From Bifidobacterium breve (GTDB lineage Bacteria; Actinomycetota; Thermoleophilia; Solirubrobacterales; Solirubrobacteraceae), in assembly GCA_945889475.1 (NCBI GenBank), contig CAMDBT010000001.1, forward strand, positions 1 through 64,000: a stretch of 64,000 nucleotides of DNA, read 5' to 3'. Within the stretch, counting starts at the first letter, position 1; each line of letters opens with the position of its first letter. The notes beneath the pieces are model-generated. The model ran no database searches. It was not told the DNA's origin and saw only the letters and a program-made list of their open reading frames with translations. Positions 1-64,000 of this stretch are shown one piece after another. A program made the translations under genes and the position numbers.

Positions 1-359
1 TCGGCGACAGCGATCGAGATTGAATGGGCCAGCAGCCCGCGCTTGGCGTTCAGCGAACCGTCGATCGGGTCGATCAGGACGAATGCCTCGGCGCTGCCGA
101 AATCGACGACGCCACGCTCCTCTGACAAGGCGGTGAAGCGCGCGCCCTCGTCAAAGAGTTGCTGAAGCTCGCGGAAGATGATCTGCTCGGCGTGTTGGTC
201 GATCAACAGCGTGTGATCTCCTCCGGCGCCGATCGTGCCGGTCTCCAAGACGCGTTCGTCACGCAGCGGCGTTGCGGCCAGCATCCCCCCCAGCGAGGCC
301 GCGCAGCGAGCGGAAAGTTCGAGCCAGTCAAAGCCGAGAATCGCTGACGAAGGAGCCAT
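1..359 (-). CDS. Inositol monophosphatase family protein, N-terminal part (runs off left edge)
   Basis: Reading leftward from an ATG at 357-359, the frame stays open to the window edge and encodes about 119 residues. Visible are a GGDHTLLID segment, a LSEERG segment and the metal-binding motif LIDPIDGSLN, which match the IMPase/FBPase-like magnesium phosphatases (motif DPxDGT/S). The family dephosphorylates inositol phosphates or related sugar phosphates in the cytoplasm; the exact substrate cannot be told. The C-terminal half, including the second Asp-rich motif, is outside the window. The start lies 20 bases from the divergent helicase-nuclease gene, so both probably share this short promoter region. 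Confidence 0.85.
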   Translation of the reverse strand, partial: MAPSSAILGFDWLELSARCAASLGGMLAATPLRDERVLETGTIGAGGDHTLLIDQHAEQIIFRELQQLFDEGARFTALSEERGVVDFGSAEAFVLIDPIDGSLNAKRGLLAHSISIAVA

Positions 360-379
360 CTTGCTCTTATCCTAAAGGT

Positions 380-3300
380 GTGCCCGAAAGCTCCCTCCAG
401 CTGACCGACGAGCAGCGCAGGATCGCTCAGTTCGCCGGCCGGTCGCTGGTTGTGGCCGGGGGCGCTGGCAGCGGCAAGACAACCGCGCTTGCGGCTCGCT
501 ACGCCTGGCTCGTCGGTGAGGCCGGTGTTGAGCCGGAGGCGGTGGTCGCCCTGAGCGACTCGCCGGCCGCAGCCGACCGCCTTCGCCGCCTCGTTGAACA
601 GCGGCTCGAGCGAGGCTTTGCCGAGCTGCCGGTCTCGGCCACTAGCGACTTTGCCGCCCGACTGCTGCGCGAGGAGATGCCGCAGAGCGGCCTTGATCCC
701 TTCGTCGCGACGCTCAGCGGCGCTGACCGCTTAGCGATGCTAATCGACCGCGTTGACCAGCTTGAGCTACGCGAGCACGATTTCGCAGGCCGGCCGGTCA
801 AGCTACTGGCATCGTTGATCGCCCAGATCGACGCCCAGAAAGCGATGCTGATAAGCGCCGATCAGTGCGCGCAGAGGGCAGCCAACGCCGCAGGTGCTGG
901 CGCCGCGCTGGAGCGCGAATTCGCCGCGCTCTACGCGAGCCACCAGGCGATGCTCGCCGAAGAGGGGGCGTTAGACCACGGCGACCTGATATTCGGAGCG
1001 CTCAGCCTGCTGGAGCGGCCAGAGGTTCAGGAGCGCTTCAGCGGCCGTTACAGCCAACTGCTGATCGACGACGCTGAGCGCCTCTCGCTGGCGGAGCGGA
1101 CGCTGGTCCTAGCAGCAGCTGCACAGCTCGGCGGACTGACGGCGGTGGGCAACCCCGACTGCGCGCCGACCAGCGAGGTAACCGGAGGAGACGTGAACCT
1201 CGCCGCAATCGCAGCTCAGAGCGACGCCGAGCGGATCGACTTAAAAAAGTCGCTGCGCTGCCGTGAGCAGATTGTCCTGGCCGGCCAAGCGGTGCTGGAG
1301 CAGCGACTCAGCCCGCCCCTGACCGGCGAGCCCGGCGGCAGCGTGCGCGGCTGGCGCTGCGCGAGTGAGCGCGCGCAGGCGCAGGCGATCGCGCGTGAGG
1401 TTGAGCACTTGATCCAATCCGGCAGCGGAGCCGAGTCGATCGCCGTGGTGGTTAGCTCACTTCGCACCGAAGGCCGCGCGATCGCAGCCGCGCTCGACGA
1501 GCGTGCCGTCCCGCATCAGCTCGGTGCCAGCGACCAGCTCTTTGGCCGCGCGGAGGTCAAGGACGTACTCGCTTGGCTGCGACTACTAACCAGCCCGGGC
1601 GACGCGAGCGCGACTGTTCGCGCGCTGGCGCGGGCGCCGATCGAGCTGCGCGCCGTTGATCTAGCGCGCTGCATACAGATCGCGCGGCGTCGTAAGCTCG
1701 ACATGGTCAGTGCGCTAAGAGCAGCGACCGAATCGCCTCAGATCCCGCCCGAGGCGCGCGAGCGGATCGTCGCCTTCCTCAAACTTCAAGCACAGGCCGC
1801 GGCCGCGCTCGATGAGCTCCGTCCCGACCGCTTCGTTCACCGCTTGATCGACCGCCTTGGTCTGCGCCGGCAGCAGCTCTTCGCCGCCCAAGCCGACGTT
1901 GTCGACGGGCTCCGCTGCCTGTCGCGCTTTGAAGCGCTCGCAGGCCGATTCGCTGAACGCTCGCCGCAGGCCAGCGGACGCGAGTTCGCCGAGTACGTCG
2001 TGGCGGTAGCCGAGGCCGGCCTGCGCGAGGGCGCTGAGGCGGCCGGAGGCGAGCAGCTCGCGGCCGGCAAGGTCGCGGTTGTTGAGATCGGGCTGGCACG
2101 CGGCCTCAGCTTCGACCACGTTTTCGTCGCCTCGATGGAGCGGCAGCGGCGCGTCGATGACGAGCTGCGCAAGCTCAGCTACCTGGCGATAACCCGGGCC
2201 AGCCAATCGGTGACACTGAGCTACAGCGAGCATCGCGAGCGCGGCGAGCTGCAGCCCCCGTCGCAACTGGCCGAAGCTGCGCTGGCCGCGGCCGGATCGC
2301 AGTGGGAGCAGCGAAGCGAAGAGCTGTTCGGCCCCGACGAAGCACTTCAGGGAGCCTTCAACGAGCTCCGTGATGAGCTGCTTGGCGACCTGCCCCGCGT
2401 CGCTGGCACCTTCGCCGACCTGAGGCTCGACAACGACCTTGATCTGACGCTTGGTGTCGTGCGCTACCTCGAGCTGGCAAAGCTGGCAGCAGTGATCGGC
2501 AGGCCAGCAGAGCAAGACGTCGAGGGCGCACTGGCTCAGGCCAACGCGGTGCTGCTGCAGTCGGCGACAGCAACGCAGCGCGAAGCGCTCGAGAGCAGCC
2601 CACTCGACGAGCTAATCCTCAGCGCCGAGCACGACGCCCGCGCGCGCGCTGCGGCGACCGTCAGACGCGGAGAACCATCGCTCGAAGCCTTCCTGCCGCG
2701 GCGCGGCGCGGGGCTCGTGCTAAGTGCTTCGGACATTGAGAGCTACCGCGCGTGCCCGTTGCGCTACAAGTTCGCACGCGTATTTCGAATCCCCCAAGAG
2801 CCGACCTTGAACCAGCGCTTCGGAATCCTGATCCATCAGGTGCTGGAGCGCTACCACCAGTCCGATGGGCGAACCACCGAGGAGCTGCTGGTACTGCTGG
2901 AGGAAGGCTGGCGCCGCGGCGGCTTCGGTGAAAGCGACCAGGAAGACCAGCTGCGCGCGAAGGCCGAAGCTTCGCTGCGGCTCTACCACCAGCGCACTGC
3001 GAAGGAGGAGAGCCGGCCGGTCTGGTTTGAGAAGGCGTTTCAGTTCAAGCTCGGCGAGCACACGCTGCGCGGCCGTGTTGACCGCGTCGACCTGCTGCCG
3101 GGCGGCGGCTACGAGCTAATTGATTACAAGACTGGAAAGCCACGCACCCAAGCCGAACTCCACGAAGACATTCAGCTCTCGCTCTACGCCGTCGCCGCTC
3201 GCGAAGCGTGGCACGTGGAATCGGTACTACAGAGCTACCACTACATCCTCGACGACGAGAAGATCCCCGTCCCGGCCGGCGAGATCGACCGCGATTGGAT

Positions 3301-3421
3301 CGCCGAGACCGTCAACGAGGTTGCCGCCGCAATCAGCGGCCAAGGCTTCGAACCGACGCCCAGCGTGGCAGCCTGCAGCTACTGCGACTTCAGGATCGCC
3401 TGCCCTGCTGCCGAGCTCTAA
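380..3421 (+). CDS. UvrD-like helicase fused to PD-(D/E)XK nuclease with Fe-S cysteines (AdnA/AdnB-like)
   Basis: About 1013 residues from GTG 380; earlier in-frame starts would run into the divergent phosphatase gene. The N-terminus has a clear Walker A (AGGAGSGKTTA, residues about 26-36). Walker B is unusual (LLIDDAERLS), motif III is degenerate, and the stretch before motif VI (YLAITRAS) is short. The C-terminus is a RecB-type nuclease: SASDIESYRACPLRYK near 782, GRVDRVD near 897 and LIDYKTGK near 911. Cys792, 999, 1002 and 1008 form the C-xn-C-x2-C-x5-C set that binds a 4Fe-4S cluster in AddB and Adn proteins. Likely role: DNA end processing in double-strand break repair. A partner subunit is not in the window. 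Its stop overlaps the convergent PAC2 gene by 4 bases. Confidence 0.8.
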   Translation: MPESSLQLTDEQRRIAQFAGRSLVVAGGAGSGKTTALAARYAWLVGEAGVEPEAVVALSDSPAAADRLRRLVEQRLERGFAELPVSATSDFAARLLREEMPQSGLDPFVATLSGADRLAMLIDRVDQLELREHDFAGRPVKLLASLIAQIDAQKAMLISADQCAQRAANAAGAGAALEREFAALYASHQAMLAEEGALDHGDLIFGALSLLERPEVQERFSGRYSQLLIDDAERLSLAERTLVLAAAAQLGGLTAVGNPDCAPTSEVTGGDVNLAAIAAQSDAERIDLKKSLRCREQIVLAGQAVLEQRLSPPLTGEPGGSVRGWRCASERAQAQAIAREVEHLIQSGSGAESIAVVVSSLRTEGRAIAAALDERAVPHQLGASDQLFGRAEVKDVLAWLRLLTSPGDASATVRALARAPIELRAVDLARCIQIARRRKLDMVSALRAATESPQIPPEARERIVAFLKLQAQAAAALDELRPDRFVHRLIDRLGLRRQQLFAAQADVVDGLRCLSRFEALAGRFAERSPQASGREFAEYVVAVAEAGLREGAEAAGGEQLAAGKVAVVEIGLARGLSFDHVFVASMERQRRVDDELRKLSYLAITRASQSVTLSYSEHRERGELQPPSQLAEAALAAAGSQWEQRSEELFGPDEALQGAFNELRDELLGDLPRVAGTFADLRLDNDLDLTLGVVRYLELAKLAAVIGRPAEQDVEGALAQANAVLLQSATATQREALESSPLDELILSAEHDARARAAATVRRGEPSLEAFLPRRGAGLVLSASDIESYRACPLRYKFARVFRIPQEPTLNQRFGILIHQVLERYHQSDGRTTEELLVLLEEGWRRGGFGESDQEDQLRAKAEASLRLYHQRTAKEESRPVWFEKAFQFKLGEHTLRGRVDRVDLLPGGGYELIDYKTGKPRTQAELHEDIQLSLYAVAAREAWHVESVLQSYHYILDDEKIPVPAGEIDRDWIAETVNEVAAAISGQGFEPTPSVAACSYCDFRIACPAAEL

Positions 3422-4290
3422 GCGTCGTCGCCGCGCTGGTTGAGGAAGCGCTGGAACTCCCGCGCGAGCACGTCACCTGAAGGCACTTCCTCGCCCTCAA
3501 CCTCAGGAGCCTCGGCATCGCTGGCCTGCTCGAGCCGTTCAACGAACTGGCGCACATCATCATCGCCAGCGACGGCGCTGCTGACGCGGCGCTCATAGTC
3601 GGAGGCTGCACGCTCAAGCTCGGTGGCGTCGAAGCTGATCCCAACCAGCGACTCAAGCTTGCGCACCAGGGCCAGCGAAGCCTTTGGGTTTGGCGCCGCA
3701 GCGACGTAGTGTGGAACGCTGGCCCAAAGGCTCGCAGAGGGAATTCCCGACTCCTGGAAGGCGCTGTGCAGGACGCCGGTAATCCCGGTCGGGCCTTCAT
3801 AGGTCGTCGGCGAGAGGCCGACGCGGTCGGCCAGCTCCTCGTCGCTGGTTACGCCGACCATCGGCACCGGCCGCGTGTGCGGAACGTCAGCCAGTAGCGC
3901 GCCGAGCGAAACGGCCATCTGCACATTCAGCGCCTCGGCCAAGTCAACGACGCTGTCGCAGAGCGTGTTCCAACGCATCGAAGGCTCCGGACCGGTTAGC
4001 AGAATCAGGTCGCGCGGAGCGCGCGGCGCCTTCGCCGCCCAGATCTCGACCATCGGCCAGTTGATCTCGCGCGCCTGACCTTCGACGAGGCTGATCTGCG
4101 GCCGGGTCGCCTGGAAGTCGTAGAACTCTTCAGGGTCGATGTGCGCAAAGCGGTAGGCGTCGAGGGAGGAAGCGAGGAAGCTGACCGCCGCGGTGGCCGC
4201 TTCGGCGGCATCGTTCCAGCCGCCGAAGGCGCAGATCATCGCCGGGGCGCGAAGCCCACCTGGCCGCTCTTCCCAGATCATTGGTGGCAC
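3418..4290 (-). CDS. PAC2 family protein
   Basis: 290 residues. The N-terminus (ICAFGGWNDAAEAAT), the FYDFQATRP segment and the central GALLADVPHTRP segment match the PAC2 (proteasome assembly chaperone 2-like) family common in actinobacteria. The bacterial role is unproven; a link to proteasome or ATP-grasp biology is known only for relatives. The C-terminal 60 residues are acidic and probably flexible. Start: GTG at 4288-4290; an in-frame ATG at 4279-4281, giving MIWEERP, is an equally plausible start. The gene is convergent with the helicase-nuclease, sharing CTAA at 3418-3421. Confidence 0.85.
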   Translation of the reverse strand: MPPMIWEERPGGLRAPAMICAFGGWNDAAEAATAAVSFLASSLDAYRFAHIDPEEFYDFQATRPQISLVEGQAREINWPMVEIWAAKAPRAPRDLILLTGPEPSMRWNTLCDSVVDLAEALNVQMAVSLGALLADVPHTRPVPMVGVTSDEELADRVGLSPTTYEGPTGITGVLHSAFQESGIPSASLWASVPHYVAAAPNPKASLALVRKLESLVGISFDATELERAASDYERRVSSAVAGDDDVRQFVERLEQASDAEAPEVEGEEVPSGDVLAREFQRFLNQRGDDA

Positions 4291-4338
4291 ACTTCAACGG
4301 TAGCCGATCGAGCGTCGCTGGCTACCCGCATCGATCTC

Positions 4339-4740
4339 CTAATTGCTTGGAGAGCCCGTCGAATCGGGCTCGGCTTGGAGCTGCTTGATCGCCGAGGCAG
4401 CCATCCGCCAAGCGACGTAGAGCATCACCCCTGCGAAGGCGTAGCGGACGAGCTCAACCGGAAGCGCGTTCACGAGCGCCACACCGGCGAGCGCAGCAAC
4501 GGCAGCGACCGCGCCGATCGCCAGCCCCGAACGGACGTCGAGGTTGCCGTAGCGCTTCTGCCTCCAAGCACCGACGGCGGCGACCGGAATGATCGCCAGC
4601 AGCGAAGTCGCCTCGGCATCAACGTGGTCAAGGTCCAATAGCAATGCCAGCGCCGGCACTAGCAGGATCCCGCCGCCGATCCCGAACAGCCCTGAGAGGA
4701 CTCCTGCGGCAACGCCGATGATGATCGCCATCGCAATCAC
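4339..4740 (-). CDS. Half-length TSUP (TauE/SafE) permease, second of a pair
   Basis: 133 residues, about half the usual 250-270 of TauE/SafE sulfite or organic-anion exporters. The N-terminus carries the family repeat signature (GVLSGLFGIGGGILLVPAL), followed by three more predicted membrane helices. The preceding gene encodes the same signature again, so each gene supplies one of the two inverted repeats that make a complete TSUP transporter. The start overlaps the stop of that gene by 4 bases (4737-4740), so the two are translationally coupled. A heterodimeric inner-membrane transporter is the likely product; the substrate is unknown. Confidence 0.85.
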   Translation of the reverse strand: MIAMAIIIGVAAGVLSGLFGIGGGILLVPALALLLDLDHVDAEATSLLAIIPVAAVGAWRQKRYGNLDVRSGLAIGAVAAVAALAGVALVNALPVELVRYAFAGVMLYVAWRMAASAIKQLQAEPDSTGSPSN

Positions 4741-5099
4741 TCGACGACCACCATCACGGCGACGACGAGTAGCAGGCCAGAGAAGAGCAACTGGGCCATC
4801 GCAACCGGGATCCGCTGCTGTAGCCAGGTTCCAATCAGCACGCCGCCGACGGCAGGAATACCCACCGTTAGCGCTGCGAGAAAATGAACGTTGCCGTAGA
4901 TCACTTGCGCGCCGGCACCGGCGCTTGCGGCAATTGCTATCGCCAGCAGCGAGGTTGCGGCGGCGTGACGTTCATCGATTCCGACCCAAAGCACCAGCAT
5001 CGGCACTAGGACGATTCCGCCGCCAACCCCGAACAGACCGCTGAAGATGCCCGTCGCGACACCAATGATCGCCAACTGAGAGATGCGCGGGGAGAGCAC
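4737..5099 (-). CDS. Half-length TSUP (TauE/SafE) permease, first of a pair
   Basis: 120 residues with the TSUP repeat motif GIFSGLFGVGGGIVLVPML at about 17-35, then the ATSLLAIAIAASAGA helix and two more hydrophobic segments. It is paralogous to the downstream half gene; both have the LLAI helix and a small C-terminal helix. Together they total about 253 residues, the length of one ordinary TauE/SafE protein. The N-terminus lies close to the divergent otsB-like gene (start 5117), so only about 17 bases separate the two start codons. Confidence 0.85.
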   Translation of the reverse strand: MLSPRISQLAIIGVATGIFSGLFGVGGGIVLVPMLVLWVGIDERHAAATSLLAIAIAASAGAGAQVIYGNVHFLAALTVGIPAVGGVLIGTWLQQRIPVAMAQLLFSGLLLVVAVMVVVE

Positions 5100-5116
5100 C
5101 CGTTCATAATAGGTTG

Positions 5117-5920
5117 ATGGTGCCTGCCTCCTCGCTTGCCAGCGCGATTGCGCCGCTTAGGGCCGAGCCCGCGCGCACAGCGTTGCTATTCGATGTAGAC
5201 GGCACACTGGCACCGATCGTGCGTGACCCGCAGGCCGCGAGCGTTCCCGAATTAACCCGCCGTCGGTTGATCACCTGCCAAGCGATCTACGGCCTCACCG
5301 GCTGCGTCAGTGGCCGCCAAGCAAAAGAGGCGAGGCGGATCGTCGGAATCGGCTCGATTCCATACTCCGGCAATCACGGCCTCGAGCTGCTGCCCCGCGG
5401 CGCCCATCAGCCAACAGTCAACGCCGAAGCCGAAGCGTGGATCGATCGTGTCCATGCCGCGGCGCTCGGAACGGTTCCAGAGCTGCGTGAAGCGAGCGGG
5501 CTGCGGATCGAAGAGAAAGGGCCGATCATCGCGCTCCACTGGCGTGGCCTTGCGGACGAGGCCGCAGCCGAGGCAGCCGCAGAGCAGATCGCCGAGCAGG
5601 CGATAGCCCAGGGGTTGGTGATCCACCGCGGCCGCAGCGTCATTGAGCTGCGCTCCCCGGTCACGAGCAACAAAGCCAGTGCCGTTCACGCGCTGCTGGA
5701 CGGAGCCGATGTTGACAACGCGCTCTACGCCGGCGATGACCGCACCGACCTCGACGCTTTCGAAGCTCTGCGCGCGCTCCAGAATGAAGGGCGGCTGAAT
5801 CAGATTCTCTGCGTTGGCGTGCGCTCCGACCAGACCCCAAGTGAACTGCTGGCCGAGGCCGACCTTCTGGTCGACGGAACCGAAGGCGTCGACGCGCTGC
5901 TCTCGGCACTAGCCGACTAA
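5117..5920 (+). CDS. otsB: Trehalose-6-phosphate phosphatase
   Basis: 267 residues. HAD motif I is LFDVDGTLAPI and the late acidic motif is AGDDRTDLDAFEAL; the cap-region segment YSGNHGLELL is typical of OtsB. The enzyme removes phosphate from trehalose 6-phosphate in the cytoplasm to give trehalose, an osmolyte and precursor of envelope glycolipids. ATG 5117 is chosen over an upstream TTG at 5114. No OtsA synthase is nearby, but a membrane protein, a glycosyltransferase and a polyprenol-phosphate mannose synthase follow on the same strand. Confidence 0.88.
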   Translation: MVPASSLASAIAPLRAEPARTALLFDVDGTLAPIVRDPQAASVPELTRRRLITCQAIYGLTGCVSGRQAKEARRIVGIGSIPYSGNHGLELLPRGAHQPTVNAEAEAWIDRVHAAALGTVPELREASGLRIEEKGPIIALHWRGLADEAAAEAAAEQIAEQAIAQGLVIHRGRSVIELRSPVTSNKASAVHALLDGADVDNALYAGDDRTDLDAFEALRALQNEGRLNQILCVGVRSDQTPSELLAEADLLVDGTEGVDALLSALAD

Positions 5921-5922
5921 CG

Positions 5923-6450
5923 ATGCGCTACGTCGATCTGCTCAAGACCACCGTTCTACTCAGCGCAGCCTCTGCGACGGCGCTGGCAGTGATCACGGTG
6001 ATCCAATCGAACGCGCTCGGCGATGATCTGCTGGTGCTGGTCGCCACCGGCTGGTGGGTCGTAGCGGCGTTAATCGGCACCTGGGTCGGACGGCGCCTAG
6101 AAGCTAGTCCGTCGGTCGCGCGTGCGCTGCGCGAGGCGCAGGGAACAACAACGCTGCCAGAACAGAACATCGGCAGGATGCTGCTCAGCCGCCTGTGGCC
6201 GCTGCTGTTGGCGGCGCTGGTATCGGCGATCTTCTCCTTTTTTCTGCCGCAGGTGGCTGCGATCGCAGCCGGTTTCATGGTCGCCTGGGCGCTCGCCTGG
6301 CGCCATCAGGATCGCGCCGTAACGGCAATAGAGGAGCGCGACGGTGTGACCTTCTTCGTCGCCTCCGGCTCTCCGATCAAGCCGGTCAAGCTTGTCCGCA
6401 CCCCTGGGCTACGCCGTGAAACCGGCGCCGAGCGATGGAAGGCAAGTTGA
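5923..6450 (+). CDS. Unrecognised four-helix membrane protein
   Basis: 175 residues beginning 2 bases after otsB and overlapping the next glycosyltransferase gene by 16 bases. There are hydrophobic segments near residues 8-28, 38-58, 85-105 and 108-128, and the C-terminal 45 residues are soluble and basic. No family is recognised. Its tight placement between two sugar-related genes suggests a role in the same envelope or trehalose pathway, which is inference only. Confidence 0.7.
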   Translation: MRYVDLLKTTVLLSAASATALAVITVIQSNALGDDLLVLVATGWWVVAALIGTWVGRRLEASPSVARALREAQGTTTLPEQNIGRMLLSRLWPLLLAALVSAIFSFFLPQVAAIAAGFMVAWALAWRHQDRAVTAIEERDGVTFFVASGSPIKPVKLVRTPGLRRETGAERWKAS

Positions 6451-7430
6451 GCGCGCCCGACATACTGCTTGTCTCGCTCGGATCAACCGCGGGGCTGCGC
6501 GCCTCCGACGAGGCGTTTGCCTCGCTGCTGCGTAACGCCGGAGCGACGACCGAGGTCGCTCGCGCGGCGCCGCAGCGGCAGGTACCAACTCTTGCGCTCA
6601 CCGACCTGCTCTGGGCTAGAGCCAGCGCAGCTGCTGCGCGCAGCGCGCTCGCCGCATGCCGGCCGCAGGCGATCATCTACTCAGCGACAACAGCGACGCT
6701 GCTGTGGCCGCAACTAGGCGCAATCCGCTTCGACGCCAGCTCGGCCGAGAACCGCCCCGGCCGCCACGGCTTCTGGCAGCGGCCGTTGGAGCGGCGCCGG
6801 CTAGCGCAGGCGCCGCTGCTGATTCCAACCTCGCAGGCTGCTTTGGCGGCCTCTGCGGCGGCCACAGACGCTGTGGTCGTTCCGATCCCTGTTGAGGCGA
6901 GCGGTTCATCACGGGAAGCGACGGAGCGTGACATCACGGCAATCACCTACGCATCGGACCCCGAGAAGAAGGGGCTGGATCGCGTGCTGACGGCATGGGC
7001 ACTGGCGCGGCGCCCAGACGAGCGACTTGTCGTCGCCGGGCTGAGCGCCGAGCGCCTGCCTAACCCGGGAGCCGGCGTAGAGCTCGTCGGCAAGCTCGAC
7101 GCTTCCGCCTACCGCGAGCTACTGGGCCGTGCGAAGCTCTTCCTCTGCGCGCCGCGCCGCGAGGATTACGGGATCGCCCAGCTTGAGGCGCTGGCCGACG
7201 GCTGCCAGCTGGTCACTACAGAGGCGGCCGGTGGTTATGAGGCCCTGACGCTGGCGCGCGAGCTCGACCCGCGATTGGTCGGCGACGAGCTTGCAAGCGC
7301 GATCCGCAGCGCGCTTGACGACCCGCGCCCTGATTACGCCGCCCGCGCGGCCGCTCTGCTGGAGCCGTACAGCCCGGCCGCTGTGCAACAGATCGTCACC
7401 GGCAAGCTGCTCGCACGGCTGCTCGGATGA
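6435..7430 (+). CDS. Glycosyltransferase, GT-B fold (GT4-like)
   Basis: 331 residues. The C-terminal half has the GT4 pattern: ITYASDPEKKGLDRVL (start of the nucleotide-sugar domain), a VVAGL strand, and REDYGIAQLEALADG, which corresponds to the EX7E motif that holds the donor sugar nucleotide. The N-terminal acceptor domain is short and poorly conserved. It probably transfers a sugar to a lipid or polymer at the membrane; donor and acceptor are unknown. ATG 6435 is used; a TTG at 6447 would avoid most of the overlap with the upstream membrane-protein gene. Confidence 0.8.
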   Translation: MEGKLSAPDILLVSLGSTAGLRASDEAFASLLRNAGATTEVARAAPQRQVPTLALTDLLWARASAAAARSALAACRPQAIIYSATTATLLWPQLGAIRFDASSAENRPGRHGFWQRPLERRRLAQAPLLIPTSQAALAASAAATDAVVVPIPVEASGSSREATERDITAITYASDPEKKGLDRVLTAWALARRPDERLVVAGLSAERLPNPGAGVELVGKLDASAYRELLGRAKLFLCAPRREDYGIAQLEALADGCQLVTTEAAGGYEALTLARELDPRLVGDELASAIRSALDDPRPDYAARAAALLEPYSPAAVQQIVTGKLLARLLG

Positions 7431-7457
7431 GAACTTGATCTACCCTTGCGTTAGCCG

Positions 7458-8183
7458 ATGACCGAGCTGCCCTGGCTGATCCTGCCTACCTATAACGAAG
7501 CTGAGAACATCGCTGGGATTGTTAGCGCCTCAGCGCAAACGCTCGCGGCCGCCTCGCCAGACGGCTTTCGGATCCTGATCGTCGATGACAACTCGCCCGA
7601 CGGCACCGGCCAGATCGGCGACCGTTTGGCCAGCGAGCAGAGCGAAGTTGAGGTGCTCCACCGCACCAGCCGTGACGGGCTCGGCCCGGCCTACCTCGCA
7701 GGCTTTGAGCACGCCCTCAGTAACGGCGCCGCCTACGTGATGGAGATGGACAGCGACTTCTCGCACGACCCGGCCGACCTCGCGCGGCTGCTGAGCGCGG
7801 TCCGCGACGGCGGCGCCGACGTAGCGCTCGGCTCGCGCTACGTTCCTGGCGGTGGAATCGAGAACTGGAGCGCCGGCCGACGTGCCATTAGCCGCGGCGG
7901 CTCGCTCTACGCACGGCTGATCCTGAGCCTGCCGGTCAGCGACTTGACCGGCGGCTTCAAGTGCTTTCGCGCCGAGGTGCTGCGCGCGATCGACCTGCCA
8001 TCGGTGACAGCGCGTGGCTACGCCGTCAACATTGAGCTGACCTACCGCGCAATCGGGCGCGGCTTCAAAGTCGTGGAAATCCCGATCGTCTTCCGCGACC
8101 GTATCGCCGGCAGCTCGAAGATGTCTTGGCAGATCACGGCCGAAGCGGCCTGGCTGGTTCCCGTGATGCGGCTTCGCCGCTAA
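7458..8183 (+). CDS. Polyprenol-phosphate mannosyltransferase (DPM1/Ppm-like GT2)
   Basis: 241 residues. GT2 motifs: LPTYNEAENI near 8, ILIVDDNSPDGTGQIGD near 36, MEMDSDFSHDP (DXD-type metal site) near 95, and GSRYVPGGGIENW near 119, all close to dolichyl-phosphate mannose synthase and the catalytic domain of actinobacterial Ppm1. It makes polyprenyl-phosphate-mannose from GDP-mannose on the cytoplasmic face; that donor feeds lipoglycan and protein mannosylation. There is no fused membrane or N-acyltransferase domain. Convergent with the next gene, sharing CTAA at 8180-8183. Confidence 0.9.
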   Translation: MTELPWLILPTYNEAENIAGIVSASAQTLAAASPDGFRILIVDDNSPDGTGQIGDRLASEQSEVEVLHRTSRDGLGPAYLAGFEHALSNGAAYVMEMDSDFSHDPADLARLLSAVRDGGADVALGSRYVPGGGIENWSAGRRAISRGGSLYARLILSLPVSDLTGGFKCFRAEVLRAIDLPSVTARGYAVNIELTYRAIGRGFKVVEIPIVFRDRIAGSSKMSWQITAEAAWLVPVMRLRR

Positions 8184-8920
8184 ACGACCTCTTTGACCTG
8201 CGAACCAGGCACGAGGTCGTCACGGCCATCGGGCCAGCGGACCCAGGCCTTGTAGCCGCCGTCGTAATCATCGCCGAGCAGAATCAGCGTCGCCGGTTCG
8301 CCGATCGCTAGGCACGGCTCGCTTCCCTCCTCATCGAGACCTCGCCAAATCCGAATAAAGCCGTTGCTCTCCCACTCCGCGCCGATCGTCGTTGCGCCGG
8401 AATGGCCGGGGTGCACGACGGTCTCCGGCGGCAGCGTCATCAGCGTCTCCATTATTGAGCTGTGAAGGTCGGCGTAGCTTGTCGACCCCGGCGCGCGGAC
8501 ACCGCCGACCGACCCCTTGAAAAGCGTGTCGCCGGTGAAGAGATGATCCTCTACCAGCAGTGAACACATCCCGGCCGTGTGACCGGGCGTGTGCAGCACG
8601 GTGATCTCGATCGGCCCGACGCTCAGCGGCGCGCCGGGGATCAGATCGCCGGTCGCGGCCGGCACCTCGGCGCGCTCGGCCGGGTGGATCAGAACCGCGA
8701 CCCCCGGGTAGGCCTCGAGTAGCGCCGCGAGCTCGCAGACGTGGTCGTAATGGTGATGGGTCAGCAGCACATGCGTCGGCGTCATCGCGTGGCGCTGCGC
8801 GGCTTCGATCAGCGGCGCTACCGGGCCGCCGGCGTCAACGAAGAAGGCCGCGCCGCCGGGCTCGCCGACCAGAAATGTGTTGGTGAGAAAGTCCGGGAGC
8901 TCTGAGGATTCAATGATCAT
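8180..8920 (-). CDS. MBL-fold hydrolase (glyoxalase II-like) with C-terminal extension
   Basis: 246 residues. The metal-binding motif is LTHHHYDH, followed by HTPGHTAG and LFTGDTLFKGSVGG, as in glyoxalase II and persulfide-dioxygenase relatives; a late HPGH supplies another ligand. After the catalytic domain (about 1-190) there is an extension of about 50 residues ending in ILLGDDYDGGYKAWVRW, which looks like a small beta-barrel. It lies back-to-back with a glyoxalase I-like gene (22 bases apart), so a role in clearing reactive aldehydes is plausible. Confidence 0.85.
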   Translation of the reverse strand: MIIESSELPDFLTNTFLVGEPGGAAFFVDAGGPVAPLIEAAQRHAMTPTHVLLTHHHYDHVCELAALLEAYPGVAVLIHPAERAEVPAATGDLIPGAPLSVGPIEITVLHTPGHTAGMCSLLVEDHLFTGDTLFKGSVGGVRAPGSTSYADLHSSIMETLMTLPPETVVHPGHSGATTIGAEWESNGFIRIWRGLDEEGSEPCLAIGEPATLILLGDDYDGGYKAWVRWPDGRDDLVPGSQVKEVV

Positions 8921-8942
8921 CTGCGCAGGCTACGCTACGAAG

Positions 8943-9326
8943 ATGGCGGCGTGGCTACACACCTGTTACCGGATCGGCGAGATCGACAGGTCGGTCGCCT
9001 TCTATAACGCGCTCGGTTTCGAAGAGGTTGGGCGGATGCCAATCCGCGACGAGGCGATCAACGTCTTCATGAACATCCCCGGCGACGGCGATATGCCGCG
9101 GCTTGAGCTGACTTACAACTTCGGCGTTGATGAGTACGAACTAGGTACCGGTTACAACCACATCGCAATTACGGCGGCCAACCTCGACGAAACTCTGACG
9201 CGGCTTGCGAGCCAAGGCATTGAGCCCGAGCGCGCGCCCTACTCGATCCGCGAAGGCGGTTCACGGCTCTGTTTCGTGCGCGACCCGGACGGTTACCGGA
9301 TTGAGCTGATCGAGCGTGACGACTGA
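8943..9326 (+). CDS. Glyoxalase I-like VOC protein (lactoylglutathione lyase family)
   Basis: 127 residues from ATG 8943. Family features are TCYRIGEIDRSVAFYNALGFEEV at the start, LELTYNFGVDEYELGTGYNHIAI in the middle and FVRDPDGYRIELIE at the end; the His and Glu positions are those of the metal site. The family isomerises the hemithioacetal of methylglyoxal and a thiol. In actinobacteria mycothiol, not glutathione, would be the thiol (inference). An upstream in-frame start at 8877 would overlap the divergent MBL gene and is not used. The end overlaps the ppx gene by 11 bases. Confidence 0.88.
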   Translation: MAAWLHTCYRIGEIDRSVAFYNALGFEEVGRMPIRDEAINVFMNIPGDGDMPRLELTYNFGVDEYELGTGYNHIAITAANLDETLTRLASQGIEPERAPYSIREGGSRLCFVRDPDGYRIELIERDD

Positions 9327-10929
9327 GGGCGACTCCCGGCTGGCGGTAATCGACCTAGGGTCGAACTCATTCCGGCTTGTCGTCTTCGAAGCCCACTCCG
9401 GCGCCGCCTCGCCCGAGCGGCGGCTCAGCTCTTTCTGGCGCGCCGATGACCCTGAGCCACCGTTAGGCGCTTGGTGGAAACGCACCGATGAGATCTACGA
9501 GCCGGTGAGGATCCTCGCCGGTGGCGCCGAGACCGGCGAGCTGACCGCGGAGGGGCTCGACCGTGCTCTGGCAACGATCGACGTCTTCGCGCAATTCTGC
9601 GCCGCTTCGGGCTTGCCGCCGGAGGAGATCGAAGCGGTAGCGACCAGCGCGATCCGCGACGCGCTGAACGCCGAATCGGTCTTAGCCAGCGCGCGCGACG
9701 AACTGGGGCTGACGATCCGCGTGCTCTCCCCGCAGGAGGAAGCTCGCTACGGCTACCTCGCGGCGATCAACTCGACCGACCTGCAGAGCGGCATCGTGCT
9801 CGACCTCGGCGGCGGCTCGATGCAGCTGATCGAAGTTGATGCGCGCGCCGCGCTGACGCTCGCCTCATGGCCGCTCGGAGCGGTACGGATGACCGAGCGC
9901 TTCCTGCCGAGCGACGAGCCAGCCGGCGCGAAAGCGATCGCCAAACTGCGTGCCCACGTCGCGAGCGAGCTCGAAGCCGCAAGCTGGCTCGAAAACGGCG
10001 GGCCGCGGATTATTGGGATCGGCGGCACGGTGCGAAACCTCGCGGCGGCAATTCAACGCGCCGAGTCGATCGCCGAGTTTGGAGTTCAGGGCTTCAAGAT
10101 CAAGCGCGGCCAGCTCGATCAACTGATCGAGCGGCTCGCTGAGATGGATCCCGCCGACCGAAGCTGCGTCGCCGGGATAAAGCCGGCCCGCGGCGACATC
10201 ATCCTGGCCGGCGCGATCGTCGTCGCCGAGGTGCTCGAGGCTGGCGGCTTCAAGGCGATCGAAGTGACCGAAGCGGGCCTACGGGAAGGGATCTTCTTCG
10301 AGCGGCTGCTGGCCGAGCGAGACGAGCCGCTGCTCGATGACGTGCGCCGCGCCAGCGTGCTCAACCTCGCCGCCCAGTACGACCCGCATGCCGCGCACAC
10401 ACGCCATGTCGCGGCGCTTGCGCTGGGACTCTTCGATCAGCTCGCCGAGGCCGGGCTGCACAGCGGCGATGACGATGAACGGGAGCTACTCACCGCCGCT
10501 TGCCTGCTGCACGACATCGGCGTCGCCGTTGACTACGACGACCACCACAAGCACTCACGCTATCTGGTGCTCAACGCCGGGCTACCAGGCTTCACACCGC
10601 GCGAAGTGGCGCTGATCGGCCAGATCGTCCGCTACCACCGCAAGGGGATGCCGAGCCTCGGGCCGTTTGCGGGATTGATGAAGGACGGTGACGCTGAGCT
10701 ACTTGACCGCTGCGCTTTGCTGCTGCGGCTGGCCGAGGATCTCGAGCGCAGCCGCGACCAGTTGGTCAAGGAAACCCACACCTCGGTCAACGGCGCCAGC
10801 GTTACGCTCCAACTTGTCGCCGACGGCCCGGCCGAGGTGCCGCGCTGGGCGGTATCGCGCGAGGGAGAGCTGTTCGAGCGAGCATTTCTGAGAACCCTTG
10901 AGGTCGCCGCCGAGGTCCCGGCCGAATAA
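9316..10929 (+). CDS. ppx: Exopolyphosphatase / guanosine pentaphosphatase (Ppx/GppA) with HD domain
   Basis: 537 residues from GTG 9316. The ASKHA ATPase-like half shows VIDLGSNSFRLVVFE (phosphate 1), ATSAIRDA, LDLGGGSMQLIEV (phosphate 2) and GIGGTVRNLA. The C-terminal half has an HD-type domain (HTRHVAAL and LLHDIG) and a KHSRYLVLN segment, as in long Ppx/GppA enzymes. It hydrolyses inorganic polyphosphate and/or pppGpp, linking phosphate stores to the stringent response. The start overlaps the upstream glyoxalase gene, suggesting co-translation. Confidence 0.9.
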   Translation: MTTEGDSRLAVIDLGSNSFRLVVFEAHSGAASPERRLSSFWRADDPEPPLGAWWKRTDEIYEPVRILAGGAETGELTAEGLDRALATIDVFAQFCAASGLPPEEIEAVATSAIRDALNAESVLASARDELGLTIRVLSPQEEARYGYLAAINSTDLQSGIVLDLGGGSMQLIEVDARAALTLASWPLGAVRMTERFLPSDEPAGAKAIAKLRAHVASELEAASWLENGGPRIIGIGGTVRNLAAAIQRAESIAEFGVQGFKIKRGQLDQLIERLAEMDPADRSCVAGIKPARGDIILAGAIVVAEVLEAGGFKAIEVTEAGLREGIFFERLLAERDEPLLDDVRRASVLNLAAQYDPHAAHTRHVAALALGLFDQLAEAGLHSGDDDERELLTAACLLHDIGVAVDYDDHHKHSRYLVLNAGLPGFTPREVALIGQIVRYHRKGMPSLGPFAGLMKDGDAELLDRCALLLRLAEDLERSRDQLVKETHTSVNGASVTLQLVADGPAEVPRWAVSREGELFERAFLRTLEVAAEVPAE

Positions 10930-10980
10930 TCGCCTAATCCGCCTCGCGAGCGGATACGGTTCCGACACATTCATTCAAGC

Positions 10981-10988
10981 GGAGGTGA
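10981..10988 (+). promoter_or_regulatory. Strong ribosome binding site of the DUF805 gene
   Basis: The bases GGAGGTGA stand 4 bases before ATG 10993, a near-perfect complement to the 16S rRNA tail. Most genes in this window have weak sites, so this gene is probably highly translated. Confidence 0.8.
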
Positions 10989-10992
10989 CCTG

Positions 10993-11370
10993 ATGGGCTT
11001 TACGGAGGCAACCAGCACATGCCTGAAGAAATCGGTCGACTGGAGCGGACGAGCATCGCGGTCGGAGTTCTGGTGGTTCGAACTCGCGCAACTGATCTTC
11101 ATTGTGATCGCCGCAATCATTGACCAGATAGTCGGCACGCAGATCTTTTACATCCTCGCAATCATCGCGCTGATCTTGCCGTCAATCGCCGTTTTCATAA
11201 GACGCCTCCACGACACCGACCGGACCGGCTGGTGGTTTTGGATTCAGCTGCTGCCGCTGATCGGACTGATTGTGATCCTCGTCTTCATGCTCACCGGGAG
11301 CGACGCTGGCGACAACAAGTACGGGCCGAACCCTCAGGGCTCGGCTGCTGGGCCGCCGACCGCCGCCTAG
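10993..11370 (+). CDS. DUF805 family membrane protein
   Basis: 125 residues. The start KKSVDWSGRASRSEFWWFEL and the later RRLHDTDRTGWW are the hallmark DUF805 motifs (F-x-GRA-R-x-E-FW and RRLHD-x-x-x-SGWW). There are three or four hydrophobic segments between residues 30 and 105, and a short polar C-terminus (NKYGPNPQG) also typical of the family. An inner-membrane protein of unknown function. Confidence 0.92.
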   Translation: MGFTEATSTCLKKSVDWSGRASRSEFWWFELAQLIFIVIAAIIDQIVGTQIFYILAIIALILPSIAVFIRRLHDTDRTGWWFWIQLLPLIGLIVILVFMLTGSDAGDNKYGPNPQGSAAGPPTAA

Positions 11371-11388
11371 CGCCTCAACGACTGAGAG

Positions 11389-11432
11389 CGACCTGCCTCT
11401 GGCCCTGCGGCCTGCGGCAGGTCGTCTTCGTC
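11389..11432 (+). terminator. Candidate intrinsic terminator after the DUF805 gene
   Basis: An inverted repeat with a perfect 9-base stem (CGACCTGCC at 11389-11397 and GGCAGGTCG at 11416-11424) encloses an 18-base GC-rich loop and is followed by TCTTCGTC. The T-tract is weak, so termination may be partial. Confidence 0.45.
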
Positions 11433-11474
11433 GAGCCGCGCGGCCGCCGTCCTAATCGAGCAAGGAGACCGGCC

Positions 11475-12329
11475 ATGTGCACCAACTTCAAGGGCAAGAC
11501 GGCCAAGGACGGCTCAGTTGTCGTCGGGCGAACGATGGAGTTCCCAGTCCTGATGCCGTGGTCGCTCGGCGCGCTTCCAGCAAGTTACGCAGGGAAGGGC
11601 GCGGCCCCCAAGGGAAGCTCCGCCGACGGCAAGGCTTGGACGGCCAAGCACGGGGTGGTCGGGATGATCGGATTCGGAAAGGCCAACTGGATCGTCGACG
11701 GCATCAACGAGGCCGGCGTCTCGGCCCACATGCTCTACATGCCCGGCTCCTGCACCTACCAAGAGTTCAAAGGTGATGGCAGCGACCTGTCCGAGCTTGA
11801 CCTGATCGCCTTCCTGCTCGGAACCTGCTCGTCGCTGAAGGAGGTTCGCGACGCGGTCGCGACGATCAACATCTGGGGAGTTGACCCGGGGATGGGCTTC
11901 GCGCCGCCGATCCACGTCCTGATGCACGACAAGGACGGATCGCTGGCGATCGAGTTCCACCCCGAGGGCCACCGCGTGGTCGACAACCCACTCGGCGTGG
12001 GCACCAACTCCCCCTACATGGAGTGGCACCACACGAACCTCGGCAACTACGTTGGGCTCTCGACCACCAACCCCGAGGCGATCACAATCAACGGCGTGAA
12101 GATCGAGGCTCTCGGCCAAGGCCAGGGGCTGATGGGGATCCCCGGCGACTACACGCCGCCTTCGCGCTACGTCCGCGCGCTGGCGCAGGTGACGGCCTCC
12201 GACCAGCCAGCCGACGGCCACGAGTCCGAACAGCTCGTGCTGCACATCCTCAACAGCTTCGACATCACGCCGGGACTGATCCGCGAGCCTGGCCCGACCG
12301 GCGACCTCGTGGACGAGGTAACGGAGTAA
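11475..12329 (+). CDS. Linear amide C-N hydrolase (choloylglycine hydrolase/penicillin V acylase family), apparently cut short by a stop codon
   Basis: 284 residues from ATG 11475, with an AAGGAG site at 11462-11467. Cys2, right after Met1 (MCTNF), is the expected N-terminal nucleophile of this Ntn family; GRTMEFPV supplies the conserved Arg near residue 20, and the middle resembles conjugated bile acid hydrolases and penicillin V acylases. Typical members are about 330-350 residues. Here TAA at 12327-12329 ends the frame early, yet the same frame continues past it with 51 codons of family-like sequence (separate entry). Either a recently damaged gene, a shorter working enzyme, or a base error in the assembly. 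Confidence 0.8.
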   Translation: MCTNFKGKTAKDGSVVVGRTMEFPVLMPWSLGALPASYAGKGAAPKGSSADGKAWTAKHGVVGMIGFGKANWIVDGINEAGVSAHMLYMPGSCTYQEFKGDGSDLSELDLIAFLLGTCSSLKEVRDAVATINIWGVDPGMGFAPPIHVLMHDKDGSLAIEFHPEGHRVVDNPLGVGTNSPYMEWHHTNLGNYVGLSTTNPEAITINGVKIEALGQGQGLMGIPGDYTPPSRYVRALAQVTASDQPADGHESEQLVLHILNSFDITPGLIREPGPTGDLVDEVTE

Positions 12330-12485
12330 TTGACGATCTCGAATCTGACCGAGCGCAGGTACTCGTACCGGACGATCGGCGACCCGACGACCTACGTGAT
12401 CGAGCTCGGCAAGACCGACTTCAGTGGCGAGCCTCGCACGGCGCCGCTGCCGACCAAGGGCGACTTCACGCCGGCGACGATCTAG
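12330..12485 (+). pseudogene. Severed in-frame C-terminus of the linear amide C-N hydrolase
   Basis: Directly after the TAA at 12327-12329, and in the same frame, 51 codons run to a TAG at 12483-12485. They read LTISNLTERRYSYRTIGDPT and then YVIELGKTDFS. This resembles the last strands of choloylglycine hydrolases, where a Trp/Tyr-Thr segment, a Y-Y/F-RTY/W motif and a short acidic IDL-DFS tail close the protein. The TAG shares its bases with the stop of the opposing 12482 gene, the pattern of other true gene ends in this window. So the original gene most likely ended here. Confidence 0.7.
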
Positions 12486-12838
12486 GGCTGATCGCGCCGG
12501 AGCGGAAGTTCGCCCGGGTCATTAGGGAACACGGGCATATCCTCCTCGCCAGGGCCGACCGGCACGACGATCGGCACTTCGACCGGCTGCTCGCGCGCTA
12601 CCGCCTCAGCGACCTCGTCTTCGATCCCGAAGGCTGAGCCATCGCACTGGATCCGCACGCGCTTGGTCGGCACGCGGTCATCGGAGATCACCGGCAGCCC
12701 CCACAGCTCATCCCAACCGATCAGCTGGTGATCGATCGGGTTGAGCAGGATCGCGTTGGCAGGCACCGGGCAGCTGGCGTTGTGCTGGTCGAGCGCCTGA
12801 CGGATCGCGCCTAGGTTCTTGCCTTCAAACTTGCTCAC
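12482..12838 (-). CDS. Unrecognised 118-residue protein
   Basis: A soluble protein beginning MSKFEGKNLGAIRQALDQHN. It has two Cys, a NPIDHQLIGWDELWGLPV segment, and an acidic, proline-rich C-terminus. No family is recognised. Its start overlaps the stop of the upstream MFS gene by 4 bases (12835-12838), so the two are probably co-expressed. GC-rich third positions support real coding. Confidence 0.65.
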   Translation of the reverse strand: MSKFEGKNLGAIRQALDQHNASCPVPANAILLNPIDHQLIGWDELWGLPVISDDRVPTKRVRIQCDGSAFGIEDEVAEAVAREQPVEVPIVVPVGPGEEDMPVFPNDPGELPLRRDQP

Positions 12839-14283
12839 GAGCCTGAGGCTACCGAGGCCTCCTGCGGCGGTGCGGCGGTTCTCGGCGCGCCGGTAGTTCC
12901 CGGGGCACCTTGGCGCGGAATCAGCAGCGCGATCAGCGCGCCGACAAGCAATACCGCGGCGCCAACCGGGAGCGCTTCGCGCAGGCCATCGACGAAGTCC
13001 TGCGGCGAGGCGTAGCCCCCGGCGGCGGCAAACACCGAGGCTAGGACGGCCACCCCTGCGACGCCGCCGAGCTCGCGGATCGCGTTCGTCGCGCCGGAGG
13101 CCTTACCGGCCTCAACGGGGCGCACAGCCGAGAGGACCGCGTTGGCCGACGGCGCGAAGACGAGCGCCATTCCGGCGCCGCCAGCGAGGAAGGCTGGGAT
13201 CAATTCGCCATAGGGCGTGTCCACTGCAGAGACCTTGGCGATCCAAGCGACCGCCAAGGCCTGCAAGGCGAGCCCAGCAACCATCAGCGGCCGCGCTCCA
13301 ATCCGATCCGAGAGCAGGCCGGCGATCGGCGCGATGAAGATCGGCATCGCCGTCCAAGGAAGGATTCTGATCCCTGCCTCCAGCGGCGAGAGCCCCTGCA
13401 CCGTGATGAAGAACTGCGAGAGGAAGAAAATCGAGCCGAAGATGCCAAAGAACATCACGAACGAGACAGCGTTGGTGGCCGAGAAGGAGCGGCTGCGGAA
13501 GAAACGCAGCGGCAGCATCGGCTCCTTGGCGCGACCCTCGTGCAGAAGGAAGAAGATCAGCATCACGAGGCCAAATGCGATCGATACGAGCACGGTGGCG
13601 CTGCTCCAGCCGAGCGCGCTGGAGCGAACTATTCCGAAGGTCAAAGGGAACAGCGCAACGATCGCAAGAACCAGTCCGCGCGGGTCGAGGCCACGATCCG
13701 GGCCGTAGCTTTCGATCAGTTTCCACGCGGCCAGCGGCGCGATCACGACCCCGATCGGCACGTTGACCCAGAAGATCCACTGCCATGAGATTCCTTCGGT
13801 TATCGCGCCGCCGATCACCGGTCCCATCGCCACGCCAAGGCCCGACACGCCCGACCAGGCGCCGATCGCGAGGCCACGCTTACCCTCCGGAACTGCCTCC
13901 GAGAGCAGCGTCAACGAGAGCGGCGTGACGAGCGCCGCGCCAAGCCCTTGGATCGCGCGCGCGATCACCAGCGCGTCGGCGCTGGGAGCAAGTGCCGCGC
14001 CGGCCGAGGCGAGGGCGAAGACGACCACGCCGAGCGCAAACATCCTGCGGCGGCCAAAACGGTCGCCGAGCGCGGCGCCGGTCAGCAGGAAGACGGCGTA
14101 ACTGAGCGTGTAAGCGTTGACCATCCACTCCAACGATTCGAGCGGCGCGTGCAGATCGACGCGGATCACCGGCAGCGCGGTCGAAACAACGAGGTTGTCG
14201 AGCGTCACCATGAAGAGCCCGACCGAAACGATCAGGAAGGTGATTACGGGTCGCGTGCTGGGCTTGGGCGCTGAGTCAATCAT
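12835..14283 (-). CDS. MFS drug-efflux transporter, DHA2 (EmrB/QacA) type
   Basis: 482 residues with about 14 predicted membrane helices. Motif A-like GDRFGRRRMFALG follows helix 2; the first helix carries TLDNLVVSTALPVI, matching the DHA2 motif D1 (LDxTIVNVALP); GVSGLGVAMGPVIGG is the antiporter motif C. Proton-driven export of hydrophobic drugs or metabolites is the family role. It lies upstream of a small unknown gene in one operon and 21 bases downstream of the AGPS-like flavoenzyme gene. Confidence 0.9.
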   Translation of the reverse strand: MIDSAPKPSTRPVITFLIVSVGLFMVTLDNLVVSTALPVIRVDLHAPLESLEWMVNAYTLSYAVFLLTGAALGDRFGRRRMFALGVVVFALASAGAALAPSADALVIARAIQGLGAALVTPLSLTLLSEAVPEGKRGLAIGAWSGVSGLGVAMGPVIGGAITEGISWQWIFWVNVPIGVVIAPLAAWKLIESYGPDRGLDPRGLVLAIVALFPLTFGIVRSSALGWSSATVLVSIAFGLVMLIFFLLHEGRAKEPMLPLRFFRSRSFSATNAVSFVMFFGIFGSIFFLSQFFITVQGLSPLEAGIRILPWTAMPIFIAPIAGLLSDRIGARPLMVAGLALQALAVAWIAKVSAVDTPYGELIPAFLAGGAGMALVFAPSANAVLSAVRPVEAGKASGATNAIRELGGVAGVAVLASVFAAAGGYASPQDFVDGLREALPVGAAVLLVGALIALLIPRQGAPGTTGAPRTAAPPQEASVASGS

Positions 14284-14304
14284 CAGAATTGGATATCCCG
14301 CGCG

Positions 14305-15879
14305 CTAGTCAAGCAGCACGCCGGGATTGAGAATCCCAGCCGGGTCAAGCTCGCGCTTGACGGCCCCGAGCGCGCGAGCGAACAGCTCCGGCCGCTGCTG
14401 GTCGTACCAGCGGCGATGGTCACGCCCGACGGCGTGGTGGTGGGTGATCGTTCCGCCGGCAGCGATGATCGCGTCGCTTGCTGCCTGCTTGATCTGATGC
14501 CACTGCGCGATCTCATCGCCGCGGCGGGCCGGCGCCAGCACCGTGTAGTACGGGGCCGGGCCGTCGGGATAGAGATGCGTGAAACGGCAGCTGACGCGGC
14601 ACGGCTGGCCGAGCGCAGCGCTGGTGGCGCCGACGACCGCCGCGTGAAACGCGGGGAACCGATCCCAAGTGATCGCCGTCTCAAATGTGTCGGCGAGGAC
14701 GCCGAGCTGCACCAGCATGTCGCGGATGTACGGCATCTTGATGAACGCCTCGCGCCAATTCCCCTCGGCGGCAGGGCGCGAATCGCTCCGCGCGTCCCAC
14801 TGGCCACCGTGGCCTTCGGCTATCTCCAGCGCCCGTCGCAGGTCATCATCGACCGACGCGTCGGTCGATTCAAAGCCGATCACCAGCACCGCGTGCGTGC
14901 CGTCGCCAGCTCCAGTCTGCTGCGCTTCGAGCTCGTCGAGAAGGCGGCAGTTAGCTGGGTCAAGGCCACTCTGCACCAGCTCGCGGGCAGCCTCCGCCCC
15001 GGTCAAGAAGTCGCCGAAACGGACTGCGCGTGAGGCGCGATGCGCAGGCCGTGGCTGCACCCGAACCCAAGCTTCGGTGATCACTCCCAGCGTCCCTTCC
15101 GAGCCGATCAGCATTCTGTCGGGGCTGGGGCCTGCGCCCGACCCGGGCAGCCGCCGCGACTGCCAGAGGCCGCTCGGCGTAATCGCGCGAACCGACTCGA
15201 CGAGGTCGTCGATGTGGGTCAGGCGGGTTGCGAAGTGCCCGCCGGCGCGCGTCGCGACCCAGCCGCCGAGGGTCGAGCATTCGAACGACTGCGGAAAGAA
15301 GCGCATCGTCAGGTCGTGCTCGCGAAGCTGCTCTTCGAGCCTCAGCCCACTGGCGCCTGCGCCGATCAGGGCCGAACGCGAGACGGGATCGACTTCAAGC
15401 ACCTGGTCGAGCAAGGCGAGGTCGAGCGAACAGGTTCCGTTGAAGCTCGCGGGGACTTTCGGTTCGACGCCCGCGACGACGCTAGTGCCACCGCCGTAGG
15501 GAATCACGGCAACGTGCGACGAAGCGGCCCACTCGAGCAGCTGCTCAATCTGCTGCTCGTTGCTCGGCCTCGCGACGACGTCGGGGACGTGCTGATAAAG
15601 GCCGCGGAAGGCCCGAATAGTGTCCAGATACGAGCAGCCGTAGCTGTGTTCGGCGCGCGCCTCCTTGCTCTGCGAGCAGAGCGCTGCGAGCGCGCCGGAC
15701 GGTGGCTCGATCGCCGGTTGCGGCAGCCGGACGCTCTCAAACGCGACTGCGGCCTCCGGCTCTTGCGCAGCGAAGCCGAAAAGCGGTTCGATCCCCGGCG
15801 CCGCCGCTCTGGCCTGATCCGCCCCGATCGCAGCGTCCTCGAAACCCCACCCCCACCGGCTGCGCGTACGCTTGCTCAC
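14305..15879 (-). CDS. FAD-binding oxidase related to alkyldihydroxyacetone-phosphate synthase
   Basis: 524 residues. The N-terminal SRWGWGFED resembles the KWxGWG tag of AGPS-like proteins. A PCMH-type FAD-binding domain follows, with VIPYGGGTSVVAG at about 126-138, STLGGWVATRAGGHFAT and MLIGSEGTLGVITEAWVRV. The C-terminal FAD-oxidase cap ends with HHAVGRDHRRWY and LDPAGILNPGVLLD. Relatives make ether lipids in eukaryotes; bacterial members are more often 2-hydroxyacid or glycolate-type oxidases, so the substrate is uncertain. GTG/ATG choice at 15879 gives MSKRTRS. Confidence 0.88.
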   Translation of the reverse strand: MSKRTRSRWGWGFEDAAIGADQARAAAPGIEPLFGFAAQEPEAAVAFESVRLPQPAIEPPSGALAALCSQSKEARAEHSYGCSYLDTIRAFRGLYQHVPDVVARPSNEQQIEQLLEWAASSHVAVIPYGGGTSVVAGVEPKVPASFNGTCSLDLALLDQVLEVDPVSRSALIGAGASGLRLEEQLREHDLTMRFFPQSFECSTLGGWVATRAGGHFATRLTHIDDLVESVRAITPSGLWQSRRLPGSGAGPSPDRMLIGSEGTLGVITEAWVRVQPRPAHRASRAVRFGDFLTGAEAARELVQSGLDPANCRLLDELEAQQTGAGDGTHAVLVIGFESTDASVDDDLRRALEIAEGHGGQWDARSDSRPAAEGNWREAFIKMPYIRDMLVQLGVLADTFETAITWDRFPAFHAAVVGATSAALGQPCRVSCRFTHLYPDGPAPYYTVLAPARRGDEIAQWHQIKQAASDAIIAAGGTITHHHAVGRDHRRWYDQQRPELFARALGAVKRELDPAGILNPGVLLD

Positions 15880-15903
15880 GCCTGAGACCGTACTCTGACA
15901 GCA

Positions 15904-16566
15904 GTGTCGATGGCTCCCGGAATACTCGCTCGCGGACCTTGGTCACCGGATCAGGTGACCGCTCGCTGGGCCGAGGAGGTGTTCGAGCCGCCGCCGCAGT
16001 TGAGCTCCGACGCCGACGCAGCCGTCACCGCGCTCGCCGAGCGTGGCTCACCAAGCCACGACGGCCTTAGCGCACGTTTGGTCGGTCATCAGCTCGGAGA
16101 CGACGGCCAACTGACGATCAACCTTCAGCCGTCGCGCTGGTCGCTGCGGCTGCACGAGCAGGACGCCGCCAACTCGCTCGCCGCGCTCTGTGCCGTGCGC
16201 GACGCTGAAGGCCGTTGGCTGGCAGGCAGGCGAGCAGCGTGGCTCGCGTCGTGGCCTGGGCGCTGGGCGCTCGGCGCCGGCGGCGCCGTTGACTGCGGCG
16301 AGAGCCCGGCCGAAACGCTTGCCCGCGAACTTCAAGAGGAGTGGTCGGTCAGCGCCGAGCAGATTCGCTGCGAGGCACTGGTGATGCTGCCCAACGCGCT
16401 GGTGATGTTTATCGGCCAGGCATGGCTGGCCGCGGAGGCGACGGTCACCGCCGACGATGAGCACGACGAGCACGTCTGGTGGCCGGCGCGGGTTGAAGAC
16501 TGGCCCGCTGAGGCCGATGAGCCGCTGCGGCGAATGGCAACGCTGCTCAGTCAGGTGCCGCGATGA
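15904..16566 (+). CDS. NUDIX hydrolase
   Basis: 220 residues from GTG 15904 (ATG 15910 is an alternative). The Nudix box is GGAVDCGESPAETLARELQEE, close to GX5EX7REUXEEXGU, with Trp-Ser replacing the final x-Gly. An N-terminal half of about 95 residues precedes it and is not recognised. The family cleaves nucleoside diphosphates linked to another group. The stop overlaps the next start by 4 bases. Confidence 0.85.
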   Translation: MSMAPGILARGPWSPDQVTARWAEEVFEPPPQLSSDADAAVTALAERGSPSHDGLSARLVGHQLGDDGQLTINLQPSRWSLRLHEQDAANSLAALCAVRDAEGRWLAGRRAAWLASWPGRWALGAGGAVDCGESPAETLARELQEEWSVSAEQIRCEALVMLPNALVMFIGQAWLAAEATVTADDEHDEHVWWPARVEDWPAEADEPLRRMATLLSQVPR

Positions 16567-16955
16567 GCGACGAAGCCCGGGCGCCAAGATCGAGCCGCCA
16601 AAGCCTCTCCTACGGCACGCTGAAGAAGCTCTCCCTCGCCCACTCGGCCGTCTACATCTGCCTGCTGGTCGTCTGGCTCGTGCCGGGGCTCGCGCTTGCC
16701 ACTTCGATCTTCGGCTTCGTCCATGGGATCGGATGGATCCTGATGGTGCTGCTGATTCTGCTCGCATTGCGGGCCCGCGTTGTGCCACTGCGAACGGCTA
16801 CCGCCGTCGCCATCCTCGGTGGCATCGCGCCCTTCTTCGGCAGCTACGAATTCATCCGCGAAAGGCGCCGCCGCAAGAACGGCGAGAGCATCGGCGGCGA
16901 GCTCCCGGGTGGAGCCGGCGTTGCAGCGCAGGGCACCAGCCCCAGCGCCCGCTAG
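16563..16955 (+). CDS. Small membrane protein, DUF3817-like
   Basis: 130 residues with three hydrophobic segments (about 29-50, 52-75 and 80-100). The central FVHGIGWILMVLL and later IAPFFGSYEF segments resemble DUF3817, where a conserved His-Gly and Pro-Phe occur at these places. The basic stretch ERRRRKNG and a Gly/Ala-rich tail follow. Co-translated with the NUDIX gene through ATGA. Confidence 0.6.
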   Translation: MSDEARAPRSSRQSLSYGTLKKLSLAHSAVYICLLVVWLVPGLALATSIFGFVHGIGWILMVLLILLALRARVVPLRTATAVAILGGIAPFFGSYEFIRERRRRKNGESIGGELPGGAGVAAQGTSPSAR

Positions 16956-16975
16956 CATCCGCTGAAGAGCGATCA

Positions 16976-19900
16976 GTGGCGGTTTCTACAACAGTTCAGG
17001 TGACGCTGCCGGCGATGGGCGAGTCGGTCAATGAAGGCACCGTGCTTGAGTGGCTCAAAGCAGAGGGCGACAAGGTCGAAGCTGGCGAAACACTGGTCGA
17101 GATCTCAACCGACAAGGTTGACGCCGAGATTCCCTCACCGGCAAGTGGAATACTGCTGCAGATTCACACCGCGGCCGGTGAGACGGTCGAGATCGGCGCC
17201 TTGCTGGCGGAAATTCAAGCCAGCGAACCGGCCACGGGAGCCGGCACAAAATCGGCGCCCGAGGGCAGCGACGACGGCGCTGAGATTATCGACATCGTCG
17301 CTCCGTCGGCCGGCGAATCGGTCAGCGAAGGGACGCTGCTCGAATGGCTCGTGAAGCCCGGCGATCGCGTCGATGACGGCCAGACGATCGTCGAGTTCTC
17401 AACCGACAAGGTCGACATTGAATTGCCCGCCCCGGCCAGCGGCAAGATCACAGAACTGCTGGCCGAGTCAGGCGACACGATCGCCGTCGGTCAGCTGATC
17501 GCGCGGATGGAGCTGGGCGCCGGCGCGGCCAACGACGAGCGACCGGCAGCCGGCAATGCAGGCTCGAGCTCCGCAGCGCTCCCCGATGGCGTCCGCGCCT
17601 CCCCGGTTGCGGCCCGCGTAGCGGCGGCCGAAGGCGTTGCGCTTGACTCTGTCAGCGGCAGCGGCAGCGGCGGCCGCGTAACCAAGGCCGACGTTCTGGC
17701 CGCCAGCTCAGGCGGGCACGGCGCCGCTGCGAGCGCCAGCGTGACCGAACTGCGCGGCGGCGCGGCGATGCTCGCCCGCTACATGGACGAGAGCCTCTCG
17801 ATCCCAACCGCAACCTCGATCCGAACAATCCCCGTAACGCAGATGGACGCACGCCGCAAGGAGCTCAAGGCGGCCGGACACAAGGTCTCGTTCACGCACC
17901 TAATCGCTTGGGCGATCGCGCGCACCGCGGCCGACCAGATGCCAGTGATGACCCACCACTTCGTCGAGCAGGAAGGCAAGGCGATGCGCGTCGACGACGG
18001 CGCCGTCAATCTTGGCATCGCCGTCGACGTCGAGAAGAAAGACGGCTCGCGAACGCTGCTCGTGCCGGTAATCACGAACGCTGGCGCCAGCGACTTCGTC
18101 GGCTTCAAGGCCGCCTTCGACGAGCTGATCGAGAAGGCGCGCAGCAGCACGCTTTCGGCCGATGATCTCGTTGGCGCCAACATGACGCTCACCAACCCCG
18201 GTGGAATCGGGACCGGCGCTTCGGTGCCACGTCTGATGGCCGGGCAGGGCACGATTCTCGCGACCGGTTCGATCGGCTACCCGGTCGGGCTCGAGAACGC
18301 TGGCGCGGCGATCGGCGCAGAGAAGGTAATGACGATCACCTCGACCTACGACCACCGTGTGATTCAAGGCGCAGAGTCGGGGCGTTTCCTGCAAGCAGTT
18401 GAAGCCCGTCTCAGCGGCGAGCACGAGTTCTACGACCAACTCTTCGCCTCGCTCGGCGTGCCGCTCCCGCCCCCGGCTGAGACCCCAACCGCGAACCTCA
18501 CCGCCGTCCGGACGAGCAGCGGCGACGACCTGGAATTGATGCAGGCGGTGCAGGCGGCGACGGCGCTGGTCAAGGCCTTTCGCACCCACGGCCACCTTGC
18601 GGCAACGCTCGATCCGCTGGGCACCGAACCGGTCGGCGACCCGGCGCTCGATCCGGGGCCGCTCGGCCTCACCGACGCGACCATGCGGCGGATTCCATCG
18701 AAGCTGCTGCGGATTTTTGTTCCCGGCGCGAATCTCGCCGAATCGCTCCCCTACCTTCGCGACGTCTACACCGGCACGATGGCCTACGAGATCGAGCACA
18801 TTGCAAGCCACCGGCAGCGCCAATGGCTACGCGAGCGAATTGAAGGCAGCCTTTACCGCCAACCGCTCCAGCCTGAGGCGCAGCGCGAGCTTCTGCGCCG
18901 GCTGCTGGCAGTCGACGCGCTTGAACGGTTCATGCACAAGGCCTACCTCGGCCAACAGCAGTTCTCGATCGAAGGCCTCGACATGACGGTGCCGATGATC
19001 GACCAGGCGGTGGAGCTGGCAGCCGAAGCGGGAGCCCGCGAGGTCGTTATTGGGATGGCCCACCGTGGCCGCCTAAACGTGCTCGCCCACAACCTTGGCC
19101 GCCCGTACGAGACGATCTTCGGTGAGTTTGAAGGAAGCTCAACGGTCCAGGTCGTCAAGGCCGTAACGGAGATACCGCAGGGTGGGACCGGCGACGTCAA
19201 GTACCACCACGGTTACCGGCGCGACTTCACGCTGCGCAAGGGCGAGAGCGTGCTGATCAAGCTGGAATCAAACCCCAGCCACCTTGAGTCCGTCGATCCG
19301 GTTGTGATCGGCGCAGCGCGGGCCGCGCAAACCGACCGCAGCGGCCCAGTCGCAGAGCGCGACCCGGCTTTGGCGATGGCGCTGATCCTCCATGGCGACG
19401 CAGCGATGCCCGGGCAGGGCGTCGTAGCCGAAACCTTCAACCTCCAAGGCCTCGACGGCTACAAGGTCGGCGGCACGTTGCACCTGATCCAGAACAACCA
19501 AGTCGGCTTCACGACCGATATCGAGGACGCCCGCTCGACCCACTGGGCCTCGGACCTAGCGAAGGGCTTCGACGTGCCGATCATCCACGTCAACGCTGAC
19601 GACGTTGAGGCCTGCATCTCAGCGGTGGACCTCGCGATGGCATTCCGCGCCGAGTTCGGCCACGACGTGCTGATCGATCTGATCGGCTACCGCCGCTTCG
19701 GCCACAACGAAGCCGACGAGCCGGCCTATACACAGCCTGAGATGTACGCCGCGATCAAGCGGCACGACCGCGCCTGCGCGCTCTACGCCGAGAAGCTGAT
19801 CACCGCCGGAGTCGTCACCCGCGAAGAAGTTGAGAGCTGGCAGCAACAAGTTTGGGACAACCTCAGCGCCGAGCATCAGGAGCTTAAGCAGCGAATCGCC

Positions 19901-21181
19901 GAGGCGGCGGAAATTGAAAACCCTGAGCAGGTGACCGGTGAGTACCTGCTCGACCGCACGAAAAGTCCGAAGATCGAGACCAAGGTATCGGACCAATCGC
20001 TGCACCAGATCAACGAGCAGTTGCTGACCGTCCCGGACGGCTTTGCCACCCACGCAAAACTTCAGCGCCAACTCGACCGCCGTCGAGTAGCGGTCGGCGA
20101 ACAGGGCGGGATCGATTGGGCGCAGGCCGAATCGCTCGCGCTCGCTTCGCTGCTGACGGAAGGCGTCCCGATCCGCTTGACCGGCCAAGACTCAGAGCGC
20201 GGCACATTCAGCCAGCGACACCTTGTCTTCCACGACGAGACGACGGGGCGTACATACTCGCCGATTCAACATCTGGCCGAGGCACAGGCGCCGATCGAGA
20301 TCTACAACAGCCCGCTGTCGGAGACCGCCTGCCTCGGTTTTGAGTACGGCTACGCCCAGCAGTCGCCCGACACGCTCGTGCTTTGGGAGGCTCAGTACGG
20401 CGACTTCGCCAACGGCGCCCAGGTGATCATCGACCAATTCATCTCCAGCGGCCTAGCGAAATGGGGCGAGAGTTCGCGGCTGACGCTGCTGCTGCCGCAC
20501 GGCTACGAGGGTGCTGGGCCAGAGCACTCCTCGGCGCGGCTCGAACGCTTCCTCCAGCTCTGCGCCGAAGGCAACATGCGCGTCGCCAACCTGACCACTC
20601 CAGCTCAGTACTTCCATCTACTGCGTCGCCAGGCGACGATCGCCAAGCGCCGGCCACTGGTGATCATGACGCCGAAGTCGCTGCTGCGCCTGCCTCAGGC
20701 AAGCAGCCGCCTCAGCCACCTGACCGAGAAGCGCTTCTACCCCGTCCTCGCCGAGCCACGCGTTCCGGCGGAAAAGATCACGCGGCTTCTGCTCTGCACC
20801 GGCAAGATCTATTACGACCTCGTCGGCCACGAGCGCCGTGAGCGCAACGAGCGAGTCGCGATCGGCCGCGTTGAGCAGCTCTACCCGTTCCCGGAGGATG
20901 GCCTGCGCGAGCTCTTCGCCCGCTACCCGAACCTCGAAGAGATCGTCTGGGTCCAGGAGGAGCCACGCAACATGGGAGCGCGCGAATACATGTTCCCGCG
21001 CCTGATGCAAATCCTCCCCGAAGGGTTCGAGCTTGGCTACATCGGCAGGCCGGAGCGCGCCTCACCAGGCGAGGGCTACCCAGCCGCCCACAACGCCGAG
21101 CAGCAGCGAATCCTCGGCGACTCGCTCGACCCTCAGATCGAGGTCAGCCCGTTCCCGGACAAGACGCCGGGCGAGCGCTGA
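16976..21181 (+). CDS. odhA: Fused 2-oxoglutarate dehydrogenase: two lipoyl domains, binding domain, E2 succinyltransferase and E1
   Basis: 1401 residues from GTG 16976. Order: lipoyl domain 1 (EISTDKVDAEIP, Lys47), lipoyl domain 2 (EFSTDKVDIELP, Lys145), a peripheral-subunit-binding domain (about 205-242), an E2 acyltransferase domain (about 255-495; His460 in DHRVIQGAESG), then the E1 decarboxylase from about 520, with RTHGHLAATLDPLG, MAHRGRLNVLAHNLG near 694, GDAAMPGQGVVAETFN near 807 and FGHNEADEP near 908. Known actinobacterial OdhA/Kgd proteins have the E2 and E1 parts but no lipoyl domain. Here one chain holds everything except E3. It converts 2-oxoglutarate to succinyl-CoA in the TCA cycle. 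In-frame codons upstream of 16976 are open but lie inside the two preceding genes and are not used. Confidence 0.93.
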   Translation: MAVSTTVQVTLPAMGESVNEGTVLEWLKAEGDKVEAGETLVEISTDKVDAEIPSPASGILLQIHTAAGETVEIGALLAEIQASEPATGAGTKSAPEGSDDGAEIIDIVAPSAGESVSEGTLLEWLVKPGDRVDDGQTIVEFSTDKVDIELPAPASGKITELLAESGDTIAVGQLIARMELGAGAANDERPAAGNAGSSSAALPDGVRASPVAARVAAAEGVALDSVSGSGSGGRVTKADVLAASSGGHGAAASASVTELRGGAAMLARYMDESLSIPTATSIRTIPVTQMDARRKELKAAGHKVSFTHLIAWAIARTAADQMPVMTHHFVEQEGKAMRVDDGAVNLGIAVDVEKKDGSRTLLVPVITNAGASDFVGFKAAFDELIEKARSSTLSADDLVGANMTLTNPGGIGTGASVPRLMAGQGTILATGSIGYPVGLENAGAAIGAEKVMTITSTYDHRVIQGAESGRFLQAVEARLSGEHEFYDQLFASLGVPLPPPAETPTANLTAVRTSSGDDLELMQAVQAATALVKAFRTHGHLAATLDPLGTEPVGDPALDPGPLGLTDATMRRIPSKLLRIFVPGANLAESLPYLRDVYTGTMAYEIEHIASHRQRQWLRERIEGSLYRQPLQPEAQRELLRRLLAVDALERFMHKAYLGQQQFSIEGLDMTVPMIDQAVELAAEAGAREVVIGMAHRGRLNVLAHNLGRPYETIFGEFEGSSTVQVVKAVTEIPQGGTGDVKYHHGYRRDFTLRKGESVLIKLESNPSHLESVDPVVIGAARAAQTDRSGPVAERDPALAMALILHGDAAMPGQGVVAETFNLQGLDGYKVGGTLHLIQNNQVGFTTDIEDARSTHWASDLAKGFDVPIIHVNADDVEACISAVDLAMAFRAEFGHDVLIDLIGYRRFGHNEADEPAYTQPEMYAAIKRHDRACALYAEKLITAGVVTREEVESWQQQVWDNLSAEHQELKQRIAEAAEIENPEQVTGEYLLDRTKSPKIETKVSDQSLHQINEQLLTVPDGFATHAKLQRQLDRRRVAVGEQGGIDWAQAESLALASLLTEGVPIRLTGQDSERGTFSQRHLVFHDETTGRTYSPIQHLAEAQAPIEIYNSPLSETACLGFEYGYAQQSPDTLVLWEAQYGDFANGAQVIIDQFISSGLAKWGESSRLTLLLPHGYEGAGPEHSSARLERFLQLCAEGNMRVANLTTPAQYFHLLRRQATIAKRRPLVIMTPKSLLRLPQASSRLSHLTEKRFYPVLAEPRVPAEKITRLLLCTGKIYYDLVGHERRERNERVAIGRVEQLYPFPEDGLRELFARYPNLEEIVWVQEEPRNMGAREYMFPRLMQILPEGFELGYIGRPERASPGEGYPAAHNAEQQRILGDSLDPQIEVSPFPDKTPGER

Positions 21182-21712
21182 TCAAACGGCAATAAACTCG
21201 AGGTCAATCGTCAGCTTGACGTCGTCTGAGAGCGCGAAGCCGCCCTTTGGCAGCGGCGCGTTCCAATCGAGACCAAACTCGTTGCGATCGATCGTGGTCT
21301 CGAGTCCGACGCCGAGTTTGGTGTTTCCCATCGCGTCCTCAGTCGGGTCCGTGAGGTGGCCGCTGGCGGTCACCGAATGAGTGATTCCTTTGATCGTCAG
21401 GTCGCCAACGACCTCAGCGTTCTCGCCGTCGCGCCTGACCGAGGTCGAAACGAAGCTGATCTCCGGCGTCGTCTCGCTGTCGAAGAACTCCGGGCTCTGC
21501 AGATGGCCGTAGAGGTTCTCGTCCTTGACGACGATCGAATCGGCGCGAACCGTCCCGCTCAGTGAAATCTGCCCATCGGCTTCGGTCACCGTCGCCTCGA
21601 TCTTGTCGAAGGTTGCGCGAAAGTTGGCGACCAGCATGTGCCGCACAGAGAATGCGGCGGTGGAGTGCGACTGATCGAGATTCCAAGTGTGCGAGCCAAT
21701 TGCGTCGGTCAT
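21182..21712 (-). CDS. YceI family protein
   Basis: 176 residues from ATG 21712, with AAAGG upstream on this strand. The start WNLDQSHSTAAFSVRHMLVANF, the middle GDLTIKGITHSVT and the end SDDVKLTIDLEF are classic YceI lipocalin-like features. The family binds polyisoprenoid-type lipids; many members are periplasmic, but no signal peptide is seen here, as in many actinobacterial copies. The stop abuts the odhA stop in the palindrome TGATCA. Confidence 0.93.
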   Translation of the reverse strand: MTDAIGSHTWNLDQSHSTAAFSVRHMLVANFRATFDKIEATVTEADGQISLSGTVRADSIVVKDENLYGHLQSPEFFDSETTPEISFVSTSVRRDGENAEVVGDLTIKGITHSVTASGHLTDPTEDAMGNTKLGVGLETTIDRNEFGLDWNAPLPKGGFALSDDVKLTIDLEFIAV

Positions 21713-21797
21713 AAGGTGCCTTTCAAGGGAGCGTATTTGCGTGCGCGACGGTAGCAGAGGGTCGGCGCGCTTCACCGGCAACTGCGACGATGGTGGC

Positions 21798-22220
21798 GTG
21801 TGGAGCCAATCGCAGATCACGCTTGAGCCGCGCGGCCGTGGCGTTCACCTCGTTACCGGCGAGCTGCTGAGCGCGCTGGACGAGCTTGGAGCCTTCTCGG
21901 TCGGGCTCTGCCAGCTCTTCATCCGCCACACCTCGGCCTCGCTGATGCTGGGCGAGAACGCTTCCCCCGACGTCCGTGATGACACGCGCAGCTGGCTCGA
22001 CGCCGCCGTCTCGGAGAGCTTCCCGTGGACGCACACGTTGGAAGGCGCTGACGACATGCCGGCCCACATCAAGAGCATGATCACCGGCCCGTCACTGCTG
22101 CTGCCAATCGCTAACGGCTCGCTTGCGCTAGGGACCTGGCAGGGCATCTACCTCTGTGAACACCGCAACAACGGTGGCCCGCGGTCGCTGATCGCCACGC
22201 TGAGCGGCGAGAGTTCGTAA
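21798..22220 (+). CDS. YjbQ/UPF0047 family protein
   Basis: 140 residues from GTG 21798. Conserved pieces are LFIRHTSASLMLGENASPDV, the HTLEGADDMPAHIKSMI block with metal-binding His, and LALGTWQGIYLCEHR, the family signature. Members are trimeric metal proteins; some show weak thiamine phosphate synthase activity, but the physiological role is unsettled. Divergent from the YceI gene across about 85 bases. Confidence 0.92.
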   Translation: MWSQSQITLEPRGRGVHLVTGELLSALDELGAFSVGLCQLFIRHTSASLMLGENASPDVRDDTRSWLDAAVSESFPWTHTLEGADDMPAHIKSMITGPSLLLPIANGSLALGTWQGIYLCEHRNNGGPRSLIATLSGESS

Positions 22221-22229
22221 CCGCTTCGC

Positions 22230-23006
22230 TCAGCGGCCCTTCCAGACCGGCTCGCGCTTCTCGGTGAAGGCAACTGCGCCCTCCGTAGCATCTTCTGAAG
22301 CGAAAACGGGGCCGGCGATCTCCATCTGCTTCTGCCAGAACTCTTCGTCGGTCCAATCGCGGCGGGCTTCAAGAATCTGCTTCGTCGCCGCCACAGCCAG
22401 CGGTCCATTGCAGGCGATCTGCTCAGCGAGCTCGACCGCGCCGTCGAGCGCGCCGCCTGGCTCAGCGAGGCGATTGACGAGGCCGAGCTCGTAGCCGCGC
22501 TCGGCCGAAATCGGGTCACCGGTCAGCGCCATCTCGGTGGCGACGTTGAGCGGCAGCTTGCGCGGCAGGCGCAGCAGCGCGCCGCCAGCAGCAACCAGCG
22601 AGCGCTTGACCTCCGGCACGCCGAGCTTTGCTCCTTTGGCGGCGACGATCATGTCGCAGGCCAGAGCGATCTCAAGTCCACCGGCGACGGCAAAACCTTC
22701 AACCGCGGCGATCAGCGGCTTCGATGGCGGCTGCTGGACGATGCCGCCAAAGCCTCGCGTCGGGTGCCAAGGAGTCTCGCCGGAGGCGAAGCCCTTGAGG
22801 TCCATGCCGGCGCAGAAGCCAGCGCCAGCGCCGGTCAAGATCCCGAGCGTCAGCGTATCGTCGGAGTCGAGTAGTTCGGCCGCGTCACCGATTCCGTCGG
22901 CAACCGCCTTGTTGACTGCGTTGCGCTTATCCGGGCGGTTGATCGTGATGATCAGGATCTTGTCGCGGCGCTCGGTGAGGACCGCGCTCTCTGTGGTTTC
23001 AGGCAT
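22230..23006 (-). CDS. Enoyl-CoA hydratase/isomerase (crotonase family)
   Basis: 258 residues from ATG 23006; a longer open frame upstream to 23099 is rejected because it overlaps the divergent gene. Crotonase motifs: ITINRPDKRNAVN, ILTGAGAGFCAGMDL (oxyanion hole), AVEGFAVAGGLEIALACDMI and LGVPEVKRSL, with Glu in the catalytic region. Probable fatty-acid or aromatic-acid beta-oxidation in the cytoplasm; substrate not assignable. A second paralogue lies at 52939-53730. Confidence 0.9.
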   Translation of the reverse strand: MPETTESAVLTERRDKILIITINRPDKRNAVNKAVADGIGDAAELLDSDDTLTLGILTGAGAGFCAGMDLKGFASGETPWHPTRGFGGIVQQPPSKPLIAAVEGFAVAGGLEIALACDMIVAAKGAKLGVPEVKRSLVAAGGALLRLPRKLPLNVATEMALTGDPISAERGYELGLVNRLAEPGGALDGAVELAEQIACNGPLAVAATKQILEARRDWTDEEFWQKQMEIAGPVFASEDATEGAVAFTEKREPVWKGR

Positions 23007-23062
23007 GGTCAACACTCTATGACGCATCGCCCCCTTGGCGCTCACCGCTATAGGCTTGCGCG

Positions 23063-23728
23063 ATGCAGATGGTTGCCCGCGACCTTTACCAGCTTGCATT
23101 GACCCCGCGAAGCGGCGTCAATGCCTACCTCGTCGGCGACGTACTGGTTGACTCCGGCTACCCGCTCCATTTCAAACGGCTGCTGGGCGAAACCGCCAGC
23201 CGAACAATTCATGCGCACGCGCTGACACACGCCCACCCCGACCATGCGGGCAGCTCAAAGAAGCTGAAGACGACGCTTGGAATCCCGGTCTGGGTCGGCG
23301 CTGGCGACGCCGACGCGCTGCGCAGCGGCCGAGCTGAGCCAGGCGAGGTGCCGTTCGGACGAGCTGCGCTGAAGAGCTTGATGAAGTTCCCCGGCGTCGA
23401 ACCAGACCGCGAACTGCGTGAAGGCGACGAGCTGGCCGCTGGCTTCGTCGCGCTCGAAACCCCAGGCCACAGCCCAGGCCATATGGCCTTCTGGCGCGAG
23501 GAGGATGCGACGCTGATCTGCGGCGATGTCCTCTTCAACATCAGTTTTGCGACGACTGCTGCCGGGCTAAACACTCCGCCCGGCCTGTTTACGCCCGACC
23601 CGGCGCAGAACCGCGCCAGCGCTCGTCGTCTCGCCGCGTTGCAGCCGAAGCTGGTGCTCTTCGGCCACGGGCCGCCGCTGCGCGATGCGGGCGCGCTGAG
23701 CGCTTTTGCTGAGCGGCTTGCCGGCTAG
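23063..23728 (+). CDS. MBL-fold metallohydrolase
   Basis: 221 residues. The motif THAHPDHAGS (HxHxDH), LETPGHSPGHMAFW and LICGDVLFN give the dinuclear zinc ligands; FGHGPPL near the end is the last His. It is closest in pattern to glyoxalase II-like and lactonase-like hydrolases. Divergent from the enoyl-CoA hydratase gene (56 bases apart) and convergent with nucS. Confidence 0.87.
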   Translation: MQMVARDLYQLALTPRSGVNAYLVGDVLVDSGYPLHFKRLLGETASRTIHAHALTHAHPDHAGSSKKLKTTLGIPVWVGAGDADALRSGRAEPGEVPFGRAALKSLMKFPGVEPDRELREGDELAAGFVALETPGHSPGHMAFWREEDATLICGDVLFNISFATTAAGLNTPPGLFTPDPAQNRASARRLAALQPKLVLFGHGPPLRDAGALSAFAERLAG

Positions 23729-23738
23729 CAGCGCTTGC

Positions 23739-24422
23739 TCAGGGCTCAAACAGCGTCAGGTCTGGCTCGCGCTGACCGCGGATGACTGCTAGGTCGACCT
23801 CAACGCAGGCAATACCGCGGTCCTCTGCCAGCGTCCGCGCCTGCGGCTTGATCTCCTGCGCGGCGAGCACACCACGGCAGTCGGTCATCGCCGGATCGCG
23901 GCGGATGAACTGGAGGTAGCGCGTCAGCTGTTCAACGGCATCGATCGTCGCGACGCGTTTGATCTCAACGGCCACCCAACCGTCGCCCTCGTCGCGGCAC
24001 ATCAGGTCGACCGGGCCGATCTCTGTAGGCCACTCACGGCGCGCAAGCCGAAAACCCTCGCCACAGAACTGGGGCGCCTCGGCGAGCGCCGCCTGCAGGT
24101 GTGCCTCAACGCCGTCCTTCTCCAACTCCGCCGCCTCTCCCATGTCGTGCTCAACGTCGGAGATCAGCTCTGAGATCTGAATCTCAAGCCGATCCTCGCT
24201 CTTGCCGGCGCGCTTGCGGACCGTGATCCGCTCCAGCGGCTGACCGTGATACTCGATCACAGTCGGCGGGGTCATCCAGTTCTGGGGCTTGTAGCCGCCA
24301 CTATCGGAGTGGATCATCACCGAGCCGTCGTCCTTGAGCATCACGAGCCGCAGCGCCTGCGGCAGAACTGTGTCGAGGCGACCGGTGTAGATCACTTCGC
24401 AGCGGGCGACGAGCAGGCGCAT
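23739..24422 (-). CDS. nucS: Mismatch-specific endonuclease NucS/EndoMS
   Basis: 227 residues from ATG 24422, the usual NucS length. N-terminal DNA-binding part: RCEVIYTGRLDTVLP, LVMLKDDGSVMIH and GGYKPQNWM. C-terminal RecB-like nuclease: EIGPVDLMCRD and WVAVEIKR, carrying the catalytic Asp and Glu-x-Lys. The C-terminus ends LTLFEP, a sequence resembling the beta-clamp binding peptide of actinobacterial NucS. This enzyme replaces MutS/MutL in many actinobacteria and archaea by cutting both strands at mismatches. An upstream in-frame extension to 24617 would cover the glycosidase gene and is rejected. Confidence 0.95.
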   Translation of the reverse strand: MRLLVARCEVIYTGRLDTVLPQALRLVMLKDDGSVMIHSDSGGYKPQNWMTPPTVIEYHGQPLERITVRKRAGKSEDRLEIQISELISDVEHDMGEAAELEKDGVEAHLQAALAEAPQFCGEGFRLARREWPTEIGPVDLMCRDEGDGWVAVEIKRVATIDAVEQLTRYLQFIRRDPAMTDCRGVLAAQEIKPQARTLAEDRGIACVEVDLAVIRGQREPDLTLFEP

Positions 24423-24433
24423 TGGCGCCGAGG

Positions 24434-26185
24434 CTAACGAATTCGAACCGTCTTGACCGACACGGACTCCGTGAATGGATAGCTGGCGGCGTAGCTCACG
24501 GTCGCGCGCCAGCGGCCACTGCCGCTTAGCTTCCGCTTGACGACAAAAGGAGAGACCGGGTTCTTCAAGGTGGCGAACTGCGAAGACCAGTACCAAGCGT
24601 CCTTGCTCTTGGCCCACGGCTTGCGGATGTAACGCTCCCAGCGAATCAGAACCTTGCCGGTAGCCATCAGCTGCGTCCCTGGCACGGTCAGGCGCCCGGC
24701 GATCGTCTTTGTCGCCTGCTTGCCGGTCAGCTTGAGCGAGAGCGCAGTTCTCTGCGACGGCAGATTGCTCATCCGGGTTCGGTTTACGACGACCTCGCTG
24801 TAGCTGACGGCGCCGGCGCTGTCGATCGCTCGCACCTTGAGCGTTACCGGGCCGAACGGCAATGACGAGGCGGTGACCGTGCGCGCTAGGACCTCGTCGT
24901 TCTTGACCGACGCGGCCCCGACCACCTTGTCGCCGAGAAAGAAGCGCAGGCTCCTCATGCTGCTGTCGGCGTCGTGGGCCGAAGCGGCGATGTAGATCTG
25001 GTCCTGAAACTGCGCCGCTGCGACCGGCGCGAGAATCTTGATCGTTGGTGGCTCAAGGTCGCCGCAGGCGGTAGTCAGCTGGTCGCCTTCGGTCGCGACC
25101 TGCTTCATCGCCGCCCATGAGCCACGCTTGGTGCCGTTCCAACGCAGCAGTCCGTAGCGGTTCAGCTCGCTCTCAGTTGCGCCTACATCGCGGGCGCTAA
25201 ACCAGATGCCCGCCTGCATGTAGGGGTACCCGGAGAGGCAGTGGTAGGCCTGCTCTAGGAACGCGGCCTGTGTAGCTTCGCTGACACCGGCATCCTTCAT
25301 TCCCGCCCACTTGCCGCGCTCACAGCGCAGCGTCGCCGCCGACCAGCCCATCTCCGACATCGTTATCGGCTTCTTGCCATCGCCGTGGGCGACCATCACC
25401 GAGTGAACCTCGCGAAAGCCGAGGAAGGTGAAGCGCCCGATGCGGCCATTCTCGTTGTAGAAAACGTCTGGAGCGTTGATCCCGCAGGCCGTGTCGACGT
25501 GGACGCCAACGGCGTCAAACGAGCCTTTGGCCCCCTCAGCGTAGAGCGCTTCAAGGAACTCATAGTTGTTGCCGGTCAGCGGGCCAGCGACGACCTGTGT
25601 GGCCGGATCGGCGGCTTTGATCGCCTTGTATGAGGCCTTCAGCAGCGGCGCGTAGGCGGCCGGGCTGGGGCTCGTTCCGTGCCAGAACTCGGGCTCATCT
25701 GGCTCGTTCCAGATCTCCCAAGATTGAACGCGGCCGCGGTAGCGGTTGGCGAGGTTGCCGATGAACGTTGCGTACTGATTTGGATCTCGCGGAGCGACGC
25801 GCGCATCGCTTGACCCGTTGGCCCAGACCGGCGCGCCAAGAACGGTCAATGAAACCTTCTTATCGGCTGCGGCTGCGCGTCTAACAAAATCATCGAGCTC
25901 GGTGATCGCGCTGGGCGCGTACGAAGTCGGACCGCTGGGCTGCAGTGCGTTCCAGTCAACAAAGCGCCTGACCCAATCAACACCGAGCGCATTGGCGTCG
26001 GCGATCGCCGTGGCGGCACTGCCCTGAACGCTGATCCCGGTCTCAGCCGCGGAGGCCGTCGCAGGCCCGGCTAGGGCAAGCAAGGCGGCGGCGCCGATCA
26101 GCACCAAACTGCGTGTTAGCTTGCCTGACACAACCGTTGAGAGCGATCGAAGGTCGAAATGTGACGCTGCGCGCTCGGTTGCCAT
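24434..26185 (-). CDS. Secreted glycoside hydrolase (clan A, GH39/GH5-like) with C-terminal beta domains
   Basis: 583 residues. A long signal peptide (hydrophobic core about 27-40, likely cleavage near ASAAE 48) is followed by a TIM-barrel glycosidase: WVRRFVDWNALQPS, then WEIWNEPDEPEFW with Glu161 as probable acid/base, and TMSEMGWS with Glu278 as probable nucleophile, the layout of clan GH-A. From about residue 385 an Ig-like domain (KILAPVAAAQFQDQIYI onward) and a basic beta-rich tail follow. Likely exported polysaccharide hydrolase; substrate unknown. Downstream of the J-domain gene with a 44-base gap. Confidence 0.82.
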   Translation of the reverse strand: MATERAASHFDLRSLSTVVSGKLTRSLVLIGAAALLALAGPATASAAETGISVQGSAATAIADANALGVDWVRRFVDWNALQPSGPTSYAPSAITELDDFVRRAAAADKKVSLTVLGAPVWANGSSDARVAPRDPNQYATFIGNLANRYRGRVQSWEIWNEPDEPEFWHGTSPSPAAYAPLLKASYKAIKAADPATQVVAGPLTGNNYEFLEALYAEGAKGSFDAVGVHVDTACGINAPDVFYNENGRIGRFTFLGFREVHSVMVAHGDGKKPITMSEMGWSAATLRCERGKWAGMKDAGVSEATQAAFLEQAYHCLSGYPYMQAGIWFSARDVGATESELNRYGLLRWNGTKRGSWAAMKQVATEGDQLTTACGDLEPPTIKILAPVAAAQFQDQIYIAASAHDADSSMRSLRFFLGDKVVGAASVKNDEVLARTVTASSLPFGPVTLKVRAIDSAGAVSYSEVVVNRTRMSNLPSQRTALSLKLTGKQATKTIAGRLTVPGTQLMATGKVLIRWERYIRKPWAKSKDAWYWSSQFATLKNPVSPFVVKRKLSGSGRWRATVSYAASYPFTESVSVKTVRIR

Positions 26186-26229
26186 ACCGATAAAAACACC
26201 GTAGTTACTGGTTTGTTGCGATCCCAGCG

Positions 26230-27477
26230 TTACGCTGCTGGCAGCGCACGAGGCTGGCGCTGGCGAAGCTGCTCAAGTAGCGCCGTCAACTCAACCTGCT
26301 GCGGCTCTAAGGTCAGCGCCCATTCGGCCGCCGTGATCGCATCGCCAGCGCGGTCGCTGCGAGCAAGCGCGTGCGCCAGCCGCGACCAGGCGGGCGCTGA
26401 TTCCGGCTCCAGAACGGTCGCCTGCTCGCAGGCCGTCAGCTCGCCGCCAAGCTCGCCAAGGAGATGGTTGGCCAGCGCCAGATCGAGCAGCCCTTCGACC
26501 GTTGGCGCCAGTCCGCGCGCTCGCTCAAGCACCTCGGCCGCCCGCGCCGGGTTGCCGGTCCGCAGCGCCAGCCGCCCAACCCGCTCCCACGCATCGGCAT
26601 CCTGCGGCGCCAGCGCGGCGGCTCGCTCGGCCGCCTCACGGGCAAGGTCCAAGGCCCGCATCTGCTCGTAGATCCGCGAAGCGAAGCGCTGCGGCGCCGG
26701 CCGCTCGGGCTCGACGCGGGCCCAGTCACGGACCGCGCGCGCCGCAGCGTCAACTTGTCCGTCCTGCCAGAAGGCAAATGTCATCAGGCGCAGCACGGCT
26801 GGGTTTTCCGGTTCGGCGGCGCGGGCGTAGATCAGGCGCTGGGCTGCCAGCCGATAGTCGCCCTCAGCGAGCGCGTGGCGCGCAGCGGTCATGAACCGCT
26901 CAACGCGGTCAGCGCCGGGGTCAGGCTTTGAGAAGTCGATGAACTGGAGGCTGTCAGCGGGAACGGTTCTCACGCCTGGCTGAAAGCTGACCCGCGCCCA
27001 CTGCTGAATGTCGTCGCCGCCACCCGTGAAGTAGATCCCGCTGACCTCACCGACGCCCCACTCCGGGTACGACAGGCAGCGCGCGTAGCGATGGACGACC
27101 GAATGATCTGGAACCTGCGAGGAGAACGGATCGTTGACCTTGCGGTCCTTGTCGGATTGCTGACGGCGCTGCTCTGCCTCCCAGGCGCGCTGCCCTTCCT
27201 CGGCCCGCGCCTTGCGCGCCGCAGCGGCGCTTACCTTGACCGCGTTGGCACTGACGCGGCCACCGCGCATCGTCTCCGCCAGCTGCTCTAGCTGGTCGGC
27301 GGCGCGATTGATCGCCTGCAGGTGACGCTCGTGCGCGGCCTGTCTGCCGGGCGGCGCGAGGTCAGGGTGCCAGACCTTCGCCTGCCGACGGCGGGCCAAC
27401 TGAACAGCGCGCTTGTCAAATGGCGGCGTCAGCTCCAGAAGCAGCGCCGACTGCTCGATGTCAAGCACATGGGACAT
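26230..27477 (-). CDS. J-domain protein with Tudor-like middle and TPR repeats
   Basis: 415 residues. Residues 1-70 form a divergent J domain: ALLLELTPPFDKRAVQLARR, HPD at 37-39, and a final helix; HPD is the triad that stimulates Hsp70 ATPase. Residues 70-115 are charged, helical and Ala/Lys-rich. Residues 130-181 (RYARCLSYPEWGVGEVSGIY and VSFQPGVRTVPADSLQFI) resemble the small Tudor/DUF3553-like barrel at the C-terminus of PcrA helicases. From 190 to 405 there are about six TPR-like repeats (for instance NPAVLRLMTFAFWQDGQVDAA). Probably a co-chaperone or scaffold in the cytoplasm. Confidence 0.75.
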   Translation of the reverse strand: MSHVLDIEQSALLLELTPPFDKRAVQLARRRQAKVWHPDLAPPGRQAAHERHLQAINRAADQLEQLAETMRGGRVSANAVKVSAAAARKARAEEGQRAWEAEQRRQQSDKDRKVNDPFSSQVPDHSVVHRYARCLSYPEWGVGEVSGIYFTGGGDDIQQWARVSFQPGVRTVPADSLQFIDFSKPDPGADRVERFMTAARHALAEGDYRLAAQRLIYARAAEPENPAVLRLMTFAFWQDGQVDAAARAVRDWARVEPERPAPQRFASRIYEQMRALDLAREAAERAAALAPQDADAWERVGRLALRTGNPARAAEVLERARGLAPTVEGLLDLALANHLLGELGGELTACEQATVLEPESAPAWSRLAHALARSDRAGDAITAAEWALTLEPQQVELTALLEQLRQRQPRALPAA

Positions 27478-27489
27478 AAGCGCTAAACG

Positions 27490-28287
27490 CTAGTCGATCA
27501 GCTTCCGCTCCATCGCCGCAATCGCCACGCGCCACATCAACAGGCCGAAGATGATCAGGAACGCGAAATTCCAAACGTCGGCCCAGCCTTCCCAGCCGAA
27601 GGCGGCGTGGCGAACGAGCTGCACGCAGTGGAAGAGCGGGTTGAGCTGCGCCAGCGCCTGAACCCAGCCGGGCAGCCCGGTCAATGGAAAGAACGTGCCG
27701 GCGACGAGGAACAGCGGCGTGATCACGGCGCTGGTTACGTAGTTGAAGTTCTCGATCCCCTTCAGCCAGCCGGCGATCGCCACGCCGGTACAGGCCCAGC
27801 CAAAACCGGCGGCGAAGTTGATCGCTGGCACGGCGAGCATCCCCCAGCTTGGCTCAAGACCGAAGATGAGCCCGACAAGCAGCGGCGCGCAGCCGTAGAC
27901 CGAAGCCCGCATCGCCAGCCAGAGCGCCTCGCCGGTGACCAGCTCCTCGGTGTCAACCGGCGCAGCGAGGATCGCGTCATAGGTGTGCTGGAACTTGTAC
28001 TTGATGAAGGTGCCGAACATCGCCGGGAAGATGCTCGAGAAGAGGACCGCGGTGGCTACCGTGCCGGTCGCGACAAAGTCGATGTAGTCGTAGCCGCCGA
28101 CGATCGCAACCAGCGAACCAAAGCCGAAGCCGAAGGCCAAGAGGTAGATCGTCGGCTCAACCGTCGAAGAGAAGGTCGTCGAGCGCCAATAGGAGGAGAA
28201 GTTGATGATCTCGCGCACCAGCACGCCGCCGATCGCCGTCGGCTCGAGGCGGCCCGGTTCGCGCTCCTTGACTGGCAGCGTGCTCAC
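27490..28287 (-). CDS. ABC-2 type transporter permease
   Basis: 265 residues from GTG 28287, with six hydrophobic segments. TTFSSTVEPTIYLLAFGFGFG near the start and a Pro-rich LFLVAGTFFPLTGLPGWVQ segment before the last helices are characteristic of DrrB/NodJ-type exporters. It forms the membrane part of the exporter encoded with the upstream ATPase; the two genes overlap by 4 bases. Export of a lipid, drug or polysaccharide is the family role. Confidence 0.9.
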   Translation of the reverse strand: MSTLPVKEREPGRLEPTAIGGVLVREIINFSSYWRSTTFSSTVEPTIYLLAFGFGFGSLVAIVGGYDYIDFVATGTVATAVLFSSIFPAMFGTFIKYKFQHTYDAILAAPVDTEELVTGEALWLAMRASVYGCAPLLVGLIFGLEPSWGMLAVPAINFAAGFGWACTGVAIAGWLKGIENFNYVTSAVITPLFLVAGTFFPLTGLPGWVQALAQLNPLFHCVQLVRHAAFGWEGWADVWNFAFLIIFGLLMWRVAIAAMERKLID

Positions 28288-29186
28288 GCGATCTCCTCGC
28301 CGGTCAGCAGCACGAAGACATCCTCGAGATTGGTCGACCGGCGCTCCCCGGCCGGCGCACGGCCGCTCGCGTCATCGAGCCCGAGGACGGCGACCGAAGT
28401 TCCGGTGCGGCGCGTCGGGAAGCCCTCCTTCGCCATCTCAGCCTCGACCTCGGCCAGCCGCTCCGGTGAGCCGTAGATCTCAACTGCCTCGCGACCGGCG
28501 TGTTCTGCAACCAGATCTGTCGGAGCTCCGACGGCGACGGCCGAGCCATGCGAGACGATCGTGACCGAATCGCAGAGCCGCTCGGCCTCCTCGATGTAAT
28601 GGGTCGACATCAGGATCGAAACGCCCTCGCTGCGCAGTAGATCGATCAGCGCCCATAGCTCTTGGCGCACCTGCGGGTCAAGGCCGACAGTCGGCTCGTC
28701 GAGCAGCACCAGCTGCGGCTGGTGGATCAGCGCGCGGCCGATCAGAAGCCTGCGGCGCATTCCGCCGGAGAGCTCATCGACCTTGGAATCGCGCCGCTGG
28801 CCGAGCCTGGCGATCGTCAGCACGCGCTCGACCGCAGCTTTGCGCTTGGCCTTCGGCACTCGGTAGAGGTGCGAAAAGACGACGAGGTTCTGTTCAACGG
28901 TCAGCGTCGTGTCGAGGTTGTCGAGCTGCGGCACGACCCCCATCCGCGCCCGTGCCGCCTTCGAATCTGCTGGCAGTTCGTGGCCGAGCACCGTGATCTG
29001 CCCTTGATCGGCGATCGTCTGCGCAGTCAGCATCCGCATCGTCGTCGATTTTCCGGCGCCGTTGGGGCCGAGCAGGCCAACGCAGCTGCCTTCAGGGACC
29101 ACTAGGTCGAGCCCATTTACGGCTGTTATCTCTCCGTATCGCTTGACGACGTGGCTGAGCTCAAGGGCGTGGACTGCGGATGGCAC
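28284..29186 (-). CDS. ABC transporter ATP-binding protein (DrrA/NodI-type)
   Basis: 300 residues if GTG 29186 is the start, which avoids overlap with the divergent ettA gene; GTG 29222 is possible but overlaps it. Walker A LLGPNGAGKSTTMRML, signature LSGGMRRRLLIG, Walker B LVLLDEPTVGLD and switch His STHY are intact. A C-terminal domain of about 80 residues follows, typical of ABC-2 exporters. Works with the permease encoded immediately downstream. Confidence 0.92.
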   Translation of the reverse strand: MPSAVHALELSHVVKRYGEITAVNGLDLVVPEGSCVGLLGPNGAGKSTTMRMLTAQTIADQGQITVLGHELPADSKAARARMGVVPQLDNLDTTLTVEQNLVVFSHLYRVPKAKRKAAVERVLTIARLGQRRDSKVDELSGGMRRRLLIGRALIHQPQLVLLDEPTVGLDPQVRQELWALIDLLRSEGVSILMSTHYIEEAERLCDSVTIVSHGSAVAVGAPTDLVAEHAGREAVEIYGSPERLAEVEAEMAKEGFPTRRTGTSVAVLGLDDASGRAPAGERRSTNLEDVFVLLTGEEIA

Positions 29187-29223
29187 GCCGCGATGATCGC
29201 AGGCCGCTCTATCGTTGGTCACA

Positions 29224-30879
<1,656 letters not shown>

Positions 30880-30884
30880 GGCCG

Positions 30885-31724
30885 ATGACGATGCTGGAGA
30901 TCTCGCTGTTCACCGACCCGGGCTGTCCGTGGGCCTTCTCGGCCGAGCCGCTGCGCCGCAAGATCGAGTGGCTCTATGGCGACCACGCCTCGTGGGAGCT
31001 AGTGATGGTTGGCCTCGCAGAAGACCCGGCCGAGTATGAGGCCAAGGGGTTCACTACGGCGGTGATGGCCGCCGGCGCAGAGCAGATCGCGCAGGCCCAC
31101 GGAATGCCGATCAACACCATCGAGAGCGAACGCCTGAGCGCCACGATCCCCGCCTGCCGCGCCGTCGTCGCCGCACGGCTCAACTCGCCCGGCCACCAGC
31201 AGACGCTGCTACGCGCGATCCAAGTCCGCGGCTTTACCGGAGAGCCGATCGACGATCCAGCAACTATTGCCGCTGCCGCCGCCGACGCCGAGATCGACGC
31301 CCACGATCTGGAGCAGTGGTCGCTGGAACCAGCGACGCTCGAGGCGCTGGCGCGGGACATCGAGCGCGCCCGTCATCCATTGCCCGCAGCGTTGGTGCTC
31401 GACGAGCGGCTCGCCGACTGGGAAGGCGGCCGCCGCTACACCTGCCCCTCCTACGAGATCAACCTCGATGGTGGCGAGCCGATCGCAATTCCCGGCTTCC
31501 AGCCTTGGCCGGCCTACGACGTGGTGCTCGCCAACCTCGCCCCCGATCTGCCGCGCCGCGAGCCTCCGATAAACGTCAGCGAGATTCTCGATTGGGCTGC
31601 CGAGCCGCTGGCAACGCGCGAGGTCGCGGTCGTGATGGGGATCGAACACGACGAGGCAACTACCGCTTTGACTGAGGTCGCTCAGCGCCAAGCTGCTGGC
31701 GCCGACGCCTACTGGACGCTCTAG
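30885..31724 (+). CDS. DsbA-family (FrnE/HCCA isomerase-like) thioredoxin-fold protein
   Basis: 279 residues, 5 bases after ettA. TDPGCPWAFSAEP near the N-terminus is the active-site loop of the cytoplasmic DsbA/2-hydroxychromene-2-carboxylate isomerase group, with a single Cys followed by Pro-Trp rather than CxxC. A helical insertion (about 60-160) follows, and a cis-Pro-like PSYEIN loop near 190. No signal peptide, so cytoplasmic. The substrate is unknown. Convergent with the HAD gene, sharing CTAG. Confidence 0.8.
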   Translation: MTMLEISLFTDPGCPWAFSAEPLRRKIEWLYGDHASWELVMVGLAEDPAEYEAKGFTTAVMAAGAEQIAQAHGMPINTIESERLSATIPACRAVVAARLNSPGHQQTLLRAIQVRGFTGEPIDDPATIAAAAADAEIDAHDLEQWSLEPATLEALARDIERARHPLPAALVLDERLADWEGGRRYTCPSYEINLDGGEPIAIPGFQPWPAYDVVLANLAPDLPRREPPINVSEILDWAAEPLATREVAVVMGIEHDEATTALTEVAQRQAAGADAYWTL

Positions 31725-32416
31725 CTCAGCGACTCGAGCGCAGCCTCGAGCTCGCGCAAATCCGCAAGCACAACGTCGGCCTCGGCGAGCTCGTCGGCAG
31801 CGAACGGGCCGGTCGCGACCGCAACCACGTGCGCGCCGTCGGCGCGGGCGCAGGCAATGTCGCGCGGCGTGTCACCGATCACAACCGTTCGCTCAGCGGG
31901 CCAAGCCTCGCCACCGTTCCAGAGCTGGCCAGCGCGGACACGCGCGATCCCCGGAAGATCGTTGCGGTCGTCAGAATCGGAGCCAAAGCCGCCCTGCCCT
32001 TCGGCGAACGGGTAGAGGATTCCGGCCGCGCCGAGCTTTAGCCGCGCAACCTGCTGAATGTTGCCGGTCACCAGCGAGCAGCGGTAACGCTCGTGCCCTG
32101 CCAGCCGTGCCAGAAGGTCGCTCGCGTGAGGCGCCAAGCGGTCGCTGAGATCATCGGGCATCAGCCGCTCGTAATGGCTGGTGGCAGCTTGAAGGAAGTC
32201 GTCGCGGCGCAACTCGAACTGCTCGGCCTCAACTCCGGCCAGCGCGAGAATGTCGCGCGCGATCGCTTGGTCGGTGCGGCCGGCGGCCTCGATCCCACGG
32301 GCGCTCTGCGGCGGTTCTACCTCCCAGACTTCGCGCAGCGCAGCGACTACGGCGGCGGCGTGCGCGTCGGCGCCTTTCAGAAGCAGCGTTCCGTCGATGT
32401 CGAATAGCAACAACAA
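31721..32416 (-). CDS. HAD-superfamily phosphatase (phosphoglycolate phosphatase-like)
   Basis: 231 residues. HAD motif I LLFDIDGTLLLKG at the N-terminus, motif II SLVTGNIQQVARLKL, and motif III/IV VVIGDTPRDIACARADGAHV are all intact; the helical cap between motifs I and II is of the C1 type found in Gph and beta-phosphoglucomutase. Probable small-molecule phosphatase. It lies 8 bases downstream of the M42 peptidase gene. Confidence 0.87.
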   Translation of the reverse strand: MLLLFDIDGTLLLKGADAHAAAVVAALREVWEVEPPQSARGIEAAGRTDQAIARDILALAGVEAEQFELRRDDFLQAATSHYERLMPDDLSDRLAPHASDLLARLAGHERYRCSLVTGNIQQVARLKLGAAGILYPFAEGQGGFGSDSDDRNDLPGIARVRAGQLWNGGEAWPAERTVVIGDTPRDIACARADGAHVVAVATGPFAADELAEADVVLADLRELEAALESLS

Positions 32417-32424
32417 CTGGGCGC

Positions 32425-33483
32425 TTAGCGCTCAAACGAAACGTCGGCCGGCAGCCGCAGCGCGAAGGCGGCTAGCAACTTGGCCGTGTTCTCAACGTCA
32501 TCGAGCTGAACTAGCTCAACTGGAGAGTGCATATATCGCAGCGGTACCGAAACAAGGCCCGTCGGCACGCCACCGCGCGAGCGGTAGATCGCGTCGGCGT
32601 CGGTGCCGGTGTGACGGCCCGAGGCGGCAAGCGTGTACGGAATCTTCTCAGCCTCAGCCGCCTCGATCAGCAGCTCAGCGATCAGCGGATGCAGGCTCGT
32701 GCCGCGCTCGATCACCGGCCCGCTGCCGAAGTGGTGCTTGCCGAGCTCGTTCTCATCGATCCCTGGGGCGTCGGTTGCGTGAGTCACGTCAACGGCGATC
32801 GCGAGCCCCGGCGCGAGCGAGTGGGCGATCGTCGTTGAACCGCCAAAGCCGGTCTCTTCCTGGACCGCGGCGACGGCGATCACCTCGCCTGGGGCGCCGC
32901 CAGCCTCGGCTACCAGCCGCGCCGCCTCGTAGGCGACGTAACAGCCGAGCCGATTGTCCATCGAGCGCGACGCAACGCGGCCGCTCTGCAGCTCAAGCGG
33001 ATCCCCGGCGATCACAGCAACGTCGCCGACGCGCACCAGCTCGCGCGCAGCGTCGCCATCAGCGGCGCCGATGTCAATGTGCATTGCCTTGATCTCTGGC
33101 ACCTTCTTGCGGTCGTCCGCGTCAAGCAGGTGGATCGGCTTCTTGCCGACGACGCCCGGCACAACCCCATCAGCGGTCGCGACCGCTACACGCTGGCCAA
33201 CCAGCACCTGAGCGTCCCAGCCGCCGACGCCTGTGAAGCGCAGAAAGCCGGAGTCTTCGATGTGCGTGACGATCAGGCCGATCTCATCTATGTGACCGAC
33301 GATTGCCAGCGACGGGCCCTCGCCGCTAGCGGCGACGCGGGCGGTCGAACTACCCATCACGTCAGCATCGACCGATGCGGCGAAGGAGGAGGCGGCGTCG
33401 CGCCAGACGGCGGCCGGCGTGGTCTCATAGCCGGACGGGCCGTGAGCGGTTAGGAGCGCGTTCAGAACGGGAGGAATAGTCAT
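32425..33483 (-). CDS. M42 family metallopeptidase (glutamyl/leucyl aminopeptidase-like)
   Basis: 352 residues. Metal ligands appear in IVGHIDEIGL, SRSMDNRLGCYVAYEA, VQEETGFGGS and AVDVTHATDAPG; RHTGTDADAIYRSRGGVPTGLVS supplies the last His and the C-terminal core. These match the FrvX/TET aminopeptidase family, which forms large cytoplasmic dodecamers that trim oligopeptides. First gene of a two-gene unit with the HAD phosphatase; divergent from metY. Confidence 0.92.
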   Translation of the reverse strand: MTIPPVLNALLTAHGPSGYETTPAAVWRDAASSFAASVDADVMGSSTARVAASGEGPSLAIVGHIDEIGLIVTHIEDSGFLRFTGVGGWDAQVLVGQRVAVATADGVVPGVVGKKPIHLLDADDRKKVPEIKAMHIDIGAADGDAARELVRVGDVAVIAGDPLELQSGRVASRSMDNRLGCYVAYEAARLVAEAGGAPGEVIAVAAVQEETGFGGSTTIAHSLAPGLAIAVDVTHATDAPGIDENELGKHHFGSGPVIERGTSLHPLIAELLIEAAEAEKIPYTLAASGRHTGTDADAIYRSRGGVPTGLVSVPLRYMHSPVELVQLDDVENTAKLLAAFALRLPADVSFER

Positions 33484-33502
33484 CGCAAACGAGCCTAGCG
33501 AC

Positions 33503-33600
33503 CGACCGCGCGCAGCGGTCGCAGATCAGGCACGAGCGGGCCGCGGAGGCAGCCCGAGGGCAATAGGGTGCTAATCCAATCCGATTTACGCTATTTTATC
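33503..33600 (+). promoter_or_regulatory. Candidate structured leader upstream of metY-metX (possible SAM-responsive element)
   Basis: The 149 bases between the M42 gene and metY hold a perfect 7-base hairpin (CGACCGC 33503-33509 with GCGGTCG 33515-33521), then a CGGGC...GCCCG helix, the block GGGCAATAGGGTGCTAATCC, and an AT-rich tract. GGTGCTAAtTCC is a hallmark of SAM-I riboswitches, which often precede metY and metX, but the usual GGCAACC core and a closing P1 helix are not clearly present. CTCC near 33599 could pair with the GGAG site just before metY. A promoter for metYX must also lie here. Suggestive only. Confidence 0.3.
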
Positions 33601-33632
33601 TCCCCCGTCGTAATAAAGGAGCCCATACCGAA

Positions 33633-34937
33633 ATGTCAGAGCCAACTCAGCGACCAGAAACGATTGCCCTCCACGGAGGCCAAGAGCCGGACCCGACGAC
33701 GAACGCACGCGCCGTCCCGATCTACCAGACGACCTCCTACGTCTTCAACGACACCCAGCATGCCGCCGATCTCTTCGCGCTGGCAGTTCCCGGCAACATC
33801 TACACGCGGATCATGAACCCGACCTCAGGCGTACTCGAACAGCGCCTGACCGACCTCGAAGGCGGCATCGGCGCAGTCGCCGTCGCCTCCGGCCAGGCCG
33901 CAGTCACCTACTCGATCCTCAACATCGCCCAGGCCGGCGACAACATCATCTCCGTCAGTCAGATCTACGGCGGCACCTACAACCTCTTCGCACACACGCT
34001 GCCGCAGTACGGCATCGAGGTTCGCTGGGTCGATGCCGATGACCCTGCCGCGGTAGCCGCAGCCGCTGACGAGCGGACGAAGGCCGTCTTCGGCGAGACG
34101 ATCGGCAACCCGCGCCTCAACGTGCTCGACATTCCGGCCTGGGCAGAGGCCGCCCACGGGATCGGTGTGCCGTTGATCATCGACAACACTGTCGCGACGC
34201 CGGTCGGCGCTCGGCTCTTCGATCAGGGCGTCGACATCGTCGTCCACTCGCTGACGAAGTTCATCGGCGGCCACGGCACCTCGATCGGTGGGATCGTGAT
34301 CGATTCCGGCAACTTCGACTGGAGCTCGCAGCCGGAGAAGTTCAAGATCCTCGTCGGGCCCGACCCCAGCTACCACGGCGTCGTCTGGGCCGATGCGCTC
34401 GGCCCGGCGGCCTACATCGGTCGTGTTCGGACCGTGCTGCTGCGAAACACCGGCGCCGCGCTCTCGCCTTTCAACTCGTTCCTCTTCCTGCAGGGCGTCG
34501 AAACGCTGCCGCTGCGGATGGAGCGCCACAACTCCAACGCCAAAGCAGTCGCCGAACATCTGGCCGCCCATGACGACGTCGAATGGATCTACTACCCGGG
34601 CCTTGATTCGAGCCCCTACAAGGAAGTTGCAGACAGAGTCCTAACCGGCGGGTACGGTGCGCTGGTGACATTCGGACTCAAGGGCGGCCTCGACGCTGGC
34701 AAGAGCTTCATTGAGGGTCTCGGCCTGTTCAGCCACCTTGCAAACATTGGCGACGCCAAGTCGCTGGCGATCCACCCTGCCTCAACGACGCACTCACAGC
34801 TAAGCGCGGAGGAGCTCGAGGCTGCTGGCGTGACGCAGGAGACGATCCGTCTCTCGGTCGGGATCGAGAACATCGATGACATCCTCGGCGACATCGACCA
34901 GGCGCTCGCGAAGTCGCGCGTAGCCGCTCCCGCTTAA
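33633..34937 (+). CDS. metY: O-acetylhomoserine sulfhydrylase (aminocarboxypropyltransferase)
   Basis: 434 residues with a GGAG site shortly upstream. Fold-type I PLP enzyme: [20 protein letters not shown] at the start, [16 protein letters not shown], and [15 protein letters not shown] with the PLP-binding Lys. The N-terminal [13 protein letters not shown] and the length of about 430 (rather than 380-400) favour MetY over MetB/MetC. It makes homocysteine from O-acetylhomoserine and sulfide. Thirteen bases upstream of metX, which makes its substrate. Confidence 0.95.
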
Positions 34938-34950
34938 GGAGCCATACCCC

Positions 34951-36056
34951 GTGGAAGCAGGCGGCCTCGGCGAGGTCAAGACCGAGTCGGTCGTCTGCTT
35001 CACGGAAGAGGCGCCACTGGTTCTTGAATCCGGGGCGACGCTCGCGCCGGTCGAGGTAGCGTACGAGACGTACGGTGATCTCAATGCCGATCGCACCAAC
35101 GCCGTCTTCGTCTGCCACGCGCTGACCGGCGATGCGCACGCCGCTGGCCACCACGGCGATTCGGCGCGGCGCGGCTGGTGGGATCGGCTGATCGGCCCCG
35201 GCAGGCCGATCGACACAGAGCAGTTCTTCGTGATCTCGCCAAACCTGCTCGGTGGCTGCCAAGGGACGACAGGGCCATCGTCGGTCAACCCGGCGAGCGG
35301 CCAGCGCTACGGCCTTGAGTTCCCAATGCTCAGCGTCCGCGACCTCAATACGGTTCACCGTCGGCTACTCGAGAAGCTGCAGATCGAACGACTCCACGCA
35401 GCGCTCGGCGGGTCGCTCGGCGGCATGCAGGCGCTGCAGTGGGCAATCGACTACCCGCTGGCGATCGCGCGCTGCGCCGCCATCTGCGCCAGCGCCGAGC
35501 TGACGGCGATGAACATCGCATTCTCAACCGTGGCCCGCGAGGCGATCATGCGCGACCCCGACTTCCAAGGCGGCCGCTACCACGAGAGCGGCCGCGGGCC
35601 AAATATCGGCCTCGCCGTGGCGCGGATGATGGCCCACATCACCTATCTCTCTGAGCAGTCGTTCGCGCACAAGTTCGGCCGCGCGCGCAGGGTCGAAGGG
35701 TCCGAACCAGGACTCGGCCCGGACTTCGAGGTAGAGCACTATCTCCACCACCAAGGCGCCAGTTTCTTAAGCCGCTTCGACGCGCTGACCTACCTCTACC
35801 TGACGCGCACAATGGACTACTTCACACCGTTCGATGAGCAGGGCATCGACGAAAAACTGCGCGGCAACCCGACCGAGTTCCTCGCGATCTCATTCAGCAG
35901 CGACTGGCGCTTCGCGGCGCCGCACTCGGAGCGGATTGTCCGCGAGCTGAAGGCGCGGCAGCTGAGCGCCAGCCACCGCGACATTGACTCCCCCTGGGGG
36001 CACGACTCATTCCTGCTCGATGTGCCCGAGTACCACGAGGTGCTGGCGCAATTTCT

Positions 36057-36075
<19 letters not shown>
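34951..36075 (+). CDS. metX: Homoserine O-acetyltransferase
   Basis: 374 residues from GTG 34951. Alpha/beta hydrolase fold: [13 protein letters not shown], then [14 protein letters not shown] with nucleophile Ser155, and late [12 protein letters not shown] carrying the catalytic His, plus [12 protein letters not shown]. It acetylates homoserine with acetyl-CoA, the first committed step to methionine. Co-transcribed with metY. The 3' end overlaps the convergent acnA gene by 19 bases. Confidence 0.95.
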
Positions 36076-38679
<2,604 letters not shown>

Positions 38680-38690
<11 letters not shown>

Positions 38691-39117
38691 CGGTCGCCTC
38701 CGCCGCACCGCCGCTGCTCACGAGTAGCCGCCAGAGCGTGACGATCGCCAACAAAGTCAAGACCGCCGCGCTGGCCACACACCACTGGCAGATCGCCTTG
38801 ATCGTGAACAGCTCTTGATAGGTGAGGTAGCCGCTGTAGAGAAAGCCGACGAGGCTCAGTGCTGCGCTGGCGAAGCGCTGCGCGTCACCACGCAGCGCCA
38901 GCAGCGAGCCAAGGATCAAGAGGTAACCGATCAGCCCCAGCAGCGCGACAGGCACTCCATAAACATCGGCCCACTCGCTGCTCTGCACGACCTCGCAGCC
39001 ACCGCTGGTGCAGGTCGGTTGAATCCCTGCGTAGTGAACGTAGGTCAGGTAGCCGGCAATTGCGATGCCGACTACGGCGAGGAAGAGCGCCGCTCGATAG
39101 AGACGCCGGTCGAGCAC
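38680..39117 (-). CDS. Vitamin K epoxide reductase (VKOR) family protein
   Basis: 145 residues with four or five membrane helices. The outer loop Cys pair is CTSGGC near 36-41, and the active-site pair is CQWC ([10 protein letters not shown]) near 110. VKOR homologues reoxidise DsbA-like proteins and pass electrons to quinone, replacing DsbB in actinobacteria. The partner thiol oxidase is encoded 7 bases upstream. A GTAGLE-type Ser/Thr ([13 protein letters not shown]) between the loops is as in the family. Confidence 0.92.
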
Positions 39118-39124
39118 TCGCCGC

Positions 39125-39859
39125 TTACTTCAGCAGCGCGTCAAACGCTGCCTTGAAGGCGTCGGCGTTGCTGATTTCGACCTCCAGCTTCGTATACGGG
39201 CCGCCGGTCGGCCCAATTACGAACGAGGGCGTTGATGCGACGCCGTACTTCTGCGCGTTCTCACTGGCCTGCGCGATCGGCACCGCCGCGGCCGGAGTCT
39301 TCCGGTAGGCGTTCGCCTTGGCAGCGTCGACACCGGCACCCTCGTAGAGCTTGTCGATGAAGGCGTCGGTCACGTAGCCGCTGCGCTCCTCACCTTGGTT
39401 GAAGTAGAAGAGATGGCTGAAGTTCCACTCAAGATTCTGCTGACCGGCAGCCGCGCCAGCGCGAGCCGCAGTCTCAGAGTCCGGGCCAACAAAGGTCAGC
39501 GTCTCAAACTCCATCCGCAGCTTGCCGCTGCGGACATAATCGTTGATTAGCACCGGCATCGTCTCAAGCGCGTAATCACGGCAGAACGGACACTGATAGT
39601 CGGCGTATTCGATCATCGTTATCGGTGCGTTCTGCTCGCCGAGCGCGTTGCCCTCTTGGGGTATTCCCTCGAGCATCGCTTTGGTCTCGCTCAGTCCACG
39701 TAGTGGAGCGTTGCTGGCTGGCGCAGCGCTCTGATCCTTGTTGTCGCCAGAGCTGACCACGATCAGGATCGCGGCGACAACAACGGCGACCGCGACGAGT
39801 GCGGCGATCATCACGTTGCGGCGCTTGTTTGGGTTCGGCGGCGTGTAGGCAGGGCTCAT
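39125..39859 (-). CDS. Membrane-anchored DsbA-like thiol oxidase
   Basis: 244 residues from ATG 39859. A short basic N-terminus and one hydrophobic anchor (about 17-38) put the thioredoxin-fold domain outside the cell membrane. YADYQCPFCRDYA carries the CPFC redox motif; the cis-Pro loop is GVASTPSFVIG. It oxidises cysteines of exported proteins and is recharged by the VKOR protein encoded next. An open frame upstream to 40129 covers the M28 gene and is rejected. Confidence 0.92.
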   Translation of the reverse strand: MSPAYTPPNPNKRRNVMIAALVAVAVVVAAILIVVSSGDNKDQSAAPASNAPLRGLSETKAMLEGIPQEGNALGEQNAPITMIEYADYQCPFCRDYALETMPVLINDYVRSGKLRMEFETLTFVGPDSETAARAGAAAGQQNLEWNFSHLFYFNQGEERSGYVTDAFIDKLYEGAGVDAAKANAYRKTPAAAVPIAQASENAQKYGVASTPSFVIGPTGGPYTKLEVEISNADAFKAAFDALLK

Positions 39860-39893
39860 CGCTTCATTCTCGCAGGTTCGACTGGTGACACGC

Positions 39894-41063
39894 TCAGCGA
39901 ACTGAAGCTCCGTCGTCGAATGCGCGCAGGATTGAGCCCGCAATCTCAGTGCAACGCTGAAGGCAGTCCCAGTCAACGAACTCGGGCAGGTCGCTCGGGT
40001 GGTGGTAGTGCGGGTAGTAGCCGGGGCCGATCGAAAGCAGCGATATTGCGGGGATCCCGCGCGAGAGCGCCAGCAGCGGGTCGGTCCAGCCACCGATCCG
40101 CCAGCGCTGCGGGGCTGGCTGGCCGGCAAGCCGTGCGCCCTCGTCCGCCAGCGCTAAGTCCTGGTCGCGATAGCGATGGGTCAGTAGCGCGCCTTCCGCT
40201 GCGGCAACGATCGGCGTCCCGCTGCCGAGCGTGTCAAGCCCCAGCACCAAGGTCGAAGCCGGATCAAGCTGCTCGGAGCGCTGCTCGAGAAATGCGTGGA
40301 AGCCGCCCATTCCCGATTCCTCGCTACCGACCAGCGCGAACTGAACCTCGGTGTTGCTGAGCGGACTGGCGGCGAGCTCGGCGGCGAGCGAAAGCGCGGC
40401 GGCGACGCCGGTCGCGTTGTCGTTGGCTCCAGGAACGCTCGCTGAGCGCGCGATGTCGAGGTTCGCCAGCACTGCGACGAGATTCAGGAACCCCGAGGCA
40501 GTCCCAATCAACCGTCGCGGAGCTGATCCCCGCGGCAGCAGCGCTGCGATTGCCGAGCCAGCCAGCGCCAGACCTTGCAGCCCGATCACCGGCTCAACCT
40601 TGTGCGTCCGTAGATGGCGCTTCGCCCCGCTCTGCGTGACGCGCGGATGCCAAGCCAGGCCGGTCTTCGCAGCGTCGAGATGCGCGACGACGACAACCGT
40701 TCGGCGAACGGCGCCAGTGGGTGCAACCACGGCGGTGGCATTCGCGCCGCTCGCACCGCCAGCGATCCGCCGTCGCCACGGGGCTCGGCCGCTGGCATCA
40801 CGCTCCAGCGAGACAAGCGCGCAGCTAGCCGCCAAAGCGCCCGCAACCCCACCGATTCTCTGGCCGAGCAGGCCGACAACAGAATGCCCCGCGAAGCTCC
40901 ATGAGTTTGTCGTCCGTCCGCGGTAGTGCTGAAGGCCCACATTTGCGGCGCCGCACTCGGTTAGCCTTCCAGCGGCCCAGCGGGCGGCGGTTTGCTCACC
41001 TTCGCTGGCAGATCCTCGCTCGATTCCCGCGAGCGCTTCAACATCGGCCTTCAGTCGCTCCAC
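39894..41063 (-). CDS. M28-family zinc peptidase with internal membrane-like segments
   Basis: 389 residues if GTG 41063 is the start; the longer frame to 41168 overlaps the amine oxidase gene. Zinc ligands: VVVVAHLDAAKTG (HxD), PGANDNATGVAA (bridging Asp), GSEESGMGG and a late GYYPHYHHPSDLPEF with the last His. Two hydrophobic segments (about 65-85 and 165-185) interrupt the usual fold before and after the first ligand; their topology is unclear. Aminopeptidase-type activity is the family role. Confidence 0.8.
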   Translation of the reverse strand: MERLKADVEALAGIERGSASEGEQTAARWAAGRLTECGAANVGLQHYRGRTTNSWSFAGHSVVGLLGQRIGGVAGALAASCALVSLERDASGRAPWRRRIAGGASGANATAVVAPTGAVRRTVVVVAHLDAAKTGLAWHPRVTQSGAKRHLRTHKVEPVIGLQGLALAGSAIAALLPRGSAPRRLIGTASGFLNLVAVLANLDIARSASVPGANDNATGVAAALSLAAELAASPLSNTEVQFALVGSEESGMGGFHAFLEQRSEQLDPASTLVLGLDTLGSGTPIVAAAEGALLTHRYRDQDLALADEGARLAGQPAPQRWRIGGWTDPLLALSRGIPAISLLSIGPGYYPHYHHPSDLPEFVDWDCLQRCTEIAGSILRAFDDGASVR

Positions 41064-41097
41064 CGGCCGATCGTAACGCGCGTGGTCGCTCCAGCCG

Positions 41098-42486
41098 CTA
41101 CGCGGCAGATCGCGCCAGCGCCGCTGCGACCGCGTTGGCGGCGTCTTCGCCGGAACTGACGGCTCCATCCATGTACCCAGTCCAACGCGTCGCTGTCTCA
41201 GCGCCGGCCCAGTGGATCGGCCCGATCGGCTCGCGCAAGGCGGCGCCGTGAGCGGTCATCGCGCCCGGCGGCATGTAACAGACGGGGCAGCCTCGCGTCC
41301 AGCGTTCCTTCGCCCAGTCCTGCTCGATGTAGGCCACCGGCTGCGCGGCCTGGGCGCCGAACATGCGCACGAAACCTTTGAGAACCTCGGCCTCGCGGGC
41401 CTGCGGCTCAAGCTCGCCGAGCGCGCGGGCCCTCGTTCCGACGAGAAAGCCGAGCATCACACCGCAGCTTCCATCGGCTGGCGAGTTGTCGTAGGTCGCG
41501 CGCACCGGGCCAGCTGGATCGATCGCCTGACCACTAAGGCCATCGTCGCGCCAAAACGGGCGCTGGTAGACAGCCAGACACTTGATCGCCGCTCCGTGAG
41601 GCATCCGTTGGACCAGCTGATCGCGATTGACGGGCAGTAACGGATGCCAGTCAATCTGTCCTGTCAGCGGCGGCGGGATTGTGACGATCACAGCACGTGC
41701 CTTCAGTTCCCGCCCGCCGGCGTGGACGCAGACGCCGCCCCCGTGATGATCGATGCGACTGACCGGCGACTCCAACAGCAGCTGCGACTTCAGTTGCTCG
41801 GCGAGCCTCAGCGGAACGGCCTGTGAGCCCTCAACGATGCGCTCCTCCTGGGCGCCGCCTTTGACATCGATTAGGGCTGAGAATGATCCCGCCGCCGAGG
41901 TATAGGCGAGTGCATGAAGCAGCGAAATGTCGGCCGGCTCGGCGCCCCAGATCATCTCCGCGGCGATCTCAAACATCATTGGCGCACCGGCGGTGGCCGT
42001 ATTGCGGGCGAACCATGCGCCGAGCGTCTGGCGGTCCCAGCGCTCCGCCGACTTCGCCTTCCATGGTGCGGCTGGATCGACCGAGCGGGCCATCCGCTCG
42101 AAGCGCAATTGCGCTTGGCCGATGTCGGCTAGAACAGCCGGGTTGACGCGCGGGATTGTGCCCTTGTAGCGGACCGCCTTACCTTTCCAGTCGATCAAGT
42201 TGTCGCCCTCGTCGTAGGTGGCGTGGCGGCGAAGACCAAGCTCGTCCGCGAGCGCTTTGATCTTGAACTGGGTCGGGCCGACCCATTCACCGCCGACCTC
42301 CGTTACCTGATCGCCGATCGGCAGTGGCTCGTTGAGGAGTCTGCCGCCTACGCGCTCGCGCGCCTCACAGATGATCACCGAAATACCCTTCGCTTCGAGC
42401 TCGCGGGTCGCTACCAGCCCGGCTAGGCCAGCGCCGACAACAATCACATCTGCATCGTTCCCGTCCGGCGATGAATCAGCGCTCAT
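41098..42486 (-). CDS. Flavin-containing amine oxidase
   Basis: 462 residues from ATG 42486; the frame is open much further upstream but that region encodes the antiporter. N-terminal FAD Rossmann motif VIVVGAGLAGLVATRELEAKG, then CEARERVGGRLLNEPL; substrate domain with VGGEWVGPTQ; C-terminal HWAGAETATRWTGYMDGAVSSGE completes the FAD site. These match monoamine/polyamine oxidase-type enzymes. Its start overlaps the antiporter stop by one base (TGATG). Confidence 0.9.
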   Translation of the reverse strand: MSADSSPDGNDADVIVVGAGLAGLVATRELEAKGISVIICEARERVGGRLLNEPLPIGDQVTEVGGEWVGPTQFKIKALADELGLRRHATYDEGDNLIDWKGKAVRYKGTIPRVNPAVLADIGQAQLRFERMARSVDPAAPWKAKSAERWDRQTLGAWFARNTATAGAPMMFEIAAEMIWGAEPADISLLHALAYTSAAGSFSALIDVKGGAQEERIVEGSQAVPLRLAEQLKSQLLLESPVSRIDHHGGGVCVHAGGRELKARAVIVTIPPPLTGQIDWHPLLPVNRDQLVQRMPHGAAIKCLAVYQRPFWRDDGLSGQAIDPAGPVRATYDNSPADGSCGVMLGFLVGTRARALGELEPQAREAEVLKGFVRMFGAQAAQPVAYIEQDWAKERWTRGCPVCYMPPGAMTAHGAALREPIGPIHWAGAETATRWTGYMDGAVSSGEDAANAVAAALARSAA

Positions 42487-43691
42487 CACTTGATTGAACC
42501 ACTTGCGGCGATCGCTGAGCTGCTCCCCAACCAGCGGCGCGAGAAGCTGTCGGAAAAACGGGTCGCAAGCGAGCCGATCAGCGCCAGCGCCAGCACGTAA
42601 CCGGCTGTGATCGGTCCAATTCGTGCCTCGACTCCGGCAGCAACAGCTAGCGAGGCGATCACGATCGCAAACTCGCCGCGCGGGATCAGCACTGTCGCTG
42701 CGCGCAGCTTGGCTGATGGCCGACCACCGGCGCGGCCCGCTACGTACCAGCCGGTCAGCATCTTGCCGACGATCCCGGCGGCGCACAGCAGCGCGACCCA
42801 GCCGACCTCCGGCAGCAAGCCGCCAAGCTCGATCTGCAGACCGAAGAAGACGAAGAAGGCGGCGGCGAATAGATCGCGCAGCGGCGCCAGCGTGCTTCGC
42901 GTGCGGTCGGCGAGGCGACCGGAGACGACAATCCCTACAAGGAAGGCGCCGACCGCTGCCGATACCTGCACCAGCTCGGCGAGCCCGGCCACCAGCAGCG
43001 TCACCCCGAGCATCATCAGCACCAGCGACTCGCCGCGCGCAGAGCCGAACGCGCGCTCGGCGTGCGAGGCTCCGCGAACGGCGAATACGAGAACCAATGC
43101 AACGACGGCCAGCGCGACAGCCACCGAACCGATCGCGGCAGCTAGCGCGCCGCCTGCCAGCAGCACGGTCAGCAGCGGCAGGTAGGCGGCCATCGCGACG
43201 TCCTCGATCACAAGAATCGAGAGCACGCCTTGCGTTTCGCGGTTGCCGATTCGCCCAAGATCTTCGATTGTCCGCGCGACGATTCCCGACGATGAGGCCC
43301 AAGCAATTCCGGCAAGGGCAAAGATCGCGACCGCTTCCAAGTCCATCAAAAGGCCGATCGCAACCGCCGGGATCACGTTGAGGACGCCATCAACGACTCC
43401 GGAGCGGGCCTGGTGGCGCAGCGTTCCGAGTAACTCCCTGCCGGTGTACTCAAGACCGATGAAGAAGAGCAACAGCACGACGCCGATCGCGGCGCCCAGA
43501 TCGATCACCTGCGGCTGAACGTCAATCGGGCTCAAGCCGAGCAGCACACCGACCGCTAGATAAAAGGCGACGGGACTGGTGCGCAGGCGCTTGGCGAGCT
43601 TCGAGAGCAGCCCGAGCAGCAGCAGCAAGCCGCCGATCTCGAGCAATACAACGGCGATGTCGCTGCCCGGAGCGGCGGCGGCTAGCGCCAC
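42486..43691 (-). CDS. Cation:proton antiporter, CPA2 (KhtU/KefB-like) membrane subunit
   Basis: 401 residues with about 12 hydrophobic segments. LLFFIGLEYTGREL, the ASSSGIVARTIEDLG and LVIEDVAMAAYLPLL segments are hallmarks of CPA2 antiporters; the Glu-Asp pair in the last is the likely ion site. It ends without a fused RCK domain; the gene 4 bases upstream supplies that part. Likely exchanges K+ or another monovalent cation for H+ at the inner membrane. Confidence 0.9.
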   Translation of the reverse strand: MALAAAAPGSDIAVVLLEIGGLLLLLGLLSKLAKRLRTSPVAFYLAVGVLLGLSPIDVQPQVIDLGAAIGVVLLLFFIGLEYTGRELLGTLRHQARSGVVDGVLNVIPAVAIGLLMDLEAVAIFALAGIAWASSSGIVARTIEDLGRIGNRETQGVLSILVIEDVAMAAYLPLLTVLLAGGALAAAIGSVAVALAVVALVLVFAVRGASHAERAFGSARGESLVLMMLGVTLLVAGLAELVQVSAAVGAFLVGIVVSGRLADRTRSTLAPLRDLFAAAFFVFFGLQIELGGLLPEVGWVALLCAAGIVGKMLTGWYVAGRAGGRPSAKLRAATVLIPRGEFAIVIASLAVAAGVEARIGPITAGYVLALALIGSLATRFSDSFSRRWLGSSSAIAASGSIK

Positions 43692-43695
43692 CGGC

Positions 43696-44181
43696 CTATC
43701 GACCCTCGAACAGCGCTTCTGCTTCGCGCACGCCGTCGAGCGTGCCGACGACGATCACCGTGTCATCAGCCTCGAATTGCTGATCCGGCGTCGGCGCCGG
43801 GATCGCCCCGCTGCGGCGCAGCAGCGCGATGATCGACGCTCCTGTCCTCGTCCTCAGAGCCGAATCAGCAATCGTGCGGCCAGCAAATGGCGACCCCGCG
43901 GCGATCTCGACCCACTCGATCACCAGTCCACCGACCGCCTCGCGAACGGCGCCAAGGCTCTGCGCCAGTTGCGAGATGCCGAGCAATTCAGCGAGTGCTT
44001 CCGCGTCCGCCTCATCTAGCCTCAGCGTCCGCTCGCACGAATCAGGGTCGTCGCGCTCGTAGACCAGCAGTTCGCGGTCGCCGGCAAGGTGTTTCAGCAC
44101 ACCAACCCGCTCGCCGCGATGGGTCGTGAACTCGTGGCGAACTCCAACTCCGGGAAGGCGCGTCTCATCGATCGTCGTCAT
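43696..44181 (-). CDS. Antiporter regulatory subunit with TrkA-C domain (KhtT-like)
   Basis: 161 residues. The N-terminal 70 residues (TRLPGVGVRHEFTTHRGERVGV) match the KhtT/AmhT N-terminal domain; residues about 85-160 form a TrkA-C (RCK_C) domain, with AAGSPFAGRTIADSALRTRTGASI and a final DTVIVVGT strand. KhtT binds nucleotides and gates KhtU. Gene order and the 4-base gap to the antiporter support such a complex. Confidence 0.9.
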   Translation of the reverse strand: MTTIDETRLPGVGVRHEFTTHRGERVGVLKHLAGDRELLVYERDDPDSCERTLRLDEADAEALAELLGISQLAQSLGAVREAVGGLVIEWVEIAAGSPFAGRTIADSALRTRTGASIIALLRRSGAIPAPTPDQQFEADDTVIVVGTLDGVREAEALFEGR

Positions 44182-44274
44182 CGCGCGATCGTAGCCGAGC
44201 GCGGGCTGGCTGTGCGATTGCGCTGGCGGAGCGGACTCGCACCGGCAAGCTCTGGCGTGAGCGGTCGGCGTTTT

Positions 44275-45255
44275 CTAAGAGCCGATTCCGGTTAGGTCGC
44301 AAAAGAGGCGAGCGGCAACGCTTGCTGCGCGCGAGCTGGCCGGCGGAGGGCCACCGCCGGGAGGGCCACCGCCGGGAGGGCCACCCATGTTCGGCATCCG
44401 AGTGATCAACGATGAGTCAACCTTGCCGTGGAAGCAGCGGATCGACGACGTCGCGTTGCTCGTCCCCGGCAGCACATAGTGGTAAATCCCCTTTGGGAAC
44501 TCAGGCGTTGCGCTTGTGATGCCGTTGCACTTGTCGAGCTTAGAAGCCGGAATCACTTTACCCTTGATGTCGCGCTTGCCGTAGATCGGAAAACCGTCAA
44601 AAGCGATGCCGAGGATGTGCGAGGGGCCCTTCGAAGTGTCAACTTCCTTCGAAACGCAAGCCGGAAGGCCGTGGTAGTGGTACTGGCCCCCTCGACCGCC
44701 CATCCCTGGACCCGAGTGACCACTGCAGTCATCGATAAATGGTGCTGATGAACCGTTAGGGGCGGTGAGCGAAAAGTTACTCGCCATCGCAACCGTTTTG
44801 TTGTCGGCCTCGTACGGATTGAACAGAACTGCCCCCGAGATCATCAACCCGATCGCACCGAGTGGCGCAGCTGTCGTCTTCGTGATCTTCTTCGGCGTGG
44901 TTGAGATCTTGTAGTCGTAGGACTGGCTCCCTGTCGGGTCGGCGACGACTTGCGACGTAGCGGCAGTGGGGATCCTCACGCCCTGCGTAGGCACCGCGTA
45001 GTAGGCGGAGCGGGAGTGGTTCGGGATGCCGTTAGAGCGCAGACGTATCGTGCGTGATCCGTAAGTCACCTTGACGTTTGAGCCCCACTTCGCTTTCTCC
45101 AGGCCCGCCTTGATGTTGGAGCTGCTGCTGACGGCCGACGCCGTAGTGGTCGTGCTCCCGCTCGCGGCGACTCCGCCGCAGGCGGCGAAGGCGAGCAACG
45201 CAGAGCCAGAGGCAGCGGCAACAAGCCGGGGGGAGTGGGTTCGCTTAACCCTCAT
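44275..45255 (-). CDS. YHYH-domain secreted lipoprotein
   Basis: 326 residues from ATG 45255. The N-terminus has basic residues, a hydrophobic core and AFAACGG, a probable lipobox with Cys26. The core has GGQYHYHGLPAC, the HILGIAFDGFPIYG segment and GIYHYVLPG, which define the YHYH family of unknown function. The C-terminus has a Gly-Pro repeat (GGPPGGGPPGGGPP). The preceding open frame up to 45417 is only read-through across a tRNA gene. Predicted to be anchored on the outer face of the cell membrane. Confidence 0.85.
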   Translation of the reverse strand: MRVKRTHSPRLVAAASGSALLAFAACGGVAASGSTTTTASAVSSSSNIKAGLEKAKWGSNVKVTYGSRTIRLRSNGIPNHSRSAYYAVPTQGVRIPTAATSQVVADPTGSQSYDYKISTTPKKITKTTAAPLGAIGLMISGAVLFNPYEADNKTVAMASNFSLTAPNGSSAPFIDDCSGHSGPGMGGRGGQYHYHGLPACVSKEVDTSKGPSHILGIAFDGFPIYGKRDIKGKVIPASKLDKCNGITSATPEFPKGIYHYVLPGTSNATSSIRCFHGKVDSSLITRMPNMGGPPGGGPPGGGPPPASSRAASVAARLFCDLTGIGS

Positions 45256-45307
45256 AGCGGGGATACTGCCGAGGCACTCTAAAGGAACTCTGAGAGTAAA
45301 CCGGCAA

Positions 45308-45381
<74 letters not shown>

Positions 45382-45501
45382 GAGCGCCTGCGAAGTATGA
45401 CAACCTCGGCGCCGCATCGCTCAGCGAGGAACGCAACTCTAGGGGTCGACGGGGGTTTAGGTGGCAGATAGACACCAATCACCCGAAGGGAAGGACCCCC
45501 A

Positions 45502-46152
45502 ATGAAGTGCAACCGAATCATCCCAATCCTCACCGCGTCACTGGCAGCGTTCGCTGCGACGGCCTCCGTTGCATCGGCAGCCAGCTTGACCGGCACCGAC
45601 TCCGCCGAGCGGCTGATCGGCACCAAGACAGCCGACTCAATCTCGGCGCTCGGTGGCAACGACCGCGTCTTCGGACTCAGTGGCAATGATGTCGTAACGG
45701 CAGGCGAGGGCAGAGACCTCGTCGTTGGCGGCCGCGGCGACGACGAGCTCGCAGGCGACGGCGGTAACGACTTCCTGTTCGCAAATGCGGGTGTTGACGT
45801 CCTCAACGGTGGCGACGGTAACGATCGCCTCTGGGCAGTCACCCGCGTTGACGTTGTCCCCGGCGAGGGCGGCGCAGTCGACACGGTGGGCGACACGCTC
45901 AGCGGCGGAGCAGGCGATGACCGCCTCAACGCCCGTGACGGCGAAACCGACACGATCAGCTGCGGCGATGGCACCGACGTTGCCAACCTCGACAACGCCG
46001 ACGTGATCAGCGACGCAACCGCCGAGGCCCCGAACGGCTCCTGCGAGAGCGTCAACCGCGCCGAGCCGAGAACCCGTGACGGTAATACCGCCAACGAAGA
46101 CCTCCAGCAGCGTGTGACGGACCTCCTCTCCCGCCTACGCAACAAGCGCTAA
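45502..46152 (+). CDS. Secreted calcium-binding RTX-repeat protein
   Basis: 216 residues with a GGAAGGA site before ATG 45502. A signal peptide (cleavage likely after ASA near 26) precedes six to eight degenerate RTX nonapeptides (GGxGxDxUx type): ALGGNDRVFG, GGRGDDELAGDGGNDFLF, NGGDGNDRLW and SGGAGDDRLN. After about 150 the sequence has a Cys pair (TISCGDGTD and SCESVN) and a charged tail. RTX repeats fold into a beta roll on binding Ca2+ outside the cell. No catalytic domain, so a structural or surface role is likely. Confidence 0.88.
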   Translation: MKCNRIIPILTASLAAFAATASVASAASLTGTDSAERLIGTKTADSISALGGNDRVFGLSGNDVVTAGEGRDLVVGGRGDDELAGDGGNDFLFANAGVDVLNGGDGNDRLWAVTRVDVVPGEGGAVDTVGDTLSGGAGDDRLNARDGETDTISCGDGTDVANLDNADVISDATAEAPNGSCESVNRAEPRTRDGNTANEDLQQRVTDLLSRLRNKR

Positions 46153-46173
46153 CCGCGCAGGTCAAATCAGTAG

Positions 46174-46210
46174 CGAACGGCCCCATCCTCCTGGGGCCGT
46201 TCGTCTTTCT
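46174..46210 (+). terminator. Strong intrinsic terminator after the RTX gene
   Basis: An 11-base perfect stem (CGAACGGCCCC at 46174-46184 and GGGGCCGTTCG at 46193-46203) with an 8-base loop is followed by TCTTTCT. It lies 22 bases after the RTX stop codon and before the P450 gene. Confidence 0.8.
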
Positions 46211-46236
46211 GAGGTGCTGCGGTAGCCTCAGTTGCG

Positions 46237-47637
46237 ATGCTCGAAGGCCCAGCTCCGCACAGCCCCAACCCACTCAAGCTAATGCTTCAAGACGTCGCCG
46301 ACGACCGCGCGGCGACCGTTCCTTGGCCCCCAGGCTCAACCCACTTCAGCCTCGCCAACACGCAGCGCTTCTCAAAGGACCCGCTCGGGATGTACCTCGA
46401 GTACTACGAGCGCTATGGCCCTGTTTTCACGATCAAGGTGTTGCACTTCAACGCCGTGATGATGCTTGGCCCCGAGGCCAACCACTACATGCTCGTCTCG
46501 AACGCCGACAACTTCACTTGGCGTGACGGCTTCATGCGCGACCTAATCCCGCTGCTCGGGGACGGAATGCTGACGATCGACGGCGCCTTCCATCGCTCAT
46601 CGCGCAAGCTGATGCTTCCCGCCTTCCACAGCAAGAAGATCGCCAGCGCAACCGAGATCATCGACGCCGAAGTTGAGCGCGCCGCCGAAGATCTAGTTCC
46701 GGGCGCGGTGATCGACCTCTACGACTGGGTCCGCCATCTGGCACTACGCGTGGCGCTGCGCGCGCTTTTCGGCCTCGACCCCGACAAGGCCCGCGCTGGC
46801 GACTTCGACGCTGTGACCGAGTTCGAGAATGCGCTCTCGTTCCACGCCCGCGACTTCGCGCTGCAGCTGGCCCGTGGCCCGCTGACCCCGTACGCCAAGC
46901 TGATCAAGTCGCGAGCGCGGCTGGATCAGCTGATCTACGGTGAGATCGACCGCCGCCGAGCCAGCGGCGAACGCGGCGACGACGTCCTCTCGCTGCTGCT
47001 CGACGCTGAGGACGAAGATGGTCAAGGACTTGAAGACCGCCACATCCGCGACCACGCAATGACGCTGCTCTTCGCTGGCCACGACACAACCAGCTCCAGC
47101 GTCACCTTCATGTTCTACGAACTCTCAAAGAACCCCGAGCTGCTAGATGATCCAACGATCACGCCGGAGATGATCTTCGATGAGACCCTGCGGATGTACC
47201 CGCCTGCCTACATTGGCCCGCGACGCTCGGTCGATCCGTACGAGTTTGCTGGCGTCACGGTGCCAGGCCGAGCCCACGTCAATTACAGCTCGTGGGCCAG
47301 CCACCATCTACCCGACGTTTGGGACTCGCCTCAGACCTTCGACCCGATGCGCTTCACCGAAGCCGGCAAGAAGGCGATGCGCAAAGGCCAGTACATCCCG
47401 TTCGGCGGCGGCTCACGGACCTGCCTTGGAATGCGATTCGGCCAGGCCGAGGTTGGCGCGATCATGCGCGCAATCTTCGAGCGCTGCCGGCTTGAGGTTC
47501 TTCCCGGCTACGAGCTGAACATCCGACTAGCGCCAACGATCTCACCGATTCAGGGAATGCCGGTGACCGTCCACCGCGCCGAGCCGGCTCGGGTGCTCAG
47601 CAACAGGCCGCCGGCCGAAGTCGCAGTCGCCGCTTAG
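46237..47637 (+). CDS. Cytochrome P450
   Basis: 466 residues. I-helix oxygen-binding motif LLFAGHDTTSSS, K-helix ETLRMYPP (ExxR), and heme loop FGGGSRTCLGMRFG with ligand Cys396. The long N-terminal part contains no membrane anchor, so it is soluble, as usual in bacteria. The general sequence resembles CYP families that act on fatty acids or sterol-like lipids in actinobacteria, but the substrate is not predictable. No ferredoxin or reductase is adjacent. Convergent with the DUF2752 gene, sharing TTAG at 47634-47637. Confidence 0.95.
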   Translation: MLEGPAPHSPNPLKLMLQDVADDRAATVPWPPGSTHFSLANTQRFSKDPLGMYLEYYERYGPVFTIKVLHFNAVMMLGPEANHYMLVSNADNFTWRDGFMRDLIPLLGDGMLTIDGAFHRSSRKLMLPAFHSKKIASATEIIDAEVERAAEDLVPGAVIDLYDWVRHLALRVALRALFGLDPDKARAGDFDAVTEFENALSFHARDFALQLARGPLTPYAKLIKSRARLDQLIYGEIDRRRASGERGDDVLSLLLDAEDEDGQGLEDRHIRDHAMTLLFAGHDTTSSSVTFMFYELSKNPELLDDPTITPEMIFDETLRMYPPAYIGPRRSVDPYEFAGVTVPGRAHVNYSSWASHHLPDVWDSPQTFDPMRFTEAGKKAMRKGQYIPFGGGSRTCLGMRFGQAEVGAIMRAIFERCRLEVLPGYELNIRLAPTISPIQGMPVTVHRAEPARVLSNRPPAEVAVAA

Positions 47638-48041
47638 CGGATCGCGTTGAGGTTCGCCAGCGCGACGAGCCACGGGCCGAGCAGCAGCGCGAACGGCAGC
47701 GCCACGACAGCCGCTGGATGCGCCTGCAGCCAGCGGCCAAAGCGGCGTGTCCAGGCCGGCAGCGCAGTCCGCTGCTGCCAGAGCCGCCACGCGGACATTG
47801 CCATCGCGCCTACGACGACAAACCAGATCACTAGCCAGCTCCAGTTGAAGCGCAACGCGCCGCCGGCATCGCCGTGCGAGAAGAGCACGATGGCGCGCGT
47901 CGCTCCGCAGGCCGGGCAGGGAACGCCGGTCGCCGCCAGCAGCGGGCAGCCACCGCCGCCGTTTGCGATTGAGGTGCTGAAGCAGAGCAGCGCCGTCACC
48001 AGCGGAGCAAGCAGCACCGCCAGCGCGCCGCCACCGAGCAA
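47634..48041 (-). CDS. DUF2752 family membrane protein
   Basis: About 135 residues if TTG 48041 is the start; no ATG or GTG stands near the 5' end and the true start is uncertain. The CPLLAATGVPCPACGATRA motif (CP-x6-G-x-x-CPxCGxTRA) is diagnostic of DUF2752. Three or four membrane helices follow. It is downstream of a DUF4190 gene, a common actinobacterial pairing of small membrane proteins. Function unknown. Confidence 0.8.
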   Translation of the reverse strand: MLGGGALAVLLAPLVTALLCFSTSIANGGGGCPLLAATGVPCPACGATRAIVLFSHGDAGGALRFNWSWLVIWFVVVGAMAMSAWRLWQQRTALPAWTRRFGRWLQAHPAAVVALPFALLLGPWLVALANLNAIR

Positions 48042-48124
48042 GAGAGCGCGCCGCTGCTGGGCACCTAGCCGATGCCCGTGAGCGTGCTCGCAACCGGTGT
48101 GCGAAGTGGCGATCGCTCGTCCTC

Positions 48125-48553
48125 CTAGGGGTTGTTGAGGCGGCTGAAGTCGGTAGTGGCCACGCCGATGATCATCGCAAGCACGAAGATCACAATTGCT
48201 ACTGCGCCAAGAATCAGGCCGGTCATCCACATCCAGTTGGGCGCTCCACGCCTCTCTGCCTCCGTCTTGCCGAGGGCCCCGCAGACCACAGCGGCGATCG
48301 CCAGTGGCACACCGATGCAACACCAAGAGGTGAGGATGCCGCCGATGCCGCAGATCAAGGCCGCTATCGCGAGACCACCCTGGCCTGGGGCTATGGCTGC
48401 CGTGCCAGCTGCCGGCGCGGCGGGCTGAGCGACCGGTGGGGTCGTCGGCGGCGCGTCCGGTGTCGCGGGCGGCTGCGCCGGCGGTGGTGTTGCAGGCGGC
48501 GTTGGCTCAGCCGGCGTCTCAGGCTTCTCTGGCTGCTCAGAATCTCTGCTCAT
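48125..48553 (-). CDS. DUF4190-type membrane protein with proline-rich N-terminus
   Basis: 142 residues from ATG 48553. Residues 1-60 are almost only Pro, Ala, Thr and Glu (EPTPPATPPPAQPPATP), then two helices: LAIAALICGIGGILTSWCCIG and WMTGLILGAVAIVIFVLAMI. The LAIAALICGI and GLILG patterns are typical of DUF4190. Role unknown; probably a small cell-membrane protein with a flexible cytoplasmic tail. Confidence 0.8.
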   Translation of the reverse strand: MSRDSEQPEKPETPAEPTPPATPPPAQPPATPDAPPTTPPVAQPAAPAAGTAAIAPGQGGLAIAALICGIGGILTSWCCIGVPLAIAAVVCGALGKTEAERRGAPNWMWMTGLILGAVAIVIFVLAMIIGVATTDFSRLNNP

Positions 48554-48604
48554 TGCGGGAACGTACACCAGCGGCGATTGGCCGCGCAAGCGGTTTTCAG
48601 CCCT

Positions 48605-48644
48605 CAACGACAACGGGCCGCCGCGCTGCTGCGCGGCGGCCCGT
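48605..48644 (-). terminator. Candidate intrinsic terminator of the 48678 gene
   Basis: A 14-base perfect inverted repeat (48613-48626 and 48631-48644, arm ACGGGCCGCCGCGC) with a 4-base loop stands between two minus-strand genes. On that strand the hairpin is followed by TGTCGTTG, a weak T-tract. Confidence 0.6.
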
Positions 48645-48677
48645 GGCCAAGAATTGGTGCCTGCTGATCAGCTGCTA

Positions 48678-49421
48678 TCAGATAAGCGGCTCGCCACTCG
48701 GCACTTCAGTCACCGTCTCAACGACCACTACGGGACCTTCGCCTTTGGCCTCACGCAGGTCGTAGAAGAGGACTGTCTTGATCAGCGCCGAGTATGGGTA
48801 GAGCAAAATACCCGCGATCACGAAGGCGATCACGCCGACAATCGGCGCAATGTTACCCAGCAGCGCAGCTACAAAGAAGACGATCATGTAGATGATCACC
48901 AAAACCACTGCCAGCCCAATCATCCGCCAACGGTTGCCGTCGGTGATGTTGTAACTGCGGCCAAGTGAATCGAAGATGCCGCTGTCCTCGACCATCATCG
49001 CCGGAACACAGACCGACCAAACGAGGGCGATGAAAAGCCCAGGAATGATTAGGAAAACAAGCCCAACGTAGGTGCAGACGGCGACGATGATCCCCATAAT
49101 GAAAAGTGGGAACAGCTTCGGCGTGACGCTGCCGATCAGCGCGCCGACGGTCGAGACCGGGGCACTGCCGTCCTCCTCAACCTCTTTGACGACCTTCACG
49201 AGAGCGCCGGTTAGATATAGATCGAGGATGATCGTCGCGATCGCTGCGATCACTGCGATGACCGTTGAATCGGCCGAGAAATAGTTGAGGATCGCGACCG
49301 GGATGATCAGGATCAAGGTCACGGCCCAGATCGTGCCGACGGACTTCTTATAGACATCCAGCCCGTCCCGAAGGACCTTGCCGATATCAATGTGGCCGGG
49401 CGCTGCGCCTGCGGTAGTCAT
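48678..49421 (-). CDS. Multi-pass membrane protein of unknown function
   Basis: 247 residues with about six helices. The N-terminus (DIGKVLRDGLDVYKKSVG) and the middle LGRSYNITDGNRWRMIGLAVVL resemble the membrane domain of glycerophosphodiester-phosphodiesterase-like and DUF975-type proteins, where a Ser-Leu-x-x-Ser-x-x-Leu-x-x-Gly-x-x-W motif is typical. The start has AAGGAGAG upstream on this strand. Followed by a strong hairpin. Confidence 0.7.
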   Translation of the reverse strand: MTTAGAAPGHIDIGKVLRDGLDVYKKSVGTIWAVTLILIIPVAILNYFSADSTVIAVIAAIATIILDLYLTGALVKVVKEVEEDGSAPVSTVGALIGSVTPKLFPLFIMGIIVAVCTYVGLVFLIIPGLFIALVWSVCVPAMMVEDSGIFDSLGRSYNITDGNRWRMIGLAVVLVIIYMIVFFVAALLGNIAPIVGVIAFVIAGILLYPYSALIKTVLFYDLREAKGEGPVVVVETVTEVPSGEPLI

Positions 49422-49456
49422 TTGAAGAATCTCTCCTTAATTCGTTTGTTTCGCGA

Positions 49457-50821
49457 TCAGATCGCTGGTACGCCATCTGGGAGCTTCGCCATAGCAGCAT
49501 CCATCTCCTGCTGCGAAAACTCAAGATTCTCTAGATTCCCTGCCAGATAGGCGTCATAGGAGGCCAAATCGAAGTTTCCGTGGCCGCAGAGGCCAAAAAG
49601 AATCACCCGCTCCTCGCCCGCCTGCTTGGCAGCTTCGGCCTCAGCGATCGTGACGCTGATCGCGTGAGTTGGCTCCGGTGCCGGGATAATCCCCTCGCAG
49701 CGGGCGAACTGCAGCCCGGCAGCGAAGGTGTCGTTCTGAGCTACTGAGCGCGCTTCGACCATCCCGCCGTGGACCAACGCCGAGATCAGCGGCGACGCGC
49801 CGTGATAACGCAAACCACCGGCGTGGACCGGCGGCGGCACAAAGTCGTGCCCGAGCGTGTACATCGGCATCATCGGCGTAAGGCCCTGCGTGTCGCCGAA
49901 GTCGTAGGCGTATTCGCCCTTCGTCAGGCTTGGGCAGGCGGCAGGTTCAGCGGCAATGAAGCGTGTCGTTGCGCCGTCGCGAATGTTGCGGCGCAGCCAC
50001 GGGATCGCAAGGCCACCGAAGTTGGATCCGCCACCGAAGCAGGCGATTATCGTGTCCGGCTCCTCGCCGGCCATCTCCATCTGCAGAATTGATTCCTGGC
50101 CGATGATCGTCTGGTGCAGAATCACATGGCTTAGGACTGAGCCGAGCGCGTAGTTGACCTCCGGGCTCTGCGCCGCAATTTCAACCGCTTCGGAGATCGC
50201 GATCCCGAGCGATCCTGTCGGGTGCTGAGCATTCGCACGGCCGGCGTCGGTCAGATCGGACGGCGAGCGGTGAATTGTGGCGCCGAAGGTCTCAATCATT
50301 GAGCGCCTGTATGGCTTGCTGTCGTAAGAGGAGCCAACCATGAAGACCTCGCACTCGAGGTCGAAGATGCCGCAGGCGAACGCCAGCGAGGAGCCCCATT
50401 GGCCGGCGCCGGTTTCGGTCGTCAGCTTCTTGATTCCGGCCTTGGCGTTGGCGAAAGCTTGGGGCACGGCGGTGTTCGGCTTGTGCGAGCCGGTCGGCGA
50501 GACGCCCTCGTACTTGAAGTAGATGTGGGCCGGAGTATCAAGCGCCTTCTCAAGGCGGCGGGCGCGGTAGAGCGGCGTCGGGCGCCAGAGCTTGTAGACC
50601 TCGCGCACCTCTTCGGGGATCTCGATCTCCGGCTCCTGGGAGACCTCCTGCATGATCAGCTCTTCGGCGAAGATGCCAAGGAAGTCCTCGGGGCCGGCAG
50701 GCTCCTTCGTCGCCGGGTTCAGCGGCGGCAGCGGATCTCCGGGAAGGTCGGGAGCGATGTTGATCCAGTGAGTTGGAATCTGCTCCTCAGCGAGTAGGTA
50801 CTTCGTTGTGTCGTCGGACAT
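49457..50821 (-). CDS. trpB: Tryptophan synthase beta chain, TrpB2 type
   Basis: 454 residues from ATG 50821, with GGAGG 12 bases upstream. It is longer than ordinary TrpB (about 400). RPTPLYRARRLEK, GSHKPNTA with PLP-binding Lys114, TETGAGQWGSSLA and a Gly-rich phosphate loop (CFGGGSNFGG) match TrpB2. TrpB2 makes tryptophan from indole and serine and usually lacks a TrpA partner; no trpA is nearby, consistent with an indole-salvage role. Divergent from a tRNA gene and a LysR gene. Confidence 0.92.
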   Translation of the reverse strand: MSDDTTKYLLAEEQIPTHWINIAPDLPGDPLPPLNPATKEPAGPEDFLGIFAEELIMQEVSQEPEIEIPEEVREVYKLWRPTPLYRARRLEKALDTPAHIYFKYEGVSPTGSHKPNTAVPQAFANAKAGIKKLTTETGAGQWGSSLAFACGIFDLECEVFMVGSSYDSKPYRRSMIETFGATIHRSPSDLTDAGRANAQHPTGSLGIAISEAVEIAAQSPEVNYALGSVLSHVILHQTIIGQESILQMEMAGEEPDTIIACFGGGSNFGGLAIPWLRRNIRDGATTRFIAAEPAACPSLTKGEYAYDFGDTQGLTPMMPMYTLGHDFVPPPVHAGGLRYHGASPLISALVHGGMVEARSVAQNDTFAAGLQFARCEGIIPAPEPTHAISVTIAEAEAAKQAGEERVILFGLCGHGNFDLASYDAYLAGNLENLEFSQQEMDAAMAKLPDGVPAI

Positions 50822-50901
50822 CGCGCGGGCTGGCCTCCTAGGCAATCGGTAACCGGCCACGAACACTACATCTGAGCGCCAATTCGCGCCATACTCCGAG
50901 C

Positions 50902-50974
50902 GCGCCCGTAGCTCAGTGGTTAGAGCCCCCGACTCATAATCGGTCAGACACAGGTTCGAATCCTGTCGGGCGCA
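50902..50974 (+). tRNA. tRNA with CAT anticodon (Met, or Ile2 read by lysidine)
   Basis: Acceptor GCGCCCG/CGGGCGC with discriminator A at 50974, D-arm GCTCAGTGGTTAGAGC, anticodon loop CTCATAA, and T-arm CAGGTTCGAATCCTG. Anticodon CAT fits elongator Met or the Ile2 tRNA modified by TilS. The short D-loop resembles E. coli ileX more than metT, but sequence alone does not settle it. The A1-type mismatch and C1 pairing of initiator tRNA are absent. Confidence 0.9.
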
Positions 50975-51032
50975 TCGATGACCTCTACGAAGTATTCGCC
51001 CTAACTCTTAGCCACTCGTCTATCTTTGGCCG

Positions 51033-51941
51033 GTGGCGATCACGCTAACCCAATTACGCAGTTTCCTCGCCGTGATCCGCTCCGGCTCGGTAACAGCGGC
51101 GGCCGAGGAACTCGTTGTTACGCAGCCCTCAATCTCAGCCGCCGTTCGAGCGCTGACGCGCGAGCTCGGTACGCCGCTGCTGGAGCGCGACGGCCGCGGC
51201 GTAGCGCCAACCGCCGCGGGGCGCGCCTTCGCGCCATACGCAACCGACGTCATCGGACTGCTCGACCGCGGCCGCGCGGCGGCGATCGAAGCGTCGGGCA
51301 GCGCCGCAAGTGGCCTGCGCATCGCTGCCGTGACGACGGCGGCCGAATCGTTCGTTCCGTTGCTGCTGCAGCGTTACGCCTCGCGCAACCATGACGTTGA
51401 CCTGACGCTCGCGGTCGGCAACCGTGAGCGCGTGCTGACGCTGCTGCTGCGCCGCGAAGCAGATATCGCTTTTGTTGGGCGGCCACCGAGCGGCGGCCGC
51501 GAAGGGCGGATCAAGTCGCAGTCGGTGCGCCCCAACGAGCTGATCCTGGCCGGCGCGCCAGATGAGCCGCTAACACAGCAGGCGACGGTCACCGCAGCGG
51601 AGCTAAATGGAAGCCGCTGGCTGCTGCGCGAGCAGGGCTCAGGCACACGGACGGCCAACGAGGATTACATCGCCGCCAACGGCCTGACGGTGAGGACTTT
51701 GACGCTCGGCTCGAACGGGGCGATCAAGCAGGCCGTGCGGTCAGGGCTCGGGATCTCGTTCCTGGCCCGCGACTCGGTTGCCGGCGAGCTCGAGAGCGGC
51801 GCGCTGGCGGTGATCCCACTAATAAACGTGCCCCCCGGCAGGCCTTGGCACGTGATGCGCTCCTCGGTCGGGCCGAAGTCGGCTCTAGTAGCCGACTTTT
51901 TCGACTTCGCCGTCGCTGAGGCCGACAAGCCTGCCGGCTAA
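51033..51941 (+). CDS. LysR-family transcriptional regulator
   Basis: 302 residues from GTG 51033. The N-terminal helix-turn-helix is LTQLRSFLAVIRSGSVTAAA and TQPSISAAVRALTRELGTPLLERDGR, the LysR pattern. Residues about 90-290 form the two-lobed effector domain (for example RIAAVTTAAESFVPLLL). It sits 58 bases after the CAT tRNA gene. LysR proteins often control a divergent neighbour; here TrpB2 is divergent but the tRNA lies between, so the target is unsure. Confidence 0.93.
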   Translation: MAITLTQLRSFLAVIRSGSVTAAAEELVVTQPSISAAVRALTRELGTPLLERDGRGVAPTAAGRAFAPYATDVIGLLDRGRAAAIEASGSAASGLRIAAVTTAAESFVPLLLQRYASRNHDVDLTLAVGNRERVLTLLLRREADIAFVGRPPSGGREGRIKSQSVRPNELILAGAPDEPLTQQATVTAAELNGSRWLLREQGSGTRTANEDYIAANGLTVRTLTLGSNGAIKQAVRSGLGISFLARDSVAGELESGALAVIPLINVPPGRPWHVMRSSVGPKSALVADFFDFAVAEADKPAG

Positions 51942-52768
51942 TTTGCCTTCAAAAGCTTTAGCTTGAGTGACCCGACCAGCGCTACGTTGCGCCGCACGGG
52001 GATCCCCACAGCCTTGAAGGCTTTGGCCGCTTTGGCGACGTTCCTGACGCTGACGTCGAGCGACGCAAGCGAGTTGCGCGAGCTGCGGATCAGCTGCACG
52101 GCAGGGCCGCTCGGCAGTCGGTAGAGGTTGCCAGCCGAACGCTTCGCCGGCGCAAATAGCTTGCTCCACGAGGCAGGGTTCTTGGCGTTGATCGTCACCC
52201 GCGAGACATTCACCAGCCCAGCGCGATTGGCCGGAGCGACGCGCGTCGGCTTGCCTTCGGGGAAGCCGTAGACGCAGAATTGGGCGGTCAGCTTGCTCGT
52301 CTGCGAATAGCTCGGTAGCTGGACTAGCGTGTAGAGCAGCTCCGAACCAGCGGTGATCGGGATCGGCGCGAAGTGCTCAATCCCGCGCGCGTCGAGCGCC
52401 GCCGTGAGGCCCGCCAAGGCTGGCGGCTGGAAGGTTACAAACTGGTTTCCTGCATACGGCGAGGTGCCGGCACCAAGCTCGACGTTGAGGTTCCCGAGCC
52501 GAACCCCGCCCGATGAGATCGCGCTGTATGAAGCGAACGGCCAGGCCGACGGGAGTTTCAGCTTCAGCAGAGCCTTGTAGAGCTTCGCACTCTTGCTCTG
52601 GGTCGATACTGAGGTGACGTGGTTTAGATCGCTGACGACCGACGCGGTGATCGGCGGATCGATCCCAACCGTTCCAGCGCTCGCAGCGGCGCTGAAGATC
52701 AAGAATGTGCAGGTGGCGAGCGTCGCCGCCAACAGCATGCTCCGAATCGAGGACCGATTAGAGATCAC
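51938..52768 (-). CDS. Secreted VOC/glyoxalase-like protein of unknown function
   Basis: About 276 residues from GTG 52768, chosen because it keeps the basic N-region of a signal peptide (hydrophobic core near 12-28, cleavage after ASA). ATG 52738 is an alternative. After it, LNHVTSVSTQSKSAKLYKAL and a second half with VRNVAKAAKAFKAVGIPV resemble the paired beta-alpha-beta modules of VOC proteins, but metal ligands are not evident. A tRNA-Val gene lies just upstream on the other strand. Convergent with the LysR gene, sharing CTAA. Confidence 0.65.
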   Translation of the reverse strand: MISNRSSIRSMLLAATLATCTFLIFSAAASAGTVGIDPPITASVVSDLNHVTSVSTQSKSAKLYKALLKLKLPSAWPFASYSAISSGGVRLGNLNVELGAGTSPYAGNQFVTFQPPALAGLTAALDARGIEHFAPIPITAGSELLYTLVQLPSYSQTSKLTAQFCVYGFPEGKPTRVAPANRAGLVNVSRVTINAKNPASWSKLFAPAKRSAGNLYRLPSGPAVQLIRSSRNSLASLDVSVRNVAKAAKAFKAVGIPVRRNVALVGSLKLKLLKAN

Positions 52769-52846
52769 CGCCGGAGCGTAACCGACGACCAAGCCGCGCG
52801 CGCCGATTCGCCGCCATCGCAGGCCAGACCCTGCGATCATCACTGC

Positions 52847-52920
52847 GGGCGGTTAGCTCAGCTGGTTAGAGCACCTGCTTTACACGCAGGGGGTCATCGG
52901 TTCGAATCCGATACCGCCCA
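52847..52920 (+). tRNA. tRNA-Val (TAC)
   Basis: Acceptor GGGCGGT paired with ACCGCCC and discriminator A at 52920; D-arm GCTCAGCTGGTTAGAGC; anticodon stem CCTGC/GCAGG with anticodon TAC; T-arm ATCGGTTCGAATCCGAT. CCA is not encoded. Confidence 0.95.
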
Positions 52921-52938
52921 CTCTGTCGGCGCGCTGGA

Positions 52939-53730
52939 TCAGTCGCCGCCGGTCCCTTCAACGCCGGCTCCGTGCCGTCCTTCGCCGGCGGCGAAGCGGG
53001 CGGCTCCGGCGGCTCCTTCGACCACCGTTCCGAGGCCGCGCGCGGCCTCCCGCGCGATTCCTTCAGCCAGCGGCAGGCCCTGCGCCTCAAAGGTTGACTC
53101 GCGGTCGGCGATCATCGTCGACCAAGGGAACGAGGCGATCTGCTCGCCGAGCTCAAGCGCTCGCTCCAGCGCCGAGCCGTCGGCGACGCGCTCATTGACG
53201 AGCCCGATCGCCTTCGCCTCGTCAACGTCGATCACGCGGCCTGTCAGCACTAGGTCGAGCGCGCGGCCGAGGCCAACAATCCGGGGCAGCCGCTGCGTTC
53301 CGCCGTCTATTAGCGGCACGCCGAAGCGCCGCTCGGTGAAGCCGAAGCGGGCCGACGCGGCGGCGATCCTCAGATCACACCAAAGCGCCAGTTCCATTCC
53401 GCCAGCTAGGCACCAGCCTTCGATCGCCGCGATCGCTGGCTTCGGCGCCGTTAGCCGCGTGAAACCGAGCGGCCCTTCATCGGCCGTCAGCCGCGGCGCC
53501 AGAGTTTCGATCGCCTTGAGGTCGGCACCGGCGCAGAAGGCTTCCGTACCCGCCCCGGTCAGGATCATCACCTTCGCCTCGTCATCTCCGATCCAGCGCT
53601 GGTAGGCGGCGGCGAGCGCGTCGGCGGTAGCGCCGTCAACTGCGTTGCGCCGTTCGGGCCGATCGATCGTGATCACGGCGCACTTGCCGCGAACTTCGTA
53701 GCTGACTTGATCTTGGTCGAGAGGGCTCAT
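52939..53730 (-). CDS. Enoyl-CoA hydratase/isomerase (crotonase family), second copy
   Basis: 263 residues from ATG 53730. ITIDRPERRNAVD, ILTGAGTEAFCAGADLKA (oxyanion hole) and IEGWCLAGGMELALWCDLRI are standard, followed by FGVPLIDGGTQRLPRIVG, which carries Pro-Leu-Ile-Asp in place of the usual Glu region; many crotonases in this subgroup (EchA-like) have the same change. Its C-terminus is Gly/Ala-rich. Probable acyl-CoA metabolism; specific substrate unknown. Confidence 0.88.
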   Translation of the reverse strand: MSPLDQDQVSYEVRGKCAVITIDRPERRNAVDGATADALAAAYQRWIGDDEAKVMILTGAGTEAFCAGADLKAIETLAPRLTADEGPLGFTRLTAPKPAIAAIEGWCLAGGMELALWCDLRIAAASARFGFTERRFGVPLIDGGTQRLPRIVGLGRALDLVLTGRVIDVDEAKAIGLVNERVADGSALERALELGEQIASFPWSTMIADRESTFEAQGLPLAEGIAREAARGLGTVVEGAAGAARFAAGEGRHGAGVEGTGGD

Positions 53731-53758
53731 GGACGCAGGTATACCTGAGCAGCTAGCA

Positions 53759-54529
53759 CTAGGCAGGCGCAGCACCGACATCGAGCGCCGTCAGCAACCG
53801 CTGTTCGAGCGCAGCGACCTGGGGATCGGCGAGCGTTTCGATTGTCCGCGGTCGCGGCAGCGGGATCTCAAGCTCGAGCCGGACCGTCGCTGGGCGCGGG
53901 CCGAGCACATAGACACGGTCCGATAGCAGCACCGCTTCGCGCACGTCATGAGTGATCAGCACGACGGTCCAACGCTCGCGCTCCCAGACCTGCTCAAGCC
54001 AGAGCTGAAGGTCGGTCCTCGTAAGCGCATCGAGCGCGCCGAATGGCTCGTCAAGCAGCAACACGTCGTGGCCCTGCGCGACGGTTCGAGCTAGCGCGGC
54101 GCGCTGGCGCATCCCGCCGGAGAGCTGGAACGGGCGCGAGCTGGCGAACTCTTCGAGGCCGAAGGTTGGCAGCAGCCGCGATGCTCGAGCGCGCGCCTCA
54201 CCGCGCGAGAGCCCGGCGGCAACCTCGGCGCCTAGCGCAACGTTGCCGAGAACCGTGCGCCAAGGGAAGAGCACGTCGTCCTGGGGCATCCAAGCGAACG
54301 GCTGCTGGCCTGCTCCGATCGGCTGCCCGTCGGCTAGCAGCGTCCCGGCATCGGCCGCTTCAATCCCTGTCAGCAGCGAGAAGAGCGTTGATTTGCCGCA
54401 GCCGCTCGGGCCGAGGATCGAAACAAACTCGCCCGGCTCGACCTTGATCGAAACCGAATCGAGCACCTCCAGCTTGCCCCCGCGGCCGCTGAAGCTCTTA
54501 CCGACGCCCGCAAGCTCAATCCTCGTCAT
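53759..54529 (-). CDS. ABC transporter ATP-binding protein (ThiZ/SsuB/TauB-like)
   Basis: 256 residues from ATG 54529; the frame is open upstream but that region encodes the permease. Walker A LGPSGCGKSTLFSLL, Q-loop WMPQDDVLFPWRTVLGNV, signature LSGGMRQRAALART, Walker B VLLLDEPFGALD and ITHDVREAVLLSDRV are those of nitrate/sulfonate/pyrimidine uptake systems. The start overlaps the permease stop by 4 bases. The divergent binding protein suggests thiamine-precursor uptake (see 55393). Confidence 0.9.
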   Translation of the reverse strand: MTRIELAGVGKSFSGRGGKLEVLDSVSIKVEPGEFVSILGPSGCGKSTLFSLLTGIEAADAGTLLADGQPIGAGQQPFAWMPQDDVLFPWRTVLGNVALGAEVAAGLSRGEARARASRLLPTFGLEEFASSRPFQLSGGMRQRAALARTVAQGHDVLLLDEPFGALDALTRTDLQLWLEQVWERERWTVVLITHDVREAVLLSDRVYVLGPRPATVRLELEIPLPRPRTIETLADPQVAALEQRLLTALDVGAAPA

Positions 54530-55293
54530 AGGCTGCGCTCCCTCGATTGCGCGTACCACGGCATCACCAGCCGCTGTAGCGCGAAGGTCAGCGCGTAGAG
54601 CGCGAGCGTCAAGAGCGCGCAGAGAATCACGGCCGCCAGCACCAGATCTGTGCGGAAGGAGTTCTTCGCCGACTGCATGTAGATCCCGAGGCCCAGCTCG
54701 GCACCGGCGTACTCGGCGAAGATCGCCGCGACGACGGCGTAGGTGACGGAGATCCGCAGCCCAGTGAAGAAGCTCGCCAGCGCCGACGGCAGCCGCACGA
54801 GCCGCCAGGTCGTCCACCAGCTGGCGCCCATCGTCTCCATCAAGGTCATCGCGTCGCGCGTAGCCGAGGCGTAGCCCTCAAGCAGGCCAACCAAGAGTGG
54901 GAAGAAGGTGACGAGCGCAACGAGCAGGATCTTCGGCGTCAGCCCGAAGCCAAACCAGATCACTACCAGCGGCGCGAGCACGATAATCGGCAGCGTCTGG
55001 CTGCCGATCAACACCGGCGTTAGCGCGCGCCTGACAGCCTGCGAGCGATCAAGCAGAACCGAGAGCGCGAAGGCGAACGCCAACGAGAGCGCAAAACCGA
55101 GCACCACCTCGCGGACCGTCGGCAGCAGGTTGTCCCAGAGCGCGCTGCGATCGGCCCAGCCTGCGCTCGCTACGCGACTTGGCGCCGGCAGCAGATCGTT
55201 GCCGACGGCGGCGAGCGTCGAGTAGAGCTGCCACACGATCAGCAGCAGGGCGATTACGAGGAGTGCGGGAGCGAGCCTGCCTAACTGTCTCAT
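54526..55293 (-). CDS. ABC transporter permease (ThiX/SsuC-like)
   Basis: 255 residues with six predicted helices. The EAA-type loop is LEGYASATRDAMTLMETMGA followed by WWTTWRLVRLPSALASFFTGL, typical of binding-protein-dependent permeases of the SsuC/TauC/ThiX group. Pairs with the ATPase encoded next and the substrate-binding lipoprotein encoded on the other strand, about 100 bases away. Confidence 0.9.
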   Translation of the reverse strand: MRQLGRLAPALLVIALLLIVWQLYSTLAAVGNDLLPAPSRVASAGWADRSALWDNLLPTVREVVLGFALSLAFAFALSVLLDRSQAVRRALTPVLIGSQTLPIIVLAPLVVIWFGFGLTPKILLVALVTFFPLLVGLLEGYASATRDAMTLMETMGASWWTTWRLVRLPSALASFFTGLRISVTYAVVAAIFAEYAGAELGLGIYMQSAKNSFRTDLVLAAVILCALLTLALYALTFALQRLVMPWYAQSRERSL

Positions 55294-55392
55294 CAGCCTC
55301 GTCAGCGTACCGGGCTTGGCGCTTGCGGCTGGCGCCTTGAAGCTTGGCTAAGCACGTAGAGTCAGGGATCCAACCAGTGGCCGGAGCCAAGT

Positions 55393-56427
55393 GTGAAGCA
55401 GCTCAGCAAGAGTTCGATGACGACAGTAGTCGCAGCAGCGCTCGTCGCCGTCCTCGCCGCTGGCTGCGGCGAGTCGCAGCCAGCGAGCTCCACCAACAGG
55501 GCGGTCAGCATCGCGCTCGACTGGACGCCGAACACGAACCACATCGGCATCTTCGTCGCCGACCAGCTCGGTTATTACAACGACGAGGGGCTGAGCGTGA
55601 AGATTCTCCCCTATGCGAACACTGCCCCCGAGACGCTGGTCTCACGTGGCAAGGCCGACTTTGGCATCGGCAACCAAGCCGGGATCGCCTACGCCCGCGC
55701 GTCCGGCCAGGACGTCCGTCAGGTGATGGCAAACATCGCCCGGACGCAGTACGCAATCGGAGTCGACGCAGGCAACAGTGCGGTGAAATCGCCCAAAGAC
55801 CTTGACGGCAAGACCTACGCGGGCTTCGGCACCCCCGACGAAGGTCCGGAGCTTGAGTACGTGATCAAAGCCGATGGCGGCAGCGGCAAGTTCAAGACCG
55901 TCACGCTGAACACAACCGCCTACGAGGCCGTCTACAACAACACAGCCGACTTCACGATCGCCGTCACCACCTGGGAAGGCGTTCAGGCCAAGCTGCTCGG
56001 CAAGCCGATGCGCTTCTTCGAGTTCACCGACTACGGATTCCCGCCGCAGTATTCGTCGGTAATTGAATCGAGCGACAAGTACCTGAAGGCCAATCCGGAT
56101 ACGGCGAAGAGCTTCCTCGCCGCAACGCAAGAGGGCTACCGCTACGCGCAAGAGCACCCAAGCGAAGCGGCCACGCTGCTGGTCAAAGCCAACCCGCAGG
56201 CGATCAAAGACGCAGAGCTCGCGCAGCAGAGCGCGCTGCTGCTCGCGGCCGACGGCTACTACAAGGGCGCCGGTGGCGAGATCGGGCCAGTTGATCCGGC
56301 GATCTGGAATGACTACGGCAGCTTCCTTTACCGATCGAAGTTGCTGACCGGAGCCGACGGCAAGCCGCTAACCAGCGAACCTGATTGGGGCAGTTTCTAC
56401 ACCAACGAGTACCTGCCCGGCGGGTAG
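55393..56427 (+). CDS. Substrate-binding lipoprotein, NMT1/THI5 family (ThiY-like)
   Basis: 344 residues from GTG 55393. The lipobox is VLAAGCGE near 20-28. LDWTPNTNHIGIFVADQLGYYNDEGL near residue 42 is the signature of pyrimidine-binding ThiY proteins, which take up N-formyl-4-amino-5-aminomethyl-2-methylpyrimidine or HMP for thiamine synthesis. The sulfonate-type branch has a different start, so ThiY is favoured. No TPP riboswitch is seen in the 99-base divergent region. Confidence 0.88.
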   Translation: MKQLSKSSMTTVVAAALVAVLAAGCGESQPASSTNRAVSIALDWTPNTNHIGIFVADQLGYYNDEGLSVKILPYANTAPETLVSRGKADFGIGNQAGIAYARASGQDVRQVMANIARTQYAIGVDAGNSAVKSPKDLDGKTYAGFGTPDEGPELEYVIKADGGSGKFKTVTLNTTAYEAVYNNTADFTIAVTTWEGVQAKLLGKPMRFFEFTDYGFPPQYSSVIESSDKYLKANPDTAKSFLAATQEGYRYAQEHPSEAATLLVKANPQAIKDAELAQQSALLLAADGYYKGAGGEIGPVDPAIWNDYGSFLYRSKLLTGADGKPLTSEPDWGSFYTNEYLPGG

Positions 56428-56441
56428 TCGGCGGCGTAGCG

Positions 56442-57011
56442 ATGGGGATCGAAATTGCAGCGCTGGCCAAGCAGATCGAAGGGTTGCCGCCGCTGGCCGG
56501 CTCAACCCGCGTAGTGGCAATAGATGGGCCGGCCGGATCGGGCAAGACGACGCTCGCTGAACAGCTCGCCGCGCAGCTCAGCGGCGCGCAGGTTCTCAAC
56601 ACCGATCAGCTCTATTCCGGCTGGGACGGCCTCGCCGAGGGAGCACGGCGACTCGTCGACGCAGTCCTGCTGCCACTGAGCGAGGGTGCGGAGGGAATCG
56701 TCCGGCCGTGGGACTGGACTGCCAGCAGCGAAGGCGAACCGCGGGCGCTGCCCGCCTGTACGACGCTAATCGTCGACGGCGCAGGCTCCGGCAGCCGCGC
56801 CGCGGCGCAGTTCCTGAGCATCATCATCTGGCTCGACGCCGACGCGCAGCTCCGGCGCCAGCGCGCGACCCAGCGCGACGGCGAGATCTTTGCGGAGCAC
56901 TGGGATCGCTGGGCGGCGCAGGAGCGCGAGCTCTTCGAACGTGAGCAGACACACGAGCGCGCCGACCTCGTGATCCTCACCGACGATGATCCGCCACAAT
57001 CAGCGCCATGA
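56442..57011 (+). CDS. P-loop kinase (uridine kinase-like)
   Basis: 189 residues from ATG 56442, 14 bases after the binding protein. VAIDGPAGSGKTTLAEQLA is a Walker A of the uridine kinase/phosphoribulokinase type, with NTDQLYSGWDGLAEG as the acceptor-side Asp region, and TLIVDGAGSGS and IIIWLDADAQLRRQRATQRDG as later core pieces. Substrate unknown. Co-translated with the next membrane protein through ATGA. Confidence 0.82.
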   Translation: MGIEIAALAKQIEGLPPLAGSTRVVAIDGPAGSGKTTLAEQLAAQLSGAQVLNTDQLYSGWDGLAEGARRLVDAVLLPLSEGAEGIVRPWDWTASSEGEPRALPACTTLIVDGAGSGSRAAAQFLSIIIWLDADAQLRRQRATQRDGEIFAEHWDRWAAQERELFEREQTHERADLVILTDDDPPQSAP

Positions 57012-57340
57012 AGATCAATGCAGCAGCGGCGCTGCGCGCGGGGCTGATACAGCTCGTCGGCGTCGCTGTTCTGGCACTAATCAGCGGCCTCCTGCTGGGG
57101 CACGCGGTTTTCGAGAGCATTGGCTGGCTGATTGGGCCGCTGGCATGGATGGTCGCGTCGACGATCACCGCGCTGTCAGGGCAGCTGCCGCTGCCGCCGG
57201 CTTGGCTCGGCGCCGTGCTGGCTGGCATCCCGAGCGCGATCGCAACGTTGATCGGCGCGCACTGGCTTGGAGCCCTGATCGCAATTGTTTGCTTCGCGCT
57301 CTGGTGCGGAGCGCTCGCGGCGCGTAGGATCAGCTCCTGA
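57008..57340 (+). CDS. Small unrecognised membrane protein
   Basis: 110 residues with three or four hydrophobic segments covering most of the length; no recognisable family. Its start overlaps the kinase stop by 4 bases, and its stop overlaps the SDR start by one base (TGATG). That tight coupling supports it as a real gene. Confidence 0.65.
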   Translation: MKINAAAALRAGLIQLVGVAVLALISGLLLGHAVFESIGWLIGPLAWMVASTITALSGQLPLPPAWLGAVLAGIPSAIATLIGAHWLGALIAIVCFALWCGALAARRISS

Positions 57341-58089
57341 TGGATCTCGGGATCGAAGGGCGCGTCGCGCTTGTAACTGGAGCATCGAAAGGGCTCGGCC
57401 TTGCCGTCGCTAAGGCGCTCGCGGCCGAAGGCGCGAAGGTTGCGATCACCTCACGCGATGAAACAAACATCCAGAAGGCCGCAAAGCAGATCGGCGCTAC
57501 GGGTTTCGCCCACGACAGCGGCAACCTTGACGGGATCCCCGTCCTCGTCCACGAGATCGAGCACTTCCTCGGGCCGATCGACATCCTTGTTACCAACACC
57601 GGCGGCCCGCCGCTCGACCCGAACGCGCTCGGATTCAGCGACCAGCAGTGGCACGAGGCCTACGAAGACCTCGTGCTCTCGCCGCTGAAGTTCATCGAGG
57701 CCGTGATGGCAAGCATGCGATCACGCAACTGGGGCCGGATCGTCAACGTCGGCTCGACGACCGTCCGCGAGCCAGCCGCCGGGCTGATGCTCAGTAATGC
57801 CAATCGCTCCGCGACGCTGGCCGCGATCAAGACGATCGCCCATCAGGTTGCCCGCGACGGCGTAACGCTCAACAGCGTGCTGCCGGGCCGGATTGCAACC
57901 GACCGCCTCTACGAACTTTACGGCTCACGGCAGGGCGCCGATGAGATGGCGCGCGAGGAGATCCCGGCCGGCCGCCTTGGCAGCCCGGAGGAGTTCGCCG
58001 CCGCGGTTGCCTTCCTCTGCTCGGCTGGGGCCAGTTACATCACCGGTGTCGCCCTCGTAGTTGACGGCGGCATGATGCGCTCTGTGTAG
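57340..58089 (+). CDS. Short-chain dehydrogenase-like protein with altered catalytic site
   Basis: 249 residues. The Rossmann motif VTGASKGLGLAVAKALA and the TNTGGPP and IVNVGSTTVREP segments are SDR features. At the active site the usual Tyr-x-x-x-Lys is replaced: SNANRSATLAAIKTIA has Asn where Tyr should be. That matches the BKR-like SDR subgroup noted for lacking the catalytic tetrad. C-terminal ITGVALVVDGGMMRSV is intact. It may bind NAD(P) or act by a different chemistry. Confidence 0.85.
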   Translation: MDLGIEGRVALVTGASKGLGLAVAKALAAEGAKVAITSRDETNIQKAAKQIGATGFAHDSGNLDGIPVLVHEIEHFLGPIDILVTNTGGPPLDPNALGFSDQQWHEAYEDLVLSPLKFIEAVMASMRSRNWGRIVNVGSTTVREPAAGLMLSNANRSATLAAIKTIAHQVARDGVTLNSVLPGRIATDRLYELYGSRQGADEMAREEIPAGRLGSPEEFAAAVAFLCSAGASYITGVALVVDGGMMRSV

Positions 58090-58155
58090 CCACAGGCGCG
58101 GTGGCAACCGGTAGATTCACGAATGCGGCAATCTGGCGCCAACCGAAAGGCACTT

Positions 58156-58434
58156 ATGAAAACTCCCCTGTACCTGCTCGTTGCACTGATCTGCGCATCG
58201 TCGTTGGCCTTTGGCGTGACGGCATGCGGCGGCGAGTCAACGACAACGACGATCGAAGAGCAGCAGAACGACAACAACCAGAACAACAACGACGACAACG
58301 ACCAGAACGACGACAACGACAACAACAACGACGACAACGACGACAACAACAACGACGACGAGAGCGCCGCCAAGCAGAAAGAGGAGTGCCTCGCGCACGC
58401 GCCCGATCCGCGCGACTGCGAAGACATCCCATAA
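58156..58434 (+). CDS. Asn/Asp-rich lipoprotein
   Basis: 92 residues from ATG 58156. A lipoprotein signal peptide ends at GVTACGG (Cys near 25). Residues about 38-70 are almost only Asn and Asp with a few Gln, and the last 22 residues contain two Cys (KEECLAHAPDPRDCEDIP). Small exported, probably Ca2+- or matrix-binding surface peptide; function unknown. Confidence 0.75.
   Translation: MKTPLYLLVALICASSLAFGVTACGGESTTTTIEEQQNDNNQNNNDDNDQNDDNDNNNDDNDDNNNDDESAAKQKEECLAHAPDPRDCEDIP
58266..58360 (+). repeat. Low-complexity GAC/AAC triplet tract in the lipoprotein gene
   Basis: About 95 bases made almost only of GAC and AAC codons (with occasional CAG) encode the Asn/Asp stretch. Such tracts can change length by replication slippage in whole codons without breaking the frame. 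Confidence 0.85.
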
Positions 58435-58507
58435 GGACCGGGCGCCCGAGCGCCTAGGCTGGCAGCGAGCGCGATGAACTCAATCAGCGAGCCTCAGATC
58501 CGCTCGG

Positions 58508-58900
58508 TCAGCCGTCGATCGGGTCAGCTGCGCCGAGTTCGCCCCACTCGGGCGGCTCATAGGCCTTGCCGGGAACGGCGCCGAGCACCAGCAAGCGGAC
58601 GCCGTCAGGGCCGGCTGCGACCTTGCGCTTGGTCCCTGGGCCGACGCGCACCATCGTCTCGGGGTCGATCGCGACCTCCTCGTCATCGAGGCTGATCACG
58701 CCGCTGCCCGCAAGCACGATGAAGATCTCTTCCTGCCCATCATGCGTGTGATCGTGGGCGGGGTAGCCGTCGTAGTCGGCGGGTAGCTGCTCGACGCTCA
58801 TCCCTACCGACGTGACCCCCAGCTCGGCGCGCGCTTTGGACACCGATCCCCCGAATGTCGTTTCCATCTCGTCAATTCGCTTCGCAGTGAAATCGGCCAC
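58508..58900 (-). CDS. Cupin-domain protein
   Basis: 130 residues from GTG 58900 (GAGGGAG upstream). The metal-binding cupin motif 1 is AHDHTHDGQEEIFIVLAGSG, and motif 2 begins DPETMVRVGPGTKRKV. Single-domain cupins of this length bind sugars or small acids or act as dioxygenase-like proteins. No nearby gene narrows this down, although an aldehyde dehydrogenase and amidohydrolase gene follow further on. Confidence 0.85.
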   Translation of the reverse strand: MADFTAKRIDEMETTFGGSVSKARAELGVTSVGMSVEQLPADYDGYPAHDHTHDGQEEIFIVLAGSGVISLDDEEVAIDPETMVRVGPGTKRKVAAGPDGVRLLVLGAVPGKAYEPPEWGELGAADPIDG

Positions 58901-58957
58901 GGCTGCTCCCTCTCGTCGGTGGATTGCCTGCTGCTGAGAAGTCTGTCAAAAACTCGC

Positions 58958-60256
58958 CTAACTGATCTTGCGGCCGGTCATCCGTTGGCCGAAGAGGATC
59001 AACACTGCGCTGAGCAGGCCGGCTAGAGCCATCACACCCATCCCCCAGAAGAATCCGGCCGCGGCGGCCGGAAGGATCAACAGCGGCGCGGCCGCTCCGC
59101 CGAGGTGGCCGACGCCGTCGCCGATCGCTACGCCCCTCGCACGCAGCTGCGTGCTGAACTGCTCTGCGGTGTTGACGTACATCAACGGCACCGCAAAACC
59201 GATCGTCGCCGAGACGACGAACCCGAAGATCATGATCACCGCCGCGACAGGCACAAGGCCGATCACGATCAGCGCGCCCGCAAAGATCAGAAGACCGACC
59301 GAGATCGTCAGCTTACGTTCAAAGCGTTCGCTGTAACGGACCGCGCCGATCGCGCCGACGAGGAAGCCGACTCCCGTAACGCAGAGGAAGCTGAGGCTCG
59401 ATGTCAGCGAGAAGCCCTCGTGCGTCAGCAGCGTCGGCGCCAGTGTGAGCCAGCCATAGTTGGCGACGTAGTAGATCAGCCAGACGGCGAGAAAGAGCGC
59501 CGCGGTGACCCAGAAGCGGCGCGGCGCGAGCGCCGGTTCTAGCTCAGGCATCGGTGGCGGCGGGCCTTGAGCGGCGGCGAACCGCTCAGCCTCCTCGACC
59601 AGCGTCAAGGCCTTGTCGTCGTTCCCCGTCATCAGCAGCCAGCGCGGCGATTCCGGCAGCGCGACGCGCAGCGGCATGATTGCCAGCCCGCCGACAGCGG
59701 CGATCACAAACATCACTCGCCAACCGGCGTCGAAGCTCGGCACTAGCGCCAGCGCGACAAATGGCGTAACCGCGATCCCTAGATAACCCCAAACGACCGC
59801 TCGGCAGCCGGCGTTTCCGCGCAGCCGCGTGGGCGAGATGCCGTTCAGGTACGCGGCGGCCGCGGCGATCTCGGCGCCGATCCCCATCCCTGTTATGAAG
59901 CGGCCGACCAACAGCATCGTGAACGAACCGCTCAGGGCGATGATCAGCGCGCCGACCGTGAACATCGCGACCGAAAGCAGCAGCGCAGGTCGCCGGCCGA
60001 TTCGGTCGGAGACGACGGCGTCGGCAAGCGAGCCGACGACGTAACCGACCAGCCCAATGCTGATCGCGTAGGCGGCGGTCTGCGAGCTGATGTCGAATTG
60101 CTGCTCGATCACCGGCAGCGCGTCGCCAATGTTGACTACGTCGTAGAAGGCGAAGAAGTAGGCCGCTCCGAGCGCGATCAGCACGCGCCGCGGGTAAGGC
60201 CAGATGCGAATTGCATCGAGCCGGTCCAAAATCGCGCTAGAGGTTGCGTCGGTCAC
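58958..60256 (-). CDS. MFS transporter (AAHS/SP-like)
   Basis: 432 residues with 12 predicted helices. Motif A (VSDRIGRRPALLLSV) follows helix 2, the central region has LPESPRWLLMTGNDDKAL, a hallmark of sugar-porter and aromatic-acid (AAHS) families, and FYDVVNIGDALPVIEQQFDIS sits at the first helix. Likely uptake of a sugar, hydroxy acid or aromatic acid. Downstream of aldehyde dehydrogenase, with a hairpin between them. Confidence 0.88.
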   Translation of the reverse strand: MTDATSSAILDRLDAIRIWPYPRRVLIALGAAYFFAFYDVVNIGDALPVIEQQFDISSQTAAYAISIGLVGYVVGSLADAVVSDRIGRRPALLLSVAMFTVGALIIALSGSFTMLLVGRFITGMGIGAEIAAAAAYLNGISPTRLRGNAGCRAVVWGYLGIAVTPFVALALVPSFDAGWRVMFVIAAVGGLAIMPLRVALPESPRWLLMTGNDDKALTLVEEAERFAAAQGPPPPMPELEPALAPRRFWVTAALFLAVWLIYYVANYGWLTLAPTLLTHEGFSLTSSLSFLCVTGVGFLVGAIGAVRYSERFERKLTISVGLLIFAGALIVIGLVPVAAVIMIFGFVVSATIGFAVPLMYVNTAEQFSTQLRARGVAIGDGVGHLGGAAAPLLILPAAAAGFFWGMGVMALAGLLSAVLILFGQRMTGRKIS

Positions 60257-60304
60257 CGCACCTTTGTACCACCGTTATGCCTCAGCGCGGGCGTCACGAG
60301 CGCG

Positions 60305-60336
60305 CTGAAAGGCGCCGCCGCAGCTCCGACGGCGCC
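60305..60336 (-). terminator. Candidate intrinsic terminator of the aldehyde dehydrogenase gene
   Basis: A GC-rich inverted repeat (GGCGCCG at 60311-60317 and CGGCGCC at 60330-60336, 12-base loop) follows the ALDH stop on the minus strand; next bases are TTTCAGC. The T-tract is short. Confidence 0.5.
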
Positions 60337-60352
60337 CCTCCAGCGAAGCGGC

Positions 60353-61840
60353 CTACAGACCGACGATGACCGTCTTGGTCTCGAGATAATTGGAGAGGAC
60401 CTCTGCGCCCATCTCTCGACCCCAGCCGCTCTGCTTGAAGCCTCCGAACGGCAGCTCCGCGCTGAACACGTGGTAGGCGTTCACGTGCACGGTGCCTGCC
60501 TTGATCTTGTTTGCTAGCTGATGCGCCTTCGAGATGTCGCGCGTCCAGACGCCGGCAGCCAGTCCGTAGTGCGAATCGTTGGCCTGTCGTGCGAGGTCAT
60601 CAACGTCGTCGAACGGCATTGCCGCGATCACCGGCCCGAAGATCTCCTCACGGACGATTGCGTGGCTCGCGTCAGCGTCAACGAGGACCGTTGGCTCGAA
60701 AAAGAAGCCGGGTCCGTCGAGCGCGCTTCCGCCGACTGCCGCGCGGCTGCCTTCGTCAATCCCTGTCTGCAGGTAACCGGCGACGCGGTCGAACTGCTCC
60801 TGCGAGACCAGCGGCCCCATCTCGGTTTCGGCGTCCATCCCGTGACCGAGCTTGATTTTCGAAGCAGCGTCACAGACGCCTTCGACCACGCGGTCGAACT
60901 GATCGGACTGAACGTAGAGCCGTGAACCGGCGCTACAGACCTGACCTTGGTTGAAGAAGATCCCCGACGCGGCGCCAGCGATCGCGGCGTCAATGTCGGC
61001 ATCAGCGAAGATCACGTTCGGCGACTTGCCGCCAAGCTCAAGCGAAACGCGCTTGAGGTTGCCCGAGGCCGCATTGACGATCAGCTTGCCAACCTCGGTT
61101 GAACCGGTGAAGGCGACCTTGTCAACTCCTTCGTGCTGCGCGAGCGCCGCGCCGGCATCACCGAATCCTGTAATGACGTTGACTACTCCGTCCGGCAGGC
61201 CAGCCTCGAGCATTATTTCTCCAAGCCGCAGCGCCGACAGCGGCGTCTGCTCGGCCGGTTTGAGCACGACGGTGCAGCCGGTCGCCAGCGCCGGGCCAAG
61301 CTTCCACGCCGCCATCAGCAGCGGGAAGTTCCAAGGGATTATCTGGCCGACAACGCCGACCGGCTCACGCGTCGTGTAGGCGTGGAACTCGGCGCCCGGC
61401 ATGTACGGAACCGAAGGGTTGATGACCGAGCCGTGGATCTTGGTCGCCCAGCCCGACATGTACCAGAAGAGATCGGCGGCCAGGGCTACGTCGGCGGCCA
61501 GGGCGACGCCGTACGGCTTGCCGTTGTCGAGCGTCTCCAGCGTTGCCAGCTCCTCGCCATTCTCGATGATTAGGTCGCCGATGCGGTGGATCACGCGGCC
61601 GCGTTCCGACGGGTTCATCGTTGACCAAGGGCCGTCCTCGAGCGCGATACGCGCCGCCTTCACTGCGCGATCCACGTCCTCGCTGCCGCCTTCAGCGACC
61701 ATCGCCAGAAGGTCGCCGGTTGCGGGGTCGATCGTCTCAAAGGTTTTGCCGCTGCTGGCCTCAAGCCACTCGCCGCCGATCAGCAGCTTGCGTGTCTCGC
61801 TTGAAACGTTGTGCTCGATCCCTGATGTTGTGGTGGCCAT
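60353..61840 (-). CDS. NAD(P)+-dependent aldehyde dehydrogenase
   Basis: 495 residues with AAGGAGTG before the ATG. Catalytic Glu268 in SLELGGKSP and nucleophile Cys302 in FNQGQVCSAGSRLY fall at the classic ALDH positions. PWNFPLLMAAWKLGPALATG and FTGSTEVGKLI form the NAD site. The C-terminal GPVIAAMPFDDVDDLARQAND is also standard. Class 1/2-like; oxidises an aldehyde such as acetaldehyde, betaine aldehyde or an aromatic aldehyde. Its neighbours give no clear pathway. Confidence 0.95.
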   Translation of the reverse strand: MATTTSGIEHNVSSETRKLLIGGEWLEASSGKTFETIDPATGDLLAMVAEGGSEDVDRAVKAARIALEDGPWSTMNPSERGRVIHRIGDLIIENGEELATLETLDNGKPYGVALAADVALAADLFWYMSGWATKIHGSVINPSVPYMPGAEFHAYTTREPVGVVGQIIPWNFPLLMAAWKLGPALATGCTVVLKPAEQTPLSALRLGEIMLEAGLPDGVVNVITGFGDAGAALAQHEGVDKVAFTGSTEVGKLIVNAASGNLKRVSLELGGKSPNVIFADADIDAAIAGAASGIFFNQGQVCSAGSRLYVQSDQFDRVVEGVCDAASKIKLGHGMDAETEMGPLVSQEQFDRVAGYLQTGIDEGSRAAVGGSALDGPGFFFEPTVLVDADASHAIVREEIFGPVIAAMPFDDVDDLARQANDSHYGLAAGVWTRDISKAHQLANKIKAGTVHVNAYHVFSAELPFGGFKQSGWGREMGAEVLSNYLETKTVIVGL

Positions 61841-62033
61841 CTCTCACTCCTTGGGTTGTGGCCAAGCGCTTAGAGAGCGGGAGGCCGCGTCATCTGAGTT
61901 AGCTCCGTGTGCCGCAAGGCACAATTCGAACCTAGCGCCCGCCGCGCAACTTTGCAATCCCCTGCTGGAAAGCTAGGACGAAGCTTGCCTTGGCGATCTC
62001 TCGCCGCGGTGGCTACGACGATCCGCAAGTAAG

Positions 62034-62105
62034 TACCCCCAAGCGGAATCGAACCGCTGCTACCAGGATGAAAACCTGGCGTGCTAACCGCTACACCATG
62101 GGGGC
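62034..62105 (-). tRNA. tRNA-Glu (TTC)
   Basis: On the minus strand from 62105: acceptor GCCCCCA pairs with TGGGGGT (G1-U72 wobble, as in other actinobacterial tRNA-Glu genes), anticodon stem CCAGG/CCTGG with loop TTTTCAT (anticodon TTC), T-arm GCGGTTCGATTCCGC, discriminator A at 62034. Confidence 0.93.
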
Positions 62106-62146
62106 CGGTGCGAGGGCGAAGTGTAGAGGCGGTGGGCGCTTTGAGG

Positions 62147-62965
62147 TCAGCCGAGGTTGAAGACGCGCTGCGAGTTGGCGCTGAGGAATAGCTCGCGAGT
62201 CTCGTCGTCAAGCCCCAAGCTGTCGAGCGCCTCGAGCGCGGCCTGCGGCGTGACCATCGGGAAGTTTGATCCAAACAGCACCTTGTGGCGGCCGCTGCCG
62301 GTCTTCATGTAGGCGACTAGCTCCTGCGGCAGGCGCGCGAGCGTCCAAGCCGACGTGTCGATGTAGACGTTGGCGTGTTTGCGCGCGACGGCGACCATCT
62401 CCTCGGTCCACGGGTAGCCGGCGTGGCCGCAGACGATCACCAGCTCCGGGAAATCGATCGCGACCTGATCGATGTAGGGGATCGGGCGGCCCGGCTCGCT
62501 CGGCATCAGCGGCCCAGCGTGGCCAACCTGCGTGCAGAATGGCACGCCGAGCTGGACGCACTCGGCGTAGAGCGGGTAGTAGCGACGGTCGGTTGGTGGC
62601 GCGTCCCAAAGCCACGGCAGCATTCGCAGCCCCCTGAAGCCATCGTCGTTGACGCGGCGGCGCAGTTCGCGCACCGATTCCATTGGGCGATCCAGATCGG
62701 CTGAGGCGAGGCCGACGAAGCGATCCGGATGCTCCGCGACCCAGCCGGCAACCTCGGCGTTGCTGATCATCTCGCCGTAACGGGGCGAGCTCCAAGCGGA
62801 AAGCGTGGCCTTCGAAACCCCGGCCACGTCCATCGCCGCGATCGTCAGATCGATCGGAATCTCCTCCGTCGGCAGCTCTTCACCAAGCCAGCGCCGCAGC
62901 GAGGCGAAGATCGGGCTGCCGACCATGCGCAGCGTCGGATGCTGCATCCATGCATCGATAATCAC
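62147..62965 (-). CDS. Amidohydrolase family protein (ACMSD/decarboxylase-like)
   Basis: 272 residues. Features of the amidohydrolase-2 group: a short DAWMQHP N-terminus in place of HxH, GFRGLRMLPWLWD, FCTQVGHAGP, ELVIVCGHAGYPWTEE, VYIDTSAW, and LFGSNFPMVTPQAALEAL near the C-terminus, where the Asp of GSDFP-type motifs is replaced by Asn. The missing first His pair and the Asn make metal use uncertain; it may be a metal-poor or inactive relative. Confidence 0.8.
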   Translation of the reverse strand: MIIDAWMQHPTLRMVGSPIFASLRRWLGEELPTEEIPIDLTIAAMDVAGVSKATLSAWSSPRYGEMISNAEVAGWVAEHPDRFVGLASADLDRPMESVRELRRRVNDDGFRGLRMLPWLWDAPPTDRRYYPLYAECVQLGVPFCTQVGHAGPLMPSEPGRPIPYIDQVAIDFPELVIVCGHAGYPWTEEMVAVARKHANVYIDTSAWTLARLPQELVAYMKTGSGRHKVLFGSNFPMVTPQAALEALDSLGLDDETRELFLSANSQRVFNLG

Positions 62966-63019
62966 CGACGGAACGGTACTCGTTGCACCCTGTCAGCGCG
63001 ACTGGCAGAATCGTTGGCG

Positions 63020-63274
63020 ATGTCATTCCTTGCCCGCCGCGCGAAGCAACCATCCTCGGCTCAGCTCAGTCGCGCGGCGCTCGGCGCAGGCAGTGTTGGC
63101 GCGCTCGCCGTCGGTGCTTTCGCGGTAGGTGCCTTGGCGATAGGAGCGCTGGCGATCGGCAGGCTCTCGGTCGGGCGCGGGCAGATCAAGCGGCTGCGAA
63201 TCGACGAGCTAGAGGTCGGCAGGCTGCGAGTTGAAGAGCTTGAAGTGCTGAGCGGCGAGCGACCGGCCGCTTGA
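63020..63274 (+). CDS. Mini protein of ten 5-residue repeats (pentapeptide-like)
   Basis: 84 residues from ATG 63020. After a basic N-terminus the sequence runs in steps of five: GALAV, GAFAV, GALAI, GALAI, GRLSV, GRGQI, then KRLRI, DELEV, GRLRV, EELEV. The first half is hydrophobic, the second charged. A right-handed beta helix like other pentapeptide proteins, perhaps with a membrane-inserting end, would fit. No known family is assigned. The gene sits 21 bases before tRNA-Lys. Confidence 0.75.
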   Translation: MSFLARRAKQPSSAQLSRAALGAGSVGALAVGAFAVGALAIGALAIGRLSVGRGQIKRLRIDELEVGRLRVEELEVLSGERPAA

Positions 63275-63294
63275 GCGGGCTACAGTTGCCGCGC

Positions 63295-63368
63295 GCCGCC
63301 GTAGCTCAGTCCGGTAGAGCAGCGGGCTTTTAACCCGAAGCGCGCAGGTTCGAATCCTGCCGGCGGCA
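63295..63368 (+). tRNA. tRNA-Lys (TTT)
   Basis: Acceptor GCCGCCG/CGGCGGC with discriminator A at 63368, D-arm GCTCAGTCCGGTAGAGC, anticodon stem CGGG/CCCG with loop CTTTTAA (anticodon TTT), T-arm GCAGGTTCGAATCCTGC. Confidence 0.95.
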
Positions 63369-63483
63369 TCGAGAAAGCCGATGAGCACGGGGGCGAATGC
63401 TTCGTACTAAGCCTGAGCCTGCGGGCTCTAAGACCCATGAGTCGCGGCGATTCGCCCCACTTCGCCCGTCGCTCGCGGCGCAA

Positions 63484-63522
63484 CTGGTAGCGAAGACGTA
63501 GCGGAAAGCCCTCCGCTACCAG
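63484..63522 (-). terminator. Nested inverted repeats after the right-edge gene (possible terminator)
   Basis: GTAGCGG (63498-63504) pairs with CCGCTAC (63513-63519) around an 8-base loop. A larger alternative pairs CTGGTAGCG (63484-63492) with CGCTACCAG (63514-63522). Both lie 22-60 bases beyond the minus-strand stop at 63544, a terminator-like place; the T-tract is weak (GTCTTC). Confidence 0.4.
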
Positions 63523-63543
63523 ATCGCTACGCCCAAGAACCGT

Positions 63544-64000
63544 CTAGCGCAGACGCTTCCATTTAGACCAAGTCCCAGCAGCGCTCTGCACCCGGACGAA
63601 TTTGGGGGCTCGGGCCAGGGAGGCGGTCACGGTCTTGTTGAGCTTGGTGATTCCCTTTACCCAACGGCTGCGCAGCCGGACCTCAGCTGCCGCCTTCTTG
63701 CTAACCCCGAGCTGAACGACGCTTACCCCTGATTTCTTCTGTGAGGCACGGACTCGCACCTTGAACTTCTTGCTCTTGGCCGCCGCGCCCGCCGATGAGG
63801 CCTTGGAGGCAAGGGAGGCGGCGTCGAGTACCGGCGCGGTGGTGTCCAAGATGATGTCATCGGAGTAGTTCTGACCTCCTAGAGGTCCGCCATCAAAGCG
63901 CAGGTAGACAATTCGCGTCATGCGCTCTGCCGCTTGGGACCTCAGCGTCCATGGGATGGACTCAGAGAGGGCAAACGACCGGGTTCCCCCGGAGGACTTG
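63544..64000 (-). CDS. C-terminal part of a secreted beta-sandwich protein (runs off right edge)
   Basis: 152 codons remain open from the right edge to a stop at 63544-63546. The ATG at 63919-63921 is internal: upstream codons keep reading in frame (SGGTRSFALSESIPWTL) and match surface-protein repeats in which a PWTL strand is followed by a YLRFDGG and a LDTTAPV segment. The last 90 residues are basic and beta-rich, like the C-terminal tail of the glycosidase at 24434. Probably an exported adhesin or hydrolase tail. Confidence 0.75.
   Translation of the reverse strand, partial: KSSGGTRSFALSESIPWTLRSQAAERMTRIVYLRFDGGPLGGQNYSDDIILDTTAPVLDAASLASKASSAGAAAKSKKFKVRVRASQKKSGVSVVQLGVSKKAAAEVRLRSRWVKGITKLNKTVTASLARAPKFVRVQSAAGTWSKWKRLR

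What the first reader, a model, noticed from the sequence alone, without database searches (positions are those of the whole stretch)
11475..12485. Amide hydrolase gene split by an in-frame TAA with a coherent C-terminus beyond it
The Ntn hydrolase ends at 284 residues, yet the same frame goes on past TAA (12327-12329) for 51 codons of family-like C-terminus. That tail ends at a TAG sharing 4 bases with the opposing gene, a typical real gene end here. A nonsense mutation, read-through, or a base error are all possible. Family members usually have Trp or Tyr at about this place; TAA is one step from a Tyr codon.
Basis: partly seen in the sequence, partly recalled or inferred. Interest (0 to 1): 0.6.

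Follow-up and report, generated by a model that had tools for sequence, protein, structure and literature searches.

The report
Amidase gene with recent nonsense stop
A bile-salt-hydrolase-like enzyme gene in an uncultured actinobacterium carries a premature stop 51 codons before its normal end; all intact relatives compared have tryptophan there, so it is most likely a recently broken copy of a gene that many close relatives lack altogether.

Summary
A choloylglycine-hydrolase/penicillin-V-acylase-like Ntn hydrolase (PF02275, 6.6e-45) starts at 11475 and stops at TAA 12327-12329. The same frame runs 51 more codons to TAG 12483-12485, sharing CTAG with the opposing gene. The open frame alone means little (14 of 41 window genes have at least 51 open codons after their stop); the homology is decisive. 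Four congeners and one genome of another family have an uninterrupted 336-337-residue protein with Trp (TGG) at the TAA and a matching tail (60-70% identical in congeners). The window tail keeps 22 of 25 congener-invariant residues and evolves no faster than intact tails, so the stop is young or the tail is still made. TAA is an ordinary stop here and no ochre-suppressor tRNA was found. The gene sits in a presence/absence slot beside ppx/gppA; at least seven congeners lack it there. Best explanation: a recent nonsense mutation in a dispensable accessory gene. Read-through, reinitiation at the TTG directly after TAA, an active 284-residue form, and a consensus error remain possible without positive support. 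'TAA is one step from Tyr' is true but misleading: close relatives have Trp, two bases away.

The parts
11475..12329 (+). 284-codon ORF of a choloylglycine hydrolase / penicillin V acylase-like Ntn hydrolase, Cys2 as presumed nucleophile, ending at the premature TAA
   Evidence: PF02275 E=6.6e-45; 69-77% identical to four congener proteins
12327..12329 (+). in-frame TAA at the place of an invariant Trp codon (TGG)
   Evidence: codon alignment with seven relatives, all TGG
12324..12332 (+). three-codon patch GAG TAA TTG where congeners have AGC TGG TCN; 6 of 9 bases differ from the nearest congener
12330..12485 (+). orphaned C-terminal part of the same gene, 51 codons and TAG; its first codon is TTG, a possible start
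   Evidence: 60-70% identical to congener C-termini; 22 of 25 congener-invariant residues kept
12482..12838 (-). convergent conserved 118-aa gene without a Pfam match, sharing CTAG with the end of the tail
10993..11370 (+). DUF805 gene, variable neighbour in the same slot
   Evidence: PF05656 1.1e-26; order differs among congeners
9316..10929 (+). Ppx/GppA phosphatase gene, fixed left border of the slot
   Evidence: PF02541 1e-53; found in 16 of 17 genomes of the genus

Best explanation
The gene is a recently inactivated (or being inactivated) allele of a full-length, about 335-residue choloylglycine-hydrolase-family amidase. The TGG for a conserved Trp became TAA, either by one tandem GG-to-AA change or by two successive transitions through TAG or TGA (inferred). 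Translation ends at residue 284, before the conserved C-terminal segment. The presumed catalytic residues (Cys2, Arg19, Asn178, Arg231, assigned from family knowledge) lie before the stop, but the lost segment is part of the family's conserved domain, so the product is probably unstable or inactive (inferred). The loss is tolerated because the gene is accessory: it occupies a slot that is empty in many members of the genus.
For: Four congeners and one genome of another family in the order (G075) run 336-337 residues uninterrupted with TGG at the site; two more distant relatives (G454, G586) also have TGG. Of the 50 distinct genomes with matches, only the window's own shows a stop inside a matched stretch. 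The tail keeps 22 of 25 congener-invariant residues against 166 of 181 in the body. Window-specific amino-acid changes in the tail are 5 of 33 against 21 of 197 in the body (Fisher p=0.55), and intact tails change as fast. Under neutrality over the whole branch about 18 of 33 would be expected; a stop older than about half the branch is rejected (P=0.006; about 0.06 for a third). TAA ends 9 of 42 called genes in the window, this one included. 31 tRNA genes were found, none with anticodon TTA. The gene is absent from the slot in G010, G006, G014, G013, G001, G008 and G003, the last two 99% and 97% complete.
Against: The tail shows no measurable decay, which read-through or reinitiation would also predict. 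TGG to TAA needs two base changes, and the next codon is also changed at a congener-invariant Ser, so this is not a minimal single-base nonsense mutation. Only one genome of the species was available.
Confidence: 0.72

Rival explanations
1. The stop is read through at some rate, so a little full-length enzyme is made (low-level expression through an in-frame stop).
For: Tail under the same constraint as in intact relatives. Belinky et al. 2021 (PMC7918605) report that in-frame stops in bacterial genes are widespread and that such genes keep dN/dS below 1.
Against: No ochre-suppressor tRNA among 31 found in an 82% complete genome. TAA followed by T is a strong termination context in E. coli (general knowledge). 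No notable RNA structure after the stop (z -1.45). No relative shares the stop. The same paper infers that such stops persist only for short evolutionary times, which fits a young polymorphism equally well.
Confidence: 0.07
2. The gene has split into two translationally coupled parts: ribosomes end at TAA and restart at the TTG that follows at once, giving a 51-residue C-terminal peptide that completes the enzyme in trans.
For: TTG directly follows TAA (distance 0); GAGGT lies 10 nt and GGAG 3 nt upstream of it. Termination-reinitiation works at overlaps or very short distances (PMC10666635). The TTG replaces a Ser codon conserved in the congeners.
Against: GAGGT is also present in the intact relatives, so it did not arise for this. 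A start-like codon after a stop arises easily by chance. No other genome shows the arrangement.
Confidence: 0.06
3. The 284-residue protein is a functional shortened form.
For: The body is under purifying selection (window-G012 dN 0.16, dS 0.76) and holds the presumed catalytic residues.
Against: No relative found ends here. The full-length frame of the window and the protein of L003 match Pfam to position 306-307 of 316, the truncated protein only to 266. Constraint on the body mostly reflects time before the stop. The structure prediction failed (pLDDT 30), so stability was not tested.
Confidence: 0.07
4. Error in the assembled consensus sequence.
For: Single, incomplete draft assembly (82% complete, 39 contigs). 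The three-codon patch is unusually divergent (6 of 9 bases, among the five most divergent of 330 three-codon windows).
Against: Several clustered substitutions with the frame kept are not the usual form of a read or indel error. The rest of the gene and the Ppx and opposing genes align to relatives without disruption.
Confidence: 0.08

Closest known systems
Choloylglycine hydrolase family (PF02275; bile salt hydrolases and penicillin V acylases, e.g. PDB 2oqc, 2bjf)
   Same: Same domain from Met1-Cys2; matches the solved enzymes at E about 1e-35 to 1e-37 with the C-terminal segment included in the aligned region
   Different: Reading frame interrupted by TAA before the last 51 codons; Glu22 where 2oqc and 2bjf have Asp; below the NCBIfam cut-offs for bile salt hydrolase and for penicillin V amidase, so substrate not assigned
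In-frame stop codons in bacterial genes under purifying selection (Belinky et al. 2021, PMC7918605)
   Same: A stop within a gene whose downstream part still looks constrained
   Different: That study's main analysis used stops shared between two or more species; this one is seen in one genome only

Membership tests
Choloylglycine hydrolase family PF02275 | Profile score above the curated cut-off | tested here: met
   154.5 bits against 20.4
Choloylglycine hydrolase family PF02275 | Cys nucleophile at the N-terminus (Met-Cys) | tested here: met
   MCTNF, invariant in all congeners; removal of Met inferred
Choloylglycine hydrolase family PF02275 | Complete C-terminal part of the domain in the same polypeptide | tested here: not met
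   ORF ends at profile position 266 of 316; the frame after TAA extends the match to 307
Bile salt hydrolase (NF038245) or penicillin V amidase (NF058572) equivalogs | Score above the equivalog cut-off | tested here: not met
   136 and 154.8 bits against 350 and 600
Suppressor-decoded (recoded TAA) genes | Cognate tRNA with anticodon TTA in the genome | tested here: not met
   31 tRNA genes, none TTA; genome 82% complete
Programmed read-through genes | Stop conserved among orthologues with conserved downstream frame | tested here: not met
   All seven codon-aligned relatives have TGG
Pseudogene by nonsense mutation | Relaxed constraint after the stop | tested here: inconclusive
   No relaxation seen, as expected if the stop is young

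The most novel reading that the evidence does not exclude
The TAA-TTG junction is functional: the enzyme is made as two coupled polypeptides, or as a small amount of full-length protein through an ochre stop, and selection still maintains the tail.
Probability: 0.12. Interest if true: 0.5.

Novelty: already known. Interest (0 to 1): 0.2.

Why it matters
As a nonsense allele it is an ordinary case of gene decay, useful mainly as an annotation point: gene callers will report a 284-residue enzyme that is really a truncated copy. It also marks a slot of gene gain, loss and order change in this genus. If the tail proved to be translated, it would be a clean small case of an enzyme split or read through at an ochre codon.

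Tried and rejected
Genome-wide recoding of TAA: rejected (TAA ends 9 of 42 called genes in the window, no TTA anticodon). A second intact copy in the genome: none found by family search or by DNA. AlphaFold of the read-through form with four relatives: pLDDT 30, not usable, so no fold search was made. RNA structure after the stop: not significant. Recombination between a G012-like body and a G002-like tail: body identity favours G012 (77 against 69%), tail identity G002 (70 against 60-66%), but with 50 codons this was not pursued. The longer ORF from GTG 11232 is an upstream extension; ATG 11475 has AAGGAG upstream and matches the relatives' start. A plasmid search gave only distant relatives. 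One paper search on truncated bile salt hydrolase genes returned mostly Listeria papers, none of which was read.

Full report
Observation. The frame from ATG 11475 ends at TAA 12327-12329 after 284 codons and continues for 51 sense codons to TAG 12483-12485. The TAG shares CTAG with the stop of the opposing 118-codon ORF. The open tail alone is weak evidence, because 14 of 41 genes in this 65% GC window have at least 51 open codons after their stop.

What the gene is. The 284-residue product matches PF02275 at 6.6e-45 up to profile position 266 of 316. When the whole frame is read, the match extends to position 307 across one TAA. Solved relatives are penicillin V acylases and bile salt hydrolases. 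NCBIfam equivalog cut-offs for either activity are not reached by the window or by an intact congener, so the substrate is unknown.

Relatives. Four of 16 congeners carry the gene, 69-77% identical over residues 1-283, each uninterrupted to 336-337 residues. G075, from another family of the order, is 64% identical to the congener protein used as query and also uninterrupted. Two of the relatives are deposited as uncultured Solirubrobacterales MAGs. At the site all seven codon-aligned relatives have TGG. The window reads ACG GAG TAA TTG ACG where congeners read ACN AGC TGG TCN ACG. Asp occurs at the GAG position in G075 and Val at the TTG position in G454, so the neighbouring changes are less odd than they first look. 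TGG to TAA takes two changes; a tandem GG-to-AA event or a path through TAG or TGA would do it (inference).

Age of the stop. The tail is 60-70% identical to congener tails. It keeps 22 of 25 residues invariant in the congeners, against 166 of 181 in the body. Window-specific changes in the tail are 5 of 33, in the body 21 of 197 (p=0.55), and the intact tails of G012 and G011 show 7 of 35 and 10 of 35. From fourfold sites, a tail free of constraint over the whole branch should show about 18 changes of 33. A rough binomial calculation rejects a stop older than about half of the branch (P=0.006) and is borderline at a third (P=0.06). So the stop is young, or the tail is still translated. The calculation rests on few sites and a simple model.

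Decoding. TAA ends 9 of 42 called genes in the window, this one included. Of 31 tRNA genes found in the 82% complete assembly none has anticodon TTA. There is no second copy of the gene or of the site. RNA folding after the stop is unremarkable. A TTG follows the TAA directly, and reinitiation at such distances is documented (PMC10666635), so a split gene cannot be excluded.

Setting. The gene lies between ppx/gppA and the convergent small gene. The order is Ppx-DUF805-CBAH in the window, Ppx-CBAH-DUF805 in G007, G011 and G012, Ppx-CBAH in G002, Ppx-DUF805 in G010, G006, G014 and G013, and Ppx with neither in G001, G008 and G003. The congeners closest by Ppx (90-92%: G010, G006, G014, G013) lack the gene. 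It is thus accessory, which makes tolerance of a nonsense mutation unsurprising.

Conclusion. Most likely a recent nonsense allele of a dispensable amidase gene (0.72). Belinky et al. (PMC7918605) describe in-frame stops in bacterial genes as widespread and short-lived, which fits. Shown: the stop, the homologous tail, Trp in relatives, absence of decay, patchy presence. Inferred: loss of function, the mutational path, dispensability in this strain. Interest is low.

Noticed in passing
window 9316-12838: Slot between ppx/gppA and a conserved small convergent gene where DUF805 and CBAH genes are present, absent or in swapped order among congeners.
   Followed up: partly
window 3418-3421, 8180-8183, 12482-12485, 31721-31724, 51938-51941: Five convergent gene pairs overlap by exactly four bases (CTAG or CTAA).
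   Followed up: partly
L015 (CAMCVN010000013.1): The public record is titled Bifidobacterium breve, but the locus has the same gene content as the window's genus and the matching genome G012 is placed in that genus; the title looks wrong.
   Followed up: no
window 11538-11540: Residue 22 is Glu in the window and its congeners where the distant solved relatives 2oqc and 2bjf have Asp (RTMDF / RNMDI); by family knowledge this Asp is a catalytic residue.
   Followed up: no
L017 (G075) and L025 (G077): Two genomes of another family in the order carry C-termini identical to each other and related to the window's, suggesting transfer of this gene between families.
   Followed up: no
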